Origin: Pannonibacter sp. SL95
Lineage (GTDB): Bacteria > Pseudomonadota > Alphaproteobacteria > Rhizobiales > Stappiaceae
Reading direction: 5' to 3'
NCBI RefSeq assembly: GCF_026672425.1
Contig: NZ_JAPPRC010000003.1
Location: forward strand, 1,656,501-1,720,500
Length of the DNA stretch: 64,000 bases
Part shown: positions 1 to 64,000 of the stretch, in pieces
Numbering within the stretch: the stretch's first letter is position 1
How the letters are laid out: each line of letters begins with the position of its first letter
Position numbers and translations under genes: made by a program
Notes under the pieces: model-generated
The model's input: only the letters and a program-made list of their open reading frames with translations
Told to the model about the DNA's origin: nothing
Database searches by the model: none

Positions 1-1
1 G

Positions 2-445
2 CTGATTGGCGTCATCGTCCTGTTCGGCGTCCTTGCGGCCCGGGCCGCTCGCGCAGAAACGCTGCCGACCGAAATGGTTGTGATCAGCACCGCTGCCGGA
101 GACGTGACCTTCAAGGCCGAAGTGGCGGCGACTGAGGCCCAGCGGTCTGTCGGTCTGATGAACCGCAAGGACATGGCGACGGACGCTGGCATGCTCTTCG
201 TCTTCGATGGCGAGGGCGAGCGCTATTTCTGGATGAAGAACACCTATCTTTCGCTCGACATGATCTTCATTGCTGCTGACGGGCGAATCGTGTCGATCGC
301 CAAGGACACGGTGCCGCTTTCCGAGAAGATCGTCGCATCCGGTGCACCGGCGCAATATGTGCTGGAAGTGCTGGCGGGGACATCGGAGCGGTTGGGGCTC
401 GCTGCCGGTCAAGCCGTGAAGGCTCCGAGCATCCGGGCGCGCTGA
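2..445 (+). CDS. DUF192 family exported protein (5' end outside window)
   Basis: The frame is open from the first bases of the window. It encodes a hydrophobic stretch followed by ARAARAE, which looks like the end of a signal peptide, so the true start lies upstream and the ATG at 74 is internal. The rest matches the DUF192 family: a GLMNR segment, then FWMKNT, then a C-terminal VLEV strand. The protein is probably periplasmic, and the biochemical role of the family is unknown. The gene is complete at its 3' end and is followed by tRNA-Pro on the same strand. Confidence 0.8.
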   Translation: MIGVIVLFGVLAARAARAETLPTEMVVISTAAGDVTFKAEVAATEAQRSVGLMNRKDMATDAGMLFVFDGEGERYFWMKNTYLSLDMIFIAADGRIVSIAKDTVPLSEKIVASGAPAQYVLEVLAGTSERLGLAAGQAVKAPSIRAR

Positions 446-600
446 CTGAGTTCACGCCATCTCACACCTGACGACGTGTGGCGGAGTTTCGATCGCCCAT
501 CAATGCAGTTTCCCGGAATTGTCTGGACGGTCCGGGTTTTCGCCTGAGACCGCATTGACTTCAGGCCCGAAACAGTGGAAACCCACACAAATCAAGGTAT

Positions 601-677
601 CGGGGTATAGCGCAGCCTGGTAGCGCATCTGCTTTGGGAGCAGAGGGTCGCAAGTTCGAATCTTGCTGCCCCGACCA
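601..677 (+). tRNA. tRNA-Pro(UGG)
   Basis: This is a 77-nt cloverleaf with an encoded CCA end. The acceptor stem CGGGGTA pairs with TGCCCCG (one G-U). The anticodon stem TCTGC/GCAGA encloses the loop TTTGGGA, with anticodon TGG at 635-637. The T-loop TTCGAAT is canonical. Confidence 0.96.
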
Positions 678-726
678 TCAATTCAAGCACTTAGTGGCGA
701 CTGGTCGGCGATGCGACCGCGTTTTC

Positions 727-751
727 AGGCACCCGGCGGGTGCCTTTTTTA
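727..751 (+). terminator. Rho-independent terminator after tRNA-Pro
   Basis: GGCACCC and GGGTGCC pair around a GGC loop (728-744) and are followed by a run of six T. It lies 50 bp downstream of the tRNA and probably ends its transcript. Confidence 0.8.
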
Positions 752-942
752 TTTTGGTCGATCCACAGCGGAGTTGACGTGCCTGGCCGTTTGAGCGCCC
801 AGAAACTGCCTGGCATTTGACGGCACAACAATTGCCCTGCAACGCAGCGTAGGTCGCTTGCTTTTTGTTTCCACCCGGCCGCGTCCGTTCCACTGTTAAC
901 CCGCCGCGCAAGATCGCGCGGGCTAACATGTTGGGGACGTAG

Positions 943-1647
943 ATGGTTTTGGACACTCTCGACACATCCACCCTGGTGATCGCGGACGCATTGGGGCGCT
1001 TGACCGGCGAGCTGCGCGGATTTGGCCTGACGATTGAGGAAAGCGCGGACTTCAGGGTGTTCGAAGCCGCGGCGCTGGCGAGCGAAGATCGCTACCTGAT
1101 GGAAGACTTTTCGGCCCGCTTCTTCGACTTGCACGCGGGCAATGCCTTCTGGATTGGCGTGAAGGACGCTGCCGGAGGCATTGCTTCGCTGCAGGCGGCA
1201 AAGATGGATGAGCTCAGGGATCGGCCGCTGGCCGCATTCTGGCAACAGCAGCAGCGCCGCATCTTTGTTGATCCTGCGGGAGGCGACACGCGTCTCGGCG
1301 AGTTCCATGCTGCCGAAGCCTTCGAACTGCGCGGCCGCATTGTCTACCACGGCAACCTCTGGCTTCGCCGGGACCTGCGGGGCAGGGGACTTGCGGAAAA
1401 GCTGACCCAGATGGGCTTTCTCGTTGCCTTGCTGAAGTGGCAGCCGGACTGGCTCTACGGCCTGATGGCAGAAGCCAATGCCCTGAAGGGGTTCGGGCTC
1501 CGGGTCGGCTATCGGCGCTTTGCCCCGCGCGGGACGCACTGGATCGTGCCGCCGGCACATATCCGGCCCGATGACTGGCTTGTCTGGTCCAGCCGGGCAG
1601 ACCTCGTCACGCTGGCGCGTGGACTCAGCGCTCAATCGACTGAATGA
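943..1647 (+). CDS. GNAT-fold N-acetyltransferase-like protein
   Basis: The product has 234 residues. Residues about 142-152 read RRDLRGRGLAE, which resembles the acetyl-CoA binding motif A of GNAT enzymes, preceded by a beta-strand-like segment (GNLWL). A tryptophan-rich C-terminal half follows, including KWQPDWLYGLMA. The N-terminal ~60 residues look like an extra helical region. Substrate and role cannot be read from the sequence. The start follows a GGGGA ribosome-binding site. The 3' end overlaps the convergent gene by 23 bp. Confidence 0.6.
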   Translation: MVLDTLDTSTLVIADALGRLTGELRGFGLTIEESADFRVFEAAALASEDRYLMEDFSARFFDLHAGNAFWIGVKDAAGGIASLQAAKMDELRDRPLAAFWQQQQRRIFVDPAGGDTRLGEFHAAEAFELRGRIVYHGNLWLRRDLRGRGLAEKLTQMGFLVALLKWQPDWLYGLMAEANALKGFGLRVGYRRFAPRGTHWIVPPAHIRPDDWLVWSSRADLVTLARGLSAQSTE

Positions 1648-2116
1648 GACCATAATAGGCGCAGAACCGGGTCGGTGCACCGACCCGGGGACGCAGGGCG
1701 ACGATCAGCCGTTCAAAGGCAACTTCCACCGGACTGCCATTGAGATGCAATCTGGTCCTCGCGTAGCCATAGTAGGCCCCCCGTTCAAGGGCGATGCGAT
1801 AACCATCGGCAGCCGCTGCCTCGAGTTCGGCGTCCGGTGTCCGCAGGCTTGCGTCCGGGCTGCGGGTCCATTCATCACCGAACAACAGGCGCTGCGAGCA
1901 ATCCTGTCCGACATAAAAGATCGGGGGAGGAGAAGACGGAGTGGCGGCATCTGAGCAGAGGCTCAAATAGGGCATGTGCAGCCGCAACCGGTTATCGGCA
2001 ATACCTCCGGCCGCTCGGGTATCTTCGAGGAACCGCGCGAGGCGCGGGTCGGCCAGACCCTTGTCGACAGCATCAAGTCCGAGATCAGCGAACATGTAGT
2101 TTGGACGGGCCAGCAT
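1625..2116 (-). CDS. Conserved hypothetical protein
   Basis: The product has 163 residues with ordinary protein composition, unlike the arginine-rich antisense frames. The middle contains PPIFYVGQDCS and the end contains ERLIVALRPR and a tyrosine-rich tail. It is vaguely like the small PAS-fold proteins common in this group, but I would not assign that. No clear ribosome-binding site precedes the ATG at 2116, so the start is uncertain. It converges on the GNAT gene with a 23 bp overlap. Confidence 0.5.
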   Translation of the reverse strand: MLARPNYMFADLGLDAVDKGLADPRLARFLEDTRAAGGIADNRLRLHMPYLSLCSDAATPSSPPPIFYVGQDCSQRLLFGDEWTRSPDASLRTPDAELEAAAADGYRIALERGAYYGYARTRLHLNGSPVEVAFERLIVALRPRVGAPTRFCAYYGLIQSIER

Positions 2117-2281
2117 GAAATCGATTGCACATTGTTCTGGCCAAAAGACTATTCTCCGGCCGGATCATGATGATCTCGCACAGCATGCCGCATTCTTGAG
2201 CCAGAGGAAATGTCTTTTGCCACAAATCAACGAAACACGCTGTTGTGCGGGTTTTCTTGCAGGTTTCGGAAATGTTGCCGA

Positions 2282-2512
2282 TCAATCGTTGTAGGAAAAC
2301 GCCCGGACCAGCAGTTCGATCACGTCGAGAAACTGTTCCAGCGTCTCCGGCATCAGATCAGCCGCTTGTGCAGCCTGATAATCGATGCTGAGGATCATGT
2401 CCCACATGTCGGACAGGCCCTTGTCCTCGACGGCTTGCCGGAGGCGGATGAGCCGCGCATTTGTGGGCATGCTGTGCTCATGCTGATACTGGCTCATGCG
2501 CAGAGATATCAT
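2282..2512 (-). CDS. Small conserved hypothetical protein
   Basis: This is a 76-residue acidic, helical protein starting MISLRMSQYQ. A GTG start at 2536 would add eight residues, and an internal ATG at 2500 is also possible. AGGA lies 12 bp before the chosen ATG. The C-terminal half (LEQFLDVIELLVRAF) is amphipathic and protein-like. I do not recognise the family. It could be a small regulatory or adaptor protein, and its reality rests on composition alone. Confidence 0.4.
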   Translation of the reverse strand: MISLRMSQYQHEHSMPTNARLIRLRQAVEDKGLSDMWDMILSIDYQAAQAADLMPETLEQFLDVIELLVRAFSYND

Positions 2513-2943
2513 CTTGGGCGTCGGATCCTGGGGCACCGGTTGCTGTTGACGTCTGATTTGGGAGCGGGTGGCAACAGTCCGGTCGATTAATTATGGGATC
2601 AGAATAAATCCAAACTGCTCAAGCGAAAAGCAATCGGGGGTGCAAGGACGATTGTAATTGCCCTTGTCGCTAACGGCGTCTTGACCGGATTGCAGAAAGG
2701 GCTCGTGTCAGCGGTCGCTCGCGCGGCTGCACGGTGGTCGCGCCGGGTCAGCCATGCTTCGTGCCGCAGGCCGCGTATCGACCGATCAGAGTTGTTCGAT
2801 CCCGGCGGACGATGTTGACATTGGCCGCAAACACGCGGAAAACGGGGCTGGTTTTCGAAGCGCGCGCAAGGCGAGGTATTCCTTGTCCCTCGGCGTAACG
2901 GCAAACCGACGCTAGTCACTCAGGCAATATCAGGACACGCGAC
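2513..2943. other. Intergenic stretch, no supported gene
   Basis: About 430 bp between a leftward small gene and the rightward NDUFS4-like gene. The open frames here are short and rich in arginine and cysteine, typical of GC-rich non-coding frames. It presumably holds the promoter of the downstream gene, but I see no clear -35/-10 pair. Confidence 0.4.
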
Positions 2944-3249
2944 ATGGTTGCGCGCATCTATCGTCCGGCCAAGACGGCCATGCAGTCCGGCAAGGCTAAA
3001 ACCCATCGCTGGGTGCTCGAATATGAGCCGGAAGTTGCCCGGACCGTGGAGCCCCTGATGGGCTACACCTCATCTTCCGACATGAAGCAGCAGGTGCGGT
3101 TGTATTTTGAAAGCGCCGAGGATGCGGTTGCCTATGCCAAGCGCGTTGGCCTTGCCCACCGCGTCGAGCAGCCGAAGGATCGCGTGGTGCGGGGCTCGTC
3201 CTATTCGGACAACTTCCGCTTCGACCGCTCTGCGCCCTGGACGCACTGA
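2944..3249 (+). CDS. NDUFS4-like ETC complex I accessory subunit
   Basis: The product has 101 residues: ARIYRPAKTAMQSG at the N terminus, then HRWVLEYEP, MGYTSSSDMKQQVRL and a C-terminal DNFRFDR. These match the NADH dehydrogenase 18-kDa (NDUFS4) family, which alphaproteobacteria share with mitochondria. By family knowledge it is a peripheral subunit of respiratory complex I on the cytoplasmic face. AGGA lies about 8 bp upstream of the start. It stands alone, away from any nuo operon in the window. Confidence 0.85.
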   Translation: MVARIYRPAKTAMQSGKAKTHRWVLEYEPEVARTVEPLMGYTSSSDMKQQVRLYFESAEDAVAYAKRVGLAHRVEQPKDRVVRGSSYSDNFRFDRSAPWTH

Positions 3250-3289
3250 CAGGTTCCGCCGGCTGGTTTTGCCGGCCTTGAAAACCGAA

Positions 3290-3320
3290 GCCCCGGTGTC
3301 TACCGGGGCCGTATTCGTTT
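3290..3320 (+). terminator. Possible terminator after the NDUFS4-like gene
   Basis: GCCCCGGT (3290-3297) pairs with ACCGGGGC (3302-3309) around a 4-nt loop. It is followed by CGTATTCGTTT, a weak U tract, so termination may be partial. Confidence 0.45.
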
Positions 3321-3348
3321 GAGACCGCCGGTCTCAACTTGATCGCAT

Positions 3349-3425
3349 GGCCCCGTAGCTCAGCTGGATAGAGCACTCGCCTTCTAAGCGAATGGTCGCA
3401 GGTTCGAATCCTGCCGGGGTCGCCA
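3349..3425 (+). tRNA. tRNA-Arg(UCU)
   Basis: 77 nt with encoded CCA. The acceptor stem GGCCCCG pairs with CGGGGTC, the anticodon loop is CTTCTAA (TCT at 3383-3385), and the T-loop is TTCGAAT. The outermost pair of the anticodon stem is a C-A mismatch (CTCGC opposite GCGAA); the other four pairs are normal. Confidence 0.94.
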
Positions 3426-3447
3426 TCATCAATGTCCTGAGTGAAAA

Positions 3448-3487
3448 CTGCCAGCGGCTGCCTGAGGCTGCCAGAGGTTGCCAGTGC
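3448..3487 (+). repeat. Degenerate 10-bp tandem repeat, four units
   Basis: Four adjacent decamers read CTGCCAGCGG, CTGCCTGAGG, CTGCCAGAGG and TTGCCAGTGC, starting 23 bp after tRNA-Arg. No function is evident. Confidence 0.55.
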
Positions 3488-4086
3488 CGCACGGGCGGAT
3501 CGCTGGTGTGCGACCGGCTTTGAATTGCCCGCAAGTGCGCAGAAACAATCGGAAGCAAATCCGTATGGCGAAGACGCCGACGATGGACTTTTCATCCTGG
3601 CGGATGATCACATGCCGCGATTTGATCCACTGTCGTTGAAGAAGCGGGATATGTTTTCCACAGCTTCCGCCATGCTGCGCCGTAAACTTCCAGGAAAAAC
3701 AGAGGGATGTGCCGCCGTCGGCAATCGCTGTCGCTGATTCGAAGGGGTGTTTCAATCCAGATTGATACACCCGCCTGTGCAAGTATCGCTGGAGATACAG
3801 CCTTGGACTTCCGATGGGGCACTGCCAACGAAACCTGTGCCTGGACTGATGTCCGGGATGCCGCGCGCATGCAGCAGAAATGACGCCAGGCGAAAACTTC
3901 CTACCCGGTGCGGCAAGTCTGACCGATAGACCGGATCAGAAACATTCGGAAAATCAGGGTGGGATTGCAGGGACCCCGGCGGGTTGATGACGCATGTCCT
4001 GCGGCGCAGGTCGGCCGTCAGCGCTGCGGCCCCTTCACAGCGCATGTTATAGAACACGTGCGAAAGGGCCGCGTTGTGCGAACTTT
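3488..4086. other. Intergenic stretch, no supported gene
   Basis: About 600 bp downstream of tRNA-Arg. The frames on both strands are short and of poor protein composition (many Arg, Ser, Cys). There is no integrase remnant and no second copy of the tRNA 3' end that I can find. Confidence 0.4.
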
Positions 4087-4344
4087 TCAGTTTGCCGAGA
4101 TGTCGCGGACCCGATCCTGCGGAGCGAACTTCGATTTGATTGCGGCGTTGATCTCGTCGGATTCTTCGTCGAGTGCCTTCAACGCGAGGCTGAGCAAGTA
4201 GGCACAGAACGTGCGGCCATCCTTCTCTGCTTCGCGGCGCGTGAAATAGATCATGCGCTTGAGCGACTCGTTGGTGAGTTCGCCATCCTGGCCCTCAAGG
4301 GCGTCCGGACGCTGGGACTGTTGGATATCGGCAGCTTTCGACAT
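4087..4344 (-). CDS. Small hypothetical protein
   Basis: The product has 85 residues, is charged and predicted helical (NESLKRMIYFTRREAEKDG, then LLSLALKALDEESDEINAAI). An AGGA ribosome-binding site lies about 8 bp upstream of the ATG. It is divergent from the BTAD/SARP regulator 200 bp away. I do not recognise the family. Any link to the neighbouring peptide locus is positional only. Confidence 0.55.
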   Translation of the reverse strand: MSKAADIQQSQRPDALEGQDGELTNESLKRMIYFTRREAEKDGRTFCAYLLSLALKALDEESDEINAAIKSKFAPQDRVRDISAN

Positions 4345-4547
4345 CTGGATCCTACCGTTTTACTACTGGGCCTCACTGGACCGCATGGTAACGACCTGCT
4401 CGGGCGTCGCCATCTGCATCCTGCGCGGCGATCTTCCGTTCGCAGCGTGAAACTTGCGTGATACGGTGACTGGATATGATGCTGAGTCAAGCTCACGCAA
4501 AGTCAAGCTGGTGCAGCCCGGTTCGGACCTGAACGAGACCGGAGACG

Positions 4548-6662
4548 ATGGGGCAAACAGGAGCGGTGGCTACACCTGGACGACTTTATCTGCAGACACT
4601 TGGCCCGGTGCGACTTGTCGCGCCCGGGGACGTCGTGCTGCCGTTCAAGACGCGCAAGTCGCTGGCATTGATCGCTTTTCTGTTGCGCCGTCCCGGATTT
4701 ACCGCGACCCGATCGGAAGTGGCTGCGCTGCTGTGGAGCGAGGGCGACCGGGCGAAGGCGGCGGTTTCGCTGCGCCAGGCGGTGGCGCATGTGCGTCAGG
4801 CAGAAACAACCAGCGGTGTCCGGCTCATTGATGCGTCGATGACGGGCATCACTCTGCTGGGCGAGGCCATCAGCACGGATCTCGACGTGCTCCATCAGTC
4901 GCTGTCCGGCCAGATTTCACTGGACGAGGATCAGCTGCGGGAACTGTGGGGCGGTGATTTCCTGTCTGGATTCGATGCAATTGACCCAGCCTTTGCTGAC
5001 TGGCTCGGTCTTGAGCAGGAGAGGGTCCGGGCCGGCGTTGTCGAGAAGGCCATCAATGCGCTGGAGGAGTTGCAGGCCATCGGCGGCAATGGCGCAGCCG
5101 GTCAGCGGGAAGTCATCGCAGGTTTTCTGCTGAAACTTGATCCGGCGAACGAGTTTGCGCATCAGGTGCTCATCAGGCATTTCCTGTCGCTGGGCCGACG
5201 GGAACGGGCTTTGCAGCAACTGCGCGATTGCCGCCGCGAGCTTAGGAACCTGCTGGATCAGGAACCCGATGAAGCAACGCTGCGCCTGATTGACGATGCG
5301 GATGCGGCGAGTGGCACGACAGCTGACGCTCCGGTCGCAGATCGCTTGCAACCGACGAACCTGGATCCGCGAGAGGCCAATGAACGCCGAGCTGGCGAGG
5401 GGCGGAGCGATCCCGCGTCGGCGGATTGGGCGAATTCGGTCGTCGACTTTCCAGCCTTGCGGCGCGATATCCTGCTGCCGGTGCTGTCGATTGCCAGCCT
5501 CGCATTCGAACGCGATACCGACCATATGGCCTTGTCACTGCGTGACGAGATCGTCGCTGGGCTCTCCGCTTATCGCTGCTTCGAAATGTATGAGGCGGCC
5601 TACTGGATGGGCGAGGATGGCACAGCGCCGGTGCGGGTTGATGGCGGCGAACTCGGCAGCTTCCTTCTGCGTTTCCGCCGCGACCGGATGCTCAACCGCA
5701 TCTATGTCCAGCTGGAAAACCGCAGCAGCGGGCAGATTGCGTTCAACGAAGTCATTGATCTGACGTTGGCAAAGTCACCTTCCGAGCGTGTCGAGGCGGT
5801 GTACCGGACGGTCAGCCGTGTTTATGGCCACATCATCGGCCGACTTCGGCAGCGTCCAGGACGATCGGCATTTTCCCGTTGGTGCCAGGCGGAAGCCTTG
5901 ATCTGGGACTTCAACCTTGCCTCGGACAGGAAGGCACTGCAGATCCTGGCAGAGCTCGAGAAGTCGCATGGCAATTTCAGCCTGATCTACGCCGGCCGCT
6001 GCTCGATCCTGATGAAACAGGCGCTGTGCTATCCCCATCCCGGCAGCGGGATGATGGATCAGGACGAATTGCTTGGCCTGTCGGAGAAGGCGGTGGCTCT
6101 TGATCCCTGGCAGGTGATCAACCATCGCATGAACGGCTGGACACTTATCCAATCCAAGCGTCCGGATGACGCGGCCCGTGCCTTCCGCCAAGCGCTCGAG
6201 CTCAATCCGCTTGACCCGATGAATGTGATTTCAGCGTCCGAGGCGCTCGCCTACATCGGCGACCAGCGCAATGCCACTGACCTTGCCTTGCGCGCTTTTG
6301 ACGGGCTGACGACGACGCCGCGGATTGTTTACGGATATCTGGCGAATGTCTTTTTCGCCTCTGGCGACTTTGATAGGGCTGCCGAATTTGCCCGGCGGGG
6401 ACCTATTGACAACATTCACGTCCTGACGACCAAATTTGCTGCTCAGCAAAATGCCGGTTTGTTCGAGGAGGCAGCCGCCACGCGTGCGTTGCTTTTGCAG
6501 CGCATGTCCGCGCAGTTTGGCCGACAGGACCCGTCGACGCATTCAGCCGAGCTGACCGCCTGGTTAAACCAGGTCAATCTTTTCCAGACACCAGCCATTC
6601 GCGCCGCATTTGACAGTGCTCTCGACACGTTACGCGAAACGCTGGGCTTGCGCCGGTTCTGA
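4548..6662 (+). CDS. BTAD/SARP-type transcriptional activator with TPR-like C-terminal half
   Basis: The product has 704 residues. Residues about 12-95 resemble an OmpR/PhoB-type winged helix of the SARP class (FKTRKSLALIAFLL, then RSEVAALLWSEGDRAKA). Residues about 105-245 resemble the all-helical BTAD domain (WGGDFLSGF, FADWLGLEQERVR, RALQQLRDCRREL). After a proline/alanine linker, a region like those in CadC/adenylate-cyclase-type regulators (SIASLAFERDTDHMALSLRDEI) leads into tetratricopeptide-like helices (AARAFRQALELNPLDP). It is probably cytoplasmic and DNA-binding. It ends 37 bp from the convergent NHLP-like peptide genes, so it is the best candidate regulator of that locus. GGAG lies only 3 bp before the ATG. 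Confidence 0.75.
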   Translation: MGQTGAVATPGRLYLQTLGPVRLVAPGDVVLPFKTRKSLALIAFLLRRPGFTATRSEVAALLWSEGDRAKAAVSLRQAVAHVRQAETTSGVRLIDASMTGITLLGEAISTDLDVLHQSLSGQISLDEDQLRELWGGDFLSGFDAIDPAFADWLGLEQERVRAGVVEKAINALEELQAIGGNGAAGQREVIAGFLLKLDPANEFAHQVLIRHFLSLGRRERALQQLRDCRRELRNLLDQEPDEATLRLIDDADAASGTTADAPVADRLQPTNLDPREANERRAGEGRSDPASADWANSVVDFPALRRDILLPVLSIASLAFERDTDHMALSLRDEIVAGLSAYRCFEMYEAAYWMGEDGTAPVRVDGGELGSFLLRFRRDRMLNRIYVQLENRSSGQIAFNEVIDLTLAKSPSERVEAVYRTVSRVYGHIIGRLRQRPGRSAFSRWCQAEALIWDFNLASDRKALQILAELEKSHGNFSLIYAGRCSILMKQALCYPHPGSGMMDQDELLGLSEKAVALDPWQVINHRMNGWTLIQSKRPDDAARAFRQALELNPLDPMNVISASEALAYIGDQRNATDLALRAFDGLTTTPRIVYGYLANVFFASGDFDRAAEFARRGPIDNIHVLTTKFAAQQNAGLFEEAAATRALLLQRMSAQFGRQDPSTHSAELTAWLNQVNLFQTPAIRAAFDSALDTLRETLGLRRF

Positions 6663-6699
6663 CAAGATCGCTGCCGCCATCAGTCGCGCTCTTGCCGAA

Positions 6700-7014
6700 T
6701 TAGCTGAATCTGACAGCGAGAGCTTCAGCTGAATCCAAAGCCATTCCCGCAATTCCGCTCAAGTAGGCTTCATCTGTCTGGTCGAGTTTGGCTGCGTTAT
6801 AGCGGTAGGGCAGAACGACATGCCGCGTCTGTGCAGTGTCGCAAACCACTGTGAAGTCAAACAAGGCAATGACTTCTTCCGGGACGCCGGCCGCAGCCAG
6901 AACGGACTTTGGGTTTTCCTGCAGTGCGCGGCGCTTGGTCGGGTCGCTGCCTGCTTCTGCCAGCACGCGGCCCAACGCAGCGACTCTGCTGGCCGGCATC
7001 GGAAAGCGAGCCAT
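6700..7014 (-). CDS. NHLP-like RiPP precursor peptide A
   Basis: The product has 104 residues. The arrangement SDPTKRRALQENPKSVLAAAG (residues about 23-43), then FTVVCDT, then HVVLP (65-69) mirrors the nitrile-hydratase-leader-peptide (NHLP) plan of a DP-x-L-x-DP/NPK helix, a beta pair and a VLP motif. A helix LDQTDEAYLSGIAG (78-90) follows, where known NHLP leaders have their last helix before cleavage. The remaining 14 residues would be the core if cleavage is at IAG. They contain Ser but no Cys. AAGGA lies 9 bp before the ATG. It sits 71 bp after precursor B in the same leftward unit, with a YcaO gene transcribed divergently. The family call is inference from motif order. Confidence 0.6.
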   Translation of the reverse strand: MARFPMPASRVAALGRVLAEAGSDPTKRRALQENPKSVLAAAGVPEEVIALFDFTVVCDTAQTRHVVLPYRYNAAKLDQTDEAYLSGIAGMALDSAEALAVRFS

Positions 7015-7085
7015 GATCGTCTTCCTTCGCTTTGGAACGGTGGCCCCGCTCTCCCGAGCAGGGCCTGTAGGGTGCCGACTAAAAG

Positions 7086-7355
7086 TCAGGCCGGGTCAAC
7101 TTCGTAGAAGCAGAAGCCGAGAGCCTTGCGGCCGATCTCGGCGAAATAGGCTTCATCGCTGGCAGCGACGCGGGCTGCGTCGATGTCTGCCGGGACTACG
7201 AGATGCACACTGTCGACACCGTCGGCCAGGACGGTCGTGCCGGAGGCTTCTGCCTCGATGAGCGCTGCGGCCTGCTGGGCCTGACCTTCGTTCACCAGCT
7301 GACCGATGAGGGCACCAAAGTTTACGAGAGTTTCGCGGGTGGTTTCCTGACGCAT
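7086..7355 (-). CDS. NHLP-like RiPP precursor peptide B
   Basis: The product has 89 residues; the chosen ATG at 7355 follows an AGAGG site. From HLVVP (51-55) it aligns without gaps to precursor A for about 30 residues: AAR/AAK, DEAYF/DEAYL, then a shared Ile and Ala-Leu. The N-terminal half lacks the DP-NPK segment of peptide A and is a shorter helix (FGALIGQLVNEGQAQQAAALI). The tail after EIGR (77-89) contains one Cys, two Phe and one Tyr. It is the first gene of the leftward unit and divergent from YcaO. It is most likely a paralogous precursor, or else an accessory peptide retaining only the leader end. Confidence 0.5.
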   Translation of the reverse strand: MRQETTRETLVNFGALIGQLVNEGQAQQAAALIEAEASGTTVLADGVDSVHLVVPADIDAARVAASDEAYFAEIGRKALGFCFYEVDPA

Positions 7356-7661
7356 GTCGAACCTCTGTGTGTGGCGGAGACCGGGCCATGGGCATGCAGA
7401 ACCCTGTGCCGGCAACACGGTTTTCGTGCTGCAGCCTGCCGTATCTCCGGGCCGCTTAGGCCGGTGACTGGTTAGTTGTCTTCGGATCGTCTGATCGGGG
7501 TGCCGTGCCGCGTCGTTGCGGTTCCGTCCCGAGCCACTCCACATTCATCGCGGCGATTGCGCTCGGCAAGAGGGGCTGGCAGGCTCGCCACCTGTGCAAC
7601 TGACGGACGGTCCAGGGCTGTGGAAAAGGTTAACGAGACGTTTCCTGCGGTGGTTTCGAGC
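7356..7661. promoter_or_regulatory. Divergent intergenic region between peptide genes and YcaO
   Basis: About 306 bp separating oppositely transcribed genes, presumably holding both promoters. I find no near-consensus -35/-10 pair. The YcaO frame stays open leftward to 7476 but is arginine-rich there and looks non-coding. Confidence 0.4.
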
Positions 7662-9077
7662 ATGCATCCACGGGCCACGCAATCCGCGCCAGGGAGCGAT
7701 GACGCGCCAGCAATGGTGCAAATCTTGGAGGCCCTGGGCCTGAGGGATGGAGGCGATGCCGGCGCCGGCGATGCCGGTGCTGCTGGCTCATCTGCACAAG
7801 AGTTCGAGCCATTTTCGCCTCTGCTTTCAGCCTGGCCGCTCGATATCCGGTTTCTTGCTGCGGACGGCGGGGTTCATCTGGCAACCGCCATTCTGGATCC
7901 CCTGCGATCCGCTGCAGCTCCAGCTGGGGCAGACCAGTCCTGGCGTGTCGAAGCCGCCAGGACGCTCGCGACGCTGGTGAGCGGCGGGCAGGGATTTGAC
8001 CGGCACAAGGCGCTCAAATCCTGCCTTGGCGAAATGGCCGAGCGGCTCAGCCTCCTGTCGCGTGGGGCAGGGGATCCGAAAATTGTTTCGAGAGAAGAAG
8101 GACTTGTCGATATTCCCGCCGGGCCGTTGCTGCGCTTCAGTCCGGCACAGGAGCGGCGGCTCGCGGGGCGCCACCCTTTGCTGGAGCAGCACTGGACCGA
8201 TGCCGGTATCGACTGGAACGGGCTCTCCGAGCGTCGGCTTATTGCTGAACCACTGTGTGGCGGTGCTCCGGTTCAGGTCCCGGCGCTCGGACACATCGTC
8301 GGGGAGGGAGCGTGGTGTGGCCTTCCGGATCTGCCGATCGCATCGTCGGTCGGGGCAGCGGTCTGGACTGATCTGGATGGGGCTCGCGCACGTGCGCTCA
8401 GCGAGGCGGTCGAGCGCGATGCCATTGGCCTGTGCTGGTACAACCGGCTGGGGATAACCCCTCTGCAGCAGGGGGTGTGGCAGGAGGTTTTGCCTGAAAT
8501 TTGTGCAGGGTGGATCACTGCGCGATCTCGCATCACGCGCGTCTATTGGGCTCCTGCCGCCTTTGATCATCACGTCGTGGTCGCGCTGTCGTGGATCGGG
8601 GAGGGGAAAATGGGGGCAGCTGGCTTTGCGTCCGGGGCGAGCGCGGCCGGGACGGTCGCATCGGCTGTTCTGGAGCTTCTGCAAGGGGAGCGGATGCAGG
8701 AGCTGCGGCTGGCGGTGCAGGCTTCGCCCGCCCAGACAGGCGTGAAGTTGCCATTGGCACTTGATCTCGCCATCAACCAGGACATCCGTCAGGCCTTTCA
8801 CGTCCTGCCTGACACTGCAGCGCTGACCAGTCTTCCGCCCGACTTTGCGCCAGGCGATCTTGAGCGCAGTCTGATGCAAAGGGGCGTGAGGGCCTATTTC
8901 ATTGATCTGTCCCGGGAGGATATCGGCCTGTCCTGTGCCAAGGTCGTCAGTCCAGACCTTGTGGACTGGCAGCCACGATTTGGCAGCTCCCGTCTTTTTG
9001 AGGAACCCCTGCGCCTTGGGCTCCGGCAACATGCTGCAACGGAAGCCGAATTTGCCGAACGTCCCTTTCCATTCTGA
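7662..9077 (+). CDS. YcaO-domain protein (RiPP azoline/thioamide-type cyclodehydratase)
   Basis: With the ATG at 7662 the product has 471 residues. Starts at TTG 7476 or ATG 7713 are possible, and none has a good ribosome-binding site. YcaO hallmarks appear in order: KSCLGEMAERLSL (residues about 119-131), SSVGAAVWTD then ALSEAVERDA (about 228-254), a glycine-rich GAAGFASGASAAG followed by SAVLELLQ, and a C-terminal SREDIGLSCAKVVSPDL. It ends RPFPF, close to the proline-rich C terminus of many YcaO cyclodehydratases. By family it activates backbone amides with ATP. No E1-like, Ocin-ThiF or TfuA partner is nearby, so the reaction type is open. The two NHLP-like peptides next door are the likely substrates. 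Confidence 0.8.
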   Translation: MHPRATQSAPGSDDAPAMVQILEALGLRDGGDAGAGDAGAAGSSAQEFEPFSPLLSAWPLDIRFLAADGGVHLATAILDPLRSAAAPAGADQSWRVEAARTLATLVSGGQGFDRHKALKSCLGEMAERLSLLSRGAGDPKIVSREEGLVDIPAGPLLRFSPAQERRLAGRHPLLEQHWTDAGIDWNGLSERRLIAEPLCGGAPVQVPALGHIVGEGAWCGLPDLPIASSVGAAVWTDLDGARARALSEAVERDAIGLCWYNRLGITPLQQGVWQEVLPEICAGWITARSRITRVYWAPAAFDHHVVVALSWIGEGKMGAAGFASGASAAGTVASAVLELLQGERMQELRLAVQASPAQTGVKLPLALDLAINQDIRQAFHVLPDTAALTSLPPDFAPGDLERSLMQRGVRAYFIDLSREDIGLSCAKVVSPDLVDWQPRFGSSRLFEEPLRLGLRQHAATEAEFAERPFPF

Positions 9078-9104
9078 ATGCGCCTCGGGTGTCAGCGGGG
9101 GCGC

Positions 9105-9133
9105 TTGACAGGTTCGCAGCCACAGCCTAGAAA
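9105..9133 (+). promoter_or_regulatory. Strong sigma-70-type promoter for candidate sRNA
   Basis: TTGACA (9105-9110) and TAGAAA (9128-9133) are separated by exactly 17 bp. The base before the -35 is C, giving the CTTGAC favoured in alphaproteobacteria. No coding sequence starts within 240 bp downstream. Confidence 0.7.
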
Positions 9134-9139
9134 AAAGAT

Positions 9140-9250
9140 GAGATTGAAACTCCACTTTTGGAGCGGCGTTCTCACCGGCTCTCGCCGGTTCCCCTCTTGG
9201 GGTCTCTGGAAACCTGACTTCATGGCGGACCTTCGGGTCCGCCTTTTTTC
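9140..9250 (+). ncRNA. Candidate structured small RNA
   Basis: A transcript of about 110 nt is bounded by the promoter at 9105-9133 and the terminator at 9224-9250. It contains perfect tetraloop hairpins: CTCCA/TGGAG (9150-9163), ACCGGC/GCCGGT (9174-9189) and CCCC/GGGG (9191-9202), all with pyrimidine loops. There is no credible ORF. I do not recognise it as 6S, SRP, tmRNA or RNase P RNA. The transcription start is inferred. Confidence 0.55.
9224..9250 (+). terminator. Rho-independent terminator with UUCG loop
   Basis: GGCGGACC (9224-9231) pairs perfectly with GGTCCGCC (9236-9243) around TTCG, followed by TTTTTTC. It would end the candidate sRNA and any readthrough from YcaO. Confidence 0.88.
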
Positions 9251-9381
9251 TTTGTGGCGCGCTCGCGTGCAAAAATCTGCCGCAGAGCGCTCTGGCAAGT
9301 CTTTCAACTGGCTACGGGAAACCCCATATGCGGGGACAAAGGATGACATCAGCTCATCCGCAGGTTCAACCAGAGAAGGAA

Positions 9382-10461
9382 ATGCCGTCCGTGTCCAGCC
9401 GTTTTGCCCGTTCGACAGCCGCCGCGATTCTTGGGCTCGCTGCCCTGCTTGTTGCTGCCGACTTCGCTGAGGCGCGCCGCGCTGGCAGCGGGGGCGGCTT
9501 TGGCAGCCGTGGGTCCCGTACGTTCCAGTCGACCCCGGCAACGCCGACCGCACCCGGCACGGCAGCCCCGATCGAGCGCTCGATGACCCCGAACCCTGGC
9601 ACGGCTGCGCCGGGCGTCAACCAGCCGGCGCGCCCGGGCGCGCCGCAGGCGGCCCAGTCGCCGGCAGCGCAGCAGAAGCCCGGTTTCTTCGGCAGCTTCG
9701 GCCGGTCGATGATCGGTGGCCTGCTGGTGGGCGGGCTGATCGGCATGCTGATGGGGCAGGGTCTTGGCGGCATGGCAGGGTTCTTCGGTCTGCTGCTTCA
9801 GCTTGGCGTGATTGCCCTGATTGTCATGCTGGTCATGCGTTTCCTTGCCAGCCGGCGTCAGCCCACCCCGGCTCATGCCTACTCGGCTCCGTCCGCCGGG
9901 GCTGGTCTCGGCTCTGCACGCGGCACAGACGGTCCTGCAGGCCAAGCCGGCTCGGCCATGACTGGCGGACTGTCGGGTCTGGCCGGTGGCCTGTTCTCCG
10001 GTGGCTCGGCAGGCGCCGCGGCACAGCCGGCGATGCAGGTTGTCGGCGAGCCGATCGAGATCGCGCCGGAAGACTTCGACCGGTTCGAAGCCATGCTTAC
10101 GGAAGTCCAGGAAGCCTATGGCCGTGAGGACTTTGCCGCCTTGCGCCGTCTGGCGACGCCGGAAGCGATGTCCTACCTTGCCGAGGAGCTTGGCGAACTG
10201 GCAACGCAGGGGCGCCGCAATCAGGTGACCGAGGTGAAGCTGCTGCAGGGCGATCTGGCCGAAGCCTGGCATGAGGACGGCACCGACTACGCAACGGTTG
10301 CCATGCGCTACGAGAGCATCGACGTGATGCTGGACCGTGAAACCGGTGCGGTTGTCGAGGGCAACGCCGAGGTTCCGGGCGAAAGCACCGAGATCTGGAC
10401 GTTTGCCCGCAAGCGCGGCGGTGACTGGAAGCTCTCCGCAATTCAGGGCGTTGCTGCCTGA
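9382..10461 (+). CDS. Tim44-like domain membrane protein
   Basis: The product has 359 residues; the ATG at 9382 follows AGAAGGAA. A signal-like hydrophobic N terminus (ILGLAALLVAADFAEA) precedes a low-complexity Gly/Pro/Ala/Thr region. Next come a hydrophobic segment (GGLLVGGLIGMLMG, then GVIALIVMLVMRF), a second glycine-rich linker, and a C-terminal Tim44/mL45-type domain (FDRFEAMLTEVQEAYG, then LRRLATPEAMSYLAEEL, ending DWKLSAIQG). It is probably anchored in the inner membrane with the Tim44 domain exposed. Bacterial function is not established. Confidence 0.8.
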   Translation: MPSVSSRFARSTAAAILGLAALLVAADFAEARRAGSGGGFGSRGSRTFQSTPATPTAPGTAAPIERSMTPNPGTAAPGVNQPARPGAPQAAQSPAAQQKPGFFGSFGRSMIGGLLVGGLIGMLMGQGLGGMAGFFGLLLQLGVIALIVMLVMRFLASRRQPTPAHAYSAPSAGAGLGSARGTDGPAGQAGSAMTGGLSGLAGGLFSGGSAGAAAQPAMQVVGEPIEIAPEDFDRFEAMLTEVQEAYGREDFAALRRLATPEAMSYLAEELGELATQGRRNQVTEVKLLQGDLAEAWHEDGTDYATVAMRYESIDVMLDRETGAVVEGNAEVPGESTEIWTFARKRGGDWKLSAIQGVAA

Positions 10462-10485
10462 CAGCGCGGGTCCTGACCGTGAAAG

Positions 10486-10510
10486 GCCCGGCCTGAGCGC
10501 CGGGCTTTTT
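10486..10510 (+). terminator. Rho-independent terminator after the Tim44-like gene
   Basis: GCCCGGC (10486-10492) and GCCGGGC (10499-10505) form a 7-bp stem with a 6-nt loop, followed by TTTTTGTTTTT. It lies between convergent genes. Confidence 0.85.
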
Positions 10511-10514
10511 GTTT

Positions 10515-11048
10515 TTAGCGGTTGACCAGCACCGGCCGGCCGTCAGCTTCGGGCCGCGACAGGGTCATGACCCAGAAGTTCCGCCAGGTTCCGTCGGACC
10601 GGTTGACCCGGGCAAGGCCCATCTTCGTCACATAGGGATTGAGCAGGTTGCGGTCATGCCCGGCAGAGCCTTGCCAGCCGGCAAAGGCGGCGTCCTGTGT
10701 GGCATAGCCCGCGCCAAGGTTTTCCGCGCCTGCGTAGTTCCGATAACCGGCTGCATCGAGGCGGCCCGAGAGCCCTTCCGCGCTGTGCTGGCGCGTTTTC
10801 ATGCTATCGCGCTCGGCAATATAGCGTGCCATGTCGGACGACACGGCGGTCAAGCGGGCATCCAGTGCAACGGGCGCAAGGCCCTTGCTTGCCCGATAGG
10901 CATTGAGCCTGGCGAGCATCGCAGGTTCATCGACAGGCACAGGCTCGATCACTGTCTTGGGGCCAAGCTTCGTGGGCTCAAGTCCGGCACAGCCTGCAAG
11001 GGCAACACAGAGGGCGAGGCTGACAAGAAACCGGCGGCGCGTCTGCAT
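10515..11048 (-). CDS. CAP (SCP/PR1) domain lipoprotein
   Basis: The product has 177 residues, starting MQTRRRFLVSLALC. A lipobox LAGC ends the signal sequence, so it is probably a lipid-anchored envelope protein. The CAP fold is visible in NAYRASKGLAPVALDARLTAVSSDMA, HSAEGLSGR, AENLGAGY and GHDRNLLNP, with a C-terminal FWVMTLSRP. These are family-typical positions of the conserved His/Glu cavity. A TTG start 15 bp upstream is possible, but the ATG sits well behind AAGAG. Specific function is unknown. Confidence 0.82.
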   Translation of the reverse strand: MQTRRRFLVSLALCVALAGCAGLEPTKLGPKTVIEPVPVDEPAMLARLNAYRASKGLAPVALDARLTAVSSDMARYIAERDSMKTRQHSAEGLSGRLDAAGYRNYAGAENLGAGYATQDAAFAGWQGSAGHDRNLLNPYVTKMGLARVNRSDGTWRNFWVMTLSRPEADGRPVLVNR

Positions 11049-11339
11049 GGGGTGTCTCTTCAATCGACGAACGGGAACCCGCCCGGCTTAGGCCAGAACG
11101 GGCGCCGGGCCAAGCCGGACAGACGGCTTTTCCGGGAAAAACATGCAATCCGGCCGGTCCAGACCGGATCGGCAGGTCAGGGGAGGGCAGAACGGGACCG
11201 GGCACGACCCACCTTCACTGTCCCATTGAAGTCTCCCGTTTCCCTTTCGCCTGCACTCCTGTAGGAAACGCGCTTGAACACGCTGGTGTGTCGGGGCAGG
11301 GGGAGCCCGCCGCGCCAGTCAGGATGCGTCAGGCAGACC

Positions 11340-13076
11340 ATGAGCACGACAATCGACCCGAACACTCAGACAACAGGCCTTTCTCCCGAATCCGCCGTCT
11401 CTGCCGCCGTTAAGCGGCCGGTCTGGCTGAGGCTGCTCGGGCACGACCTGATTGCGCCGCTTGTGTTGCTGGTGCTGGCGCTGGCGATGTTCGTACCCGG
11501 ACAATGGACCGTTCCTCCGCTCGACCGTGATGAGCCCCGGTTTACCCAAGCCTCGAAACAGATGCTGGAGACCGGCAACTACGTCGACATCCGCCTGCAA
11601 GAAGAGCCGCGCTACAAGAAGCCCATCGGCATCTACTGGCTGCAGGTGGTCTCGGCCAAGGCGACCGGCTATGGCGCGGACGCTCCGCTCTGGGTCTACC
11701 GTCTGCCTTCCCTGATCGCCGGTCTTTCGGTGGTGCTGCTGACGTACTGGATGGCGCGGGCATTTGCCGGACCACCTGTCGCCTTTGTTGCCGGATTGCT
11801 GGTGCTTTCGGCCTTGATCCTTGGCGTCGAGGCGCGGCTTGGCAAGACGGACGCAACACTCTTTGCGATGATCGTCCTGGCGCAAGGTGCATTGGCGCGG
11901 CTGTTCCTGGCCAGCAGCCCTGTTCCGCGCTGGGGACTTGCGCTGGTGTTCTGGACGGCGATTGCCGGGGGCGTACTGGTCAAGGGGCCGGTGATCCTCA
12001 TGGTTGTCGGCCTGACCGTCGCCGGACTTATGTTGCTGACCCGCAGTGCCAGCTGGTTCCGGGCGTCTGCGCCGGTGTTTGGCGTGCCCTGGATGCTCTT
12101 GCTCATCCTGCCGTGGTTTGTTGCCATCTGGATTGCGACCGAGGGCGGCTTTTTCCAGGAAGCGGTTGGCCGCGACCTGCTTGGCAAGGTCTCCGAGGGA
12201 CAGGAAAGCCATGGCGCTCCGCCGCTCACCCATCTGGCGGCGATGCTCGCCGTGTTCTGGCCGCTGCCGGGGTTCCTGGTGTTTGCAGCGCCGGCGATTT
12301 GGCGCGAACGCAAGAGCCCGTTGGTGCTGTTTGCGACCGCATGGTTCTTGCCCTCCTGGATTGTCTTCGAGCTGGTGGCGACCAAGCTGCCGCATTACAC
12401 GATGCCGTTGTTGCCGGCTCTGGCGCTTGTCACGGCTGCTGCGCTTGTCGATGGTGCTGGGGCCAATGCCGGACGGGCCTTGCGCTGGACAGGGGCGGCA
12501 CTGGTCGCGCTGCTGCCTCTGGCGATTTTCGGCGCGGTGCTGGCCGGTCCCTTTGCGCTTGGCCTCTGGCCGTCGCCTCCGGGTGTGGTGCTGTGCGGCT
12601 TTGCGGCGCTCCTGGCCGTTTGGTCTGCCGCCCGGCTGGCGCATGGTGAGTCACTCGTCGCCTTGCCGCGGGCGGTCTTCGCCATGCTGCTCATGACGGG
12701 GGGCGTCTGGGGCTTCTCCGGACCGGCGCTGGAGACAATCTGGGTCTCGCCGCGCCTGGTGGCCGCGATTGCCGAAAAGACGCCTTGCGCAGCGCCTGAG
12801 GTGGCCTCCAGCGGCTTCAGTGAGCCGAGCTTTGTCTTCCTGCAAGGCACAGGGACCCGGCTGATCCCGGGCAATGAAGCGGCGGCCTTCCTGGCTGCGC
12901 AGCCCAAGACTTGCCGCATTGCCGTGATCGAGAAGCTACAGGAAGAGAGCTTTCTCACTGCAGCGGCGGCGAGCGGACTTGTGCCGGAACTGCGCGGCAG
13001 GGTAGAGGGCGTCAACATCAATGGCGGTCGCACCCTTGACCTTGGGCTTTACGTGGCAGGACCTGCAGCACAATGA
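11340..13076 (+). CDS. GT39/ArnT-like polyprenyl-phosphate glycosyltransferase
   Basis: The product has 578 residues with about a dozen hydrophobic segments. The first periplasmic loop carries DRDEPRF (62-68) and RYKKPIGIYW (91-100), the acidic and KP motifs of the ArnT/dolichyl-phosphate-mannose transferase class. By family it transfers a sugar from a polyprenyl phosphate donor to lipid A or another envelope acceptor at the periplasmic face. It overlaps the downstream PAP2 gene by 4 bp and belongs with the GT2 and LABN genes. In rhizobia comparable sets (rgt genes) add galacturonic acid to lipid A. The start is chosen at the ATG before MSTTIDPN; an in-frame TTG lies at 11274. Confidence 0.8.
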   Translation: MSTTIDPNTQTTGLSPESAVSAAVKRPVWLRLLGHDLIAPLVLLVLALAMFVPGQWTVPPLDRDEPRFTQASKQMLETGNYVDIRLQEEPRYKKPIGIYWLQVVSAKATGYGADAPLWVYRLPSLIAGLSVVLLTYWMARAFAGPPVAFVAGLLVLSALILGVEARLGKTDATLFAMIVLAQGALARLFLASSPVPRWGLALVFWTAIAGGVLVKGPVILMVVGLTVAGLMLLTRSASWFRASAPVFGVPWMLLLILPWFVAIWIATEGGFFQEAVGRDLLGKVSEGQESHGAPPLTHLAAMLAVFWPLPGFLVFAAPAIWRERKSPLVLFATAWFLPSWIVFELVATKLPHYTMPLLPALALVTAAALVDGAGANAGRALRWTGAALVALLPLAIFGAVLAGPFALGLWPSPPGVVLCGFAALLAVWSAARLAHGESLVALPRAVFAMLLMTGGVWGFSGPALETIWVSPRLVAAIAEKTPCAAPEVASSGFSEPSFVFLQGTGTRLIPGNEAAAFLAAQPKTCRIAVIEKLQEESFLTAAAASGLVPELRGRVEGVNINGGRTLDLGLYVAGPAAQ

Positions 13077-13996
13077 CGGACGGTTTTGAAACGGGCGGCA
13101 TGGACACTGGTGGTCCAGGCTGGAAGCGGCGGCTTGTCGCGGTCCGCGAGCGGTTTCTGGGAAACTGGCGCAGGGTCAGGACAGTCATCGCCAACCGCCG
13201 CCGCAGGGCCGAACGCCTGCATGACCCCTTGCCCGCCGGCCAGCGGCCCCAGGACTTTCTGGCGATCCTGCTTCTGACGGTTGGCATCGCCGTGGTGCTT
13301 GCCGATATCCCGACCTATCCGTGGCTGCGCTCCCTGCCACCGGGATACCGGGAGGCGTTTGCGGCCATCACGGATCTTGGCAAGGCAAACTGGATCCTGT
13401 GGTCAACCGGTCTGTTCTGCCTTGGCTATCTCGCCTTTGCTGACTTGAGCCGCCTCGCAGGACGGGCCCGGATGGCCATGGCCATGACCTGGACCTACGC
13501 AGCTTTTATTTTCTACACCGTCGCGCTGACCGGCATCCTGTCGCTGATCTTCAAGTGGATCCTCGGGCGCGCCCGCCCGAAGCTCTATGAACAGGTCGGT
13601 CCGATTGCCTTCGATCCGTTCGTCTTCAATGGTGCCTACACCAGTTTTCCGTCCGGGCATTCGACCACGGTTGCGGCGCTGGCGACAGCGCTGGCACTGA
13701 TCTTTCCGACCTGGCGCTGGCTGATCATCGTCGCGGCTTTCTGGGCTGCCTTCAGCCGCATCATGGTTGGCGCGCATTACCCCTCGGATGTGATCGCCGG
13801 AACCTTGCTCGGCATGACTGTGACGCTGTTCTGCGCCCGCTGGATGGCACGGCGCCGGTTGGGCTTTACGCTGGCGCCCAATGGCAGCATCGTTCCCATC
13901 CTCAACCAGCGCTCCGCCGCGCTCAGCCTGCGCGCTCTGTGGCGCGCCCTGCTTGGCCGGAGCTCGGCCCTGCGCCCGGCCAAGGGCGGGGAGTGA
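13073..13996 (+). CDS. PAP2-family phosphatase (LpxE/LpxF-like)
   Basis: The product has 307 residues. The three-part phosphatase signature is complete: KWILGRARP, SFPSGHST and SRIMVGAHYPSD, set among about six membrane segments. Active sites of such enzymes face the periplasm. The operon context between GT39 and GT2 genes suggests dephosphorylation of lipid A, which would free the position for a sugar, or of a polyprenyl carrier. A basic N-terminal region (NRRRRAERLHDP) precedes the first helix. Translation is coupled to the upstream gene through a 4-bp overlap. Confidence 0.8.
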   Translation: MTDGFETGGMDTGGPGWKRRLVAVRERFLGNWRRVRTVIANRRRRAERLHDPLPAGQRPQDFLAILLLTVGIAVVLADIPTYPWLRSLPPGYREAFAAITDLGKANWILWSTGLFCLGYLAFADLSRLAGRARMAMAMTWTYAAFIFYTVALTGILSLIFKWILGRARPKLYEQVGPIAFDPFVFNGAYTSFPSGHSTTVAALATALALIFPTWRWLIIVAAFWAAFSRIMVGAHYPSDVIAGTLLGMTVTLFCARWMARRRLGFTLAPNGSIVPILNQRSAALSLRALWRALLGRSSALRPAKGGE

Positions 13997-14001
13997 CCAC
14001 A

Positions 14002-14769
14002 ATGACCGATATGACCAACACCGACATGACCGGTGCGCTTGACGTGACCGTCGTTGTTCCCGCCAAGGACGAGCGCGACAACCTGCCAATCCTGCTGGAC
14101 GAAATTTCTGCCGCGCTGGACGGATGGGCCTTTGAGGTCATCGTCGTCGATGACGGCTCCAGCGACGGGACCGATCAGGTGCTGGCCGCCTACGCGTCGA
14201 CCCATGCCTGGCTGCGCCCGCTCCGTCATGCTCAGGCCTGCGGCCAGAGCTGCGCCGTGCGCACGGGCGTTTTGCAAGCCCGGGGCACGGTGGTTGCGAC
14301 CATTGACGGCGACGGGGAAAACAACCCGGCCTACATTCCCGAGCTGCTGAAGGCGCTGGAGGCTGGAGGCCCGGCCGTAGCCCTGGCTGCGGGCCAGCGG
14401 GTCGGACGGAAGGCAAGCCGGGCCAAGCGTCTGGCGTCGAAGCTTGCCAACAAGCTGCGTGGTGCGCTGCTCAAGGACAACACCCGCGACAGCGGCTGTG
14501 GCCTGAAGGCGCTCAGGCGCGAGGTTTTCCTGCAGCTGCCTTATTTTGACAGCTGGCACCGGTTTCTTCCGGCGCTGGTCATCCGCGAGGGCTACGGCGT
14601 CGTGCATGTCGATGTACTGGATCGGCAGCGCCGGCATGGGACCTCGAAATACGGCATTTTTGACCGGGCGCTGATCGGTGCGCTGGATCTCTTCGGCGTC
14701 TGGTGGCTGCGCCGCCGCCGAAAGGCAATTCCGGTTGTCTCCGCCATCGCTTCGGCGCCAGAAGCCTGA
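14002..14769 (+). CDS. GT2 polyprenyl-phosphate sugar synthase
   Basis: The product has 255 residues. VTVVVPAKDERDNLP, EVIVVDDGSSDGT and VATIDGDGENNP are the strand-DDGS and DxD-like motifs of the DPMS/ArnC-like GT2 enzymes. SGCGLKALRREVF and RRHGTSKYG are further family motifs. It has no C-terminal membrane helices, so it is probably a peripheral cytoplasmic enzyme that loads a sugar onto undecaprenyl phosphate for the GT39 protein. It begins 6 bp after the PAP2 stop. RgtE of Rhizobium is the closest functional analogue I can name; the sugar is not determined by the sequence. Confidence 0.82.
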   Translation: MTDMTNTDMTGALDVTVVVPAKDERDNLPILLDEISAALDGWAFEVIVVDDGSSDGTDQVLAAYASTHAWLRPLRHAQACGQSCAVRTGVLQARGTVVATIDGDGENNPAYIPELLKALEAGGPAVALAAGQRVGRKASRAKRLASKLANKLRGALLKDNTRDSGCGLKALRREVFLQLPYFDSWHRFLPALVIREGYGVVHVDVLDRQRRHGTSKYGIFDRALIGALDLFGVWWLRRRRKAIPVVSAIASAPEA

Positions 14770-14803
14770 AACCCTATGTCTTCCCCCGCATGGAACGCCT
14801 GAC

Positions 14804-15118
14804 ATGACTGAACTGGCTCAATGGCTGCATGATGTGTTCGTCAAGCAGCTCGACTTCTGGGTCATCCTGGGTTTCGTCGCCCAGTTCCTGTTCTCGATGC
14901 GCTTCATCGTGCAGTGGATCGCCTCCGAGCGGGTCGGCCGCTCGATTGTGCCGATCGCCTTCTGGTTTTTCTCGATCGGTGGCGGTTCGCTGCTGCTCGT
15001 CTATGCAGTCCAGCGGCAGGACCCGGTGTTCATTGCCGGACAGGCGCTGGGGCTGATCATCTACTTCCGCAATCTCTGGCTCATCTTCAAGGAAAAGCGC
15101 CAGGATCCAGCGATCTGA
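14804..15118 (+). CDS. Lipid-A-disaccharide synthase N-terminal domain (LABN) membrane protein
   Basis: The product has 104 residues. The family pattern is clear: FWVILGFVAQFLFSMRFIVQWIASE, SIVPIAFWFFS, GGGSLLLVYA, and YFRNLWLI near the end, giving three to four membrane segments. Despite the family name it lacks the LpxB catalytic domain. Such proteins recur beside polyprenyl-phosphate sugar synthases and may help flip or present the carrier-linked sugar. It is the last gene of the four-gene operon, with a terminator 32 bp downstream. Confidence 0.85.
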   Translation: MTELAQWLHDVFVKQLDFWVILGFVAQFLFSMRFIVQWIASERVGRSIVPIAFWFFSIGGGSLLLVYAVQRQDPVFIAGQALGLIIYFRNLWLIFKEKRQDPAI

Positions 15119-15149
15119 CGGTGGTTTCTGAACAACCGGATGAAGGTTG

Positions 15150-15176
15150 GGCGGGCTGAATCAGCCCGCCTTTTTT
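15150..15176 (+). terminator. Rho-independent terminator of the lipid A operon
   Basis: GGCGGGCTG (15150-15158) pairs with CAGCCCGCC (15162-15170) around AAT, followed by six T. It lies between convergent genes, and the T tract serves the plus strand. Confidence 0.88.
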
Positions 15177-15182
15177 GGCTGA

Positions 15183-16361
15183 TCAGGCATCCATGGCAGC
15201 AAAGCCGCGGGCGAGATCGGCAATCAGATCCTCCGGGTCTTCCAGGCCGATATTGAGCCGGATGCTCTCGCCGCCGGGCATGGGTGTGCCGGCGCTGCGG
15301 ATGCCGGCCAGTTTCACCGGAATGGCAAGGCTTTCGAACCCGCCCCAGGAATAGCCGAGCCCGAACAGGCGCAGACCGTCGAGGAAGGCACTCGCCTGGC
15401 CCTTGGTGACGTCCGAAGAAAAATCAAAGGCGAACAGGCCGCTGGCTCCCGAAAAATCCCGCGACCAGAGCGCATGACCTGGATCCTGCCGCAGGGCCGG
15501 ATAGCGGATCGCGGCCACCTTTGGCTGGCTGCTGAGCCAGTCGATCACGGTCAGCGTGGTCCGGTAATGCCGCTCCAGCCGGACCGACATCGTCCTGAGG
15601 CCACGCAGCGCCAGATAGACATCGTCCGGTGCGATGTGCACGCCCATGGCCCCGTGCAGCTCGATCAGGCCGGGAAGGGCGCGCTCGCTTGCAGCAATGG
15701 TGCCGATGGTCACGTCGGAATGGCCGACAATGTACTTGGTGCCGGCCTGGATCGAGAGATCCACACCATGCGCGATCGGCTTGAAATAGAGCGGCGTTGC
15801 CCAGGTGTTGTCCATCAGGACAAAGGCACCGATTTCTTTCGCCGCAGCGACGATTGCGGGAATATCCTGCATCTCGAACGTCAGGGATCCGGGCGCTTCG
15901 GTGTAGATGGCGGCTGTGTTGGGCTTGAACAGGGATCTGATTCCCGCTCCAAGGTCTGGACGGAAATATTCCACCGAGATGCCATATCGCGGAAGAACCG
16001 TGTCGCAGAAGTGCCGCGTCGGCCCATAGACCGTATCGGCGACCAAGAAGTGATCACCGGCCTTGATGCAGGACAGACAGGCAATCGACACCGCATTCAG
16101 GCCGGATGTCGCCAGTTTCGTCCCGGCAGCGCCCTCCAGAGCCGTCAAAGCTTCCTCAAGGGCATCTGTCGTCGGGTTGCCGCGCCTTGCGTAATTGTAC
16201 TTCTGTGCCCCGGGCGCCATGTGGGCGGTATCGGGAAACAGGACCGTCGAGGCATGCACCACCGGCGGATTGACGAAGCCATGGAACTCGTCCGGGTGGC
16301 GCCCGGCATGGACGAGAATTGTGTCTGGCTTTTGATCAGTTGGTGCCGTTTTCTTGCTCAT
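15183..16361 (-). CDS. metC: Cystathionine beta-lyase
   Basis: The product has 392 residues, starting MSKKTAPTDQK. It is a PLP-dependent Cys/Met metabolism enzyme: YARRGNPTT near the N terminus, then SGLNAVSIAC, DNTWATP, and SIQAGTKYIVGHSD with the PLP lysine. The C terminus has GGFESLAIP and SIRLNIGLEDPEDL. The GLNAV and GYSWGGFESL patterns favour beta-lyase over gamma-synthase. By family it splits cystathionine to homocysteine, pyruvate and ammonia. It is monocistronic and convergent with the lipid A operon. Confidence 0.87.
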   Translation of the reverse strand: MSKKTAPTDQKPDTILVHAGRHPDEFHGFVNPPVVHASTVLFPDTAHMAPGAQKYNYARRGNPTTDALEEALTALEGAAGTKLATSGLNAVSIACLSCIKAGDHFLVADTVYGPTRHFCDTVLPRYGISVEYFRPDLGAGIRSLFKPNTAAIYTEAPGSLTFEMQDIPAIVAAAKEIGAFVLMDNTWATPLYFKPIAHGVDLSIQAGTKYIVGHSDVTIGTIAASERALPGLIELHGAMGVHIAPDDVYLALRGLRTMSVRLERHYRTTLTVIDWLSSQPKVAAIRYPALRQDPGHALWSRDFSGASGLFAFDFSSDVTKGQASAFLDGLRLFGLGYSWGGFESLAIPVKLAGIRSAGTPMPGGESIRLNIGLEDPEDLIADLARGFAAMDA

Positions 16362-16643
16362 GTTCACCGTCGCAGTTGCGTTTCTGTCCGAAAGGGGGGA
16401 ATCGGCAATGGAAATATTCCTCAGACCAACCTGCAACCCCTTGACCCGCCCCGTCAAATGCCATCGAATGGACACCATTGGATTGGCGCTCAATCATGTC
16501 CCTCGTCTGGCAGCGCAAAGTGTTGTCGGGAGGACCGGGGTCCGGTTACGGCCGGGCAGGGGGTCCGGCGGCGGGCGTGACGTGGTTGCGGCGGCAAGAC
16601 CGATGAAAAAATACAGATGGGTAACAATAAAGGCTGCAAATCC

Positions 16644-17660
16644 ATGAAAGCTAATCTCGTTCCGCTTCTGCTCGGCGCCGCGATGGGCGTTGCCGCGACC
16701 TCCGCGTCCGCCGGCACCCTTGACGACGTCAAGGCCAAGGGCTTCATCCAGTGCGGTGTGAGCCAGGGTCTGCCGGGCTTCTCCAACCCGGACGCGCAGG
16801 GCAACTGGACCGGCCTCGACGTCGATATCTGCCGTGCCGTTGCCGCTGCCGTGTTTGGCGATGCCAGCAAGGTCAAGTACTCCCCGCTGAACGCCAAGGA
16901 GCGCTTCACCGCGCTGCAGTCCGGCGAAATCGACATGCTGTCGCGCAACACCACCTGGACCGTTTCGCGCGACACCTCGCTCGGCCTGAACTTCACCGGC
17001 GTCACCTATTATGACGGCCAGGGCTTCATGGTTCGCAAGTCGCTCGGCGTTGCCGGCGCTCTCGAACTGTCGGGCGCTTCTGTCTGCACCCAGACCGGTA
17101 CCACCACCGAGCTGAACGTCGCCGACTACTTCCGCACCAACAACATGCCGTATGAAATCGTCGCCTTCGAAAAGGCCGACGAAGTGGTCAAGGCCTATGA
17201 CGCCGGCCGCTGCGACGTGTTCACCACCGACGCCTCGGGCCTCTATGCAGAGCGCCTGAAGCTGACGAACCCGGGTGACCACATTGTTCTGCCGGAAATC
17301 ATCTCCAAGGAGCCGCTCGGCCCGGTCGTCCGCCATGGCGACGATCAGTGGTTCGACCTCGTGAAGTGGTCGCTCTACGCAATGGTCAACGCCGAAGAGC
17401 TGGGCATCACCCAGGCCAATGTTGAAGAGATGAAGAAGTCCGAAAACCCGGAAATCAAGCGTCTCCTCGGCGTTGAAGGTGCATTTGGCGAAGGCCTCGG
17501 CGTCTCGAACGACTGGGTCGTCAACATCGTCAAGGGCGTCGGCAACTACGGCGAAGCCTTCGACCGCAACATCGGTCCGGACACCCCGCTCGGCATCGCA
17601 CGCGGCCTGAACGCGCTGTGGTCGAAGGGCGGCATCCAGTACGCTCCGCCGGTCCGCTAA
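16644..17660 (+). CDS. aapJ: General L-amino acid ABC transporter, periplasmic binding protein
   Basis: The product has 338 residues. A short signal peptide (ending SASAG) precedes a type-3 solute-binding fold: GFIQCGVSQGLPGFSNPD, WTGLDVDICRAVAAAVFGD, ERFTALQSGEIDML, and GTTTELNVADYF in the hinge region. Length and motifs match AapJ, which feeds L-amino acids to AapQM. The chosen ATG precedes MKANLVP; an upstream in-frame start at 16617 would add nine residues before the signal. Two stem-loops separate it from aapQ, fitting the usual higher expression of the binding protein. Confidence 0.93.
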   Translation: MKANLVPLLLGAAMGVAATSASAGTLDDVKAKGFIQCGVSQGLPGFSNPDAQGNWTGLDVDICRAVAAAVFGDASKVKYSPLNAKERFTALQSGEIDMLSRNTTWTVSRDTSLGLNFTGVTYYDGQGFMVRKSLGVAGALELSGASVCTQTGTTTELNVADYFRTNNMPYEIVAFEKADEVVKAYDAGRCDVFTTDASGLYAERLKLTNPGDHIVLPEIISKEPLGPVVRHGDDQWFDLVKWSLYAMVNAEELGITQANVEEMKKSENPEIKRLLGVEGAFGEGLGVSNDWVVNIVKGVGNYGEAFDRNIGPDTPLGIARGLNALWSKGGIQYAPPVR

Positions 17661-17679
17661 GACCAGCTGGCAGCTAAAC

Positions 17680-17744
17680 CGGATCTCCTGTTGATCCGGG
17701 CTCCGCATCGCCGTCCCGGCCGGCTTTTACTGGCCGGTCGGGAC
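17680..17744 (+). promoter_or_regulatory. Two stem-loops between aapJ and aapQ
   Basis: CCGGATC/GATCCGG (17680-17700) is followed by an 11-bp stem of 17713-17723 with 17734-17744 (one G-U). Neither has a T run, so they are more likely 3' stabilisers or partial terminators setting the aapJ-to-aapQ ratio than full terminators. Confidence 0.6.
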
Positions 17745-17898
17745 GAGCGTCATAAAGGCAGACCCGAAAAGCAAAAACAGGGCTGTCTCAGGGGACACAT
17801 GACCGTTTCCGCGTCGACGGGGAAAATGAAACGGTCTGCTGCATGACGGACGCGGACTTCAATCACGCGTCGGTGCGGTACAGGTTTGGCGAGGGAAT

Positions 17899-19113
17899 AT
17901 GACAATTCGGGATAACGACGGGGCGTCATCCGATACAAGGGTGTCGCTGGTCAACGACCCGCGTGTGCGAGGCATATTTTTCCAGGTGCTGCTGCTGGCA
18001 GTCATCGTGTTTGCAGGCTGGACCATCGTCAGCAACACGATCACCAACCTGCAGCGCCAGAATATCGCCTCCGGCTTCGGGTTCATGGACAGAACGGCAG
18101 GCTTTGGCACATCCCAGAGCCTGATCGAATACACGGAATCCTCGACTTACGGCGATGCGCTGATGGTCGGATTCCTTAACACGCTGCTGGTCGCTGTCAT
18201 CGGCATCATTCTTGCGACCCTGCTGGGCTTCGTCGTCGGCGTCGCCCGCCTGTCCAAGAACTGGGTGATCGGCAAGCTGGCGTATTGGTACGTCGAAATC
18301 CTGCGCAACATTCCGCTGCTGTTGCAGATCTTCTTCTGGTACTTCGCCGTTCTGCGTGCGATTCCGGACAAGCGCAGCAAGTGGTCGCTGTTCGACACCT
18401 TCCACCTCAATGTCGCCGGTCTCTGGCTGCCGGAGCCGATCTATGCGCCGGGCGCATCGACGGTCGGCTTTGCCCTGATTGCCGCGCTGGTCGTGTCCTT
18501 CGTCATCAAGGGCTGGGCGCGGCGCCGGCAGGAAGCAACCGGCCAGCAGTTTCCGGTGTTCCTCACAGCGCTCGGCCTGATCATCGGCCTGCCTGTCGTG
18601 GCCTTCTTTGCTACGGGGATGCCGATCACGCTCGAGCATCCGGTGTTCGTCGACAGCGGGCCGCTGCTGCGCCAGGGCTTCACGCTCGGGACCGGCATGA
18701 CGCTGATCCCGGAGTTCCTGGCCCTGACACTGGCGCTGACGATTTACACCTCTTCGTTCATCGCCGAAATCGTCCGCGCCGGCATCCAGGCAGTCAACCA
18801 TGGCCAGACGGAGGCGTCGCACGCCCTCGGGCTGCGGCCGTCGCCGACCTTGCGTCTCGTGATCGTGCCCCAGGCCATGCGCGTGATCATTCCGCCGCTG
18901 ACCAGCCAGTATCTGAACCTGACCAAGAACTCCTCCCTCGCGGTTGCGATCGGTTTCCCCGATCTCGTCTCGATGGGCGGAACCGTGCTCAACCAGACCG
19001 GACAGGCTGTTGAGATCATTGCGGTCTGGATGACGATCTATCTGTCGCTCAGCCTCATCACCTCGGCTTTCATGAACTGGTACAACCAGAAAATGGCGCT
19101 GGTGGAGCGGTAA
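17899..19113 (+). CDS. aapQ: General L-amino acid ABC transporter permease AapQ
   Basis: The product has 404 residues, long for the HisM family, as is typical of AapQ. An N-terminal membrane segment (FFQVLLLAVIVFAGWTI) and large periplasmic insert precede the core permease. The coupling-helix EAA region reads EASHALGLRPSPTLRLVIVPQA, and EILRNIPLLLQIFFWYF is a characteristic AapQ stretch. It forms the membrane channel with AapM. It lies 238 bp after aapJ and 2 bp before aapM. Confidence 0.93.
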   Translation: MTIRDNDGASSDTRVSLVNDPRVRGIFFQVLLLAVIVFAGWTIVSNTITNLQRQNIASGFGFMDRTAGFGTSQSLIEYTESSTYGDALMVGFLNTLLVAVIGIILATLLGFVVGVARLSKNWVIGKLAYWYVEILRNIPLLLQIFFWYFAVLRAIPDKRSKWSLFDTFHLNVAGLWLPEPIYAPGASTVGFALIAALVVSFVIKGWARRRQEATGQQFPVFLTALGLIIGLPVVAFFATGMPITLEHPVFVDSGPLLRQGFTLGTGMTLIPEFLALTLALTIYTSSFIAEIVRAGIQAVNHGQTEASHALGLRPSPTLRLVIVPQAMRVIIPPLTSQYLNLTKNSSLAVAIGFPDLVSMGGTVLNQTGQAVEIIAVWMTIYLSLSLITSAFMNWYNQKMALVER

Positions 19114-19115
19114 GG

Positions 19116-20282
19116 ATGAACACCATGGCTCAAACTCCTGTCTTCCAGATCCGGACCGAGGAAGCCCCGAAGCTTGCCGCTCCGGTCTCCACCTCCGGTG
19201 CCATTGGCTGGATGCGGCAGAACCTGTTTTCCTCGATTGGAAACACGGTGCTGACGCTCATCGGCCTCTACATTGCCTGGTTGCTGCTGGCACCACTGGT
19301 GCAGTTTGCCCTGATCGATGCGGTGTGGACCGGCGAGGACCGCAAGGCGTGTCTGGCGCCTGAAGGCTCCGGCGAGCACGTCGGTGCCTGCTGGGCTTTC
19401 GTGCGGGCGTATTTCCCCCAGTTCATCTACGGCCGCTACCCAGCCGAAGAAGTCTGGCGTGTGAACATCGTCTTCGCGCTGTTTGCCCTGCTGCTCGTGC
19501 CGCTGGCCATCCCGAAGGTTCCCTACAAGCGGATCAACGCAGCCCTGTTCCTGGTCGCGTTCCCGATCGTCGCGTATTTCCTGCTGACCGGTCTCACCAT
19601 CGGTGATCAGGTCGTGCTGCCGATCGTCGAGACGCGCATCTGGGGCGGCCTGCTGGTCACGCTGGTCATCGCGGTGACGGGCATCACGGCATCGCTGCCT
19701 CTTGGCATCCTGTTGGCCTTGGGACGCCGGTCGAAGTTGCCGATCGTCAAGATGTTCTCGGTGATCTTCATCGAGTTCTGGCGCGGCGTTCCCCTGATCA
19801 CCGTTCTGTTCATGTCTTCGGTGATGCTGCCGCTGTTCCTGCCCGATGGCATCACCTTCGACCGGCTCCTGCGCGTGCTGATCGGTGTGACGCTGTTCTC
19901 GGCCGCCTACATGGCGGAAGTGGTGCGCGGCGGTCTCCAGGCGATCCCGAAAGGTCAGTATGAGGGTGCCATGGCACTGGGTCTCGGCTTCTGGCAGATG
20001 ATGCGTCTCATCATCCTGCCGCAGGCGCTGAAGCTGGTGATTCCGGGCATCGTCAACACCTTCATCGGGCTGTTCAAGGACACCACCCTGGTTCTGATCG
20101 TCGGCATGTTCGACTTGCTGGGACAGATCCAGTCGTCCTTCTCGGATCCGACCTGGGCGACGCCGGTCACAGGGCACACAGGCTACCTGTTTGCCGCGAT
20201 GATCTTCTTCACCTTCTGCTTCGGCATGTCGCGCTACTCCATCTATATGGAGAACCGCCTGCATACCGGACACAAGCGCTAG
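19116..20282 (+). CDS. aapM: General L-amino acid ABC transporter permease AapM
   Basis: The product has 388 residues. Several N-terminal membrane helices and a periplasmic region ([14 protein letters not shown]) precede the conserved permease core. This core has [18 protein letters not shown] and the EAA loop [22 protein letters not shown]. It pairs with AapQ. It follows aapQ by 2 bp, so translation is probably coupled, and the ATPase gene comes 68 bp later. Confidence 0.93.
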
Positions 20283-20350
20283 CTTCAGCCGACCGGCAGG
20301 CGCGGATTGCCCGCGCCGCCTCTCGCAAAGACGTATTCTGGAGTAACTTC

Positions 20351-21154
20351 ATGACTGAGAACGCAGTCTCCGATCTCGAAATCGCGGTCGACCGCAGCAA
20401 GATGAAGGTGTCTGACACCGACGTGGCGGTTGAGATCGTCGGCATGAACAAGTGGTATGGCGACTTCCATGTGCTGCGCGACATCAACCTGAAGGTCATG
20501 CGCGGCGAGCGTATCGTCATCTGCGGCCCGTCCGGGTCGGGCAAATCGACGATGATCCGCTGCATCAACCGCCTGGAAGAGCACCAGCAGGGCAAGATCG
20601 TTGTCGACGGCATCGAACTGACCAACGACCTCAAGAAGATCGACGAGATCCGCCGTGAGGTTGGCATGTGCTTCCAGCACTTCAACCTGTTCCCGCATCT
20701 GACGATTCTGGAAAACTGCACGCTGGCGCCGATCTGGGTGCGCAAGATGCCGAAGAAGCAGGCGGAAGAGATCGCCATGCACTATCTGAAGCGCGTGAAG
20801 ATCCCGGAGCAGGCGCACAAGTACCCCGGTCAGCTGTCCGGTGGCCAGCAGCAGCGTGTGGCCATCGCCCGCGCACTCTGCATGAGCCCGAAGATCATGC
20901 TGTTCGATGAGCCGACCTCGGCGCTCGACCCGGAAATGATCAAGGAAGTGCTCGACGTGATGGTCAACCTTGCAGAAGAAGGCATGACCATGCTCTGCGT
21001 GACGCACGAGATGGGCTTTGCTCGCAAGGTCGCCAACCGCGTCATCTTCATGGATGCGGGCCAGATCGTCGAACAGAACGAGCCGGAGGCCTTCTTCCTG
21101 AACCCGCAGCATGAGCGCACCAAGCTGTTCCTGAGCCAGATCCTGCATCACTGA
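20351..21154 (+). CDS. aapP: General L-amino acid ABC transporter ATP-binding protein
   Basis: The product has 267 residues. The Walker A motif GPSGSGKST is at 59-67, the signature LSGGQQQR, the Walker [12 protein letters not shown] and the switch His in [28 protein letters not shown] is typical of AapP/BztD. It energises uptake by AapJQM at the cytoplasmic face. It is the last gene of the operon, followed by a 10-bp-stem hairpin. Confidence 0.94.
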
Positions 21155-21182
21155 GGGGTGCAACCAGGCCAGTCCTGCTCGA

Positions 21183-21207
21183 GGGCGCGGAGGAACACTC
21201 CGCGCCC
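21183..21207 (+). terminator. Hairpin after aapP (first of two copies)
   Basis: GGGCGCGGAG and CTCCGCGCCC form a perfect 10-bp stem with loop GAACA, followed by TTGAGCTT. The U tract is weak. An almost identical hairpin occurs at 21394-21418. Confidence 0.6.
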
Positions 21208-21232
21208 TTGAGCTTGATGGCAACCCCTCGAT

Positions 21233-21362
21233 CGTCATCCCGGACGCAGCGAAGCGGAGATCCGGGACCGGAGAGCCAAGGTCTCTCCGGGGGTAACAGA
21301 TTGGAATATAGAGGCCTCGTCTCTCCGGTCCCGGCTCGGCGCTGCGCTTGGCCGGGATGACG
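21233..21362. repeat. Dispersed palindromic repeat (130 bp)
   Basis: It begins CGTCATCCCGG and ends with the exact inverse CCGGGATGACG. Inner arms also pair (GATCCGGGACCGGAGAG against CTCTCCGGTCCCGGCTC). A related element with the same ends lies at 41246-41423. Resembles the intergenic palindromic families of rhizobia. Confidence 0.7.
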
Positions 21363-21393
21363 ACGGTGAGGTCAAGGTTTGTAAGCAGTCTGG

Positions 21394-21420
21394 GGGCGCG
21401 GAGGAATACTCCGCGCCCTT
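21394..21420 (+). terminator. Hairpin, second copy, downstream of the palindromic repeat
   Basis: The same 10-bp stem as at 21183, with loop GAATA, followed by CCTTTGTC. The two copies bracket the palindromic repeat. Confidence 0.55.
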
Positions 21421-21507
21421 TGTCTATGGGAAGAGGTGACGATGAGAACGGGCTGGCTGTACCTGGCGCTGCGCCTCGCGCGTTGACTGATCCAGGGCAT
21501 GGGACCG

Positions 21508-22107
21508 CTACGGGGCGTCGGCAACCAGCTGATCGACGGCGAGATGCGCAAGGCGGGTAAGCTCGGTCCGCGGCGTTCCTGCCCGCGCCCGGGCGCTGAG
21601 GCCAAAGAGGACCGTGGCCAGCATCGTCGCCAGATCCCTTGTGGCCTGATCCGGCTCGGCGCCTTCCGCAAGCACGTTGCAAAGCCCCTTGTCCATTTGC
21701 CGCTGCATCCTGGACAGTTCCAGCATCATGTCCGCGTCCTGCAGCGCTTCGGCCGGGACCGTGCTGATCACGAAGCAGCCAAGCGACTGGTTGCTGTCAT
21801 CGCCGGTGTAGATGTCCAGCGCTGTTTCAAGAATGGCAAGCACGCGCGCCTTGCGGCCTTCCGCCTGCGCCAGCCGCTGCAAGGCTGCCTCGGTCACCTT
21901 CCCCTGAAAGCGGCGCAGCGCCGCCGTAAAAATGTCCTTCTTGTTGCCGAAGGCAGCATAAAGGCTCGGCCGATTAAGCCCTGTCGCCGCCGACAGGTCA
22001 TCCAGAGACGTGCCGCTGTAGCCCTGACGCCAGAACAGGGCCAAGGCCCGCTCCAGCACTTCGGTTTCCTCGAACTTGCGCGGCCGGCCACGGCGGGTCT
22101 GGGTCAT
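21508..22107 (-). CDS. TetR/AcrR family transcriptional regulator
   Basis: The product has 199 residues. The N-terminal helix-turn-helix reads VLERALALFWRQGYSGTSLDDLSAATGLNRPSLYAAFGNKK, a textbook TetR DNA-binding domain. The C-terminal ligand domain contains ALDIYTGDDSNQSLGCFV and a final leucine-rich helix. The start is the ATG at 22107. No ribosome-binding site precedes it, and an inverted repeat begins 3 bp upstream. It probably represses itself and the divergent HD-domain gene. Confidence 0.88.
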   Translation of the reverse strand: MTQTRRGRPRKFEETEVLERALALFWRQGYSGTSLDDLSAATGLNRPSLYAAFGNKKDIFTAALRRFQGKVTEAALQRLAQAEGRKARVLAILETALDIYTGDDSNQSLGCFVISTVPAEALQDADMMLELSRMQRQMDKGLCNVLAEGAEPDQATRDLATMLATVLFGLSARARAGTPRTELTRLAHLAVDQLVADAP

Positions 22108-22109
22108 TA

Positions 22110-22164
22110 TGTACCGTTTCGAATAAAAAACATTGCCTGCGTTTATTATGTTCGATATGGTACA
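22110..22164. promoter_or_regulatory. Probable TetR operator (spaced inverted repeat)
   Basis: TGTACCGTTTCGAA (22110-22123) and TTCGATATGGTACA (22151-22164) are inverted copies matching at 12 of 14 positions. They lie between the divergent TetR and HD-domain genes in an AT-rich stretch. The centre-to-centre distance is about 41 bp, near four helical turns. Confidence 0.65.
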
Positions 22165-22191
22165 AAAATCAACTGCGGGAGTTCAGTCGAC

Positions 22192-22926
22192 ATGCGCAAG
22201 ACCGCAATGGGCACCCTGGCCTGGAGTGAGAGGGTAGCACCACGGGATCGTGGCCAGACATCAACGCTCGAAAAGGGGCAGCTGGCGTTGAACATGATCT
22301 GGACCGCAGCCCTTGAAAGCGGTGACTGGCTGCGCAGCCAGCTTGGTCTCATGACCCCGGAGGCCGTGGACATCGACACCCTGAGCCCGCCCGATACGCA
22401 GCTGGTCCGAGACAGTGTTGCACTGGCCGCTGCTGTCCAGCCGGAGGCTCTGACCGAGCATTGTTGGAGGACATACTACTACGGCGTTCTGCTGGGGCAG
22501 CAGCGTGGCCTTACATTCGATCGCAGCCTTATGTTTTCTGCAGCGATGCTGCATGACGTGGGGTTGGCGCGTGACCGCCGCGTTGCGCCGGGCGAGTGCT
22601 GCTTTGCCGTGTCCGGGGGGCAGCGCGCGCGTGGCCATCTGATTGCTTGCGGTCATGCGAGCGACATCGCCGACAAGGTCGCCGAGGCCATCACGCTGCA
22701 TCTCAATGGCTACGTCAGTGCGCGCCGGCATGGCGCGGTCGCTCATCTGGTGAACCGTGGCGCGATGTGCGACGTCTTCGGCGTGGCGCGCCGGAGAATT
22801 GCAACGTCGACACGCGAGACGCTGGCTGCGCGCCATCCGGTGGACGGTCTGGTCGAGGCGCTCGAAATCCATACGACCCGGCATCTGAAAGGCACGCGGG
22901 CGGATCTTCTGGTCAGGCTCGGGTGA
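22192..22926 (+). CDS. HD-domain metal-dependent hydrolase-like protein
   Basis: The product has 244 residues. HCWRTYYYG, then FSAAMLHDVGL (the HD pair), and later ACGHASDIADKVAEAITLHLN are the ordered metal-ligand segments of the HD superfamily, most like the cyanamide-hydratase-type group. The substrate is unknown. GGGAG lies about 10 bp before the ATG. It is transcribed divergently from the TetR regulator across a shared operator, so it is probably induced by the regulator's ligand. The frame is open further upstream, but the operator occupies that DNA. Confidence 0.7.
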   Translation: MRKTAMGTLAWSERVAPRDRGQTSTLEKGQLALNMIWTAALESGDWLRSQLGLMTPEAVDIDTLSPPDTQLVRDSVALAAAVQPEALTEHCWRTYYYGVLLGQQRGLTFDRSLMFSAAMLHDVGLARDRRVAPGECCFAVSGGQRARGHLIACGHASDIADKVAEAITLHLNGYVSARRHGAVAHLVNRGAMCDVFGVARRRIATSTRETLAARHPVDGLVEALEIHTTRHLKGTRADLLVRLG

Positions 22927-23048
22927 GCGAGGGCCGAGGTTCGGGTCCTGCCTGTCTTTATTTCACCAGATTCACGTAACGTTATGGGCTTGGCTGGTAA
23001 GCGTTGCTTCGATCTGGCGACGATAAAAGACCAGGAGGCCCCATCTTG

Positions 23049-23588
23049 ATGTCCAACCATGACTTCGAACCCGGCATTCGCGATGAGAATTTCGCAGCGC
23101 GCGCCATGCCGCGTCAGCCCCTTGCTCGCAGCCGCTGTGAGGCGCGCAGCGCGGGCGGCAGCACGTTGACCCGGCTCGTCGGTCTCAGCCTGCCCGTCGC
23201 ACTTGCGCTTTTTCTGGCCCTGGTGTTTTCCGCAAGAGCGCAAGATGCGGCTCTGCCGGTTGACCTCGTAGGCAAATGGCTTGCTGAGGATATCGGCGGG
23301 AAAGGCGTGATCGATACGGCACAAACCGTGCTCGAAATCGAGGATGCAGGCACGGTGTCTGGGTCCACCGGCTGCAACACGATGTTCGGTCAGGTTCGCC
23401 AGGGCGCAGGCGTGCTGAAGATTGGGCCGCTTGCCGTGACCCGCAAGGCTTGCCCTCCCGCCATCATGGATCAGGAGCGCAAGTTTGTCGAAGCCATCAA
23501 TGCGACGGTCGACTACCGGAGCGAGCGTGGCAAGCTGATCCTGCTCAATGCCAAGGCCGAACCGGTCGCCGTCCTCACATTGATGTGA
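23049..23588 (+). CDS. META-domain exported protein
   Basis: The product has 179 residues with an unusually long basic N-terminal region before a hydrophobic segment (LVGLSLPVALALFLALVFSARAQ), consistent with a signal peptide or anchor. The mature part has the META/HslJ pattern: LVGKWLAEDIGG, VSGSTGCNTMFGQ, IGPLAVTRKACPPAIMDQE and a final strand. AGGAGG lies 10 bp upstream. Related proteins are periplasmic and of uncertain function, in some cases linked to stress. Confidence 0.75.
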   Translation: MSNHDFEPGIRDENFAARAMPRQPLARSRCEARSAGGSTLTRLVGLSLPVALALFLALVFSARAQDAALPVDLVGKWLAEDIGGKGVIDTAQTVLEIEDAGTVSGSTGCNTMFGQVRQGAGVLKIGPLAVTRKACPPAIMDQERKFVEAINATVDYRSERGKLILLNAKAEPVAVLTLM

Positions 23589-23597
23589 CGCCTGACT

Positions 23598-24437
23598 TCA
23601 ACCTGTCACGACAGGGGCGTCATCAAGGGCGCCCCATTCCGACCATGAGCCGTCATAGAGGCTCAGGTCCTTGTGGCCGAGAATCGTGAGAGCCAGCGTG
23701 ATGGCAGCCGCTGTCACGCCAGAGCCGCAGGACGTCGTCACAGGCCGTGACAGGTCCACCCCCGCATCTGCGAAAACGGCCCGCAGCCCATCGGCATCCT
23801 TCACTGTTCCATCCCCGTTGAGCAGGCGGCCGATCGGCGCATTGAACGCGCCGGGCATATGCCCGGACTTCAGCCCGGCACGCGGCTCGGGAGCCGTTCC
23901 GGCAAAACGTTCGGCCGAGCGCGCGTCGACCACCTGTCGCAGGCCGCTGTCCACGATCTGGCGCATCTCTGCAAGGTCAACAACGGCGCCATTGTTCATC
24001 CGGGCGGTGAAATGCCGCTCCGGCCGGCGCACCGCGCCATCCTCGAGAGGCCGCCCTTCCGCCTTCCATTTCGGCAGTCCGCCATCCAGCACAAAGACCC
24101 GTGGGGCGCCCATGGTCTTGAGCATCCACCAGCCGCGCGCGGCCGAGAACAGGCCGACACTGTCATAGACCACCAGGGTCATGCCGTCGCCCACGCCAAG
24201 TTTGCGCATCATCGACGAAAACACATGCGGTGCCGGCATCATGTGCGGCAACGGATTGGCTGTGTCGCTGATCGCCTCGATGTCGAAGCGTACCGCCCCC
24301 GGAATATGTTCAGCGAGATACTCGGCGTTGGCATCGCGGCCCGAGCCTGGCAGATGCAGGCTGGCATCCAGAACCAGCACATCCGGCGCGGACATGTGGG
24401 CGGCAAGCCATTCGGTCGAAACGAGCGGGGAGGTCAT
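23598..24437 (-). CDS. sseA: 3-mercaptopyruvate sulfurtransferase
   Basis: The product has 279 residues built of two rhodanese domains. The first (VLVLDASLHLPGSGRDA) lacks the catalytic Cys; the second ends in the active loop SCGSGVTA. The CGSGVT loop is the mercaptopyruvate sulfurtransferase type rather than a thiosulfate rhodanese. It transfers sulfur from 3-mercaptopyruvate to thiols or cyanide. The ATG at 24437 follows GGAG. It lies 41 bp after the AlaX gene in the same direction. Confidence 0.88.
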   Translation of the reverse strand: MTSPLVSTEWLAAHMSAPDVLVLDASLHLPGSGRDANAEYLAEHIPGAVRFDIEAISDTANPLPHMMPAPHVFSSMMRKLGVGDGMTLVVYDSVGLFSAARGWWMLKTMGAPRVFVLDGGLPKWKAEGRPLEDGAVRRPERHFTARMNNGAVVDLAEMRQIVDSGLRQVVDARSAERFAGTAPEPRAGLKSGHMPGAFNAPIGRLLNGDGTVKDADGLRAVFADAGVDLSRPVTTSCGSGVTAAAITLALTILGHKDLSLYDGSWSEWGALDDAPVVTG

Positions 24438-24478
24438 CGGGAAACTCCAGAGTGGAAAGGGGCTGATGGCGAAGGGGG

Positions 24479-25192
24479 TCAATCGGCGAGCTGGATCCGG
24501 ATCCGCCGGTTCAGCTTGCCCTTCTTTTCCATCTTTGTAATGTCTATCCGGCCGACCTCGTTGGTGCGGCTGACATGGGTACCGCCGCAGGGCTGCAGGT
24601 CGAAGTCCTCGCCGATGCGCACAAGCCGGACCTGGCCCGATCCGCGCGGCGGCGAGACGCTCATCGACTTGATGAGGCCCGGATTGGCGTCGAGCTCGGC
24701 GTCAGTGATCCACGACGTCGAGATCTCCATGTCACGCGCAACGGCGGCGCGGATGTCTGCCTCGATGGCCTCGCGCTCCGGTGGTTCCGGCATGTCGAGG
24801 TCGATCCGGCTTTCCTCTTCGCCGATCTGGCAGCCGGTGATCTTGGTCTTCAGGACAGCGCAGATGATGTGCAGCGCCGTGTGCATGCGCATCAGCCTGT
24901 AGCGCCGGGCCCAATCCACATGGGCAACAACCAGCTCACCGGGTTCGGGCATGAACGAACCGGGTGCTGGCAGGTGCCTGTGTCCGGTCTTGCCGTCCGC
25001 ATAGACGGTCGCGGCGATCTCAATGCGGCTGCCGTCGGCGCGTTCCAGATGCCCGGTGTCGCCCGGCTGGCCGCCGCTGGTGGCGTAGAAGACGCTGCGG
25101 TCCAGGACGATGGCGCCGTCGCCGGTGACCTCGATCACCCGGGCCTCGCAACTGCGCAGATACGCGTCATCGCGGAACAGGGGTTCCGTCAT
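24479..25192 (-). CDS. Alanyl-tRNA editing protein (AlaX-like)
   Basis: The product has 237 residues. The zinc-binding editing domain motifs are present: HTALHI (HxxxH) around residue 104 and CGGTH near the C terminus. The preceding FYATSGGQPGDTG is the beta-barrel start shared with AlaRS. It deacylates Ser- or Gly-mischarged tRNA-Ala in trans. GGAG precedes the ATG. It heads a two-gene unit with sseA. Confidence 0.88.
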   Translation of the reverse strand: MTEPLFRDDAYLRSCEARVIEVTGDGAIVLDRSVFYATSGGQPGDTGHLERADGSRIEIAATVYADGKTGHRHLPAPGSFMPEPGELVVAHVDWARRYRLMRMHTALHIICAVLKTKITGCQIGEEESRIDLDMPEPPEREAIEADIRAAVARDMEISTSWITDAELDANPGLIKSMSVSPPRGSGQVRLVRIGEDFDLQPCGGTHVSRTNEVGRIDITKMEKKGKLNRRIRIQLAD

Positions 25193-25277
25193 GCTGTGCT
25201 CCTCAACTCATGAACCGAAGCGGCGGGGGATGCGACGTTAACATGGCCAGCCGGAAGCGCAACCAGCCGGGCAAGCC

Positions 25278-25922
25278 TCAGACTGCGGCGCGAGCGGCCA
25301 GCAGTTTCACGGCAAAGGTGCCCATGACGCCGGCGAACAGCCAGTCAAAGGCCCGCACCGCGCGGGGTGACCGCTTCAGTGCCCGGGAGATCGCTCCGGC
25401 GCTCGCCACCATGCCGATCCCGAACGGCAGCGACAGGATCACGAAATAAAGACCGAGGAAGAACAGCTTGCCGGTTGCGGCCGGATCGCTCGCGCTGACG
25501 AACTGCGGCAGGAACGTCACGAAGAACAGCACGACCTTCGGATTGAGAAGGTTGGTCAGGACTGCCTGGGCAAAGAGCTTGCGCAAGGGCACGTGCGGCG
25601 CAGTGCCTTCCTCTAGCGACAGGGCCGAACCGTTGCGGATCGCGTCGAACGCGAGCCAGACCAGATACCCCGCACCCAGAACCTTGAGCACCAGGAAGGC
25701 CGACGGGGAGGTTGCCAGCAGCACCGAGACGCCAATGGCGGCCAGAACCGTGTGAACCACGATGCCGGCAACGGCGCCGGCAAAGCACACCCAGCCGGCG
25801 ACACGGCCATGCACCAGCGTCTTGGACAGCTGCAGCGTCATGTCGGGGCCTGGTGTGATGATCAGAACGATGGCGGCCAGCGTGAAGCTGGCGAGAACGG
25901 CAAAATCGGGCACAAACGACAT
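25278..25922 (-). CDS. LysE/RhtB family translocator
   Basis: The product has 214 residues and about six membrane helices. The family signature ITPGPDM near residue 23, followed by GRVAGWVCFAGAVAGI, and NLLNPKVVLFFVTFLPQF in the middle, are typical of amino-acid exporters of this class. Substrate not predictable. GGAG is 9 bp before the ATG. Confidence 0.87.
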   Translation of the reverse strand: MSFVPDFAVLASFTLAAIVLIITPGPDMTLQLSKTLVHGRVAGWVCFAGAVAGIVVHTVLAAIGVSVLLATSPSAFLVLKVLGAGYLVWLAFDAIRNGSALSLEEGTAPHVPLRKLFAQAVLTNLLNPKVVLFFVTFLPQFVSASDPAATGKLFFLGLYFVILSLPFGIGMVASAGAISRALKRSPRAVRAFDWLFAGVMGTFAVKLLAARAAV

Positions 25923-26009
25923 CGCACGGCGCTCCGCTGCAGCTTGAATGGATCAGATATATCTCGGCGCGCGGATCTGCGCCACTGCGCCGAAACGGAC
26001 TGTTTCCGG

Positions 26010-27539
26010 CTAAAGGATGGGCGACAGCAACCTGGCGCTCTGCGCCAGCACACGGAACAGATAGGGGCGTTGATCGAGGTCATCAGGCGCGGTGCGACGC
26101 GCCAGCCGGAAATCGGCCTCGAGCATCTTCGCGATTTGCCCGATGAAGGGTTTGTGGGTGAACCACAGGGTGATCTCGAAGTTGATGTGGAACGAGCGAT
26201 TGTCGAAATTCACCGTTCCGACGGACGCCAGCTCGTCGTCCACCAGCACGACCTTCTGGTGCAGGAAGCCGTCGAGATAGCGATAGACCTTGATGCCATG
26301 ATTGACGAGGTCGTCAGCATGGGCGTGGCTTGCCAGCCAGACGAGGCGATGGTCTGCCTTTTCCGGCAGCAGTACCCGCACATCGACACCCCGCATCGCG
26401 GCCGCATAGAGCGCGGTCTGGATTTCCGGACCGGGGACGAAATAGGGACTGACGATCCACAGCCGCTGGCGGGCGCGGGAGATCACCTCGGTAAAGGCGA
26501 TGGAACAGTCTTCCAGCGGATCGGCCGGTCCCGTCGGCATGACCAGCACCGGCTCGTCGCCCTGCGGTTCAAACGGGCCCGGCGAGACGATGTCCAGCGC
26601 CTGGCCGCTGCCCCAATGCCAGTCTTCGGCAAAGGAGAGCGTGCAGGCCAGCGCTGCCGGGCCGGACACTTTCACATGTGTGTCGCGCCAGTGTCCGAAC
26701 GCCGGGTCGCGGCCGAGATATTCATCGCCGACATTGTGTCCGCCGACCCAGGCATGGCGGTTGTCGACCACCACGACCTTGCGGTGGTTGCGGTAATTGA
26801 TCCGCATCGGGCCAAGAAGGCGCAGGTAATGGTGCGTCTCGTTGAAGCCGGAAACGGCAATGCCGCCGCGGCGCAAACGGCGAATGTAGGACTTCGGCAG
26901 GTCCTTGGAGCCGATCTCGTCATAGAGCAGATAGACGCGCACGCCGCTCCTGACCTTGTCGATCAGAAGGTCGGCCAAGGTGCGGCCCAGCACATCATCG
27001 CGAATGATGAAGAACTGGACCAGAACCACATCCTTCGCCTCAGAGATCCCTTTCAGGATCGATGAGAAGGTTGCGTCGCCATCGATCAGCAGTTCGCAGG
27101 CGTTGCCGGACAGGAAGGGGAGGTTGGCAATCTTCGACAGGACAGGCCAGTCGGAAGTGGCGTCCCGGTCGCCGAGCCCGAGCTCGGCCGCGCGCAGGCT
27201 GCGCTCGAACCTGCCCATCTTGCGCTGCACGTCGGCGTAGTCGTCAAATTGCTTCCAGCCGAACACCAGATAGAGAAACGCAGTCGGGAACGGCAGGAAG
27301 AACAGCGACAGCAGCCAGGCGATCGAGCCTTGAGCCGAGCGGCTGTTCATGACCTCTCGCACCGCACAGATGCCGGCGATGAGATACAGCAGCGCCGTGA
27401 TGCCGGCGATGATGCCGAGGTTGTTGAGGATCACGTCGACCAGCGTCGCGTCGCGGACGAGGGAACCGGCAAAGGTGGTGGCGCTTGGGGTGCCCCCTGA
27501 CAGAGCGGCCTGAGCGACGTCCGCGAGCGGCGCTGTCAT
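26010..27539 (-). CDS. cls: Cardiolipin synthase (phospholipase D family)
   Basis: The product has 509 residues. Two N-terminal membrane helices (NLGIIAGITALLYLIAG, then IAWLLSLFFLPFPTAFLY) precede two HKD motifs: NHRKVVVVDNRHAWVGG and LHQKVVLVDDELASVG. By family it condenses phosphatidylglycerol to cardiolipin at the inner membrane. Its ATG overlaps the stop of the cysteine synthase gene by one base, so the two are probably co-translated. Confidence 0.9.
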   Translation of the reverse strand: MTAPLADVAQAALSGGTPSATTFAGSLVRDATLVDVILNNLGIIAGITALLYLIAGICAVREVMNSRSAQGSIAWLLSLFFLPFPTAFLYLVFGWKQFDDYADVQRKMGRFERSLRAAELGLGDRDATSDWPVLSKIANLPFLSGNACELLIDGDATFSSILKGISEAKDVVLVQFFIIRDDVLGRTLADLLIDKVRSGVRVYLLYDEIGSKDLPKSYIRRLRRGGIAVSGFNETHHYLRLLGPMRINYRNHRKVVVVDNRHAWVGGHNVGDEYLGRDPAFGHWRDTHVKVSGPAALACTLSFAEDWHWGSGQALDIVSPGPFEPQGDEPVLVMPTGPADPLEDCSIAFTEVISRARQRLWIVSPYFVPGPEIQTALYAAAMRGVDVRVLLPEKADHRLVWLASHAHADDLVNHGIKVYRYLDGFLHQKVVLVDDELASVGTVNFDNRSFHINFEITLWFTHKPFIGQIAKMLEADFRLARRTAPDDLDQRPYLFRVLAQSARLLSPIL

Positions 27540-28573
27540 CAGGCGAAGGGCGCTGCGATAGCTGCCCTCGGCTCAAGCCAGGACGGAACCGGCAGCGACT
27601 TGCTGCGCAGGAAGTCCGGATTGTAGAGCTTCGACTGGTAGCGCGAGCCGTGGTCGCACAGGATCGTCACGATGGTATGCCCACGCCCCAGGTCCCGTGC
27701 CAGCCGCCGGGCGCCGGCAATGTTGATGGCGCTGGACCCACCCAGCAACAGGCCCTCGTGTTCGGCCAGATCAAACAGCAGCGGCAGCGCCTCTTCGTCC
27801 GGGATCATGTAGGCCTTGTCGACTTTTGCCGTCGCGATGATCGGCGTCACGCGGCCAAGGCCGATGCCCTCCGAGACGGACCCGCCCGGCGACATTTCAG
27901 CCTTTCCGGTGGTGAAGAGCGAATACATGCCAGCGCCATGCGGATCAGCGCAGCCGATGACGATGTCTGCCTTCTGCTCCCGGAGATAGCCGGACGTGCC
28001 GGCCAGGGTGCCGCCGGTGCCGACCGCACAGATGAAGGCGTCGACCTTGCCTTCCGTGTCGCGCCAGATCTCCGGTCCGGTGCCGACGTAATGTGCCTTG
28101 CGGTTGTCGAGGTTGTTCCACTGGTCGGCAAACAGCACGCCATTGGGTTCCTGTGCGGCCAGCTGTTCAGCAAGGCGCCGGGCGACATGCTGATAGTTGT
28201 TCGGGTCGGAGAAGGGCTTCACCGGCACCTCGACGAGCTGCGCACCGGCGAGCCGCAGCATGTCCTTCTTTTCCTGGCTCTGGCTGTCCGGCATGACGAT
28301 GACGGTGCGATAGCCGCGGGCGCTGGCCACAAGCGCCAGGCCGATGCCTGTGTTGCCTGCGGTGCCTTCGACGATCAGGCCACCGGGCTTCAGGTCGCCA
28401 CGGGCTTCGGCTTCGAGAATCATCTGCTTGCCGGCGCGGTCCTTGACGGACTGGCCCGGGTTCATGAACTCGGCCTTGCCCAGGATTTCGCAACCGGTTT
28501 CGTCTGACAGGCGGTTCAGGCGGATCAGCGGCGTATTGCCGATGCAATCAACGACAGAAGCGGGGCGGGTCAT
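27539..28573 (-). CDS. cysK: Cysteine synthase A (O-acetylserine sulfhydrylase)
   Basis: The product has 344 residues. The PLP lysine lies in NPGQSVKDRAG, and the phosphate loop and substrate site are VEGTAGNTGIGLA, where most CysK proteins have TSGNTG. CAVGTGGTLAGT and GGSSAINI are further fold-type II motifs. It makes cysteine from O-acetylserine and sulfide. A C-terminal extension after the core (YNPDFLRSKSLPVPSWLEP) is of a kind seen in alphaproteobacterial homologues. It leads a two-gene unit with cls. Confidence 0.87.
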   Translation of the reverse strand: MTRPASVVDCIGNTPLIRLNRLSDETGCEILGKAEFMNPGQSVKDRAGKQMILEAEARGDLKPGGLIVEGTAGNTGIGLALVASARGYRTVIVMPDSQSQEKKDMLRLAGAQLVEVPVKPFSDPNNYQHVARRLAEQLAAQEPNGVLFADQWNNLDNRKAHYVGTGPEIWRDTEGKVDAFICAVGTGGTLAGTSGYLREQKADIVIGCADPHGAGMYSLFTTGKAEMSPGGSVSEGIGLGRVTPIIATAKVDKAYMIPDEEALPLLFDLAEHEGLLLGGSSAINIAGARRLARDLGRGHTIVTILCDHGSRYQSKLYNPDFLRSKSLPVPSWLEPRAAIAAPFA

Positions 28574-28776
28574 GGAAAGGGATCCGATCTTGCTGAAAAC
28601 AGGGTAGGCGTCCTGCTGCGGACGCTAAACGCCCTTGGCACGAGGATCAAGTCGCGGTCAGGTTCCGTTATCGGCATCTTCGCCAAAATGGAAACGGACA
28701 GCGCACGCTTCTGCCCCAGCCGCGGCTTGTCGTGATCCCTGGGCTTCTTTAGAGTTTTGAGACAAACACAAGGGTG

Positions 28777-28806
28777 TGATCCGGTCTGTGTCTGCGTGCG
28801 TAACAC
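28777..28806 (+). promoter_or_regulatory. ECF11/RpoE-type promoter upstream of chrR-like gene
   Basis: TGATCC (28777-28782), then exactly 18 bp, then TAACAC (28801-28806). This matches the TGATCC-N18-TAAGA pattern known for Rhodobacter RpoE/ChrR targets at all but one position of the core. It is 71 bp upstream of the ATG. Confidence 0.65.
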
Positions 28807-28876
28807 CGATCAAATGCTTGGCGCATAACAGCGCACAAGGACATAAAAAACTTTGGGCATCTCTTTGGGCATCTCG

Positions 28877-29524
28877 ATGGAACAAACGACCGGTCTTGAT
28901 GAATTGCTTGCGGGCTATGTTGCCGGAACCCTGGCCGAGCCGGCGCGGGTTCTCGTCAGCGCGCACCTTGAACTGACTGACCGCAACCGGCCTTACGTCC
29001 GGCAGCTGGAAGCGCTTGGCGGACTGGAACTGGAACAGACTGCACCGGTGGCAGTCTCGAACCGGGATGCGCGCCTTGCTGCGATCTTCGGCTTGCCGGC
29101 ACCGCAGCTGCGTGCGCCGCAGCCGGAAGAATCGTTTGATCCGCGCCTGCCTGCCAGCCTGCGGCGCATGCTGGGTCGTCCGTCCCTGGACGGGATCGCC
29201 TGGCGTGGCCTGATGCCTGGCGTCAAGGAGTTCCGCATGGGTGAGATTGACGGTTGCTCCGCCAGTCTTCTTTGGATCAGGGCCGGCCGCGCCGTTCCCT
29301 CGCATACCCATGACGGCACCGAACTGACCCTCGTGCTGCAGGGCGGCTTTGCTGATGCTGACGGTCATTATGTGCGTGGCGACATCGCGATTGCAGATGA
29401 TCACATCGATCACAAGCCGGTTGCAGACCGCGATGAGGATTGCATCTGTTTCGCGGTGACCGAGGGCCATCTTCGCCTGACTGGACCGGTTGGCCGCCTG
29501 CTGCAGCCGTTCATTCGGACCTGA
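28877..29524 (+). CDS. ChrR-like anti-sigma factor with cupin domain, zinc-finger residues lost
   Basis: The product has 215 residues. The N-terminal domain aligns with ChrR (ELLAGYVAGTLAEPARVLVSAHLELTDRNR), but the two ZAS cysteines are Thr34 and Asn37 and the early His is missing; only His30 remains. The C-terminal cupin keeps its likely metal ligands His143, His145, Glu149 (VPSHTHDGTE) and His179. ChrR restrains the ECF sigma factor RpoE and releases it under singlet oxygen. No sigma gene adjoins this copy, although an RpoE-type promoter does. The SDR gene follows by 57 bp. The start choice (ATG, weak ribosome-binding site) is supported by the alignment. Confidence 0.78.
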   Translation: MEQTTGLDELLAGYVAGTLAEPARVLVSAHLELTDRNRPYVRQLEALGGLELEQTAPVAVSNRDARLAAIFGLPAPQLRAPQPEESFDPRLPASLRRMLGRPSLDGIAWRGLMPGVKEFRMGEIDGCSASLLWIRAGRAVPSHTHDGTELTLVLQGGFADADGHYVRGDIAIADDHIDHKPVADRDEDCICFAVTEGHLRLTGPVGRLLQPFIRT

Positions 29525-29581
29525 AGCCGATCCAGCGCGTTCACTCCTGCGTAAATCCAGACAAACGCAGGAGTTTTCACC

Positions 29582-30376
29582 ATGACACATTTTGTGGCCA
29601 GCCCCGCCGATGGCGCCGCCTGGATCACCGGAGCCAGCTCCGGCATCGGGCGGGCGCTTGCCCTTGAGCTGGCCGCTGCCGGCTGGACGGTCGTCGCCAC
29701 AGCCCGTTCCGCTGATGCGCTGGACGCCTTGGTGCGCGAGGCTGAGGGACGGGCCGGACGTGTTGTTGCCATGCCGGGCGACGTGACAGATGCGTCCGCC
29801 ATGGCAGCGCTTGCAGCCCGCATCGAAGCCGATGTTGCGCCAGTTGCCCTGCTTGTCGCCAATGCCGGGATCTATCTGCCGCAGGACGGACTGGCCGGAT
29901 CGGCGGACGCCTATTCCCGAACCATCGATGTCAATCTCAAGGGCACGGTCAATGTGCTCCTGCCGGTCATCGCGGCCATGACCGCCCGGCGCAAGGGGCA
30001 GATTGCTGTCGTCGCTTCGGTTGCCGGATACAGCGGTCTGCCGACGTCGGCCGCCTATGGTGCCACCAAGGCTGGTCTCATCAACATGACGGAGAGCCTG
30101 AAGTTCGATCTGGATCGGGCAGGGATCAGGATCCAGTTGGTCTCACCCGGCTTCGTCGATACCCCGGCGACGGCCGACAATCCCTTCCCGATGCCACATC
30201 TGATGCAGGTCGACGATGCTGCCCGGGCCATTGCCGAAGGACTGAAGGGCAAGGCCTTCGAGATTGCGTTTCCGCGCGCCTTTGTCCGCCAGCTCAAGTT
30301 CCTGCGGCTGCTGCCGTATCGGCTCTACTTCCCGCTCGTTGCACGTGCCACGGGATGGGCCAGGAAGCCGCTCTGA
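29582..30376 (+). CDS. Short-chain dehydrogenase/reductase
   Basis: The product has 264 residues. The cofactor motif TGASSGIG is near residue 17, NAG follows in VANAGIYL, and the catalytic YGATK sits after SVAGYSG with its Ser upstream. It is a classical SDR with an extended hydrophobic C terminus (KFLRLLPYRLYFPLV), suggesting membrane association or a lipid substrate. It is probably co-transcribed with the chrR-like gene. In Rhodobacter an SDR is part of the RpoE regulon, so a role in singlet-oxygen response is plausible but inferred. Confidence 0.85.
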   Translation: MTHFVASPADGAAWITGASSGIGRALALELAAAGWTVVATARSADALDALVREAEGRAGRVVAMPGDVTDASAMAALAARIEADVAPVALLVANAGIYLPQDGLAGSADAYSRTIDVNLKGTVNVLLPVIAAMTARRKGQIAVVASVAGYSGLPTSAAYGATKAGLINMTESLKFDLDRAGIRIQLVSPGFVDTPATADNPFPMPHLMQVDDAARAIAEGLKGKAFEIAFPRAFVRQLKFLRLLPYRLYFPLVARATGWARKPL

Positions 30377-30403
30377 CGGCATGCAGTTCCTGGCTTGTGG
30401 TGC

Positions 30404-31651
30404 TCAGGCGTCGCCTGGGGCTTCGGTTCGAGGAGAGCGGAGGACGGAAGCCTGTTCGGGGACCTGGCCGCGCATGGCGGCGGTGCGGTAGTCGGACGGC
30501 GTCTGACCCATTTCCTTGCGAAAGGCGGCATTGAAGGTCGAGCGGGCATTGAAGCCGACGTCCTCGCCGATGTCGATGATGCGGATGGTCGTGTTGGTCA
30601 GGAGATCACAGGCTTCCTTGACGCGCCAGCGGTTCACATACTCATAGAAATTGCTACCGATATAGTCGTTGAGCACCTGCGACAGATAGTTTTCCGAGAC
30701 CTTCAGGTGGTCGGACAGGTTGCGCAGATTGAGCGCGTGGTTGCGGTAGAGCCGGTCCGTCTCCATTGCCCGCTCGATCTTTGCCGCGATCCGCTTCATC
30801 CGCTCGCCATCGAGGGCCGAGCGTTGATACCGTGCCTCGGAAGAAACCGTCGCGACTGCGCCTTCAGACGGCGGCGCGGCGATGCTGACAGGCGGGGGCA
30901 GGGCGACGCTGGCGTCCATTTCCGCCTCGACGGCGGGGCTGCGGCGGGTCGGGGCGTAGATCGGCTGCTGCCACAGCGCCATAAAGCTCAAGGGATAGAT
31001 CCAGGCAGCAAAGATCAGCACGCTGACCAGCGGCGAGGGGTTCAGCTGGTTGAACAGCAGATTGTCGCCGAGCAGGACCAGGTTGATGCCCCAGGACAAC
31101 CCCATCAGCGGGATGTTCCAGTGCAGCCAGCGCAGGCTGCTGCCTTCCAGATTGGAGAAGTAGTCCAGTTTCTGCCGTTCGTGCCGGGCAAGTTCGCGAA
31201 TGCTCATCGCGACATAGAGGGTCATCACCGGCAGATAGACCAGCATGGTGATGATCCGTTCCGGCGGCAGCGGACCGGACAGATCCGTGCCGATGTCGTG
31301 CAGCGTCGGCCCTTGCATCGTGTGTGGCAAGGCTGTGCTGTACAGGATGATCGTCATCAGCTGCATGGCGCCGAAGGGGGCCAGGTGCCAAAGATCCTTG
31401 CGGGTCAGCCGGACGGGATCCTTGCTCGCCAGCGCGCGGGCATAGAAATACAGCGCCGGGCCTTCGAGCAGCAGCAGTGGCATCATCACCGCCACGACGT
31501 GATTGACGCCCGGAAATGTCCACCCGCCAATGCTGTACATCACTTCCGTAAGGTCGCCGACGGCCATCAGCAGGACGATGCCGAGGAACGCTGAGATCGC
31601 CAGCGAATGGTCCTTGCGCGGCTCGCGGCGGGTGAGCAGCAGCGCGATCAC
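30404..31651 (-). CDS. Membrane-bound AraC-family regulator
   Basis: The product has 415 residues from the GTG at 31651. The N-terminal half has about six hydrophobic segments (ISAFLGIVLLMAVGDLTEVMY, then NHVVAVMMPLLLLEGPALYF). The C-terminal 100 residues form an AraC domain (NLRNLSDHLKVSENYLSQVLN, then IRIIDIGEDVGFNARSTFNAAFRKEMGQTP). The frame continues upstream to about 31740 through a further helix-like stretch (DIFIIAIGLATHLVFV) without a standard start codon, so the real N terminus is probably longer. It is likely a one-component sensor. It is convergent with the SDR gene; target unknown. Confidence 0.85.
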   Translation of the reverse strand: MIALLLTRREPRKDHSLAISAFLGIVLLMAVGDLTEVMYSIGGWTFPGVNHVVAVMMPLLLLEGPALYFYARALASKDPVRLTRKDLWHLAPFGAMQLMTIILYSTALPHTMQGPTLHDIGTDLSGPLPPERIITMLVYLPVMTLYVAMSIRELARHERQKLDYFSNLEGSSLRWLHWNIPLMGLSWGINLVLLGDNLLFNQLNPSPLVSVLIFAAWIYPLSFMALWQQPIYAPTRRSPAVEAEMDASVALPPPVSIAAPPSEGAVATVSSEARYQRSALDGERMKRIAAKIERAMETDRLYRNHALNLRNLSDHLKVSENYLSQVLNDYIGSNFYEYVNRWRVKEACDLLTNTTIRIIDIGEDVGFNARSTFNAAFRKEMGQTPSDYRTAAMRGQVPEQASVLRSPRTEAPGDA

Positions 31652-31968
31652 GAAGACGAGATGCGTGGCAAGTCCAATCGCGATGATGAAGATGTCATTC
31701 GTAAACAGGATTGATGCTCCGCAAGACCGTCCCGGATTTCAGCCAAGGCCGTTGGACTGATCGCAGCCCATGTTGCCTGAAAGGGCGCGCATGCGCAGGG
31801 CGATCTGCGCATGCGCTGTCTGATCCCGTCAAGGCCGGGTGGGGCATAGCCTTGTGGAGCACGTCAGGGGTGACGTGGACGGGAGCAGGCATTGCTTGTC
31901 ATGTCCATCCGCCAGATGCGTCCGGACGGGCCCGGACGGACACTTGCAGCAAACATTGCCGGTCGCCT

Positions 31969-32889
31969 TCAACCGCCGAAGCGGTACGTGACAAATGCGC
32001 CGACGGAAAACTGATCCTTGGAGCCGCGACCATTGGCGATGATCGGCGACTTCGCAGCATCGCCGATCAGCCGATCATAGGATCCGATCAGGGTAACGGC
32101 GGTTTTGTCCGTGATCAGGTAGGTGGCATCAGCGGCAAGCCCGATGCTGGCGATGCCGCCGGAGGGACGATATGCCTTGAGACCACTGCGGCCCGCCTGT
32201 GCGCTCGTCACACCGAACACGGCGCGCATGTAACTCTCGTCGAACCAGGTCGCCTTGGCTTCAGCGCCGAGCATCAGCCGATGACCGAGCAACGGAGGGG
32301 CTTTCACGCCAACGGTGAAGTCGCCGGTCCAGCCCTCGGCGGCCTTGATCTTCTGGTTGAGGCCGAAGCGGTTCAGGCTCTTGTCGCGGCTGTCCGACAG
32401 CTTCATGACGCTGCGGCGGAGTTCGACGGCTGCCTCGAGCCAGGGCAATGGCTGATAGGCGATGAAGCCACCGGCGTCGAGGGTCGGGGCCAGATCGCCG
32501 AGGCCGTTCAGGGCCTTGCGGTCGTCCTTGGTGTCACGCCCCAGCGAGTACCGCAGCACGGGACCAGCGCGCAGGCCATAGGAGTTGAGAGCATTGACGG
32601 TCAGGCCCTTCGGGTCCAGGAGGACCGTATCGCGCCAGTTCACGGCCACATAGGGCAGGGGTGTTGCCTTCATCTTGCCCGAGCCGAGGAAGGCGGGGGC
32701 ATAAAGACCGCCGCCTCCGACCGTGACGGTCCAGTCTGACTGAGGGCCGGCAGCGTCCAGGTCTGCACTCATATCAGACGATTGCGATGGCACCGGTTCG
32801 GCCAGATCGGCAGCGAAGGAGGGCAAGGCGAGCACGCTTAATCCAAGGCCAAGGGCAAGGCCAGTCAGGACGGGGCGATGATGAAACAC
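31969..32889 (-). CDS. MipA/OmpV family outer-membrane protein
   Basis: The product has 306 residues with a GTG start at 32889 behind GGAG. A signal peptide (LALGLGLSVLALPSFAAD) precedes a beta-barrel-like protein with WTVTVGGGGLYAPAFLGSG, LNSYGLRAGPVLRYSLGRD and a C-terminal FVTYRFGG ending in an aromatic strand. These match MipA/OmpV scaffolding or porin-like proteins. AAYLITDK-type repeats of strands continue to the end. It has its own transcription unit, and no regulator is obvious. Confidence 0.85.
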   Translation of the reverse strand: MFHHRPVLTGLALGLGLSVLALPSFAADLAEPVPSQSSDMSADLDAAGPQSDWTVTVGGGGLYAPAFLGSGKMKATPLPYVAVNWRDTVLLDPKGLTVNALNSYGLRAGPVLRYSLGRDTKDDRKALNGLGDLAPTLDAGGFIAYQPLPWLEAAVELRRSVMKLSDSRDKSLNRFGLNQKIKAAEGWTGDFTVGVKAPPLLGHRLMLGAEAKATWFDESYMRAVFGVTSAQAGRSGLKAYRPSGGIASIGLAADATYLITDKTAVTLIGSYDRLIGDAAKSPIIANGRGSKDQFSVGAFVTYRFGG

Positions 32890-33081
32890 GTCGGGTTCTC
32901 CGCTTGGGGCCGGCGCCAGACGCGCCGATCGGACCGCGGTGCCGGGCACTGCGGTTGCCAGGGAGATGCCAGAGTGGGGGAATGACCGCGCCCTGTCGGG
33001 TTTGCCCGGACGAGACACTTGCGCTGACAGACCATGCTCATGTCCGGGCGGGTGCAGCCGGACATGGACTCCGAGGCGTGG

Positions 33082-33882
33082 TCAGCCCTGGTTTCGGCGG
33101 TTGAGGTGCCGTTCCAGCCGCGTTAACGCCAGCGACAGCGTGACGGTGAGGGTCAGATAGATCAGGGCGACGAGATTGTAGGTCTCGAAATACCGAAAAT
33201 TGCCCACCGCCGTGACCTTGCCCAGCTGGGTCACGTCGGTCACGCCGAGCACGGATACCAGCGAGGAGTCCTTCACCATGGCGATGAAGTCATTGCCATA
33301 GGGCGGCAGGATGGTGCGGAAGGCCTGTGGCGCGACGATCAGGCGAAAGCGCAGCCAGCCGCCCAAGCCCAGAGCCTTGGCAGCCTCGATCTGACCCGGG
33401 TCAACGGCAACGATGCCGGCCCGGAACACTTCGGCAAGAAAGGCGGAATAGGCGAGAATGAGCGCAATGACTGCGCGCCAGAGCAGCGAGATGTCGCGCG
33501 TCCGGATCGGGTCGAGGCCGAGGGCGCCTGTCAGCATGTTCCAGCCCTCGACGACCAGCGGAACACCGGCGAAGGCGACGTAGAGCAGCAGAACGATGAT
33601 CGGGACGCCGCGAATGATCTCGATGTAGAGTTTTGCGGCCTGCCGGATAACGAGGAAACGGGACAGCCCGCCAAGGGCCAGCAGCAAACCCAGCAGCGAT
33701 GCGCCGGCAAAGGCGCTAACAGTGACCAGCAGCGTGATGCCGATCCCCTGTGACAGCACGGCCAGCACCTGGGCATGGACTTCGCTGGTGAGGGTCTGGC
33801 CGAAGGCATAGGCCGCCGCAAGGGCCAGCACGACCAGCCACCAGGGAAAATCGGATGTCGATGTCTTGCGCGAAGGGCCCAT
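33082..33882 (-). CDS. Polar amino-acid ABC transporter permease
   Basis: The product has 266 residues, starting MGPSRKTSTSDF. It has about five helices of the HisM/GlnP class: ITLLVTVSAFAGASLLGLLLAL, EIIRGVPIIVLLLYVAF, and the EAA loop IEAAKALGLGGWLRFRLIVAPQA. It lies 119 bp after the binding-protein gene and no ATPase gene follows, so it must borrow an ATPase encoded elsewhere. Confidence 0.87.
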   Translation of the reverse strand: MGPSRKTSTSDFPWWLVVLALAAAYAFGQTLTSEVHAQVLAVLSQGIGITLLVTVSAFAGASLLGLLLALGGLSRFLVIRQAAKLYIEIIRGVPIIVLLLYVAFAGVPLVVEGWNMLTGALGLDPIRTRDISLLWRAVIALILAYSAFLAEVFRAGIVAVDPGQIEAAKALGLGGWLRFRLIVAPQAFRTILPPYGNDFIAMVKDSSLVSVLGVTDVTQLGKVTAVGNFRYFETYNLVALIYLTLTVTLSLALTRLERHLNRRNQG

Positions 33883-34001
33883 GACGTGAAGTGCTCCGGA
33901 CGAGCTGCGGTGCAACCGCGAAACGTATTGGACGCCGTTGACCCGCCACATGAAAAGGGCGGCCCGCATGGCAGGCCGCCCGGCAGATCGCTTGACGACG
34001 G

Positions 34002-34811
34002 TTACTGGCCCATCTTGTAGTCGAGGAACCACTTCTTATCGAGCGCGGCGATGGTGCCATCGGCCTTCATTGCGGCAATGGCCGCGTTGATCGGGGCGAC
34101 CAGATCAGACCCCTTCTTGAAGATGAAGCCGAAGTCTTCGGCTCCGAGCTTTTCGCCGATGATTTTCAAAGTGCCGTTCGAGGTGGAAACATAACCGGGA
34201 CCGGCCGTGCCATCGGTGAGGACGAGGTCGACGTCGCCAGCCTTGAGCGCAGCAACACCGGCACCAAAGGTCTCGAACTTCTTGATGCGCGGGTTGGCTT
34301 CATTGCCATCCAGCACTTCATAGACGCCAACGTAGAACGGGGTCGTGCCCGGCTGTGCTGCCATCAGCAGATCCGGGTTGGCCGCAAAGCTCTTGGCATC
34401 GGTGAAACGGCTTTCGTCCGCGCGCACCAGCATGATCATTTCCGAGCGCATGTAAGGATCGGAGAAGTCGACCTTGTCCTTGCGGTCATCGCGGATGGTG
34501 ATGCCGGTCATGCCGAGATCATACTCGCCGGCCGAAACGGCCGGGATCATCGCGTCCCAGCTGGAGTTCTGGTAGCTGATCTTGGCGTTGAGACGCTTGG
34601 CGATCTCGGCCATGGCGTCATACTCCCAGCCAACAGCCTGACCGCTCTTGTCGATGAACTGCAGCGGCGGATAGGCGTTTTCCGTCACCACGACGATCTC
34701 GCGCCCCTTCAGATCGGGCAGGCCGGAGGCGTGACCCTCGGTGGCCGGAAGGGTGACAAGCGCGGCGAGAAGGCCGCTGGCAAGGCAGGCGAGTGTGGTG
34801 GCAAGACGCAT
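34002..34811 (-). CDS. Polar amino-acid ABC transporter substrate-binding protein
   Basis: The product has 269 residues. A signal peptide (LACLASGLLAALVTLPATEGHA) precedes a type-3 solute-binding fold: VVVTENAYPPLQFIDKSGQAVGWEYDAMAEIAKRLN, then WDAMIPAVSAGEYDLGMTGITI, and LKAGDVDLVLTDG near the end. YPPLQF and the DLGMTGITI strand are typical of His/Arg/Gln-binding members. The ligand is undetermined. It forms a unit with the permease downstream. Confidence 0.88.
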   Translation of the reverse strand: MRLATTLACLASGLLAALVTLPATEGHASGLPDLKGREIVVVTENAYPPLQFIDKSGQAVGWEYDAMAEIAKRLNAKISYQNSSWDAMIPAVSAGEYDLGMTGITIRDDRKDKVDFSDPYMRSEMIMLVRADESRFTDAKSFAANPDLLMAAQPGTTPFYVGVYEVLDGNEANPRIKKFETFGAGVAALKAGDVDLVLTDGTAGPGYVSTSNGTLKIIGEKLGAEDFGFIFKKGSDLVAPINAAIAAMKADGTIAALDKKWFLDYKMGQ

Positions 34812-34924
34812 GATGTTTGGACGCTCCCGTGAGGTTCGGAACTCCTGCAACTGTTAGCGGGCTGAGGAGTGCACCGCAAGCCGGGGACTGCGGTGGAGCG
34901 CCGCAAATCCCCGTACAGGCAAAC

Positions 34925-36193
34925 TTATCCGGCCTTCACATAGACCATCTGGCGCACGTCGATGTTGCCGGCCCGGAAGCCCGCTTCGCAGTAATGGAAG
35001 TAAAACTCCCAGAGCCGCTTGAAGCGCTCGTCAAAGCCGAGCGGAGAGATGCGCGGCCAGGCCTCCCGGAAACGGTCACGCCACTCGGCGAGGGTCCGGG
35101 CATAGTCTTCGCCGAAGATCTTCTGCGCCTTGAGGCTGAGGCCGGTCTTGCCGCCGATTTCGGTCAGCTTGCCGGGAGGCGGAAGCATGCCACCTGGGAA
35201 GATGTACCGCTGGATGAAGTCCGGCCGCCGGGCATAGTCGGCAAACATCCGGTCCTGAATGGTGATAATCTGCAGTCCGGCCATGCCGCCGGGCTTCAGG
35301 CAGGTTGCCACCTTCTCGAAATAGGTCGGCCAGTATTCGCGGCCAACCGCCTCGAACATCTCGATCGAGGCAATGCGGTCATAGACGCCGCGCTCGTCGC
35401 GGTAATCCTGGAATGCAACCTCGACCTTCTCGTTGAGGCCCGCCTTGAACATCCGCTCGCGGGCATAGTCGAACTGCTCGCGCGAGATGGTGAGGGCCTT
35501 CACATGGGCGCCAACCTCGCGTGCGGCATACTCGGCAAAACCGCCCCAGCCGCAGCCGATCTCGAGCACCTTGTGCCCGGGCCGGATGTCGGCAGCTTCT
35601 GCCAGTGCCTTGTATTTCTGCGCCTGCGCTTCCTCGAGCGTCGCCGCACGGCCTTCATAGAGGCCTGACGAATAGGTCATCGAGGGATCGAGCCACTCCC
35701 GGTAGAAGGCATTGCCCAGGTCGTAATGCGCCGAGATGTTGCGCTGCGAGCCCTTGCGCGTGTTGCGGTTGAACCAGTGCCGGACGGTGACCGCGAGGCG
35801 GAAGAGCGGGCTTCCCTGCAGCTTGCGCACGGTCGCGTCCCGGTTGACGCAGAACAGTTCGAGGAAAGTGGTGACGTCCGGGCTCGACCAGTAGCCGAGC
35901 ATGAAAGCCTCGCCGACGCCAACATCGCCGCCTTCGACGGCCATCCGGACAAAGCGCCAGTCATGCACGGTCAGGGTGCCATCCGGCCCCGGATGCTTGC
36001 CTTCGATCAGGAAGCAGCGGCCGTCCGGCGTGGTGATGGTCAGGCGGCCATATTCGAGGGCCAGCACGATGCGCATGCCCATGCGGACGAAACGGGGCAG
36101 GCCGGCCAGAACCTCTCGCGCATTGTCGGGCGTGACACGAACTGCGTGTGGAAGCGCCGTGGCGGCAAAGGGGGGCTTGGCAACATAGGTCAT
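34925..36193 (-). CDS. cfa: Cyclopropane-fatty-acyl-phospholipid synthase
   Basis: The product has 422 residues. NISAHYDLGNAFYREWLDPSMTYSSGLY and VLEIGCGWGGFAEYAA (SAM site) are characteristic, followed by EMFEAVGREYWPTYF and FIQRYIFPGGMLP. It methylenates unsaturated acyl chains in membrane phospholipid using SAM. The ATG at 36193 follows TGGAGG; an overlapping ATG at 36205 lacks a ribosome-binding site. It is third in the FAD oxidase-DUF1365-cfa operon, whose RpoE-type promoter puts it in the singlet-oxygen response, as in Rhodobacter. Confidence 0.93.
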   Translation of the reverse strand: MTYVAKPPFAATALPHAVRVTPDNAREVLAGLPRFVRMGMRIVLALEYGRLTITTPDGRCFLIEGKHPGPDGTLTVHDWRFVRMAVEGGDVGVGEAFMLGYWSSPDVTTFLELFCVNRDATVRKLQGSPLFRLAVTVRHWFNRNTRKGSQRNISAHYDLGNAFYREWLDPSMTYSSGLYEGRAATLEEAQAQKYKALAEAADIRPGHKVLEIGCGWGGFAEYAAREVGAHVKALTISREQFDYARERMFKAGLNEKVEVAFQDYRDERGVYDRIASIEMFEAVGREYWPTYFEKVATCLKPGGMAGLQIITIQDRMFADYARRPDFIQRYIFPGGMLPPPGKLTEIGGKTGLSLKAQKIFGEDYARTLAEWRDRFREAWPRISPLGFDERFKRLWEFYFHYCEAGFRAGNIDVRQMVYVKAG

Positions 36194-36204
36194 CGGAACC
36201 TCCA

Positions 36205-37077
36205 TCAGGCATGCCCGAAGGGTTCGGGGCGGGAAACAGCAGGTGAAACAGGCCCAGGCTTTGCGCTTGACGCCGGGCTGGCGTCTTGCGGGCGGGGGCG
36301 GGAATGAAAACGAATGCCCTTAAGCCACAGCTTCAGGGCCTCATAGTGAATGCCAGCGATGACCTTCAGCGTCATCAGCGGAAAACGCAGGCAGGCGCTG
36401 GCGATTGCCGCGCTGGTCGCTGGCTGTCCGTCTCCCGTGAAGGTGGCCGACAGGATCGGTCCCTCGGGATCTGTCTCGAGGATCCGGATCCGGACAGCGC
36501 GGCCGGGAGGCAGCAGGCGAAAATGATAATGCTGCTGCATGTCGAGGAAGGGAGAGACGTAGAAGCTCTTCACCTGATCCTGCCGCAGGCCAGCCGGGCT
36601 GAGTTGGCCCTCGCGCACCGGCGCGACATACGTGTGAAGGTCGCCGAAGGTGTTGCGCACTTCGTAGACGACCGCTGACAGCTCACCATCCGCGTCATAG
36701 GCGTAATAGACCGCGAGCGGATTGAACACATAGCCGAGGAGACGTGGATAGGCGAGCAGCAGCACGCGGGATGGGCGCGCAAGTCCTGCTTCGGCCAGAA
36801 GCTTGTCGACATGACGGCGCAGGGACGATCCGTCACGCGGACCATGATCGCGCTCGTGGAAGGACAACAGGTTGAACCGGCCGACCGAAAACAGCGTTGA
36901 CGAGCCGCCAGCCGCTGCCAGCTGGTCAAGATCAATCAGCATGGAGAAGACGGAATAGCTGAAGCGATGCGGCACCGGCTTTATGCGGGCGTGCATGACC
37001 TTACCGGTGTAGAGCGTCACCGGAGCGAGGGGGGGCGGACCGTTATCCACCCGCAAGGTCTCGGACTTCTCTGCCAT
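36205..37077 (-). CDS. DUF1365 family protein
   Basis: The product has 290 residues. TLYTGKVMHARIKPVPHRFSY near the N terminus, FNPLAVYYAYDADG, YEVRNTFGDLH and KSFYVSPFLDMQQHYHF are the DUF1365 signatures. The family is found almost always beside cyclopropane synthase and FAD amine-oxidase-like genes, suggesting a shared role in altering membrane lipids. It follows the FAD oxidase by 15 bp. The C-terminal 35 residues are Pro/Ser-rich and probably disordered. Confidence 0.88.
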   Translation of the reverse strand: MAEKSETLRVDNGPPPLAPVTLYTGKVMHARIKPVPHRFSYSVFSMLIDLDQLAAAGGSSTLFSVGRFNLLSFHERDHGPRDGSSLRRHVDKLLAEAGLARPSRVLLLAYPRLLGYVFNPLAVYYAYDADGELSAVVYEVRNTFGDLHTYVAPVREGQLSPAGLRQDQVKSFYVSPFLDMQQHYHFRLLPPGRAVRIRILETDPEGPILSATFTGDGQPATSAAIASACLRFPLMTLKVIAGIHYEALKLWLKGIRFHSRPRPQDASPASSAKPGPVSPAVSRPEPFGHA

Positions 37078-37092
37078 GGCGCAGTGCCCGCC

Positions 37093-38418
37093 TTATTCCG
37101 CGGCCTCGGCCACCGACGCCGGCAGCCCGTTCCGATCAGATCCAAGGGTGCCTGCAACCGTGTTCCAAGGCAAGGCCGCACCCAGTGCGCGGGCAACCTT
37201 GAGACCGGACACCAGTCCATCCTCATGGAATCCATGGCCCTGCCACGCGCCGCAGAACCAAGTGTTTGCCTTGCCCTGAATGGTTCCGATGTCCTTCTGC
37301 GCTGCGAGGGCAGCGCCGTTGAACTGCGGGTGATCATAGGTGAAACGGGCAAAGGTCAGGTCGTCGCGCGGCGCCTGCGGCGGATTGAGCGTCACGAACA
37401 GCGGGCGGTTCATGTCGAGATTCTGCAGCCGGTTCATCCAGTAGCTGACGCTGACGTCCGTGCCTGCCGTAGCATCGGTGCGCGCCATGTAGTTCCACGA
37501 GGCCCAGACCCGCCGGCGCTTCGGCATCAGATCGAGATCGCGGTGGAGATAGACGGCATTCGGGCGGTAGCGGATCGCCCCGAGGATCCGCCGCTCATCG
37601 TCGGTCGGGTCTTCCAGCATGGCCAGCGTCTGGTCGGTGTGGCTGGCGAGGATGACATGATCGAACACGTCCGTGTGGCCCGAAGCGTCACGGACGTGGA
37701 CCTTGCCATCGGCGCGGCGGATGCCAGCGACCGGCGTGCCGAGCCGGACATTGCCCTTCAACGGATCGATGAGGCGCTGGACATAGTTACGGCTGCCGCC
37801 GGACACCGTGCGCCAGATCGGACGGTCGAAGTTGATCAGCCGGTGGTTTTCGAAGAACGAAATGAAGGATTCCGCCGGGAAGGACAGCATCTCGCTTGGC
37901 GGGGTCGACCAGATCGCAGCGCCCATCGGCACGAGATAGTCGTCGATGAAGGCCCTAGAGAACTTGCGCAGGGCCATGTAGTCGCCCAGCGACAGGCCGC
38001 TGACGAGACCAGCTGCCCGGTCCCTGGTGCAGATCCTGTTGAAGCGGAGAATCTCGCGCAGCATCCAGAGGAAGCGCGGCGAGGCAAGGTTGGAGCGCTG
38101 GGCGAAGATCGTGTCGAGGTTGGTGCCGGCCCATTCGCGGGCTCCGCCATCAACCGACAGGGCAAAGCTCATGTCACTGGCTTCGGTCTTGACGCCGAGA
38201 TGCGCGAACAGGGCAGTGAGGTTCGGATAGTTCAGCTCATTGTAAACAATGAACCCCGTGTCCACTGCCATCGGCAGGCCGTCATAGTCGATATCGACTG
38301 TCGCGCTGTGTCCGCCGGGCCGGAGCCGCTTTTCATAAAGGACCACGTCGTGCTGGTCGCACAGGGCGTAGGCGGCGCTGTTGCCGGAGATACCGGAGCC
38401 GATGATCGCAATGCGCAT
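37093..38418 (-). CDS. FAD-dependent amine-oxidase-like oxidoreductase
   Basis: The product has 441 residues. The N-terminal Rossmann motif IAIIGSGISGNSAAY and the RPGGHSATVDIDYDG loop are the FAD site; a C-terminal CGAWQGHGFHEDGLVSG is the second FAD contact typical of this group. No catalytic substrate can be read. It is first in the operon with DUF1365 and cfa, 73 bp downstream of a TGATCC-N18-TAAGAT promoter. By analogy with Rhodobacter it acts in oxidative or desaturating modification of membrane fatty acids. Confidence 0.87.
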   Translation of the reverse strand: MRIAIIGSGISGNSAAYALCDQHDVVLYEKRLRPGGHSATVDIDYDGLPMAVDTGFIVYNELNYPNLTALFAHLGVKTEASDMSFALSVDGGAREWAGTNLDTIFAQRSNLASPRFLWMLREILRFNRICTRDRAAGLVSGLSLGDYMALRKFSRAFIDDYLVPMGAAIWSTPPSEMLSFPAESFISFFENHRLINFDRPIWRTVSGGSRNYVQRLIDPLKGNVRLGTPVAGIRRADGKVHVRDASGHTDVFDHVILASHTDQTLAMLEDPTDDERRILGAIRYRPNAVYLHRDLDLMPKRRRVWASWNYMARTDATAGTDVSVSYWMNRLQNLDMNRPLFVTLNPPQAPRDDLTFARFTYDHPQFNGAALAAQKDIGTIQGKANTWFCGAWQGHGFHEDGLVSGLKVARALGAALPWNTVAGTLGSDRNGLPASVAEAAE

Positions 38419-38490
38419 ATAGGGTCCTTCTGAGCGGGCCGAACGAGCCCGGCCTGCGGGATGCGGCGGGGAATGTCCTTGCGTTTTCGG

Positions 38491-38520
38491 ATCTTACGCG
38501 CCTCGGTTGGCGCCGGATCA
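38491..38520 (-). promoter_or_regulatory. ECF11/RpoE-type promoter of the FAD oxidase-DUF1365-cfa operon
   Basis: Read on the minus strand: TGATCC (38520-38515), exactly 18 bp, TAAGAT (38496-38491). This is the Rhodobacter RpoE consensus without mismatch in the core positions. Confidence 0.75.
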
Positions 38521-38629
38521 GGCGGGGCAGCAGTTTTGTCGAGGGGCATTCCACCGACACCAAGAAGGCCGCAGCCAAGGCTGGCTGCGGCCACTTCAAG
38601 CGGAGCAGGGGGCGGGAGGACAGACAGGA

Positions 38630-39217
38630 TCAGGCTTGCAGCGTCTCGACCAGCCACGACCAGGCTGTCCGCACGGTTTCTGCAGCACCAGTGAACAAAG
38701 ACACCAGCGTTGCCCAGATGGCCTCGCCAACCCTCGCGACTTCGATCAGCCTGGGCTGGCGGTCGCGCGGGGTTTCCTCGATGAACTCAACGGTGGATTT
38801 GTCGCCCTGATCGTCGACCACCCGGCGTGTCACGAGGATAGACGTCTCGCTGGGCACGCGCGACGTGTCGACCTTTGCAGTCTGCGTGTCTGACGTAAGG
38901 GCGGTGACCATGATCGCACGTCCATCCGGCAGCAGATGCGTCTCGTTCTGCCCGATCTCGGCGTTGTAGATCACCTCGCCCTCGGCATCGATCAGTTCGA
39001 CCCAGATGGCTGAGCGTCCATCCAGTTCGACCTCACCAACCCAGATGGAGAGATCCTCGCCCGCCTCGGCCACAGGAGCGGCGCTTGCGACGGTAACCGC
39101 CAGGTTGTCATCCGGCAGCATATGGCGCTCTTCGACAAGCCCCGCGCAAGCCGGGCCTGCCATGATCAAAAGCATTGCTGTTGCCGCGAGAGCGGCGATT
39201 CTGCGACGACCAGTCAT
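38630..39217 (-). CDS. Exported hypothetical protein
   Basis: The product has 195 residues, starting MTGRRRIAALAATAML behind GGGAGG. A signal peptide ends near PACAG. The mature part is beta-rich and acidic (SIWVGEVELDGRSAIWVELIDAEGEVIYN), with an amphipathic C-terminal helix (VRTAWSWLVETLQA) that could bind membrane. I do not recognise the family. It is upstream of the FAD oxidase operon in the same direction, but the RpoE-type promoter lies between them, so it is probably not co-regulated. Confidence 0.6.
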   Translation of the reverse strand: MTGRRRIAALAATAMLLIMAGPACAGLVEERHMLPDDNLAVTVASAAPVAEAGEDLSIWVGEVELDGRSAIWVELIDAEGEVIYNAEIGQNETHLLPDGRAIMVTALTSDTQTAKVDTSRVPSETSILVTRRVVDDQGDKSTVEFIEETPRDRQPRLIEVARVGEAIWATLVSLFTGAAETVRTAWSWLVETLQA

Positions 39218-39963
39218 TTGTGCCTCCCACGGCATGACATTCACGTCTGACTTGCCGGTGGGCAGCTGGTTGCAGCTTGATCAGCTGCCGAGCCTCATTT
39301 TGGGCTCTCTGCCTCGTTGTTGTCCGGCGGAGACCATCATTACACCAAAGTTCCTAAGAAACCTGTAGCGGACATCACATTTTGTCCGCCTGATGCTTAA
39401 AGTTTTAACCATTTTTATTCAGCGCATCCCTGCGCGAATCTAAAATTCAGGAAGAAAACCATGATCTTCCCTTGCGTATCGGTACAATTCGCAGGCAGTG
39501 CCGCCACCGCTTCATTCTTTCGTGAACGCGGGGCGCCTCGAAACATCAACGCCGTGGATCGCCAAAGGTTCCAGAGACGAGGTCGGACTGGGAAGGTTCG
39601 TGGGTTTTTGAGGCGATTGGCAGGCTGGTTTCGGTTGCCTCGCCCCTCTGGAAGGGGCGCGCATGGTGTCCCGGCGCGGGATTTCTGGCGGAAACGGGCA
39701 AAAAGAATTCGGAAACTCGAAATTAGAATAATGACAGCCTGCGGCGTTTTACACTATGTGTTGGATCGGACGCATGCGGTAACCAATGTGGCGAGATAGG
39801 CGCGCAAGGGCTTGCACGCGCAGGCACGGCCCGGATCGCGGCGCAGACCGCACCAGGATGATGGTCAGCGGTTTGATCGAAATCATGGTGCGGGGCTGAC
39901 AAGTGTCGGTAATTGGGCACAGGACGGCAGTACCCGCAGTGGTGAATGAGAGGGATTGAGGGC
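39218..39963. other. Intergenic stretch, no supported gene
   Basis: About 750 bp between divergent genes, with lower GC around 39390-39450 and 39710-39760. GCGGACA (39369-39375) can pair with TGTCCGC just downstream. One 112-codon plus-strand frame (39461-39799) is arginine-rich and unconvincing. It probably carries the hemA promoter; I see no clear consensus match. Confidence 0.4.
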
Positions 39964-41181
39964 ATGAACTTCGACAGCTTCTTCGCGCAAGCGCTGGATG
40001 GCTTGCGGGAGGCCGGTAACTACCGGGTGTTCGCCGATCTCGAACGCCATTCCGGCAACTTCCCGCGTGCGACTCGCTACCGCGCGGATGGCTCGTCGCA
40101 TGATGTGACGGTCTGGTGTTCGAACGATTATCTCGGCATGGGCCAGCATCCCGATGTGGTCGCTGCCATGAAGGAGGCGATCGACCGCTGCGGCGCCGGT
40201 GCTGGTGGCACCCGCAACATTTCCGGCACCAACCATTCGCATGTCGCGCTGGAGCGTGAGCTCGCCGACCTGCATGGCAAGGACAGCGCCCTGATCTTCA
40301 CCTCGGGCTATGTGTCGAACTGGGCTGCCCTCGGCACCCTCGCGGCCCAGATCCCGGGCTGCATCGTCTACTCGGACGCGCTCAACCATGCCTCGATGAT
40401 CGAGGGCATCCGTCACAGCCGCGCTGACAAGCGCGTGTTCAAGCACAACAGCCCCGAGCATCTCGACCGTCTTCTGTCGGCCGATGACCCGTCACGCCCC
40501 AAGCTGGTCGCCTTTGAAAGCGTCTATTCGATGGACGGCGACATTGCCCCGATCGCCGAGATCTGTGATGTGGCCGAAAAGCACGGCGCACTGACCTATC
40601 TCGATGAAGTCCATGCTGTCGGCCTCTATGGTCCGCGCGGCGGCGGTATTGCCGAGCGCGAAGGCCTGATGCACCGGATCGATGTCATCGAAGGCACGCT
40701 CGGCAAGGCCTTTGGTGTCATGGGCGGCTACATCACCGGCTCGAAGGACCTGTGCGATTTCGTCCGCTCCTTTGCCTCTGGCTTCATCTTCACCACCGCG
40801 CTGCCGCCGGCACTTGCCGCCGGTGCCACGGCGGCGATCCGCCATCTCAAGGCCAGCTCGCTCGAGCGCCAGCAGCACCAGGATCGTGTCGCCCGCGTGC
40901 GCAGCCTTCTGGACCGCCGCGGCATCCCGCACATGGACAACCCGAGCCACATCGTGCCGGTGATGGTCGGCAACGCCGCCAAGTGCAAGTGGATCTCGGA
41001 CATCCTGCTGGACAACTACGGCATCTATGTTCAGCCGATCAATTATCCGACCGTCCCCAAGGGCACGGAGCGGCTGCGCATCACGCCGACGCCGTTCCAT
41101 AGCGATGCGGACATCGATCATCTGGTCGGTGCGCTGAACGACCTGTGGTCCCGCTGCGCCCTGGCCCGCGCCGTCGCCTGA
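39964..41181 (+). CDS. hemA: 5-aminolevulinate synthase
   Basis: The product has 405 residues. [43 protein letters not shown] and the PLP lysine in [15 protein letters not shown] are all ALAS-specific. It condenses glycine and succinyl-CoA to 5-aminolevulinate, the C4 route of haem synthesis, and this marks the host as alphaproteobacterial. It is monocistronic, ending at a strong terminator. The ATG at 39964 gives the usual MNFDSFF start. Confidence 0.96.
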
Positions 41182-41207
41182 CCTGATCATATGCTGTGAA
41201 ATGAAAG

Positions 41208-41232
41208 CGCCGCCCTGAGGGCGGCGTTTTTT
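41208..41232 (+). terminator. Rho-independent terminator of hemA
   Basis: CGCCGCCC (41208-41215) pairs with GGGCGGCG (41219-41226) around TGA, then six T. Confidence 0.9.
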
Positions 41233-41245
41233 GTTTGTGCTCGAC

Positions 41246-41423
41246 CGTCATCCCGGCCCAGCTGAGCGCAGCGAAGCGCCGAGCCGGGATCCAGAAGTCA
41301 GCCGCGCGAAGCGCGCCAGTACGCATCTGGGTCTGGCGAGTTATGGTGCTCGCTTACGCTCGCGCTGATGTGCTGGATTCCGGATCTGCGGTTCGCTTTG
41401 CGCTCACCTTGTCCGGAATGACG
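41246..41423. repeat. Dispersed palindromic repeat (178 bp)
   Basis: Ends CGTCATCCCGG and CCGGAATGACG are near-perfect inverses and match those of the element at 21233-21362. The interior differs and holds further small inverted segments (GCCGCGCGAAGCGCGC). It lies directly after the hemA terminator. Confidence 0.65.
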
Positions 41424-41448
41424 AACTCGAGTTGAAGTTTCTTTCCCA

Positions 41449-42249
41449 TCAAGCCCAGACCTGATCCGGGTCGGGCAGGGGAATCGCGTCGAGCAGGGCA
41501 CGGGTGTAGTCGGCCTTCGGGGCTGCGAAGACGTCTGCTGTCGCTGCGTTCTCGACGATTTCGCCCTTGTAGAGCACCAGCACCCGGCTGCAGAGCCTGC
41601 GGATCACCGACAGGTCATGGCTGATGAAGGCGAGGGTAAGTCCGAGATCGCGCACCAGCTCATCAAGCAGGTTCAGCACCTGCGCCTGCGATGAGACATC
41701 GAGGCCTGAGACGATTTCATCGGCCAGAATGAATTCCGGCTTCAGTGCAATTGCCCGGGCAATGCCGACCCGCTGGCGCTGGCCTCCGGACAGTTCATGC
41801 GGATAGCGGTCAGCAAAGCTGCGCGGCAGGCCGACCTGCTCCAGTGCCAGGATGGCGGCGCGATCCGGCTGGTGGGCACCATGCAGGCGCAGCGGCGCGC
41901 TGATCAGCTGCCCCACCTTGTGGCGTGGGTTCAGCGAAGACATCGGATCCTGGAAGATCATCTGGAAGCGTCGCCGCAACGGTCTGAGCTGGCTGGCATC
42001 CAGATGCGTGATGTCCACGCCGTCAAAGCGGATCTGTCCGCCGGTCGGCTCGAGCAGGCGCACAAGACAGCGTCCGAGCGTCGACTTGCCGGATCCTGAT
42101 CCGCCGACGATGCCAAGGATCTCCCCGCGGCCGATGGAGAAACTGAGTCCCTTCAGGATCTCGGTTCGGGGCGCTGCCCCCAGGAAGGGCTTGCGCGTCA
42201 TGTCCGGCAAGGCAAGCCGCACGTCTGTCAGTTCATAAAGATCAGCCAT
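41449..42249 (-). CDS. Peptide-type ABC importer ATP-binding protein (OppF/DppF-like)
   Basis: The product has 266 residues. Walker A GGSGSGKST, signature LSGGQRQR, Walker B ILADEIVSGLD (Ile-Val where most have Pro-Thr) and ISHDL are present. The QDPMSSLNPRH and C-terminal YTRALLDAIP are hallmarks of the oligopeptide/dipeptide class. It is last in the six-gene leftward operon and overlaps the other ATPase gene by 8 bp. Confidence 0.88.
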   Translation of the reverse strand: MADLYELTDVRLALPDMTRKPFLGAAPRTEILKGLSFSIGRGEILGIVGGSGSGKSTLGRCLVRLLEPTGGQIRFDGVDITHLDASQLRPLRRRFQMIFQDPMSSLNPRHKVGQLISAPLRLHGAHQPDRAAILALEQVGLPRSFADRYPHELSGGQRQRVGIARAIALKPEFILADEIVSGLDVSSQAQVLNLLDELVRDLGLTLAFISHDLSVIRRLCSRVLVLYKGEIVENAATADVFAAPKADYTRALLDAIPLPDPDQVWA

Positions 42250-43114
42250 GGGACCATGTCCTGTCTGCGGCCGCGACTTCCTGCCGAACGGCCTCGATGA
42301 CGGCGTCGGGCACCGGGGTCAGGCTGCCGTCCGGGTCGGTGTATTTCGGGCTTGCGGCCAGCAAGGCCCGCGAATAGGCGTGACCGGGGGCTGCGAAGAA
42401 GGAGCGCACGTCGCTGTCCTCCACCACCATGCCGCCATAGAGCACGCTCAGCGTCTGGCAGACCTTTGACACCACGCCGAGGTCATGGGTGACGAACAGC
42501 AGCGCCGTTCCATGCCGGCGCTGCATCTCGCCGATCAGCTTCAGGATCTGCTTCTGCACGGTCACGTCCAGCGCCGTCGTCGGCTCGTCGGCGACGATCA
42601 GCTTCGGTTCGGCGGCAAAGGCGGAGGCGATCAGGATGCGCTGGCGCATGCCGCCGGAAAGCTCATGCGGATAGGAGCGCAGCACCCGTTCAGGCTCGGC
42701 GATATGGACCTCGCCCAGCAGCTCCAGCGCCCGGTCTTCGGCGCGTTTGCGGTCCCAGCCGAGGATGTCCACCAGCCGATCCGTGATCTGCGGTGCGATG
42801 CGGCGTGATGGATTGAGCGCGGTGAGCGGATCCTGCGGAATGAGGGCGCAACTTGCCCCGATCTTCCGCCGGCGTTCGCGCGGGGAGAGGGACTGAAGAT
42901 CCACCCCGTCCAGCACGATCGAGCCGGCCACGATCTCGACCGAACGCGGCAGGATGCCGAGGATGGCTTTGCCGATCATCGACTTGCCAGCGCCGCTCTC
43001 GCCCACGAGGCCGCGCACTTCTCCAGCCGCCACGGACAGCGAGACCTTGCGCAACAGCCGATGGTCCGTGCCTTTCAGCCGCGCCGAAAGGCCCTCAAGT
43101 GTCAGAAAGCTCAT
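42242..43114 (-). CDS. Peptide-type ABC importer ATP-binding protein (OppD/DppD-like)
   Basis: The product has 290 residues, starting MSFLTLEGLSARLKG at the ATG overlapping the upstream permease stop (ATGA). Walker A GESGAGKS, QDPLTALNP, signature LSGGMRQR and Walker B IVADEPTTALD are intact. A C-terminal KYTDPDGSLTPVPDAV replaces the usual oligopeptide-binding zinc-like Cys region. It partners the downstream OppF-like ATPase. Confidence 0.88.
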   Translation of the reverse strand: MSFLTLEGLSARLKGTDHRLLRKVSLSVAAGEVRGLVGESGAGKSMIGKAILGILPRSVEIVAGSIVLDGVDLQSLSPRERRRKIGASCALIPQDPLTALNPSRRIAPQITDRLVDILGWDRKRAEDRALELLGEVHIAEPERVLRSYPHELSGGMRQRILIASAFAAEPKLIVADEPTTALDVTVQKQILKLIGEMQRRHGTALLFVTHDLGVVSKVCQTLSVLYGGMVVEDSDVRSFFAAPGHAYSRALLAASPKYTDPDGSLTPVPDAVIEAVRQEVAAADRTWSHG

Positions 43115-43962
43115 CGCAGCACCGGATCGAAACGGTCCTTGAGGCCTTCGCCCAGCTGGGAGAAGGACAGGACGGTGAGAAACAGGGTGATGAGCGGGAA
43201 CACGATCACCCACCAGGCCTGATGGATCGACGTGCGCCCTTCGGCGATCATGCCGCCCCAGGTCGGATCATCCGTGGAGATCGACAGGTTGACGAAGGAG
43301 AGGATCGCCTCGACGATCACGGCAATGCCCATTTCTAGCGTCAGCAGCACGACGATCGTCGGCAGCACGTTGGGCAGGATCTCGACGATCATCGTCGACA
43401 ACCGGCTGCGGCCGGCGACCTCGGCTGAGGCGACATAATCCATCGCCCCCTGTGCCATCGCCTCGGCCCGGACCACCCGGGCAAAGCGCGTCCAGTCGAT
43501 GACGACGATGGCGAGGACGATCGAGAACAGCCCCGGTCCCATCACGGCGATCAGGAGGATCGCGAACAGCACCGGCGGAAACGCCATCCAGATGTCGATC
43601 AGGCGCGACACGGCAAGGTCGACCCAGCCACGCAGGAAGCCGGCGGCAAGGCCGAGGCCAGCGCCGATGAGACAGGTCAGGCTGCCAGCGACGATTGCCA
43701 CGAGGAAAGCGATGCGGGCACCGTACAAAATGCGTGACAGCACATCGCGGCCAAGGCTGTCCGTGCCGAGATAGTAGCCCGGTTCCGCGCCGGCCATCCA
43801 GAAGGGCGGCATCCGGCCGAGGAACAGGTCTTGCGCCAGCGGGTCTTGCGGCGCGATCAGGGGCGCGGCGAGGGCGGCGGCGAACAGTCCGCCCAGCCAC
43901 AGTCCGGCAAGCCACAGCCGCGCTCCGGCCCGCCGTTTGATCAGGGAACGTCCGTCAAGCAT
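43111..43962 (-). CDS. Peptide-type ABC importer permease (DppC-like)
   Basis: The product has 283 residues and about six membrane helices. GTDSLGRDVLSRILYGARIAF is the DppC/OppC signature; the EAA-like loop is YVASAEVAGRSRLSTMIVEILPNV. It overlaps both neighbours by a few bases. It forms the channel with the DppB-like permease. Confidence 0.9.
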   Translation of the reverse strand: MLDGRSLIKRRAGARLWLAGLWLGGLFAAALAAPLIAPQDPLAQDLFLGRMPPFWMAGAEPGYYLGTDSLGRDVLSRILYGARIAFLVAIVAGSLTCLIGAGLGLAAGFLRGWVDLAVSRLIDIWMAFPPVLFAILLIAVMGPGLFSIVLAIVVIDWTRFARVVRAEAMAQGAMDYVASAEVAGRSRLSTMIVEILPNVLPTIVVLLTLEMGIAVIVEAILSFVNLSISTDDPTWGGMIAEGRTSIHQAWWVIVFPLITLFLTVLSFSQLGEGLKDRFDPVLR

Positions 43963-44965
43963 GGCGCAGCCTCGGGTTCAGGACGGCATAGAGGAGGTCA
44001 ACGGCGAGATTCACGCCGGTGAAGATCAAGGCAAACAGCAGCACGATGCCCTGGATCAGCGGCAGGTCGCGGTTGATCACCGCGTCGATGGCCATGTTGC
44101 CGAGCCCTTCATAGGAAAACAGCCGCTCGATGATGACGGTACCGCCGATCAGGAAGGTGAACTGCACGCCGACCAGGGTCAGCGTCGGCAGGATCGCATT
44201 GGGCAGGGCCTCGCGCGTGATCACATGCGTCTCGCCATAGCCCTTGGTCCGCGACAGGGTGACATAGTCGAGGTGCATCGTTTCCTTGAGGCTCTGCTTC
44301 AGCAGCTGGCTGATGATCGCCGCCAGCGGGATCGCCAGCGCCAGGGCCGGCAGCAACATGTGGCTGACAAGATCCAGCCACAGGTCGAAGCGCAGCCGGA
44401 TGACGCTTTCGATGAGATAGAAATCGGTCGAGAAGGGCAGGTCGAGCGACGGCGTGATCCGTCCGGAGATATGGAAGATCGGGAATGCAACGCCGAACAC
44501 AAGCACCAGGATCAGGCCCCAGAGAAAGTCCGGCACCGACAGCGCCATGCCGTTCGATACGTCAATGGCGGCTTCGATCCGGGTGCCGCGCTCGCGCGTT
44601 CCGGTCAGGGCGCTGACACCGCCAATGAACACGGCGATGACCAGGGCCATCAGCGACAGCTCCAGCGTCGCTGGCAGTCGGCCAAGAACGAGGTCCAGCA
44701 CCGGCTGGCGCGCCGTGATCGACATGCCGAAGTCACCGCTCAGCACACCGCCAGCCCAGATGACGAATTGTTCCGGGATCGACTTGTCAAAACCGTAGAG
44801 AGCCGTAAGCCGGCGGATGTCGTCCTCTGTTGCCCCCGGCGGCAGCATCATGGCAATCGGATTGCCTGGCACCACGCGGATGACAAAGAAAACGATGACG
44901 GCAGCTCCGACAAGCGTCACCGCCGTCGTCGCCAGCCGCAAGAGTAGCGTCCGAAAAATCTGCAT
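43955..44965 (-). CDS. Peptide-type ABC importer permease (DppB-like)
   Basis: The product has 336 residues. The N-terminal helix LLLRLATTAVTLVGAAVIVFFVIRVVPGNP and the loop YVTLSRTKGYGETHVITREALPNAILP are DppB signatures, with FLIGGTVIIERLFSYEGLG near the C terminus. It lies 75 bp after the binding-protein gene. Confidence 0.9.
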   Translation of the reverse strand: MQIFRTLLLRLATTAVTLVGAAVIVFFVIRVVPGNPIAMMLPPGATEDDIRRLTALYGFDKSIPEQFVIWAGGVLSGDFGMSITARQPVLDLVLGRLPATLELSLMALVIAVFIGGVSALTGTRERGTRIEAAIDVSNGMALSVPDFLWGLILVLVFGVAFPIFHISGRITPSLDLPFSTDFYLIESVIRLRFDLWLDLVSHMLLPALALAIPLAAIISQLLKQSLKETMHLDYVTLSRTKGYGETHVITREALPNAILPTLTLVGVQFTFLIGGTVIIERLFSYEGLGNMAIDAVINRDLPLIQGIVLLFALIFTGVNLAVDLLYAVLNPRLRHA

Positions 44966-45040
44966 GCGCCCGTGTCCCCCAGCGCGAAGTGACAGGTCCG
45001 GCCGGCTCTCCTCGTGCCGGCCGAACCTCGTGGCGCAGGG

Positions 45041-46558
45041 TTAGCCGCGCTTCATCAGCTGCGGCAACAAGGCGCCGGAAGCATGCGGCGTGACAGTGAC
45101 ACCCTTGGCCGACAGGATCGGCTGCACATACTGCAGCAGCGGGATCACCAGCGCGTCTTCTGCAATGCTCCGGTCGACCTCCTGCCAGCCGAGGATGCGC
45201 TTGCCTTCGTCCTTCTCGCCCCACAGCGGCGCGATCTTGGCCATCAGGTCTTCGCCATCCCAGAGCGAGTGCGGCGACGGGCCAAACATGGCAAAGCCGG
45301 TCGAGGTGGTCGGGTCACCGACCGAATTGCCCCAGTTGTAGAAGGCGGCCGGGGCGAGGGTGTCTGCAGCGCGCAGCTCGTAATGCTTGGCGATTTCGTA
45401 GACTTCGATTTCTGCCTCGATGCCGACCTTGCGCCACAGACCGACAATGGCCTGGATGACCTCGTAGTCCTTCGGCTTGAAGCCCTTTGTGGTCTGGATC
45501 TTGAACTTGACCGGCTTGTCCTTCGAGTAGCCGGACGCGGCCAGAAGCTCGACGGCCTTCGCCGGGTCATAGGCGACCGTGATCGAGGGATCAAAGGCGT
45601 CGTATTGCGGCGTCTGCAGGGTATCGAGCTTGACGCCATAGCCTGACATCAGCCGGTCGATGATCGTCTGCTTGTCGATGGCATGGGCAGCGGCCTTGCG
45701 GACGTTGGGATCCTTCATCACGTCGACGTCGTTGAGGAAGATCATGCCGATGTCGGAGATCGGCGCGGCAACGCCGTTGAGCTTGCCCTTGAGCCGGTCG
45801 TACTCCTCGTAGGGCATTTCGAGCGTGACATGGGCGGAGCCCGATTCCACTTCCGCGACACGGGCAGTGGCGTCGGTGACGAACTTGATCGTTACCGTCT
45901 CGAACTCCGGCTTGGTGCCCCAGTAGTTCGGATAAGCCTTCAGGCGGACGAAGGCGTTGCGCTCGAACTTGTCGACCATGTAGGGGCCGCTGCCGATCGG
46001 AGCGGCTTCAAACCCTTCCGCGCCGACCTTTTCGAAGTAGGCCTTCGGCATGACATAGCCGGTGAGGAAATACATCCACTTGAAGATGGTCGGGTCGAAC
46101 TGCTTCACGTCGGCCGTGACGATGTTGCCTTCGGTGCGGTGGTTGGTCAGCGTGCTCCAGATGAAGTTGATCGGGTTGCCGGTGTCCGGGTTGGCAGCAC
46201 GGGCGAGCGACCAGGCCACATCCTCGGCCGTCAGCGGCGAGCCGTCATGCCAGGTCACGCCTTCGCGCACCATCATCCAGACCTGGGTCTTGTCCTCGTT
46301 CCAGCCCCACTCGGTCAGGATGCCGGGTGCGGGTTTCAGGTCCGGCTGCTGCAGGATGAACTGGTCGAAAACCGACTGGTACAGGCCCTGGATGGTCGGG
46401 TTGACGGCGGACGGGCCGACGGTCGGATCCCAGCTCGGCAGGTTGACGTTGTAGGCAATGACCAACTCGTCGATGGCGGCGAATGTGGGCAGGCCCGAGA
46501 CAGCAAGCAGCGCGCCGGCGGCGGCCCCTTGCAGGAGAGTACGGCGTGTCAGTTCCAT
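45041..46558 (-). CDS. Peptide-type ABC importer extracellular solute-binding protein
   Basis: The product has 505 residues. The N terminus TRRTLLQGAAAGALLA resembles a twin-arginine signal. The SBP_bac_5 fold shows in LVIAYNVNLPSWDPTVG, VREGVTWHDGSPLTAEDVAWSLARA, GSGPYMVDKFERNAFVRL and HAIDKQTIID. Such proteins bind peptides, opines, glycosides or other compounds, so the ligand is open. It sits between the first FAD oxidoreductase (24 bp away) and the permease genes, implying the ligand feeds that enzyme. Confidence 0.88.
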   Translation of the reverse strand: MELTRRTLLQGAAAGALLAVSGLPTFAAIDELVIAYNVNLPSWDPTVGPSAVNPTIQGLYQSVFDQFILQQPDLKPAPGILTEWGWNEDKTQVWMMVREGVTWHDGSPLTAEDVAWSLARAANPDTGNPINFIWSTLTNHRTEGNIVTADVKQFDPTIFKWMYFLTGYVMPKAYFEKVGAEGFEAAPIGSGPYMVDKFERNAFVRLKAYPNYWGTKPEFETVTIKFVTDATARVAEVESGSAHVTLEMPYEEYDRLKGKLNGVAAPISDIGMIFLNDVDVMKDPNVRKAAAHAIDKQTIIDRLMSGYGVKLDTLQTPQYDAFDPSITVAYDPAKAVELLAASGYSKDKPVKFKIQTTKGFKPKDYEVIQAIVGLWRKVGIEAEIEVYEIAKHYELRAADTLAPAAFYNWGNSVGDPTTSTGFAMFGPSPHSLWDGEDLMAKIAPLWGEKDEGKRILGWQEVDRSIAEDALVIPLLQYVQPILSAKGVTVTPHASGALLPQLMKRG

Positions 46559-46582
46559 GTTTCTGTTCCCTCTGATTGTTTG

Positions 46583-48148
46583 TTATTTGCCAGCGAGTTT
46601 CTGGCCCAGCAGGAAGCCTGAGCCTGCCCCCGTGCCCGCGCCGGGCCAGACGGCTGCCCCGGTGAGGTGGAGGTTCTTGATTGGTGTCGACCCGTCCGTG
46701 TGGCCGCGGGCCGGGCGAAACAGGAAATTCTGGGCGATGTGATGCGATCCGCAGACCTGATCGCCGCCGACAAGGTTCGGGTTGTCCTTTTCGAGGTCCG
46801 TCGGGGTGACAACGTGGCGGCCGAGGATCTTTGACCGGATGCCGGGGGCATAGCCGTCGAGCAGCGTCAGGGCGCGCTCAGTGAAGGGGTCGGCTGCCTC
46901 GGGCCAGCTTGTCGCCGTGATTTCGCCCGCTGCATCCCCAAGGATCGTGCCGGGTGCCATGCGGACCTGAACCCACAGCACATGCTTGCCCGCCGGTGCG
47001 CGGGAGGGGTCAAATACGGTCGGCTGACCGACGACGAGGATCGGCTCGCTGGGCAGCAGTCCTGCCTCGGCTTCTTGATAAGTCCGGGCCATCTGGTCGA
47101 GGCTCGGGGCAAGATGCACATAGGCATAGGACTTCAGCGCGTCGCCAGCCGCCCAGTCGGGCAGGCTGTCCAGGGCCAGATGGATCATCATGGTCCCGGG
47201 CGCGTGCCGGAAGTCCTGCATTGCCTTGTCGAAAGCCGGCTCTGTCCCGCCGGTGAGGCGGGCAAGGGCTGACGGGGCAACACCGGCAATCACATGTCTG
47301 GCCGCTATACGCCGGCCGTCCGCCAGTTCAATGCCGCTGGCCTTGTCACCGTCCTTCAGGATTCGCGCGACTGCGATACCCGTCTCGACACGCCCGCCAT
47401 GGGCCTCGATCCCCTTGACCATGGCACGGATGATCGTGTCAGCGCCGCCCTGGCCGATGGCCATGCCGAAGGCCTGGCCAGCCATGCCCTCGAGGTAGGG
47501 AAACAGCGCGCCCCCGGCGACGTCAGGAGCAAAGTCGAGATGCATGCCCCAGGCACCCAGCATGGCGCGCACTTCCGGCGCCTCGAAGGTCTCGGTGAGA
47601 TAGGCACGCGGCGACTTCAGCAGGAACTGTGCAAGATCGAGCGACCCGGCCACGCCCTTGCCGCGCAGCGTTTTGAGAATAAAATATGCAAATGCACTTA
47701 AATTCATCCGGCTGCCGAGCAGGCCGAACAGATGTGGGGCCTCTTTGGCAAAGCCGTTGACCAGCCGCTGCCACGTCTCTGCATCGCGGGCTGAAAAACG
47801 GGCGATGTTGCGCGTTGTTTCCGCGATGTCAGTTGCAACGCCGCACCATTTGCCGCCTGAAAACGCCGAGGCGAACGGACGGTTGACCGGCACGAAGGCG
47901 GCGCCCTGGGCGGTCAGGTCGGATGCGTGTGTCTTGAAAAAGGCGCTTCCAGCGAAAAGCGACAGGTTCATCGCGGCCCAGTCATGGCGGAAGCCGGGCA
48001 GGGTCAGTTCCTGGGTCTTGACCGCGCCGCCGGCCATCTTGGCCTGTTCATAGACGGCGACCTTCCAGCCGCGCCTGGCCAGATGAAATGCGGCGGCCAG
48101 GGCATTGTGGCCCGCACCGATCAGCACCGCGTCGAAACTGTCTGACAT
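46583..48148 (-). CDS. Phytoene-desaturase-like FAD oxidoreductase 1
   Basis: The product has 521 residues with the ATG behind GGGAGG. FAD site AVLIGAGHNALAAAFHLARRG, then AGGAVKTQELTLPGFRHD; C-terminal FRPARGHTDGSTPIKNLHLTGA closes the FAD domain. It is the phytoene-dehydrogenase-related NAD(P)/FAD family, but no carotenoid genes are nearby. It is a paralogue of the protein at 49043-50605 over the whole length (shared VGQP, DPSRAP, NLVGGD). First gene of the leftward operon. A short AT-rich patch (47680-47705) uses codons rare in the rest of the gene. Confidence 0.82.
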   Translation of the reverse strand: MSDSFDAVLIGAGHNALAAAFHLARRGWKVAVYEQAKMAGGAVKTQELTLPGFRHDWAAMNLSLFAGSAFFKTHASDLTAQGAAFVPVNRPFASAFSGGKWCGVATDIAETTRNIARFSARDAETWQRLVNGFAKEAPHLFGLLGSRMNLSAFAYFILKTLRGKGVAGSLDLAQFLLKSPRAYLTETFEAPEVRAMLGAWGMHLDFAPDVAGGALFPYLEGMAGQAFGMAIGQGGADTIIRAMVKGIEAHGGRVETGIAVARILKDGDKASGIELADGRRIAARHVIAGVAPSALARLTGGTEPAFDKAMQDFRHAPGTMMIHLALDSLPDWAAGDALKSYAYVHLAPSLDQMARTYQEAEAGLLPSEPILVVGQPTVFDPSRAPAGKHVLWVQVRMAPGTILGDAAGEITATSWPEAADPFTERALTLLDGYAPGIRSKILGRHVVTPTDLEKDNPNLVGGDQVCGSHHIAQNFLFRPARGHTDGSTPIKNLHLTGAAVWPGAGTGAGSGFLLGQKLAGK

Positions 48149-48176
48149 TTTGCCACCTCCCAATGACAGAAGGATA

Positions 48177-48196
48177 TTTGCATTTGCATTTAATTC
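48177..48196. promoter_or_regulatory. AT-rich repeat in the divergent promoter, possible MarR operator
   Basis: TTTGCATTTGCATTTAATTC lies midway between the divergent starts at 48148 and 48247, in an otherwise GC-rich region. A similar string (TGCAAATGCACTTAAATTC, 47687-47705) occurs inside the first oxidoreductase gene. Binding by the MarR protein is inference. Confidence 0.4.
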
Positions 48197-48246
48197 TGTC
48201 TAGAGTGATTTCAGAGGTTGGAGGACCTCGTTCTAGGGAGAGAGAC

Positions 48247-49038
48247 ATGACAGCTGGAGCTATGCTTGCGGACCTCGGGCAATTGCTCGCCTCGGGAGGG
48301 GTCGAAGTGGTGGATTGTTCCGGCGTGCTGGGGCCAGAGACGCCCCTCATCAAGCTGCCGCCGGACTTCGCCAAGGACACGCCGCCGATCAAGATCCACC
48401 GCATCAGCGAGTACGATCATAACGGTCCGTTCTGGGCCTGGAACTGGCTGGAACTGGGCGAGCATTCCGGCACCCATTTCGATGCGCCGCATCACTGGAT
48501 CACCGGCAAGGACTATTCGGACGGCTACACCGATACGCTTCCTGTCCAAAAGCTCGTGGCGCCGGTCAATGTGCTGGATTTCTCGGCTGAATGCGCCGCT
48601 GACCCGGATTTCCTGCTGACTGTCGAGCACGTGAAGGCCTGGGAGGCCCGTCACGGGGCGATTGGGGCCGGCGAATGGGTCGTGCTGCGCTCCGACTGGG
48701 ACGTCCGCGCGCATGACGAGGCCCTGTTCCTCAATGCCAACGAGACCGGACCGCACACGCCCGGACCGACGGCGGAGACCATCGAATACCTGATCGGCAA
48801 GGGCATTGTCGGCTGGGGCAGCCAGTGCATCGGCACCGATGCAGGGCAGGCCGGTGGCATGACGCCGCCGTTCCCGGCGCATAACCTCCTGCACAAGCAC
48901 AATCGCTATGGTCTGGCGAGCCTTGCCAATCTGGACAAGCTGCCGCCGAAGGGCGCGATCCTCATTGCGGCGCCCCTGAAGATCAAGAATGGCACGGGAT
49001 CGCCGATCCGCGCCCTGGCGCTGGTCCCGCGGGGCTGA
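48247..49038 (+). CDS. Cyclase-family (kynurenine-formamidase-like) metal hydrolase
   Basis: The product has 263 residues. The signature HSGTHFDAPHH (residues about 77-87) is the metal-binding motif of the cyclase/formamidase family; WVVLRSDWD and GIVGWGSQCIGTDAGQ are further family segments. By family it hydrolyses an N-formyl, amide or lactone bond in aromatic metabolism. GGGAGAG precedes the ATG. First gene of the rightward operon; the next gene begins 4 bp later. Confidence 0.83.
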   Translation: MTAGAMLADLGQLLASGGVEVVDCSGVLGPETPLIKLPPDFAKDTPPIKIHRISEYDHNGPFWAWNWLELGEHSGTHFDAPHHWITGKDYSDGYTDTLPVQKLVAPVNVLDFSAECAADPDFLLTVEHVKAWEARHGAIGAGEWVVLRSDWDVRAHDEALFLNANETGPHTPGPTAETIEYLIGKGIVGWGSQCIGTDAGQAGGMTPPFPAHNLLHKHNRYGLASLANLDKLPPKGAILIAAPLKIKNGTGSPIRALALVPRG

Positions 49039-49042
49039 TCCG

Positions 49043-50605
49043 ATGGCGGTCGATCACATCATCATCGGCTCGGGCATCAATGGCCTGGTCGCAGCGGCGA
49101 TGCTGTCCGCAAAAGGCCGCCGCGTGCTCGTGCTCGAGCGCGAGGCAGACTTCGGCGGCTGCATGCGCACCGGCGAGGTCACATTGCCGGGCTTCAGCCA
49201 TGATGTGATGGCCGCCACATTCGTCCTGTTCATGACGTCGCCAGCCGGGGCGCTGCTTGCTCCGGATCTCGCCCGCCATGGCATGGAGTACTGCCACACG
49301 CCGCATCCGACAGCCGTGCTGCGGCCGGATGGGTCGGCGCTGGTGCTGTCGACCGATCAGGCCCGCAACATTGCAGCGTTCAACGCCCTGGCGTCCGGCG
49401 ACGGTGACCAGCATGGACGCGATGTCGGAGCGATCGGTGCCGAGGCGCCGTTCCTGTTTTCGCTGCTGGGCGGTGATCTGTGGTCCTTTGCCACTGCCCG
49501 CCTGATGTTCGGCCAGGTTCGCCGGCGGGGCTTGCGCGGGCTTGCGGCCTGGATGGGCGAGGCTTTGGCGCCGGCACGCGGCTGGCTCGAAACCAGCTAC
49601 CAAAGCCCGCTGGTGCAGGCGCTGTGGGCGCCGTGGGTGCTGCACTGTGGCCTGACGCCGGAAAGCGCCTATTCGGCCAAGATGGGCCAGGTCATCGCCT
49701 TCGCGCTCGAGGCTGCAGGTGCACCTTTGGTCCGGGGCGGGGCAGGGGCGGCGGTGAACGCCTTTCGCCGGCTGATCGAGGAACGCGGCGGGGTCACGCG
49801 GAGCGGTGCCGATGTCGAACGCATTCTGGTGCGAGATGGCCGCGTTACCGGCGTCCGCCTGACCACGGGCGAGGAAATCGCTGCACCGTCCGTGCTCGCC
49901 AGCGTCGCGCCGGGTCAACTCTATGGACGCCTTCTGGGGTCGGATGCGCCGCCCGAGGATGCAGGCGCTGCAAAGACGTTTCGGCATGGCCGCGGCGATT
50001 TCCAGCTGCATTATGCGCTTGACCGCGCGCCAGACTGGATGGCCGAGGGGCTTGAAAAAGTGGCCCTGATCCATCTCAGCGACGGCATTGATGCCGTGTC
50101 CAAGTCCGCCAACGAGGCCGAGCGTGGCATGTTGCCGGAGGTGCCGACGATCTGTGTCGGGCAACCGAGTGCGCTGGATCCTTCGCGCGCGCCCGACGGC
50201 AAGGCGGTTCTCTGGCTGCAGATCCCGGATGCACCGCGGTCGATCAAGGGCGATGCTGCCGGCAAGATCGGCGGCAGAAGCTGGGATGTGGCCACGCGCG
50301 AGGCCTTTGCCGACCGGATCGAGGCCATTCTTGCCAGTCACATCCGCGACTTTGCCGCGATCCGGCTCGCCCGCCGCGCCTATTCGCCCAAGGACCTTGA
50401 AGCGATGAACGTCAATCTCGTCGGCGGTGATCCTTACGGCGGCCATTGCGGCATCGACCAGTTCTTCATCTGGCGGCCTCTTGCCCATTCGACCAATGGT
50501 CTTGGCAGGGTCAAAGGACTTATCCATATCGGTGCTTCGACCCATCCTGGGCCGGGTCTTGGAGGAGGATCCGGGTTCAACGCCGCAAAGAGGCTTGGTG
50601 CATGA
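49043..50605 (+). CDS. Phytoene-desaturase-like FAD oxidoreductase 2
   Basis: The product has 520 residues. FAD motif HIIIGSGINGLVAAAMLSAKG and GGCMRTGEVTLPGFSHD; C-terminal FIWRPLAHSTNG and GLIHIGASTHPGPG. It aligns end to end with oxidoreductase 1 across the divergent promoter, so the pair arose by duplication and may act in sequence or as a heteromer. The substrate is unknown. Its stop overlaps the MarR start (ATGA). Confidence 0.82.
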   Translation: MAVDHIIIGSGINGLVAAAMLSAKGRRVLVLEREADFGGCMRTGEVTLPGFSHDVMAATFVLFMTSPAGALLAPDLARHGMEYCHTPHPTAVLRPDGSALVLSTDQARNIAAFNALASGDGDQHGRDVGAIGAEAPFLFSLLGGDLWSFATARLMFGQVRRRGLRGLAAWMGEALAPARGWLETSYQSPLVQALWAPWVLHCGLTPESAYSAKMGQVIAFALEAAGAPLVRGGAGAAVNAFRRLIEERGGVTRSGADVERILVRDGRVTGVRLTTGEEIAAPSVLASVAPGQLYGRLLGSDAPPEDAGAAKTFRHGRGDFQLHYALDRAPDWMAEGLEKVALIHLSDGIDAVSKSANEAERGMLPEVPTICVGQPSALDPSRAPDGKAVLWLQIPDAPRSIKGDAAGKIGGRSWDVATREAFADRIEAILASHIRDFAAIRLARRAYSPKDLEAMNVNLVGGDPYGGHCGIDQFFIWRPLAHSTNGLGRVKGLIHIGASTHPGPGLGGGSGFNAAKRLGA

Positions 50606-51072
50606 GTGAAGACACCGAAACCCATGCAAGGCTTGGCGAGATTGGCCTGACCAATTTTGCCCCCTATCTGATGAACCGGATCATGGGCCGGTACAACGCG
50701 ATGATCCGGGAGGAAATGGCAGATGTCGGCCTGACAACGCCGAAGATGCGGACACTGGCAGTGCTGTCGGTGGTCGAGGGACCGCTGATCCGCGAGCTTG
50801 CCGTCTATACGGTCGTCGAGCAGTCGACGTTGAGCCGTGCTCTGGATCAGTTGCAGACCGAGGGGCTGATCCGGCGCGAAGCCGACGCCAGCGACAGCCG
50901 CGCCGTACGGGTGTTCCTGACGGATGCCGGGCGCGCCACCTTCGAGACGCTGTGGCCGCATATGGCGGCCTCGGCCGCGCGGCTGTTCAAGGGCATACCA
51001 GACGAGGAGCAACGCGCCTTCGTGGCGACCTTGCAGAAGATGCTGACGAATATCCGCAAGCACGAAATCTAG
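50602..51072 (+). CDS. MarR-family transcriptional regulator
   Basis: The product has 156 residues. The winged helix is clear: TTPKMRTLAVLSVVEGPLIRELAVYTVVEQSTLSRALDQLQTEGLI, followed by the wing READASDSRAVRVFLTDAG. MarR dimers usually repress catabolic genes and release DNA on binding an aromatic ligand. Lying inside the rightward operon, it probably controls both divergent units. Confidence 0.9.
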   Translation: MSEDTETHARLGEIGLTNFAPYLMNRIMGRYNAMIREEMADVGLTTPKMRTLAVLSVVEGPLIRELAVYTVVEQSTLSRALDQLQTEGLIRREADASDSRAVRVFLTDAGRATFETLWPHMAASAARLFKGIPDEEQRAFVATLQKMLTNIRKHEI

Positions 51073-51181
51073 GACGCGACGAGCGCAACGGGTGATGGAG
51101 CCTGCCGGTGCTTCCGGCGGGAACGGGAAAGCTTTGTCTTTCGCCAGGCCCCTGGGCCGGAATGGTGAGGAGGAGAGGGAA

Positions 51182-53344
51182 ATGGCCGAACGCAGTTTCA
51201 AGGCCGAAGTCGAGCATCTGCGCCTTGGGGAGGGCGAGGTCTTCACCGGTGAAGGCATTCTGGCCATCACCAAGGCCTTGCTGGAATCCGGCGTCGGTTA
51301 TGTTGGCGGCTATCAGGGCGCGCCGATCTCGCATCTGATGGACGTGCTGGCCGACGCGGAGGAGCTGCTGTCGGAGCTTGGCGTGCGCTTCGAGGCCAAT
51401 GCCAACGAGGCCGCCGCCGGGGCGATGCTGGCCGCTTCCGTGCATTACCCGATCCGTGGTGCCGTGACCTTCAAGGGCTCCGTCGGCGTCAATGTCGCCT
51501 CCGACGCGCTTGCCAATCTTGCATCCTCCGGCGTGACGGGCGGAGCAATGGTCATCGTCGGCGAGGACTATGGCGAGGGCTCCAGCATCATGCAGGAGCG
51601 CACCCATGCCTTCGCGATGAAGTCGCAGTTCTGGCTGCTCGACCCGCGCCCCAATCTCACTTCAATTGTAAAGATGGTATCGGATGGCTTTGATTTATCA
51701 GAGGCTTCCAATACCCCGGTCATGCTCATGGTGCGTATCCGCTCGTGCCATGTGACCGGCAGCTTTACCTGCCGCGACAATCGCCCGCCGGCCTTCACGG
51801 TCAAGGATGCGGTGGCCAATCCGCGCTCCGACTTTGCCCGCGTCGTGCTGCCACCGATGTCCTTTGCCCATGAGCAGGACAAGGTGAAGAACCGCTGGCC
51901 GGCCGCAGAGCGATTCATCCGTGAGCGCAAGCTGAACGAGTTCTTCGGCCCCGCTGCAGGCCCGGATGGCCCGCGCCTTGGCATCGTCGTGCAGGGCGGC
52001 ATGTTCAATGGTGTCGTCCGTACCCTGCAGCGTCTCGGTCTGGCTGATATCCATGGCCAGTCGGACATTCCGATCTACGTGCTCAACGTCACCTATCCGC
52101 TGCTGTCCGGTGAATTCCTCGAGTTCTGTGCGGGCAAGGAGCATGTCCTCGTGGTGGAGGAAGGCCAGCCGGAGTTCATCGAAACCCAGCTTGGCTCTTA
52201 TCTCTACCGCGCTGGGGCGAGCGTTGCCCTGCATGGCAAGGGCCTGTTTCCGCTGGCCGGGGACTACAATGGCACCGTCATGCTCGATGCCATCGAGGCC
52301 TTCCTGCGCAAGGTCGCACCGCAGACCCTGCCTGCGGCCGTCCGCGCGCCGAACCAGGAACGGCCGGAGATCCCTGACTTGTCGAAGACCGTGCCGATCC
52401 GCCCGCCTGGCTTCTGCACGGGCTGCCCGGAACGGCCGATCTTTGCCGCGATGAAGCTGGTGGAGAAGGAGCTCGGCAAGCACCAGATTGCCGCCGACAT
52501 CGGCTGCCATCTGTTTGCCTCGCTGCCGCCCTTCGAGATCGGTGGGGCAACCATGGGCTACGGCCTTGGACCGGCGGCCAACGGTGCCTTTGACGGTGGC
52601 GGCGCCAAGCGGCCGATTGCGATCATTGGCGATGGCGGCTTCTGGCACAACGGCCTGTCGTCGTCCTTCACCAACATAGCCTTCAACAAGTCGGATGGCG
52701 TGGCCATCGTCGTCGACAACTATTACTCGGCCGCAACGGGTGGTCAGGACATCATGTCCTCGCGCGCCGACAACGACACCAAGTCGACGAAGAACCCGAT
52801 CTCCCGTGCCCTGAAGGGCATCGGCATCAACTGGGTGCGCGAGATCGACCGCACTTATGACGTGGCGCGCATGCGCGATACGATCCGCGAAGCGCTGACG
52901 ACGCCGGAGAAGGGACCGAAGGTCATCGTTGCCTCGTCGGAATGCATGCTGAACCGGCAGCGGCGCGAAAAGCCGCTGGTCGCGAAGGCGATCAAGGCCG
53001 GCCGCCGTGTCGAGGCGCCGAAGTTCGGTGTCGACGAGGAGGTCTGCACCGGCGATCACGCCTGCATCCGTCTATCGGGCTGCCCGTCGTTGTCGCTGAA
53101 GCGGCTGGATGATCCCTTGCGCGATGATCCTGTGGCCTCGATCGACCAGAGCTGTGTCGGCTGCGGCAACTGCGGCGAGGTGGCAGATGCCGCCATTCTC
53201 TGCCCGAGCTTCTACCGTGCCGACGTGGTGCACAACCCGGGTGGCTTCGAGGCCTGGTGGGCCGGTGTCCGCTCTGCCGTCATCGGCTGGCTGATCCGTC
53301 GGCGCACGGCGCGGCGGCTTGATTTTGGAGGGGTGCAATCATGA
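51182..53344 (+). CDS. Indolepyruvate:ferredoxin oxidoreductase-like alpha subunit
   Basis: The product has 720 residues. The N-terminal pyrimidine-binding domain starts GEGILAITKALLESGVGYVGGYQGAP; the TPP domain has PPGFCTGCPERPIF, IAADIGCHLF and AIIGDGGFWHNG. The C terminus carries two Fe-S Cys sets (CTGDHACIRLSGCP, then SCVGCGNCGEVADAAILCP). By family it oxidatively decarboxylates aryl- or indole-pyruvates to acyl-CoA. The ATG follows GAGGAGAGGG. An AT-rich patch with rare codons lies at 51661-51720. It overlaps the beta gene by 4 bp. Confidence 0.86.
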   Translation: MAERSFKAEVEHLRLGEGEVFTGEGILAITKALLESGVGYVGGYQGAPISHLMDVLADAEELLSELGVRFEANANEAAAGAMLAASVHYPIRGAVTFKGSVGVNVASDALANLASSGVTGGAMVIVGEDYGEGSSIMQERTHAFAMKSQFWLLDPRPNLTSIVKMVSDGFDLSEASNTPVMLMVRIRSCHVTGSFTCRDNRPPAFTVKDAVANPRSDFARVVLPPMSFAHEQDKVKNRWPAAERFIRERKLNEFFGPAAGPDGPRLGIVVQGGMFNGVVRTLQRLGLADIHGQSDIPIYVLNVTYPLLSGEFLEFCAGKEHVLVVEEGQPEFIETQLGSYLYRAGASVALHGKGLFPLAGDYNGTVMLDAIEAFLRKVAPQTLPAAVRAPNQERPEIPDLSKTVPIRPPGFCTGCPERPIFAAMKLVEKELGKHQIAADIGCHLFASLPPFEIGGATMGYGLGPAANGAFDGGGAKRPIAIIGDGGFWHNGLSSSFTNIAFNKSDGVAIVVDNYYSAATGGQDIMSSRADNDTKSTKNPISRALKGIGINWVREIDRTYDVARMRDTIREALTTPEKGPKVIVASSECMLNRQRREKPLVAKAIKAGRRVEAPKFGVDEEVCTGDHACIRLSGCPSLSLKRLDDPLRDDPVASIDQSCVGCGNCGEVADAAILCPSFYRADVVHNPGGFEAWWAGVRSAVIGWLIRRRTARRLDFGGVQS

Positions 53345-54876
53345 CCATGGCCGGTCTTCTCGAACGGCGCGCGGCCGATCCGCGTCTCGGCGGCATCATC
53401 AAGCTGGCGGCACTGGCCGTCGGCGGGCAGGGCGGCGGCGTGCTCACCAGCTGGATCGAGGATGTGGCGCGCTCGAACGGCTATGACGCGCAGGCCACCA
53501 GCGTTGCCGGCGTCGCGCAGCGCACGGGTGCCACCGTCTACTACGTCGAGATGGCACCGAAGGGCGAGGCCAGTCCGGTGTTCTCCCTGATGCCGGCAGC
53601 AGGCGATGTCGACATCATGATCGCGGCCGAGATGATGGAAGCCGGCCGCTCAATCCAGCGCGGTTTCGTCACGCCGGACCGCACCACCCTCATTGCCTCC
53701 ACGCACCGGGCGCTGGCGGTGAGCGAGAAGATGGTGCCCGGCGACGGCATTGCCTCCAGCGAGGAGGTGATGGCGGCGGCCGACATCGCGGCGCAGCGCT
53801 TCATCCACGCCGACTTCGACACGCTCGCGGTCAAGAACGGATCTGTCATCTCCGCCAGCCTGTTCGGGGCGCTGGCCGGCAGCGGCGCGCTGCCGTTCCC
53901 GCGCGAGGCCTTTGAAGACGCGATCCGGCGCAGCGGCAAGGGTGTGGAGGGCTCGCTCCGCGCCTTCAATGCCGGCTTTGCGGCGGCGCAGGGCACCTTG
54001 CTGGAAGAGGTCGCTCCAGCCCCCACGGCCGCACCTGGCCTCCGCGGTCCTAAGCGTCAGGTCGAAGCCTATCAGGCGCTGCTCGACCGTATCCGCCGTC
54101 TGCCCGAACCTGCCTGGGCGATGGCCGAAGCTGGTCTGCGCAAGGTGGTCGATTTCCAGGACATCGCCTATGGGGCTGAATATCTCGACCGGCTGGGCCG
54201 GGTTGCTGCGGTCGACCGGCCGCCGCATGATCTGACCCGGGAGGCGGCGAAATACGTCGCCAATGCCATGGCCTATGATGACATCATCCGGGTTGCCGAT
54301 GCCAAGACGCGTGCGGGTCGGCACGAGCGTATCGCCAGGGAAATGGGCGCCAAGTCGGGCAACCTGCTGCAGGTGACCGAGTTCCTGCATCCACGCGCAG
54401 AGGAAATCGTTTCGCTGTTCCCGGCGCGCATGGGCGCCCGCTGGGCCGCCAGTCCCGACCGGATGGCGCTGCTCGGGCGGCTGTTCGACAAGGGCAAGCG
54501 GCTGCGGTCCGACAGTCTCACCGCCTTCCTGCAGCTCTACATTCTGGGCGGCCTGAAAGGCTGGCGCCGGCGCACCCTGCGCCATGCGCAGGAGATGGCG
54601 CATCTGGCGGCCTGGCTCGACCGGGCCTTGGCGCTCGCCCCGCGCGACTATGACCTTGCCGTGGAGGTGATCCGCTGCCGCCGGCTGGTGAAGGGGTACT
54701 CCGACACCCACGCGCGCGGGCTCAGCAAGTTCGACAAGGTGCTGGACGGTGCCCGGATGGTCGAAGGCCGGCCGGATGCGGCCGACTGGACGCGCCGGCT
54801 ACGCGAGGCGGCGCTGAAGGACGAGGAGGGCAAGGCACTCGATGGCGCCCTCCAGACCATCCGCAGCTTCGTCTGA
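53341..54876 (+). CDS. Indolepyruvate:ferredoxin oxidoreductase-like beta subunit with DUF6537-type extension
   Basis: The product has 511 residues. The first ~200 match the gamma/beta domain of 2-oxoacid:ferredoxin oxidoreductases (LAVGGQGGGVLTSWIEDVAR, TSVAGVAQRTGATVYYVEM). A long helical C-terminal region (about 240-510) resembles DUF6537 of the larger proteobacterial enzymes. It completes the enzyme with the alpha subunit. Last gene of the rightward operon, with a terminator 80 bp downstream. Confidence 0.85.
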   Translation: MTMAGLLERRAADPRLGGIIKLAALAVGGQGGGVLTSWIEDVARSNGYDAQATSVAGVAQRTGATVYYVEMAPKGEASPVFSLMPAAGDVDIMIAAEMMEAGRSIQRGFVTPDRTTLIASTHRALAVSEKMVPGDGIASSEEVMAAADIAAQRFIHADFDTLAVKNGSVISASLFGALAGSGALPFPREAFEDAIRRSGKGVEGSLRAFNAGFAAAQGTLLEEVAPAPTAAPGLRGPKRQVEAYQALLDRIRRLPEPAWAMAEAGLRKVVDFQDIAYGAEYLDRLGRVAAVDRPPHDLTREAAKYVANAMAYDDIIRVADAKTRAGRHERIAREMGAKSGNLLQVTEFLHPRAEEIVSLFPARMGARWAASPDRMALLGRLFDKGKRLRSDSLTAFLQLYILGGLKGWRRRTLRHAQEMAHLAAWLDRALALAPRDYDLAVEVIRCRRLVKGYSDTHARGLSKFDKVLDGARMVEGRPDAADWTRRLREAALKDEEGKALDGALQTIRSFV

Positions 54877-54956
54877 AGCGGCGCGAGGTCTGGTTCACGT
54901 TTCTGTGCGGGCCGGTTTCTGCCCACCCTCAGGAAGCCGGTCTTCGTTCACAGCTG

Positions 54957-54987
54957 CCCCGGAAGCTCTTTGCTTCCGGGGCTTTTT
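54957..54987 (+). terminator. Rho-independent terminator of the rightward operon
   Basis: CCCCGGAAGC (54957-54966) pairs with GCTTCCGGGG (54972-54981) around TCTTT, then CTTTTT. Confidence 0.9.
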
Positions 54988-54997
54988 ATTATCCTGA

Positions 54998-55213
54998 TCA
55001 GGCTGGCCGGCGGATCTGCTCTGCCGCCTCAAGGACGAGCGGGCGGAAGCCGTCGCCGCCGGTTTCCAGGATCTCGAAGAACTGCTTTCGCATGCGCGGT
55101 TCCCAGAAATCATTGATATGCGAGGCCAAACCGGCAAGGCCCTCGGCATGCGGCTTGGTTTCCATGAACCTTGCGATCTGGTTGGCCATATAGACGAGCT
55201 TGTCAGGGGACAT
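54998..55213 (-). CDS. fdsD: NAD-dependent formate dehydrogenase delta subunit
   Basis: The product has 71 residues, starting MSPDKLVYMANQIARFM. MANQIARFMET and HINDFWEPRMR are the FdsD family core. It is a small subunit needed for FdsGBA assembly or activity. Its start overlaps the fdhD stop by 11 bp; it is last in the fds operon, next to a convergent terminator. Confidence 0.88.
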   Translation of the reverse strand: MSPDKLVYMANQIARFMETKPHAEGLAGLASHINDFWEPRMRKQFFEILETGGDGFRPLVLEAAEQIRRPA

Positions 55214-56057
55214 CGGCGGTCTCTGCGAGGGGATGGGGGGCCGGATCGAGAGTGATCCGCCCGGGGTGGGTGTAAAGATCGAAGCCCTCGCCGCGGGCAA
55301 GGGCAACGAGCGTGATGTCTGCAGCCTCCGCCGCCTCGATGGCCGCCAATGTCGGCGCCGAGACGGCCAGGATGGCGGGCGCGCCGAGGGCAGCGCACTT
55401 CTGCACCATGTCGAGCGAGATGCGCGAGGTGAGGACGACCGCGCCATTGACCGGCTCGCCCGGGATCACGGTCCCAGCGCCGACCAGCGCACCGATGAGC
55501 TTGTCGAGCGCATTGTGCCGCCCGACATCCTCACGCACACAGACGAGCCCCTTGCCGTCCTGCCAGAAGCCGGCGGCATGCACAGCGCGCGTCATGTCAT
55601 GCAGCGGCTGGTGCTGCGTCAGCGACGTCATCGCCTCGGCAATGTCCTGGCGGCTCAGGCGCAGCGGACTGGGCGGAACGGGGTCCAGATGCCGTTTCGC
55701 CTCTTCGAGGCTGTCGAGACCGCAAAGGCCGCAGCCGACGGGGCCGGTCATGCTGCGCCGCCGCGCCATGAGCCTGCTGCCGGCCTCGTCCTTCAGCCAG
55801 ATCCTGAGGTCGATGCCTGCCTCGGTGTCGACAGACTCGATCTCGCGGATGTCTTCAGGCGTTGCGATGCCCTCGCTCAGCGAGAAGCCGAGCGCAAAGT
55901 CGGTGAGGTCCGCAGGTGTTGCCATCATCACGGCCTGCGTCGTGCCGTTGTAGCCGATCGCCACGGGCACTTCCGCCGGCAGGAGGGCGTCCTCCTGCCG
56001 GGCCGTTCCCGCCCGCACGCGCAGGCGCAGCCGGGGCGCTGCGGTGGCGAGGCTCAT
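55203..56057 (-). CDS. fdhD: Formate dehydrogenase sulfurtransferase accessory protein
   Basis: The product has 284 residues, starting MSLATAAPRLRLR. The conserved Cys loop reads GCGLCGLDSLEEA. VCVREDVGRHNALDKLIG and VLTSRISLDMVQKCA are family signatures. FdhD sulfurates the molybdenum cofactor of formate dehydrogenase. It follows fdsA in the operon by 31 bp. A longer frame open upstream is arginine-rich and overlaps fdsA. Confidence 0.92.
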   Translation of the reverse strand: MSLATAAPRLRLRVRAGTARQEDALLPAEVPVAIGYNGTTQAVMMATPADLTDFALGFSLSEGIATPEDIREIESVDTEAGIDLRIWLKDEAGSRLMARRRSMTGPVGCGLCGLDSLEEAKRHLDPVPPSPLRLSRQDIAEAMTSLTQHQPLHDMTRAVHAAGFWQDGKGLVCVREDVGRHNALDKLIGALVGAGTVIPGEPVNGAVVLTSRISLDMVQKCAALGAPAILAVSAPTLAAIEAAEAADITLVALARGEGFDLYTHPGRITLDPAPHPLAETADVP

Positions 56058-56088
56058 GGCGCGGTCCAGGCTCCTGTGCCCATGCCGA

Positions 56089-58967
56089 TCACTCCGCCGC
56101 CGGCAGGATGCGCCGCGACAGTTCGGCCTGTGCCGCATAGTCCTCCTGCCAGGCGCTCGGCCCGTTGGAGGGAGCCACCTGCACCGCCGTCACCTTGTAC
56201 TCCGGACAGTTGGTCGCCCAGTCGGAGAAGTCCGTGGTGATGACGTTCGCCTGGGTCGTCGGGTGGTGGAAGGTGGTGTAGACCACGCCCGGAGACACGC
56301 GCTCGGTGATCTTCGCGCGCAAGGTCGTCTCGCCGGAGCGGCTGGCCAGCCGCACCCAGTCGCCGTCCTTGAGGCCGCGGTTTTCCGCGTCATGCGGATG
56401 GATCTCCAACACGTCTTCCTCGTGCCAGACGGTGTTGGCCGTGCGCCGTGTCTGCGCACCCACATTGTACTGGCTGAGAATGCGGCCGGTGGTGAGCAAC
56501 AGCGGGAAGCGCGGGCCGGTGCGCTCGTCCGTTGCGACATATTCGGTGCGGATGAACTTGCCCTTGCCACGCACGAAGCCGTCGATGTGCATCAAGGGCG
56601 TGCCTTCCGGGTTCTTCTCGTTGCAGGGCCACTGCACCGAGCCCAGTTCCTCCAGCCGCTCGTAGCTGACGCCGGCGAAGGACGGCGTCGTCAGCGAGAT
56701 TTCCGCCATGATCTCAGACGGATGCCGATAGGTCCAGTTCGCCCCCATGGCATTGGCCAGCATCTGGGTGATCTCCCAGTCGGCATAGCCGTTCTTCGGC
56801 GCCATCACCTTGCGCACGCGGTTGATGCGGCGTTCGGCATTGGTGAAGGTGCCGTCCTTTTCCAGGAAGGTCGAGCCCGGCAGGAACACATGGGCGTAGT
56901 TGGCGGTCTCGTTCAGGAACAGGTCATGCACGATGACGCAGTCCATGGCGGCAAGACCGGCCGCGACGTGCTTGGTGTCCGGATCGGACTGGAGAATGTC
57001 CTCGCCCTGGCAGTAGAGGCCCTTGAACGTGCCTTCGACGGCCGCGTCCAGCATGTTGGGGATGCGCAGGCCCGGTTCCTTGTCCAGTTCCACGCCCCAC
57101 AGGCTCTCGAAAATCTCGCGCACATGATCGTTCTTCACATGGCGGTAGCCGGGCAGCTCGTGCGGGAACGAGCCCATGTCGCAGGAGCCCTGCACGTTGT
57201 TCTGACCGCGCAGCGGGTTCACGCCGACGCCCTTGCGGCCGATGTTGCCGGTCATCATGGCAAGGTTGGCAATGCCGATGACCGTGGTGGACCCTTGCGA
57301 ATGCTCGGTCACGCCGAGGCCGTAATAGATCGCCCCGTTGCCGCCACGGGCATAGAGCCTTGCGGCTGCCCGCAGCTCCTCGGCCGGCACGCCGGTAAGG
57401 TCAGCCGTCGCTTCCGGGCTGTGGCGCGGATCGGCGATGAACTCGGCATAGTCCTGGAACTCGTCCCAGTCGCAGCGTTCGCGGATGAAGGCTTCGTCGA
57501 AGAGGCCCTCGGTGACGATCGTGTGCGCGATCGCCGAGATGACGGCGACATTGGTGCCCGGCTTCAGCTGCAGGTGATGCGCAGCCTTGATATGCGGCGA
57601 CTGCACCAGATCGATGCGGCGCGGATCGATCACGATCAGCTTGGCCCCCTTGCGCAGACGCTTCTTCAGGCGGCTGGCGAACACCGGGTGTCCGTCCGTC
57701 GGGTTCGCGCCCATGACGATGACCACGTCGGTGTGCTCGACGCTGTCGAAGTCCTGCGTGCCGGCCGAGGTGCCGAAGGTCTGGCCAAGGCCATAGCCGG
57801 TGGGCGAATGGCAGACGCGGGCGCAGGTGTCGGTGTTGTTGTTGCGGAAGACCGCGCGCGTCAGCTTCTGGACGAGGTAGGTCTCCTCGTTGGTGCAACG
57901 GGAGGAGGTGATGACACCGACCGACTGGCGGCCATGTTTGGCCTGGATCGCCTTCATCCGGCCGGCGGCAAAGCTCAGCGCCTCGTCCCAGGAGACTTCG
58001 CGCCAGGGATCGGTGATCGCCTCGCGGATCATCGGCTTCAGGATCCGGTCCTTGTGCTGGGCATAGCCCCAGGCGAAGCGGCCCTTGACGCAGCTGTGGC
58101 CCCGGTTCGCCTTGCCGTCCTTGTAGGGCACCATGCGCACCAGCTCGTCGCCGCGCATTTCCGCCTTGAAGGAACAGCCGACGCCGCAATAGGCGCAGGT
58201 GGTGACCACGGCCCGCTCCGGCGTGCCGATCTCGATCACGCTCTTTTCCTGCAGCGTCGCCGTCGGGCAGGCCTGCACGCAGGCGCCGCAGGACACGCAG
58301 TCGGAGGAGAGGAACGTGTCGCCCATCATGCCGGCCGAAACCCGGCTGTCGAAGCCGCGGCCTTCGATGGTCAGGGCGAAGGTGCCCTGGACTTCCTCGC
58401 AGGCGCGCACGCAGCGCGAGCAGACGATGCATTTCGACGGGTCATAAGTGAAATACGGGTTGCTCTCGTCCTTGGCCAGCCACTGCGGATTGACGTTGCC
58501 GCGGCGTTGCGGGCGCGGAAATGGGTGTCCACGGCCTCATAGCGCACATCACGCAGGCCCAGGGCCCCGGCCATATCCTGAAGCTCGCAGTCGCCATTGG
58601 CCGCGCAGGTCAGGCAGTCGAGCGGGTGATCGGAGATGTAAAGCTCCATCACGCCCTTGCGCAGGTCCTTGAGCTTGCCAGTCTGGGTGTGGACGACCAT
58701 GCCGGGCGCGACCGGCGTGGTGCAGGAGGCGGGCGTGCCCGCACGGCCTTCGATCTCGACAAGGCAGAGGCGGCAGGAGCCGAAGGCATCCAGCATGTCG
58801 GTGGCGCAGAGCTTGGGCACGGAAATGCCGGCCTCCGACGCCGCCCGCATCACGGATGTGCCTTCCGGCACGCTGACCTCGAAACCGTCGACGGTCAGGG
58901 TGATCATCTTTTCGGACCGGGCGGCCGGGGTGCCGAAGTCGCGGTCAAGCAAACGGGAGTCCTTCAT
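56089..58967 (-). pseudogene. fdsA: Formate dehydrogenase alpha (molybdopterin) subunit, interrupted by a frameshift
   Basis: Two frames together give a full FdsA. The 5' part (58967 down to about 58500) encodes the [2Fe-2S] domain (CATDMLDAFGSCRLCLVEI, then CLTCAANGDCELQDMAG) up to THFRARNAA. The homologous continuation VNPQWLAKDESNPYFTYDPS lies one frame over and leads into ferredoxin clusters (CIVCSRCVRACEE, CVSCGACVQACP), the CAYCGVGC cluster, the molybdenum-ligand region (CHSPTGYG) and the molybdopterin domain. The span is 2879 nt, one base short of 960 codons, so a one-base deletion near 58495-58502 fits. Read naively, the 3' part is a frame at 56089-58410 and the 5' part at 58371-58967. 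It may be a sequencing error. It oxidises formate to CO2. Confidence 0.85.
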
Positions 58968-60448
58968 TCTGCGGCCTCCTTCATTCTGTCAAAGTCAGCG
59001 GGGAAGTGGGTGAGGGCGCTCATGACCGGGTAGGGGGTGAACCCGCCGAGGGCGCAGAGCGAGCCGGACTTCATCGTGCTGCAAAGGCTTTCGAGCAGCG
59101 GGATGGCCGCGGCGTCACCGCGGGCGATCCGGTCCACCGTCTCGACGCCGCGCACGGCGCCGATGCGGCAGGGCGTGCACTTGCCGCAGGATTCGATGGC
59201 GCAGAACTCCATGGCGAAGCGAGCCTGGGCCAGCATGTCCACCGTGTCGTCGAAGACGACAACGCCCGCATGGCCGATGAGACCGCCGGCGGCGGCAAAG
59301 GCCTCGTAGTCGAAGATCGTGTCGAAGAGGGCCGGGGGGAAATAGGCCCCGAGCGGCCCGCCGACCTGCACGGCCTTCACCGGGCGGCCGGAGATTGTGC
59401 CGCCGCCAATGTCGTTGACGAGCTCTCCCAGCGTCAGCCCGAAGGCGGTCTCGTAAAGGCCGCCGTGCTTCAGGTTGCCGGCCAGCTGGATCGGGATCGT
59501 GCCATGCGAGCGGCCAACACCGAAGTCGCGGTAGAACTGCGCGCCCCGGTCCATGATGACCGGAACAGAGGCCAGCGACATGACGTTGTTGACGACCGTC
59601 GGCTTGCCGAAGAGGCCCTCCAGCGCGGGAAGCGGCGGCTTGGCGCGGACGATGCCGCGCTTGCCTTCCAGGCTGTTGAGCAGCGAGGTTTCCTCGCCGC
59701 AGACGTAAGCGCCCGCGCCGACGCGCACTTCCATGTCGAAGGCATGGGAGGAGCCCAGCACGGACTCGCCCAGGATGCCTTCGCGCCGGGCGATCGCGAT
59801 CGCGTCCTGCATGATGGCGATGGCGTGGGGATATTCGGAGCGGGTGTAGATGTAGCCCCTGGTCGCGCCGACCGCGATGGCGGCAATCGCCATGCCCTCG
59901 ATCAGCACGAAGGGATCGCCTTCCATGATCATCCGGTCGGCGAAGGTGCCGCTGTCGCCTTCGTCGGCGTTGCAGACGATGTATTTCTGGTCTGCCTTCG
60001 CGTCGGCGACGGTCTTCCACTTGATGCCGGTCGGGAAGCCCGCACCGCCGCGGCCACGCAGGCCGCTGTCAGTGACCTGCTTCACGATCTCGGCCGGGGT
60101 CATTGCAACGGCGGCTTCCAGACCCTTCAGGCCCTTGTAGTGGCGGTAGTCCTCGAGCGACAGCGGATCGGTGACGCCGCAACGGGCAAAGGTCAGCCGG
60201 GTCTGGCCCTTCAGGAAGGGGATCTCGGCGGTCACGCCGTGGGCGAGCCTGTGGTCACCACCCGTCAGGAAGCCTGCGTCGAACAGGGACGGCACGTCGG
60301 AGGCCTTCACCGGGCCATAGGCGACGCGGCCCTTGTCGGTGCGCACCTCGACCAGCGTTTCCAGCCAGAGCATGCCGCGCGAGCCATTGCGGATGATGGT
60401 GACATCGAGATTGCGGGCAGACGCTTCGCGCTCGATGGCCGCCGCCAC
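58964..60448 (-). CDS. fdsB: Formate dehydrogenase beta (NADH/FMN) subunit, native start frameshifted
   Basis: The open frame from a GTG gives 494 residues. SGLRGRGGAGFPTGIKW and GAYVCGEETSLLNSLEGKRG are the FMN and NADH sites of the NuoF class; ESCGKCTPCRIGA with a distal Cys carries the 4Fe-4S cluster. The true start is almost certainly the ATG at 60509, whose ATGA overlaps the fdsG stop. Between them, one extra base (around 60497-60501) breaks the frame just after M-S-V and before TVFVPRDAAALAVGADK. It passes electrons from FdsA to NAD. Lacking the first 20 residues, the protein may still fold if translated from an internal start. Confidence 0.85.
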   Translation of the reverse strand: MAAAIEREASARNLDVTIIRNGSRGMLWLETLVEVRTDKGRVAYGPVKASDVPSLFDAGFLTGGDHRLAHGVTAEIPFLKGQTRLTFARCGVTDPLSLEDYRHYKGLKGLEAAVAMTPAEIVKQVTDSGLRGRGGAGFPTGIKWKTVADAKADQKYIVCNADEGDSGTFADRMIMEGDPFVLIEGMAIAAIAVGATRGYIYTRSEYPHAIAIMQDAIAIARREGILGESVLGSSHAFDMEVRVGAGAYVCGEETSLLNSLEGKRGIVRAKPPLPALEGLFGKPTVVNNVMSLASVPVIMDRGAQFYRDFGVGRSHGTIPIQLAGNLKHGGLYETAFGLTLGELVNDIGGGTISGRPVKAVQVGGPLGAYFPPALFDTIFDYEAFAAAGGLIGHAGVVVFDDTVDMLAQARFAMEFCAIESCGKCTPCRIGAVRGVETVDRIARGDAAAIPLLESLCSTMKSGSLCALGGFTPYPVMSALTHFPADFDRMKEAAE

Positions 60449-60505
60449 CTTGTCGGCGCCGACCGCCAGGGCCGCTGCATCGCGGGGAACGAAGACGGTC
60501 CACGC

Positions 60506-60985
60506 TCATTTGCCGATCCCTCCCAGCATCTCGTCGACGCCGTCGTCGTCCAGGCGGGCGAACAGCTCGCCGTCCAGCATCGCGGCCGGCGACTGGGCGC
60601 AAAGACCGAGGCAATAGACCGGCTCCAGCGTTACCGCGCCGTCGGTGGTGGTGCCGTGCCAGTCGATCCCGAGCCGGCGCTTGAGTTTGTCGGCCAGTGC
60701 GTCCATGCCCATGGACTGGCAGGCCTCGGCCCGGCAGACCTTCAGGACGTGACGGCCGGCAGGCTCTGCCCGGAAATCATGATAGAAGCTCATGACACCA
60801 TGCACTTCGGCGCGCGACAGGTTGAGCCCGTCTGCGATCACCGGCAGCGCTTCCTGAGGGACAAAACCGAAGGCCTCCTGCACAGCGTGCAAGATGGGAA
60901 GCAGCGGGCCTTCGAGGGGTTCATGTGCCGTCACGATCTCGCGCGTGGTCGCACGAATCGTGTCGGCTGAAAAATGTGCCGACAT
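60506..60985 (-). CDS. fdsG: Formate dehydrogenase gamma (NuoE-like) subunit
   Basis: The product has 159 residues, starting MSAHFSAD behind GGAGAGGAG. The thioredoxin-like [2Fe-2S] ligands are in CRAEACQSMG and CLGLCAQSP. LPILHAVQEAFGFVPQEAL and EVHGVMSFYHDF are NuoE-type segments. It docks on FdsB. First gene of fdsGBA-fdhD-fdsD; a perfect dyad lies about 80 bp upstream. Confidence 0.92.
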   Translation of the reverse strand: MSAHFSADTIRATTREIVTAHEPLEGPLLPILHAVQEAFGFVPQEALPVIADGLNLSRAEVHGVMSFYHDFRAEPAGRHVLKVCRAEACQSMGMDALADKLKRRLGIDWHGTTTDGAVTLEPVYCLGLCAQSPAAMLDGELFARLDDDGVDEMLGGIGK

Positions 60986-61054
60986 AAGCGTCTCCTCTCC
61001 AGACTGCACTTTGAGCCTGTGCGTCGCTTTGTTCAATTTCGTCAAATCGTTGGC

Positions 61055-61073
61055 CGATAGGTTCGCTCTATCG
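61055..61073. promoter_or_regulatory. Probable LysR-type operator upstream of fdsG
   Basis: CGATAG and CTATCG form a perfect 6-bp inverted repeat with a 7-bp spacer, containing the T-N11-A pattern of LysR sites. It lies 70-88 bp upstream of the fdsG start, just after the LysR gene. Confidence 0.6.
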
Positions 61074-61085
61074 TGCCGTCCATCA

Positions 61086-62021
61086 TCAAGCTGTGCCGGA
61101 CCCGGCGCGTTTGCGGGCCATCGCTTCGGCCAGATCGATCAGAGCCTGCAGCATCGGCGTATGCGGATCCCGCTGGGCGACCACCAGGCCGACCTGCTGG
61201 CCGGATTTTGGCGCGTCCTCTGGGGCATCCTCTGGCGCACCAGCGACAATGGGAACGGCGGCGAGTTCACGCTGGGTCACGAAGTGATCGGCAAGCTTGG
61301 CCGGAACCACCGACATCCACCGGCCGGTCTGTACATGTGAGACCAGCACGATGATGGAATTGGATTCCACCATCGGCGCGGAGGCGGCGCCCGCGGCGGT
61401 CAGATGCCGGTCAACGATGCGCCGGTTCTGCATGTCGCTCGACAACAGGCACAGCGGCTGCTGCCCAACTTCGGTCCAGGTCAGGCATGGTCTCTGTGCC
61501 AGCGGCGTGTCGGCCCGCATCAGGAGACAATACGTCTCCAGATACAGCGGGCGGACCTCAACGCGGCGCGACGGCGCCGTGTCGAGGTAAGTGATGCCAG
61601 CGTCCAGTTCCAGCCGTTCGATCTGCTCGAGGATCTCGGCCGATGTCCGCGACAGGATCGAGACGCGCACCTTCGGGTGCTTCTCCGTGAAAGGAGCTAC
61701 CAGATCCACCACCATCGGCAGCGCCGTCGGAATGACGCCGAGCCTCAGGTTGCCCGACAGACCTGACCGTGCCGTCCGCATGTCCGCCTTCAGGGCTCTC
61801 GCGTCAGCCACGATCCTGAGAGCCCAGTCCAGCGCCCGCTCGCCTTCCGGCGTCAGTCCCTGATAGCGCGAGCCACGATGGATCAGCTGCACGCCAAGCT
61901 GGTCCTCGAGCTGTTTCATGGCCGAGGACAGGGTCGGTTGCGTCACGCCGATCACCTCGGCCGCGCGGCCGAAGTGCTTCTCGTTGGCGAGCGCAATGAA
62001 CATTTCCAGCTTGTCGATCAT
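61086..62021 (-). CDS. LysR-family transcriptional regulator
   Basis: The product has 311 residues. HTH: FGRAAEVIGVTQPTLSSAMKQLEDQLGVQLIHRG. The effector domain begins LRLGVIPTALPMVVDLV. Near the C terminus a short GAPEDAPEDAP repeat reflects a 12-bp tandem duplication in the DNA. Standing directly upstream of fdsG in the same direction, it matches the position of FdsR-type regulators that activate the operon with formate. It lies 86 bp after the MFS gene. Confidence 0.9.
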   Translation of the reverse strand: MIDKLEMFIALANEKHFGRAAEVIGVTQPTLSSAMKQLEDQLGVQLIHRGSRYQGLTPEGERALDWALRIVADARALKADMRTARSGLSGNLRLGVIPTALPMVVDLVAPFTEKHPKVRVSILSRTSAEILEQIERLELDAGITYLDTAPSRRVEVRPLYLETYCLLMRADTPLAQRPCLTWTEVGQQPLCLLSSDMQNRRIVDRHLTAAGAASAPMVESNSIIVLVSHVQTGRWMSVVPAKLADHFVTQRELAAVPIVAGAPEDAPEDAPKSGQQVGLVVAQRDPHTPMLQALIDLAEAMARKRAGSGTA

Positions 62022-62107
62022 CTGGGCACCGGTTGTCTGGCCGTCAGGGACGGGAGAGGGGCCGATGATAGGTCACCGGTCCCTTCCAGATTGCTGATTC
62101 CGTCAGC

Positions 62108-63769
62108 TTAGCCTTTGAAAAGCACTGCTGTCTTTTCCAGCGTGATCCAGACGCCCCAGAGGATCGGCACGCCGACCACGGCCCAGGCGATGGCGGCGGG
62201 AAGGTCGAGCCCGCCCTTGCCGATGCCGAAGGAGCCATGGGTAATGCTGGCGTCGGCCGAACGGGCCTTGGCCTGCAGGCTGGCAACCTCTTCATTGGAC
62301 ATGAACCACTTCTTGTCCAATGGCCGGACAAGCGCATTGGCGATCAGGCCAACCACCAGCATGCCGCACAGGATGTACATGGTGAAGTCATAGACCTGGG
62401 CGCGGGGGATGCCGGCCGCGATCTGGGCTTCACGGATGTAGTTCACGACGACCGGTCCGAGGATGCCCGCAGTCGCCCAGGCGGTCAGCAGACGGCCGTG
62501 GATCGCACCGACGAACTGGGTGCCGAAGATGTCGGCGAGATAGGCCGGGATCGTTGCGAAGCCGCCGCCGTACATCGACAGGATGATGCAGAAGATCGAC
62601 ACGAACAGCAGCTGGCTGCCCATCTGCGCCGCCGTCGGGGCGAGGGCGTAGAGAACGATGCCGAGAATGAAGAACGTGAAGTAGGTGTTCTTGCGTCCGA
62701 TCTTGTCCGAGAGCGAAGCCCAGAAGAACCGCCCCGCAATGTTGAACAGCGACAGGAGCCCGGTGAAGCCGGCTGCGATGGCCGCGATGGCTGCCTTCTG
62801 CTCCGTCGACAGGTCGGTGAAGGTCAGCTCCGGCAGGCCGATGAGTTTGCCGGAGAAGATCTCCTGCAGCATCGGGGATGCCATGCCGATCACGCCGATG
62901 CCGGCGGAGACGTTCATGCACAGGACGATCCAGATCATCCAGAACTGCGGCGTCTTGTGTGCGTCGCGCAGGTGGACGTGGTGCTGGGTGATCATGGACG
63001 TCGTCTTGTTCTGCGGCGGGGTCCAGCCCTCGGGACGCCAGCCGGCCGGCGGCAGGCGGTAGCCGAAGGCACCGGCCATCATGAAGACGAAATAGATCGC
63101 CGCCATGACCACGAAGGTTTCCCAAACGCCGACGCTTTCCGGCGTCGCGAATGTGCGCATCAGCCGGTCCGCCAGCGGCGCACCGATCATCGCGCCGCCG
63201 CCAAAGCCCATGATCGCCATGCCGGTTGCCATGCCGCGCCGGTCGGGGAACCACTTGATCAGCGTGGACACCGGCGAAATGTAGCCAAGGCCAAGACCGA
63301 CGCCACCGATGACGCCCGCGCCGAGCCACATCAGCCACAGCTGATGCGTCGCAACACCGATGGCAGCCAGCAGGATGCCGCCACACCAGCACAGGGCCGA
63401 GACGACACCGGCCTTGCGCGGGCCGGCCTTTTCCAGCCAGCCACCCCAGATCGCGGCCGAGCTGCCCAGAAGGACGAAGAACAGGGTGTAGATCCAGCCG
63501 AGGTCGGCCACGCGCCAGTCGCAGCTGGTGGTGAACAGGGCGCCCATCAGGCTCATGCCGTTGCAGCTGACGGACTTGTCGATGCCAATGGCACGGGTCA
63601 GCGGCAGCCAGAACACGCTGAAGCCGTAGGCCATGCCAATGCAAAGATGGATGGCAAGCGCCGCCGGCGGGACCAACCAGCGATTGAAGCCGGGTTTTGC
63701 GATGATGCGTTCGCGGTCGAGCAGCCCTGGCTCGCCAGCGCCGCTAAATGTATCTGCCGTTGTCGACAT
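62108..63769 (-). CDS. Oxalate/formate antiporter (OFA) family MFS transporter
   Basis: The product has 553 residues and about twelve to fourteen helices, starting MSTTADTFSG behind GGGAGG. HLCIGMAYGFSVFWLPLTRAIG at helix 1, GLGLGYISPVSTLIKWFPDRRGMATGMAIMGFGGG in the middle and RFFWASLSDKIGRKNTYF in the second half are OFA signatures. A cytoplasmic C-terminal domain precedes a final helix. By context it imports formate or exchanges it with oxalate for the fds enzyme. A longer upstream frame is arginine-rich and overlaps promoter sequence. Confidence 0.88.
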   Translation of the reverse strand: MSTTADTFSGAGEPGLLDRERIIAKPGFNRWLVPPAALAIHLCIGMAYGFSVFWLPLTRAIGIDKSVSCNGMSLMGALFTTSCDWRVADLGWIYTLFFVLLGSSAAIWGGWLEKAGPRKAGVVSALCWCGGILLAAIGVATHQLWLMWLGAGVIGGVGLGLGYISPVSTLIKWFPDRRGMATGMAIMGFGGGAMIGAPLADRLMRTFATPESVGVWETFVVMAAIYFVFMMAGAFGYRLPPAGWRPEGWTPPQNKTTSMITQHHVHLRDAHKTPQFWMIWIVLCMNVSAGIGVIGMASPMLQEIFSGKLIGLPELTFTDLSTEQKAAIAAIAAGFTGLLSLFNIAGRFFWASLSDKIGRKNTYFTFFILGIVLYALAPTAAQMGSQLLFVSIFCIILSMYGGGFATIPAYLADIFGTQFVGAIHGRLLTAWATAGILGPVVVNYIREAQIAAGIPRAQVYDFTMYILCGMLVVGLIANALVRPLDKKWFMSNEEVASLQAKARSADASITHGSFGIGKGGLDLPAAIAWAVVGVPILWGVWITLEKTAVLFKG

Positions 63770-63917
63770 GTGGTTCCTCCCGTGAGCCCCTGACGGGGTG
63801 AGTGGGCAGGAGTTCCGGTTCGCGCGCAGCCACGTCTTCGTCGTGCCATCCGGAGCCGCCCGTTTCCTCCCGGCGGGCTCCATCGGCGAACCTTGTCCTC
63901 TTCCCGGCAAAGCATTT

Positions 63918-63968
63918 GCGAGGATCGTGCCAAGTCTAGGACACGTGACTTATCAATCATTTGGTAAG
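63918..63968 (-). promoter_or_regulatory. Possible sigma-54 promoter and dyad upstream of the OFA transporter
   Basis: On the minus strand TGGCACGATCCTCGC (63932-63918) has GG and GC at the -24/-12 spacing, one mismatch from the sigma-54 consensus. Just upstream CTTATCAA-TCAT-TTGGTAAG (63949-63968) is an inverted repeat with one mismatch. Confidence 0.4.
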
Positions 63969-64000
63969 CATGTTCGCCCGCCGTCAGACAGTTTGTCCGT

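Follow-up and report, generated by a model that had tools for sequence, protein, structure and literature searches.

Pannonibacter sp. SL95 carries a three-part gene module consisting of a BTAD-TPR regulator, two small proteins of nitrile-hydratase-leader (NHLP) ancestry (PEP1 and PEP2) and a lone YcaO enzyme, and we suggest, with a probability of roughly 0.5, that a cysteine in the tail of PEP2 is the target of the enzyme. The module lies in a 64,000-nt stretch of contig NZ_JAPPRC010000003.1, hereafter the window, and all coordinates are positions within this stretch. In brief, the regulator (704 aa) is encoded on the forward strand at 4548..6662 and is convergent with the gene for PEP1 (104 aa, reverse strand, 6700..7014), an NHLP-type protein without a Cys tail. 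PEP2 (89 aa, reverse strand, 7086..7355, ATG at 7355) is the candidate substrate, and its Cys tail is encoded at 7089..7136. The YcaO gene (forward strand, 7620..9077, about 485 aa) is divergent from PEP2 and has an uncertain start, either GTG 7620 or ATG 7662. A preliminary description of this DNA had placed the leftward peptide pair and the divergent YcaO gene exactly here; it missed the regulator and the conserved Cys tail.

From the gene orientation we infer a regulatory role for the intergenic region between PEP2 and YcaO (7356..7619). A search of the locus for inverted repeats and promoters returned none of note. By eye, a GAAAGCAGTCAA-like element is seen upstream of PEP2 in several Roseibium/Labrenzia relatives. 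Downstream of the YcaO gene, at 9224..9243 on the forward strand, there is a terminator-like hairpin of 8 pairs, 7 of them G-C, followed by T6; it has the most pairs of the four such sites found, where 4.7 were expected from shuffles.

The YcaO protein matches PF02624 over the full domain (9e-26) and ends in RPFPF, confirming the enzyme identity given earlier; it is the only YcaO match in the genome. By fold (AlphaFold2 model, pLDDT 88.6) and by profile, the solved structures closest to it are those of LynD and TruD, which form azolines, with LynD the best PDB match. The three nearest by profile are LynD, TruD and MusD, and the match covers LynD residues 346-774 (E 8e-97), with MJ1094 and the YcaO of M. 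kandleri far behind (6e-25). As the match begins at LynD residue 346, the protein does not have the N-terminal half of LynD and TruD. It scores 65 bits against TIGR03604, below the cut-off of 219.

By sequence, then, the YcaO (D) protein of LAP/TOMM systems is present (PF02624, LynD/TruD kinship), and neither an E1-like C protein nor an RRE partner was found (TIGR03882 search; start at LynD residue 346). The absence of E1-like/Ocin-ThiF and TfuA genes nearby, noted previously, is in line with searches of the whole genome with the TIGR03882 (E1-like/ThiF) profile and for TfuA, the hallmark sought for a thioamitide system, which gave no match. A SagB-like dehydrogenase match just under the cut-off was ruled out as a partner, being located on another contig among frames that by eye look NRPS-like.

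PEP1 and PEP2 are selected genes of NHLP ancestry. PEP1 matches the NHLP model TIGR03793 with an E of 7e-7, although its 29 bits do not reach the curated 50.9-bit cut-off, and PEP2 alone matches no NHLP model. Both are recovered by a profile made from eight peptides that belong to two other families, PEP1 with 64.9 bits and PEP2 with 27.4 bits (E 3.4e-6), against 4.6 bits for the best of 860 shuffled decoys. The NHLP kinship proposed in the preliminary description holds by homology, short of the curated cut-off; its VLP/VVP motif is found in both peptides, and its DP/NPK motifs in PEP1 (SDPTK, ENPK) but not in PEP2. Among 33 rows of PEP1, PEP2 and single peptides, 26 match TIGR03793 at E <= 0.01 and seven match NF038399 (the Os1348 family), and a class-level search with the peptide alignment returned mostly other NHLP peptides. 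The predicted structure of PEP2 is poor (pLDDT 73, pTM 0.42), and a fold search with it gave no NHLP structure and no match at E <= 0.001, so it lends no structural support to the NHLP fold. Ka/Ks values of 0.06-0.37 for peptide pairs with estimable Ks (0.12-0.14 for PEP1 where finite) point to purifying selection and indicate that both peptides are real genes. Other NHLP peptides, 1.1 Mb away, were considered as a second substrate set and set aside because their neighbours are two GNAT-like genes and their tails differ.

PEP1 and PEP2 differ in that only PEP2 carries the conserved Cys tail. The tail of PEP2, IGRKALGFC-FYEVDPA, has the form hydrophobic-[G/A]-x3-hydrophobic-x2-Cys plus seven residues, and these last 16 residues contain one Cys and no Ser or Thr. 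The Cys is present in all 19 Cys-type rows of our alignment and in all five genomes of the window's genus. PEP2 has neither the hypervariable core behind a boundary such as GG that is typical of NHLP precursors nor the Cys/Ser/Thr-rich core of LAP/TOMM precursors: the tail is conserved, has one Cys in most lineages and no GG boundary. In many lineages outside the Stappiaceae a single residue follows the Cys, often Arg or Lys. The same tail is also found on small proteins that have no detectable NHLP similarity and adjoin other lone YcaOs.

We classed 135 loci, after dropping four duplicates, as 47 lone YcaOs with a BTAD-type match (E < 1e-10), 31 lone YcaOs without one and 57 fused YcaOs. Our first coding filter, GC3 alone, gave the x6 spacing in 27/47, 9/31 and 11/57 loci, respectively, with an x6 peak in both lone classes only; most Roseibium peptides were lost, and it was therefore replaced by a greedy non-overlap filter before the spacing test. 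With the revised filter x6 occurs in 32 of the 47 BTAD-linked loci (the hit in L084 among them is spurious, as are further hits in L035 and L050), compared with 4-19 loci for each of twelve other spacings and 3/57 fused loci. This filter still misses eleven loci whose peptides are detected by the profile. By all methods combined the tail is found in 43/47 BTAD-linked loci, 19/19 in Stappiaceae and 24/28 elsewhere. Setting aside three loci of other clades gives 43/44, an exclusion that was decided after their missing tail was seen; in L236 and L248 the regulator match is cut at the end of the stretch, and L253 is a distant BTAD-YcaO locus with TfuA, outside the tail clades.

It should be noted that the pattern was drawn partly from the loci tested. 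In loci outside its definition, using one filter, the tail occurs in 10/12 against 3/57 fused loci (Fisher p 5e-8), several of the 12 being kin of defining loci; including the three loci of other clades gives 10/15 against 3/57 (p 1e-6). A hydrophobic residue at +5, which was not selected for, is present in 39/39 tails of a hand-made list that omits near-identical relatives. The 31 lone loci without a BTAD match gave nine filter hits, of which six look real by eye (L046, L099, L106, L107, L139 and L227) and three look like chance; three of the six, L046, L139 and L227, show no regulator match within the available stretch, which for L227 is truncated by a contig end. On an 81-locus tree, drawn from the 135 after removing fourteen near relatives by name, keeping about every third fused locus and dropping domains shorter than 250 aa, tail-bearing YcaOs require 3 changes against a shuffled mean of 26.0. 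The tail of L047, labelled tail-less on that tree, was predicted from its position there and then found; in L048, which also falls among the tail clades, the stretch inspected contains no gene with the tail.

The regulator and YcaO families are present in 31/31 loci from five lineage groups. The peptide was found by BLAST in 30 loci of four groups and by profile in L100, the fifth. The locus had been described as a minimal pairing of NHLP peptides and YcaO; few families are indeed shared, but a BTAD-TPR regulator is present in every locus of these families examined, which makes the set tripartite. The five groups have no peptidase, transporter or second-enzyme family in common, with the exception of one flanking gene in two of them, which agrees with the earlier remark that peptidase, transporter and dehydrogenase genes are absent nearby. 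Among 297 genomes of the order, the 13 with a YcaO match at E <= 2.4e-24 are the same 13 with a PEP1 match at E <= 1.2e-9, and the two genes are adjacent in all of them. The pairing thus withstands the refutation named for it in the preliminary description, that peptide homologues never occur beside YcaO genes in other genomes.

The regulator matches PF03704 (BTAD, 1.3e-7) and TPR_2 (3.6e-8), with a weak match to Trans_reg_C (0.017). In nine regulators scanned from tail loci the head varies between BTAD, cyclase-BTAD and class III cyclase. TPR repeats are over the cut-off in the window regulator and in seven of the nine, an association that is partly a product of how the neighbours were found; the regulators of L041 and L230 gave no TPR family at the threshold used. 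The regulator at 4548-6662 may be compared with the RRNPP-like TPR peptide receptors, which combine a DNA-binding head with TPR repeats; here BTAD and TPR are over the cut-off, and the winged helix reaches only 0.017.

There is a good chance that the tail Cys is the YcaO substrate. The YcaO, an enzyme that would have no recognition domain of its own, would bind PEP2 at the folded portion of that protein and at the hydrophobic-[G/A]-x3-hydrophobic stretch. The backbone amide directly N-terminal to the tail Cys would be activated at the expense of ATP, and attack by the Cys thiol would give a thiazoline (-18 Da). We consider modification of the tail Cys by YcaO most likely and thiazoline probably the product; given this substrate, an azoline is somewhat favored over other products. 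The modification type, previously regarded as not assignable, can be narrowed in this way because LynD and TruD are the nearest solved relatives and a single residue, the fixed Cys, is the candidate. Modified PEP2, or a piece of its tail, could then be the ligand of the regulator's TPR domain, and the odds that this domain senses the product are about even. PEP1, a paralogue without the Cys tail, probably serves as partner or carrier.

How the two peptides share the work bears on this. In two other families a single peptide combines a start like that of PEP1 (MARI.. or MPRL..) with a Cys tail like that of PEP2. In Stappiaceae these features are divided between PEP1, which begins M(A/P)RF, and PEP2, which carries the tail; the NPxxxL-motif segment has also been lost from PEP2 in the window's genus. 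PEP1 and PEP2 could be duplicates of a single peptide like that of the other families and act together, the recognition part being contributed in trans by PEP1 and the Cys tail by PEP2. This idea, compatible with the other explanations, comes from sequence comparison, and the C-terminal Asn of PEP1 in 15/20 rows hints at a role of its own; we regard it as rather unlikely. An exported azoline RiPP, such as an antimicrobial, with protease and transporter encoded elsewhere, would fit the NHLP ancestry, and among other YcaO RiPPs there are precursors encoded far from the genes for their maturation (Haft 2010). Against such a product are the conserved tail with one Cys in most lineages, the lack of a common transporter or peptidase family and the Ka/Ks of the Cys peptide, which is lower than that of YcaO in 6/8 pairs with both finite (slightly higher in window/L082 and L036/L039), and we find it improbable.

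Thioamidation of the PEP2 backbone near the tail, with the Cys as a binding or metal-ligand residue or a sulfur relay, would follow the E. coli YcaO/uL16 and methanogen YcaO/McrA pairs. The E. coli enzyme acts on folded uL16 without an RRE or TfuA (PMC13063428), and a lone YcaO modifies a protein as proposed here, although its substrate is ribosomal and no short gene lies beside the enzyme, whereas here a dedicated small protein adjoins it. The Lys of the GKG motif, kept by 20/21 fused YcaOs in the tree, is mostly lost in the tail clades, so the chemistry may differ. However, the genome has no TfuA match, the enzyme is far closer to LynD, TruD and MusD than to MJ1094 and the M. kandleri YcaO, and an azoline-forming enzyme would call for just such a strictly spaced Cys; thioamidation is therefore unlikely in our view. 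MusD (7u58), going by its entry title ('YcaO-mediated ATP-dependent peptidase activity in ribosomal peptide biosynthesis'), raises the further thought that YcaO may be an ATP-dependent peptidase that activates and cleaves the amide before the tail Cys and releases a short Cys peptide as signal. This would account for the lack of a shared protease gene, and would suit the tails with one residue, often Arg or Lys, after the Cys; but the piece released from those would be only Cys-Arg or Cys-Lys, and cleavage seems to us quite doubtful.

Formation of an azoline on PEP2 would be closest to the NHLP azoline proteusins MprE/MprC and NstC/NstD, which share an NHLP-type precursor and an azoline-forming YcaO and use an L(X)4L at the leader end (PMC12455567). 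MprC carries an RRE, partners the dehydrogenase MprD and acts on a core behind the leader, whereas here neither RRE nor dehydrogenase was found beside the enzyme, one Cys follows a hydrophobic pair by three residues, and a regulator recurs. Because MprC needs its RRE and none was found here, the likeness of PEP2 to the L(X)4L segment may be coincidental. The amidine-forming bottromycin and streptamidine systems share a YcaO without a fused E1-like domain (PMC4603692, PMC8442711) and have further tailoring genes in place of three parts only. The Os1348/PflA NHLP proteins of Pseudomonas also have no protease gene nearby (PMC12636437, PMC7726476), but the enzymes that act on PflA are of the HEXXH and MNIO-nitroreductase kinds and do not include a YcaO.

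These observations point to a modified-protein signalling device, not a hypervariable-core RiPP or an ordinary peptide antibiotic. We found no published description of the module in the open-access literature, most subscription journals lying outside the search, and Cox 2015 describes knowledge of clusters that have a stand-alone YcaO as very limited. The fixed tail motif names a likely substrate and a likely residue across many genomes at once, and two genes suffice to make the substrate question testable. More tentatively, we speculate that this is a widespread form of alphaproteobacterial signalling in which a lone YcaO modifies the backbone at one conserved Cys close to the C terminus of a dedicated small protein. 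The mark would be read by a TPR receptor whose output heads (BTAD transcription factor, class III cyclase) are exchangeable, the product being a messenger and not a secreted natural product. If the regulator does read the product, YcaO chemistry would gain a part in regulation inside the cell, in addition to making antibiotics and modifying ribosomal or enzyme proteins.

The two leftward peptide genes, PEP1 (6700-7014, - strand, 104 aa) and PEP2 (7086-7355, - strand, 89 aa), and the divergent YcaO gene (7620-9077, + strand) were all found where the preliminary description had placed them. That description also assigned both peptides to the nitrile hydratase leader peptide (NHLP) type. PEP1 does match TIGR03793, the model of the NHLP leader, with an E value of 7e-7 and a score of 29 bits, which is below the cut-off of 50.9 bits; no NHLP model scores for PEP2. 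A profile built on eight peptides from two other families gave 64.9 bits for PEP1 and 27.4 bits (E 3.4e-6) for PEP2, the top decoy among 860 shuffled controls reaching 4.6 bits. TIGR03793 matched 26 of 33 peptide rows at E <= 0.01, and the Os1348 NHLP family matched 7 of 33.

The YcaO protein matches PF02624 (9e-26) and is the only YcaO match in the 5.0 Mb genome. The whole genome gave no match to TIGR03882 (E1-like) or TfuA. One SagB-like dehydrogenase frame on contig C6 (L193, G000:C6:1082448-1082885), which at 77.4 bits falls just short of the cut-off of 78.4, is surrounded by frames that appear NRPS-like by eye. Amino acid ABC transporter genes start approximately 8 kb beyond the YcaO gene (by eye), and we saw no link between them and it. 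The same genome holds seven tandem NHLP-like ORFs (by eye; five with a profile match) on contig C3 (L191:8950-11759, G000:C3 approximately 535949-538758). They have a GG boundary behind a DELPDELLD-like stretch, and two GNAT-like genes in tandem (by eye) run in the divergent direction. This looks like a lipidated proteusin cluster of the selidamide type.

PEP1 is preceded by a gene encoding a BTAD-TPR protein (4548-6662, + strand; PF03704 1.3e-7, TPR_2 3.6e-8, winged helix only at 0.017), and this regulator is the third part of the module. Of 297 genomes from the order, 13 have a YcaO match at E <= 2.4e-24, the window's included, and PEP1 matches (E <= 1.2e-9) fall in the identical 13. Regulator, peptide and YcaO genes adjoin in all twelve other genomes, whose loci were compared with flanks, and the peptide-YcaO pairing first proposed for the window recurs in each. 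In Stappiaceae, the window's family, to which Labrenzia and Roseibium belong, the order is BTAD> <PEP1 <PEP2 YcaO>; two other families have BTAD> <PEP YcaO>. Named genomes, when scanned, yielded 79 loci, with the full set in all 15 from Stappiaceae (L082-L095, L097), the regulator of L090 being divided between two frames. The system is patchy inside this family (PEP1 match in 5 of the 12 genomes listed). PEP2 is present in all five genomes of the genus, and that of one genus mate (L270) is identical to that of P. phragmitetus (L082). When neighbouring ORFs of at least 80 aa from 31 loci were clustered by BLAST, the regulator and YcaO families appeared in all five lineage groups and the peptide family in four, the fifth (L100) being recovered by profile. 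One extra family, a gene 6 kb beyond YcaO in the window, is found in two groups (14 from Stappiaceae, 2 from others); no further family was common to different groups in this clustering.

In an alignment of PEP1, PEP2 and single-peptide rows, all 19 Cys-type rows end in [L/I]G-x6-C followed by one to nine residues; the window PEP2 tail is IGRKALGFCFYEVDPA. PEP1 rows do not have this tail, and one PEP1 (L035) has its own terminal Cys. Of 20 PEP1 rows, L083-L097 among them, 15 have a C-terminal Asn, frequently as LN; the exceptions include the window, L032 and L082. Tails of the same type occur on small proteins from other lineages, such as ..LLGTILLRRCR (L110), ..RLGDYVMSRCK (L130), ..ALGQQIFKRCR (L139) and ..LAHHLIRSCASC (L099). 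These proteins had no peptide-profile match, and nine of ten scanned had no NCBIfam match (E <= 0.1). A lone Arg or Lys after the Cys as the final residue is frequent outside Stappiaceae. All 39 tails listed have L, I, V, M or F five positions past their first hydrophobic residue, which gives the motif hydrophobic-[G/A]-x3-hydrophobic-x2-Cys. This motif is similar to the L(X)4L segment through which PatE and the NHLP MprE7 engage their YcaO (PMC12455567), the Cys here lying three residues further on.

The Arboricoccus pini locus L098 (5443-5742, 12205-12612) has a second Cys-tail peptide approximately 5 kb beyond YcaO, in a frame that extends past the tail. Small proteins with SAG-x-CCC-like ends (L108:2380-2628, L116:1681-2043, L154:3101-3487) form another Cys-tail type, with weak NHLP profile matches and, nearby, YcaOs mostly of the fused kind.

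We compared spacings x0-x12 in non-overlapping small genes of three locus classes. Spacing x6 was found in 32 of the 47 loci in which a lone YcaO accompanies a BTAD-type regulator (31 without the spurious L084; other spacings 4 to 19), in 9 of 31 lone-YcaO loci without a BTAD-type match (others 1-6) and in 3 of 57 fused-YcaO loci (others 6-13). By the filter, 10 of 12 BTAD-linked loci outside the pattern-setting set have the tail versus 3 of 57 fused loci (Fisher p 5e-8); several of these loci are related to ones used for the definition and so are not fully independent. Adding the three loci of the other clade gives 10 of 15 (p 1e-6). With filter, profile hits and one locus by hand, the tail is present in 43 of 47 BTAD-linked lone-YcaO loci. 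L047 was initially a miss. The position of its YcaO within a tail clade predicted a tail, which was then found directly beyond the regulator (13952-14491, - strand, ..RIADYTFAHCK). L048, a relative of L047, showed none in the stretch examined.

An AlphaFold2 model of the window YcaO (pLDDT 88.6, the first 54 residues mostly unsure) was closest to LynD in Foldseek (E 9e-22), followed by MusD, TruD and stand-alone YcaOs. The YcaO profile spans only LynD residues 346-774 (E 8e-97), indicating that the N-terminal part of LynD, which carries its RRE and E1-like domain, has no counterpart here. The ExxE, ExxERD and ExxQ motifs, which have an ATP/Mg role, are present. Of the 21 fused YcaOs in the tree, 20 have the GKG-motif Lys, as does 1 of 33 tail rows; tail clades mostly have Gln or Arg, and the window has Gln (GGQG). 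On the 81-row YcaO tree the tail label changes 3 times versus a shuffled mean of 26.0, by a quick method and with several long branches.

Domain scans covered ten neighbour proteins, nine from tail loci. In brief, L100 has BTAD and TPR, L041 and L230 have BTAD with no TPR listed, L110 has cyclase, BTAD and TPR, and L099, L106 (cyclase under cut-off), L107, L118 and L044 have a class III cyclase and TPR; L103, the neighbour of a fused-type YcaO, has a kinase and TPR. The BTAD domain is itself TPR-like. The nine tail-locus regulators vary in their output head, and seven of them have listed TPR repeats, which suggests that the TPR part is the receptor. It should be noted that some of these proteins were picked up by TPR similarity and that no regulator match turned up in the available stretch of three tail loci (L046, L139, L227), so the association of tail and regulator is looser than in the window's relatives. 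L253:2773-7174 encodes consecutively a BTAD-TPR regulator, a small gene, YcaO and TfuA, a BTAD-linked locus of thioamide type. In about ten Roseibium/Labrenzia loci (L085-L097) a DNA element like TCGAAAGCAGTCAA..CAGTA, seen by eye roughly 100-130 bases upstream of PEP2, is a possible operator.

The best supported mechanism is a thiazoline at the tail Cys and a product read by the regulator. YcaO, guided by the folded NHLP part and the hydrophobic pair, would activate the amide preceding the tail Cys, which would become the thiazoline that the regulator would read. The E. coli YcaO requires its substrate in folded form and works without an RRE (PMC13063428), so the missing RRE is no obstacle here. 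The main rivals are thioamidation by YcaO, cleavage driven by YcaO and an ordinary exported RiPP. A hypervariable core would be expected to give a RiPP precursor a higher Ka/Ks than its YcaO. Peptide Ka/Ks is 0.06-0.37 (pairs with finite Ks), and the opposite order holds for the Cys peptide in six of the eight pairs with both values finite, two pairs (L036/L039, window/L082) lying slightly above YcaO; regulator Ka/Ks is even lower in some pairs.

NHLP-YcaO pairs with fused enzymes are known (Haft 2010), and RRE-bearing ones, MprC and NstD, are now characterised (PMC12455567). We found no description of the three-part module or the Cys tail in the open-access papers searched. If the signalling reading is true, the module would be more than a mere variation on known NHLP-YcaO systems.
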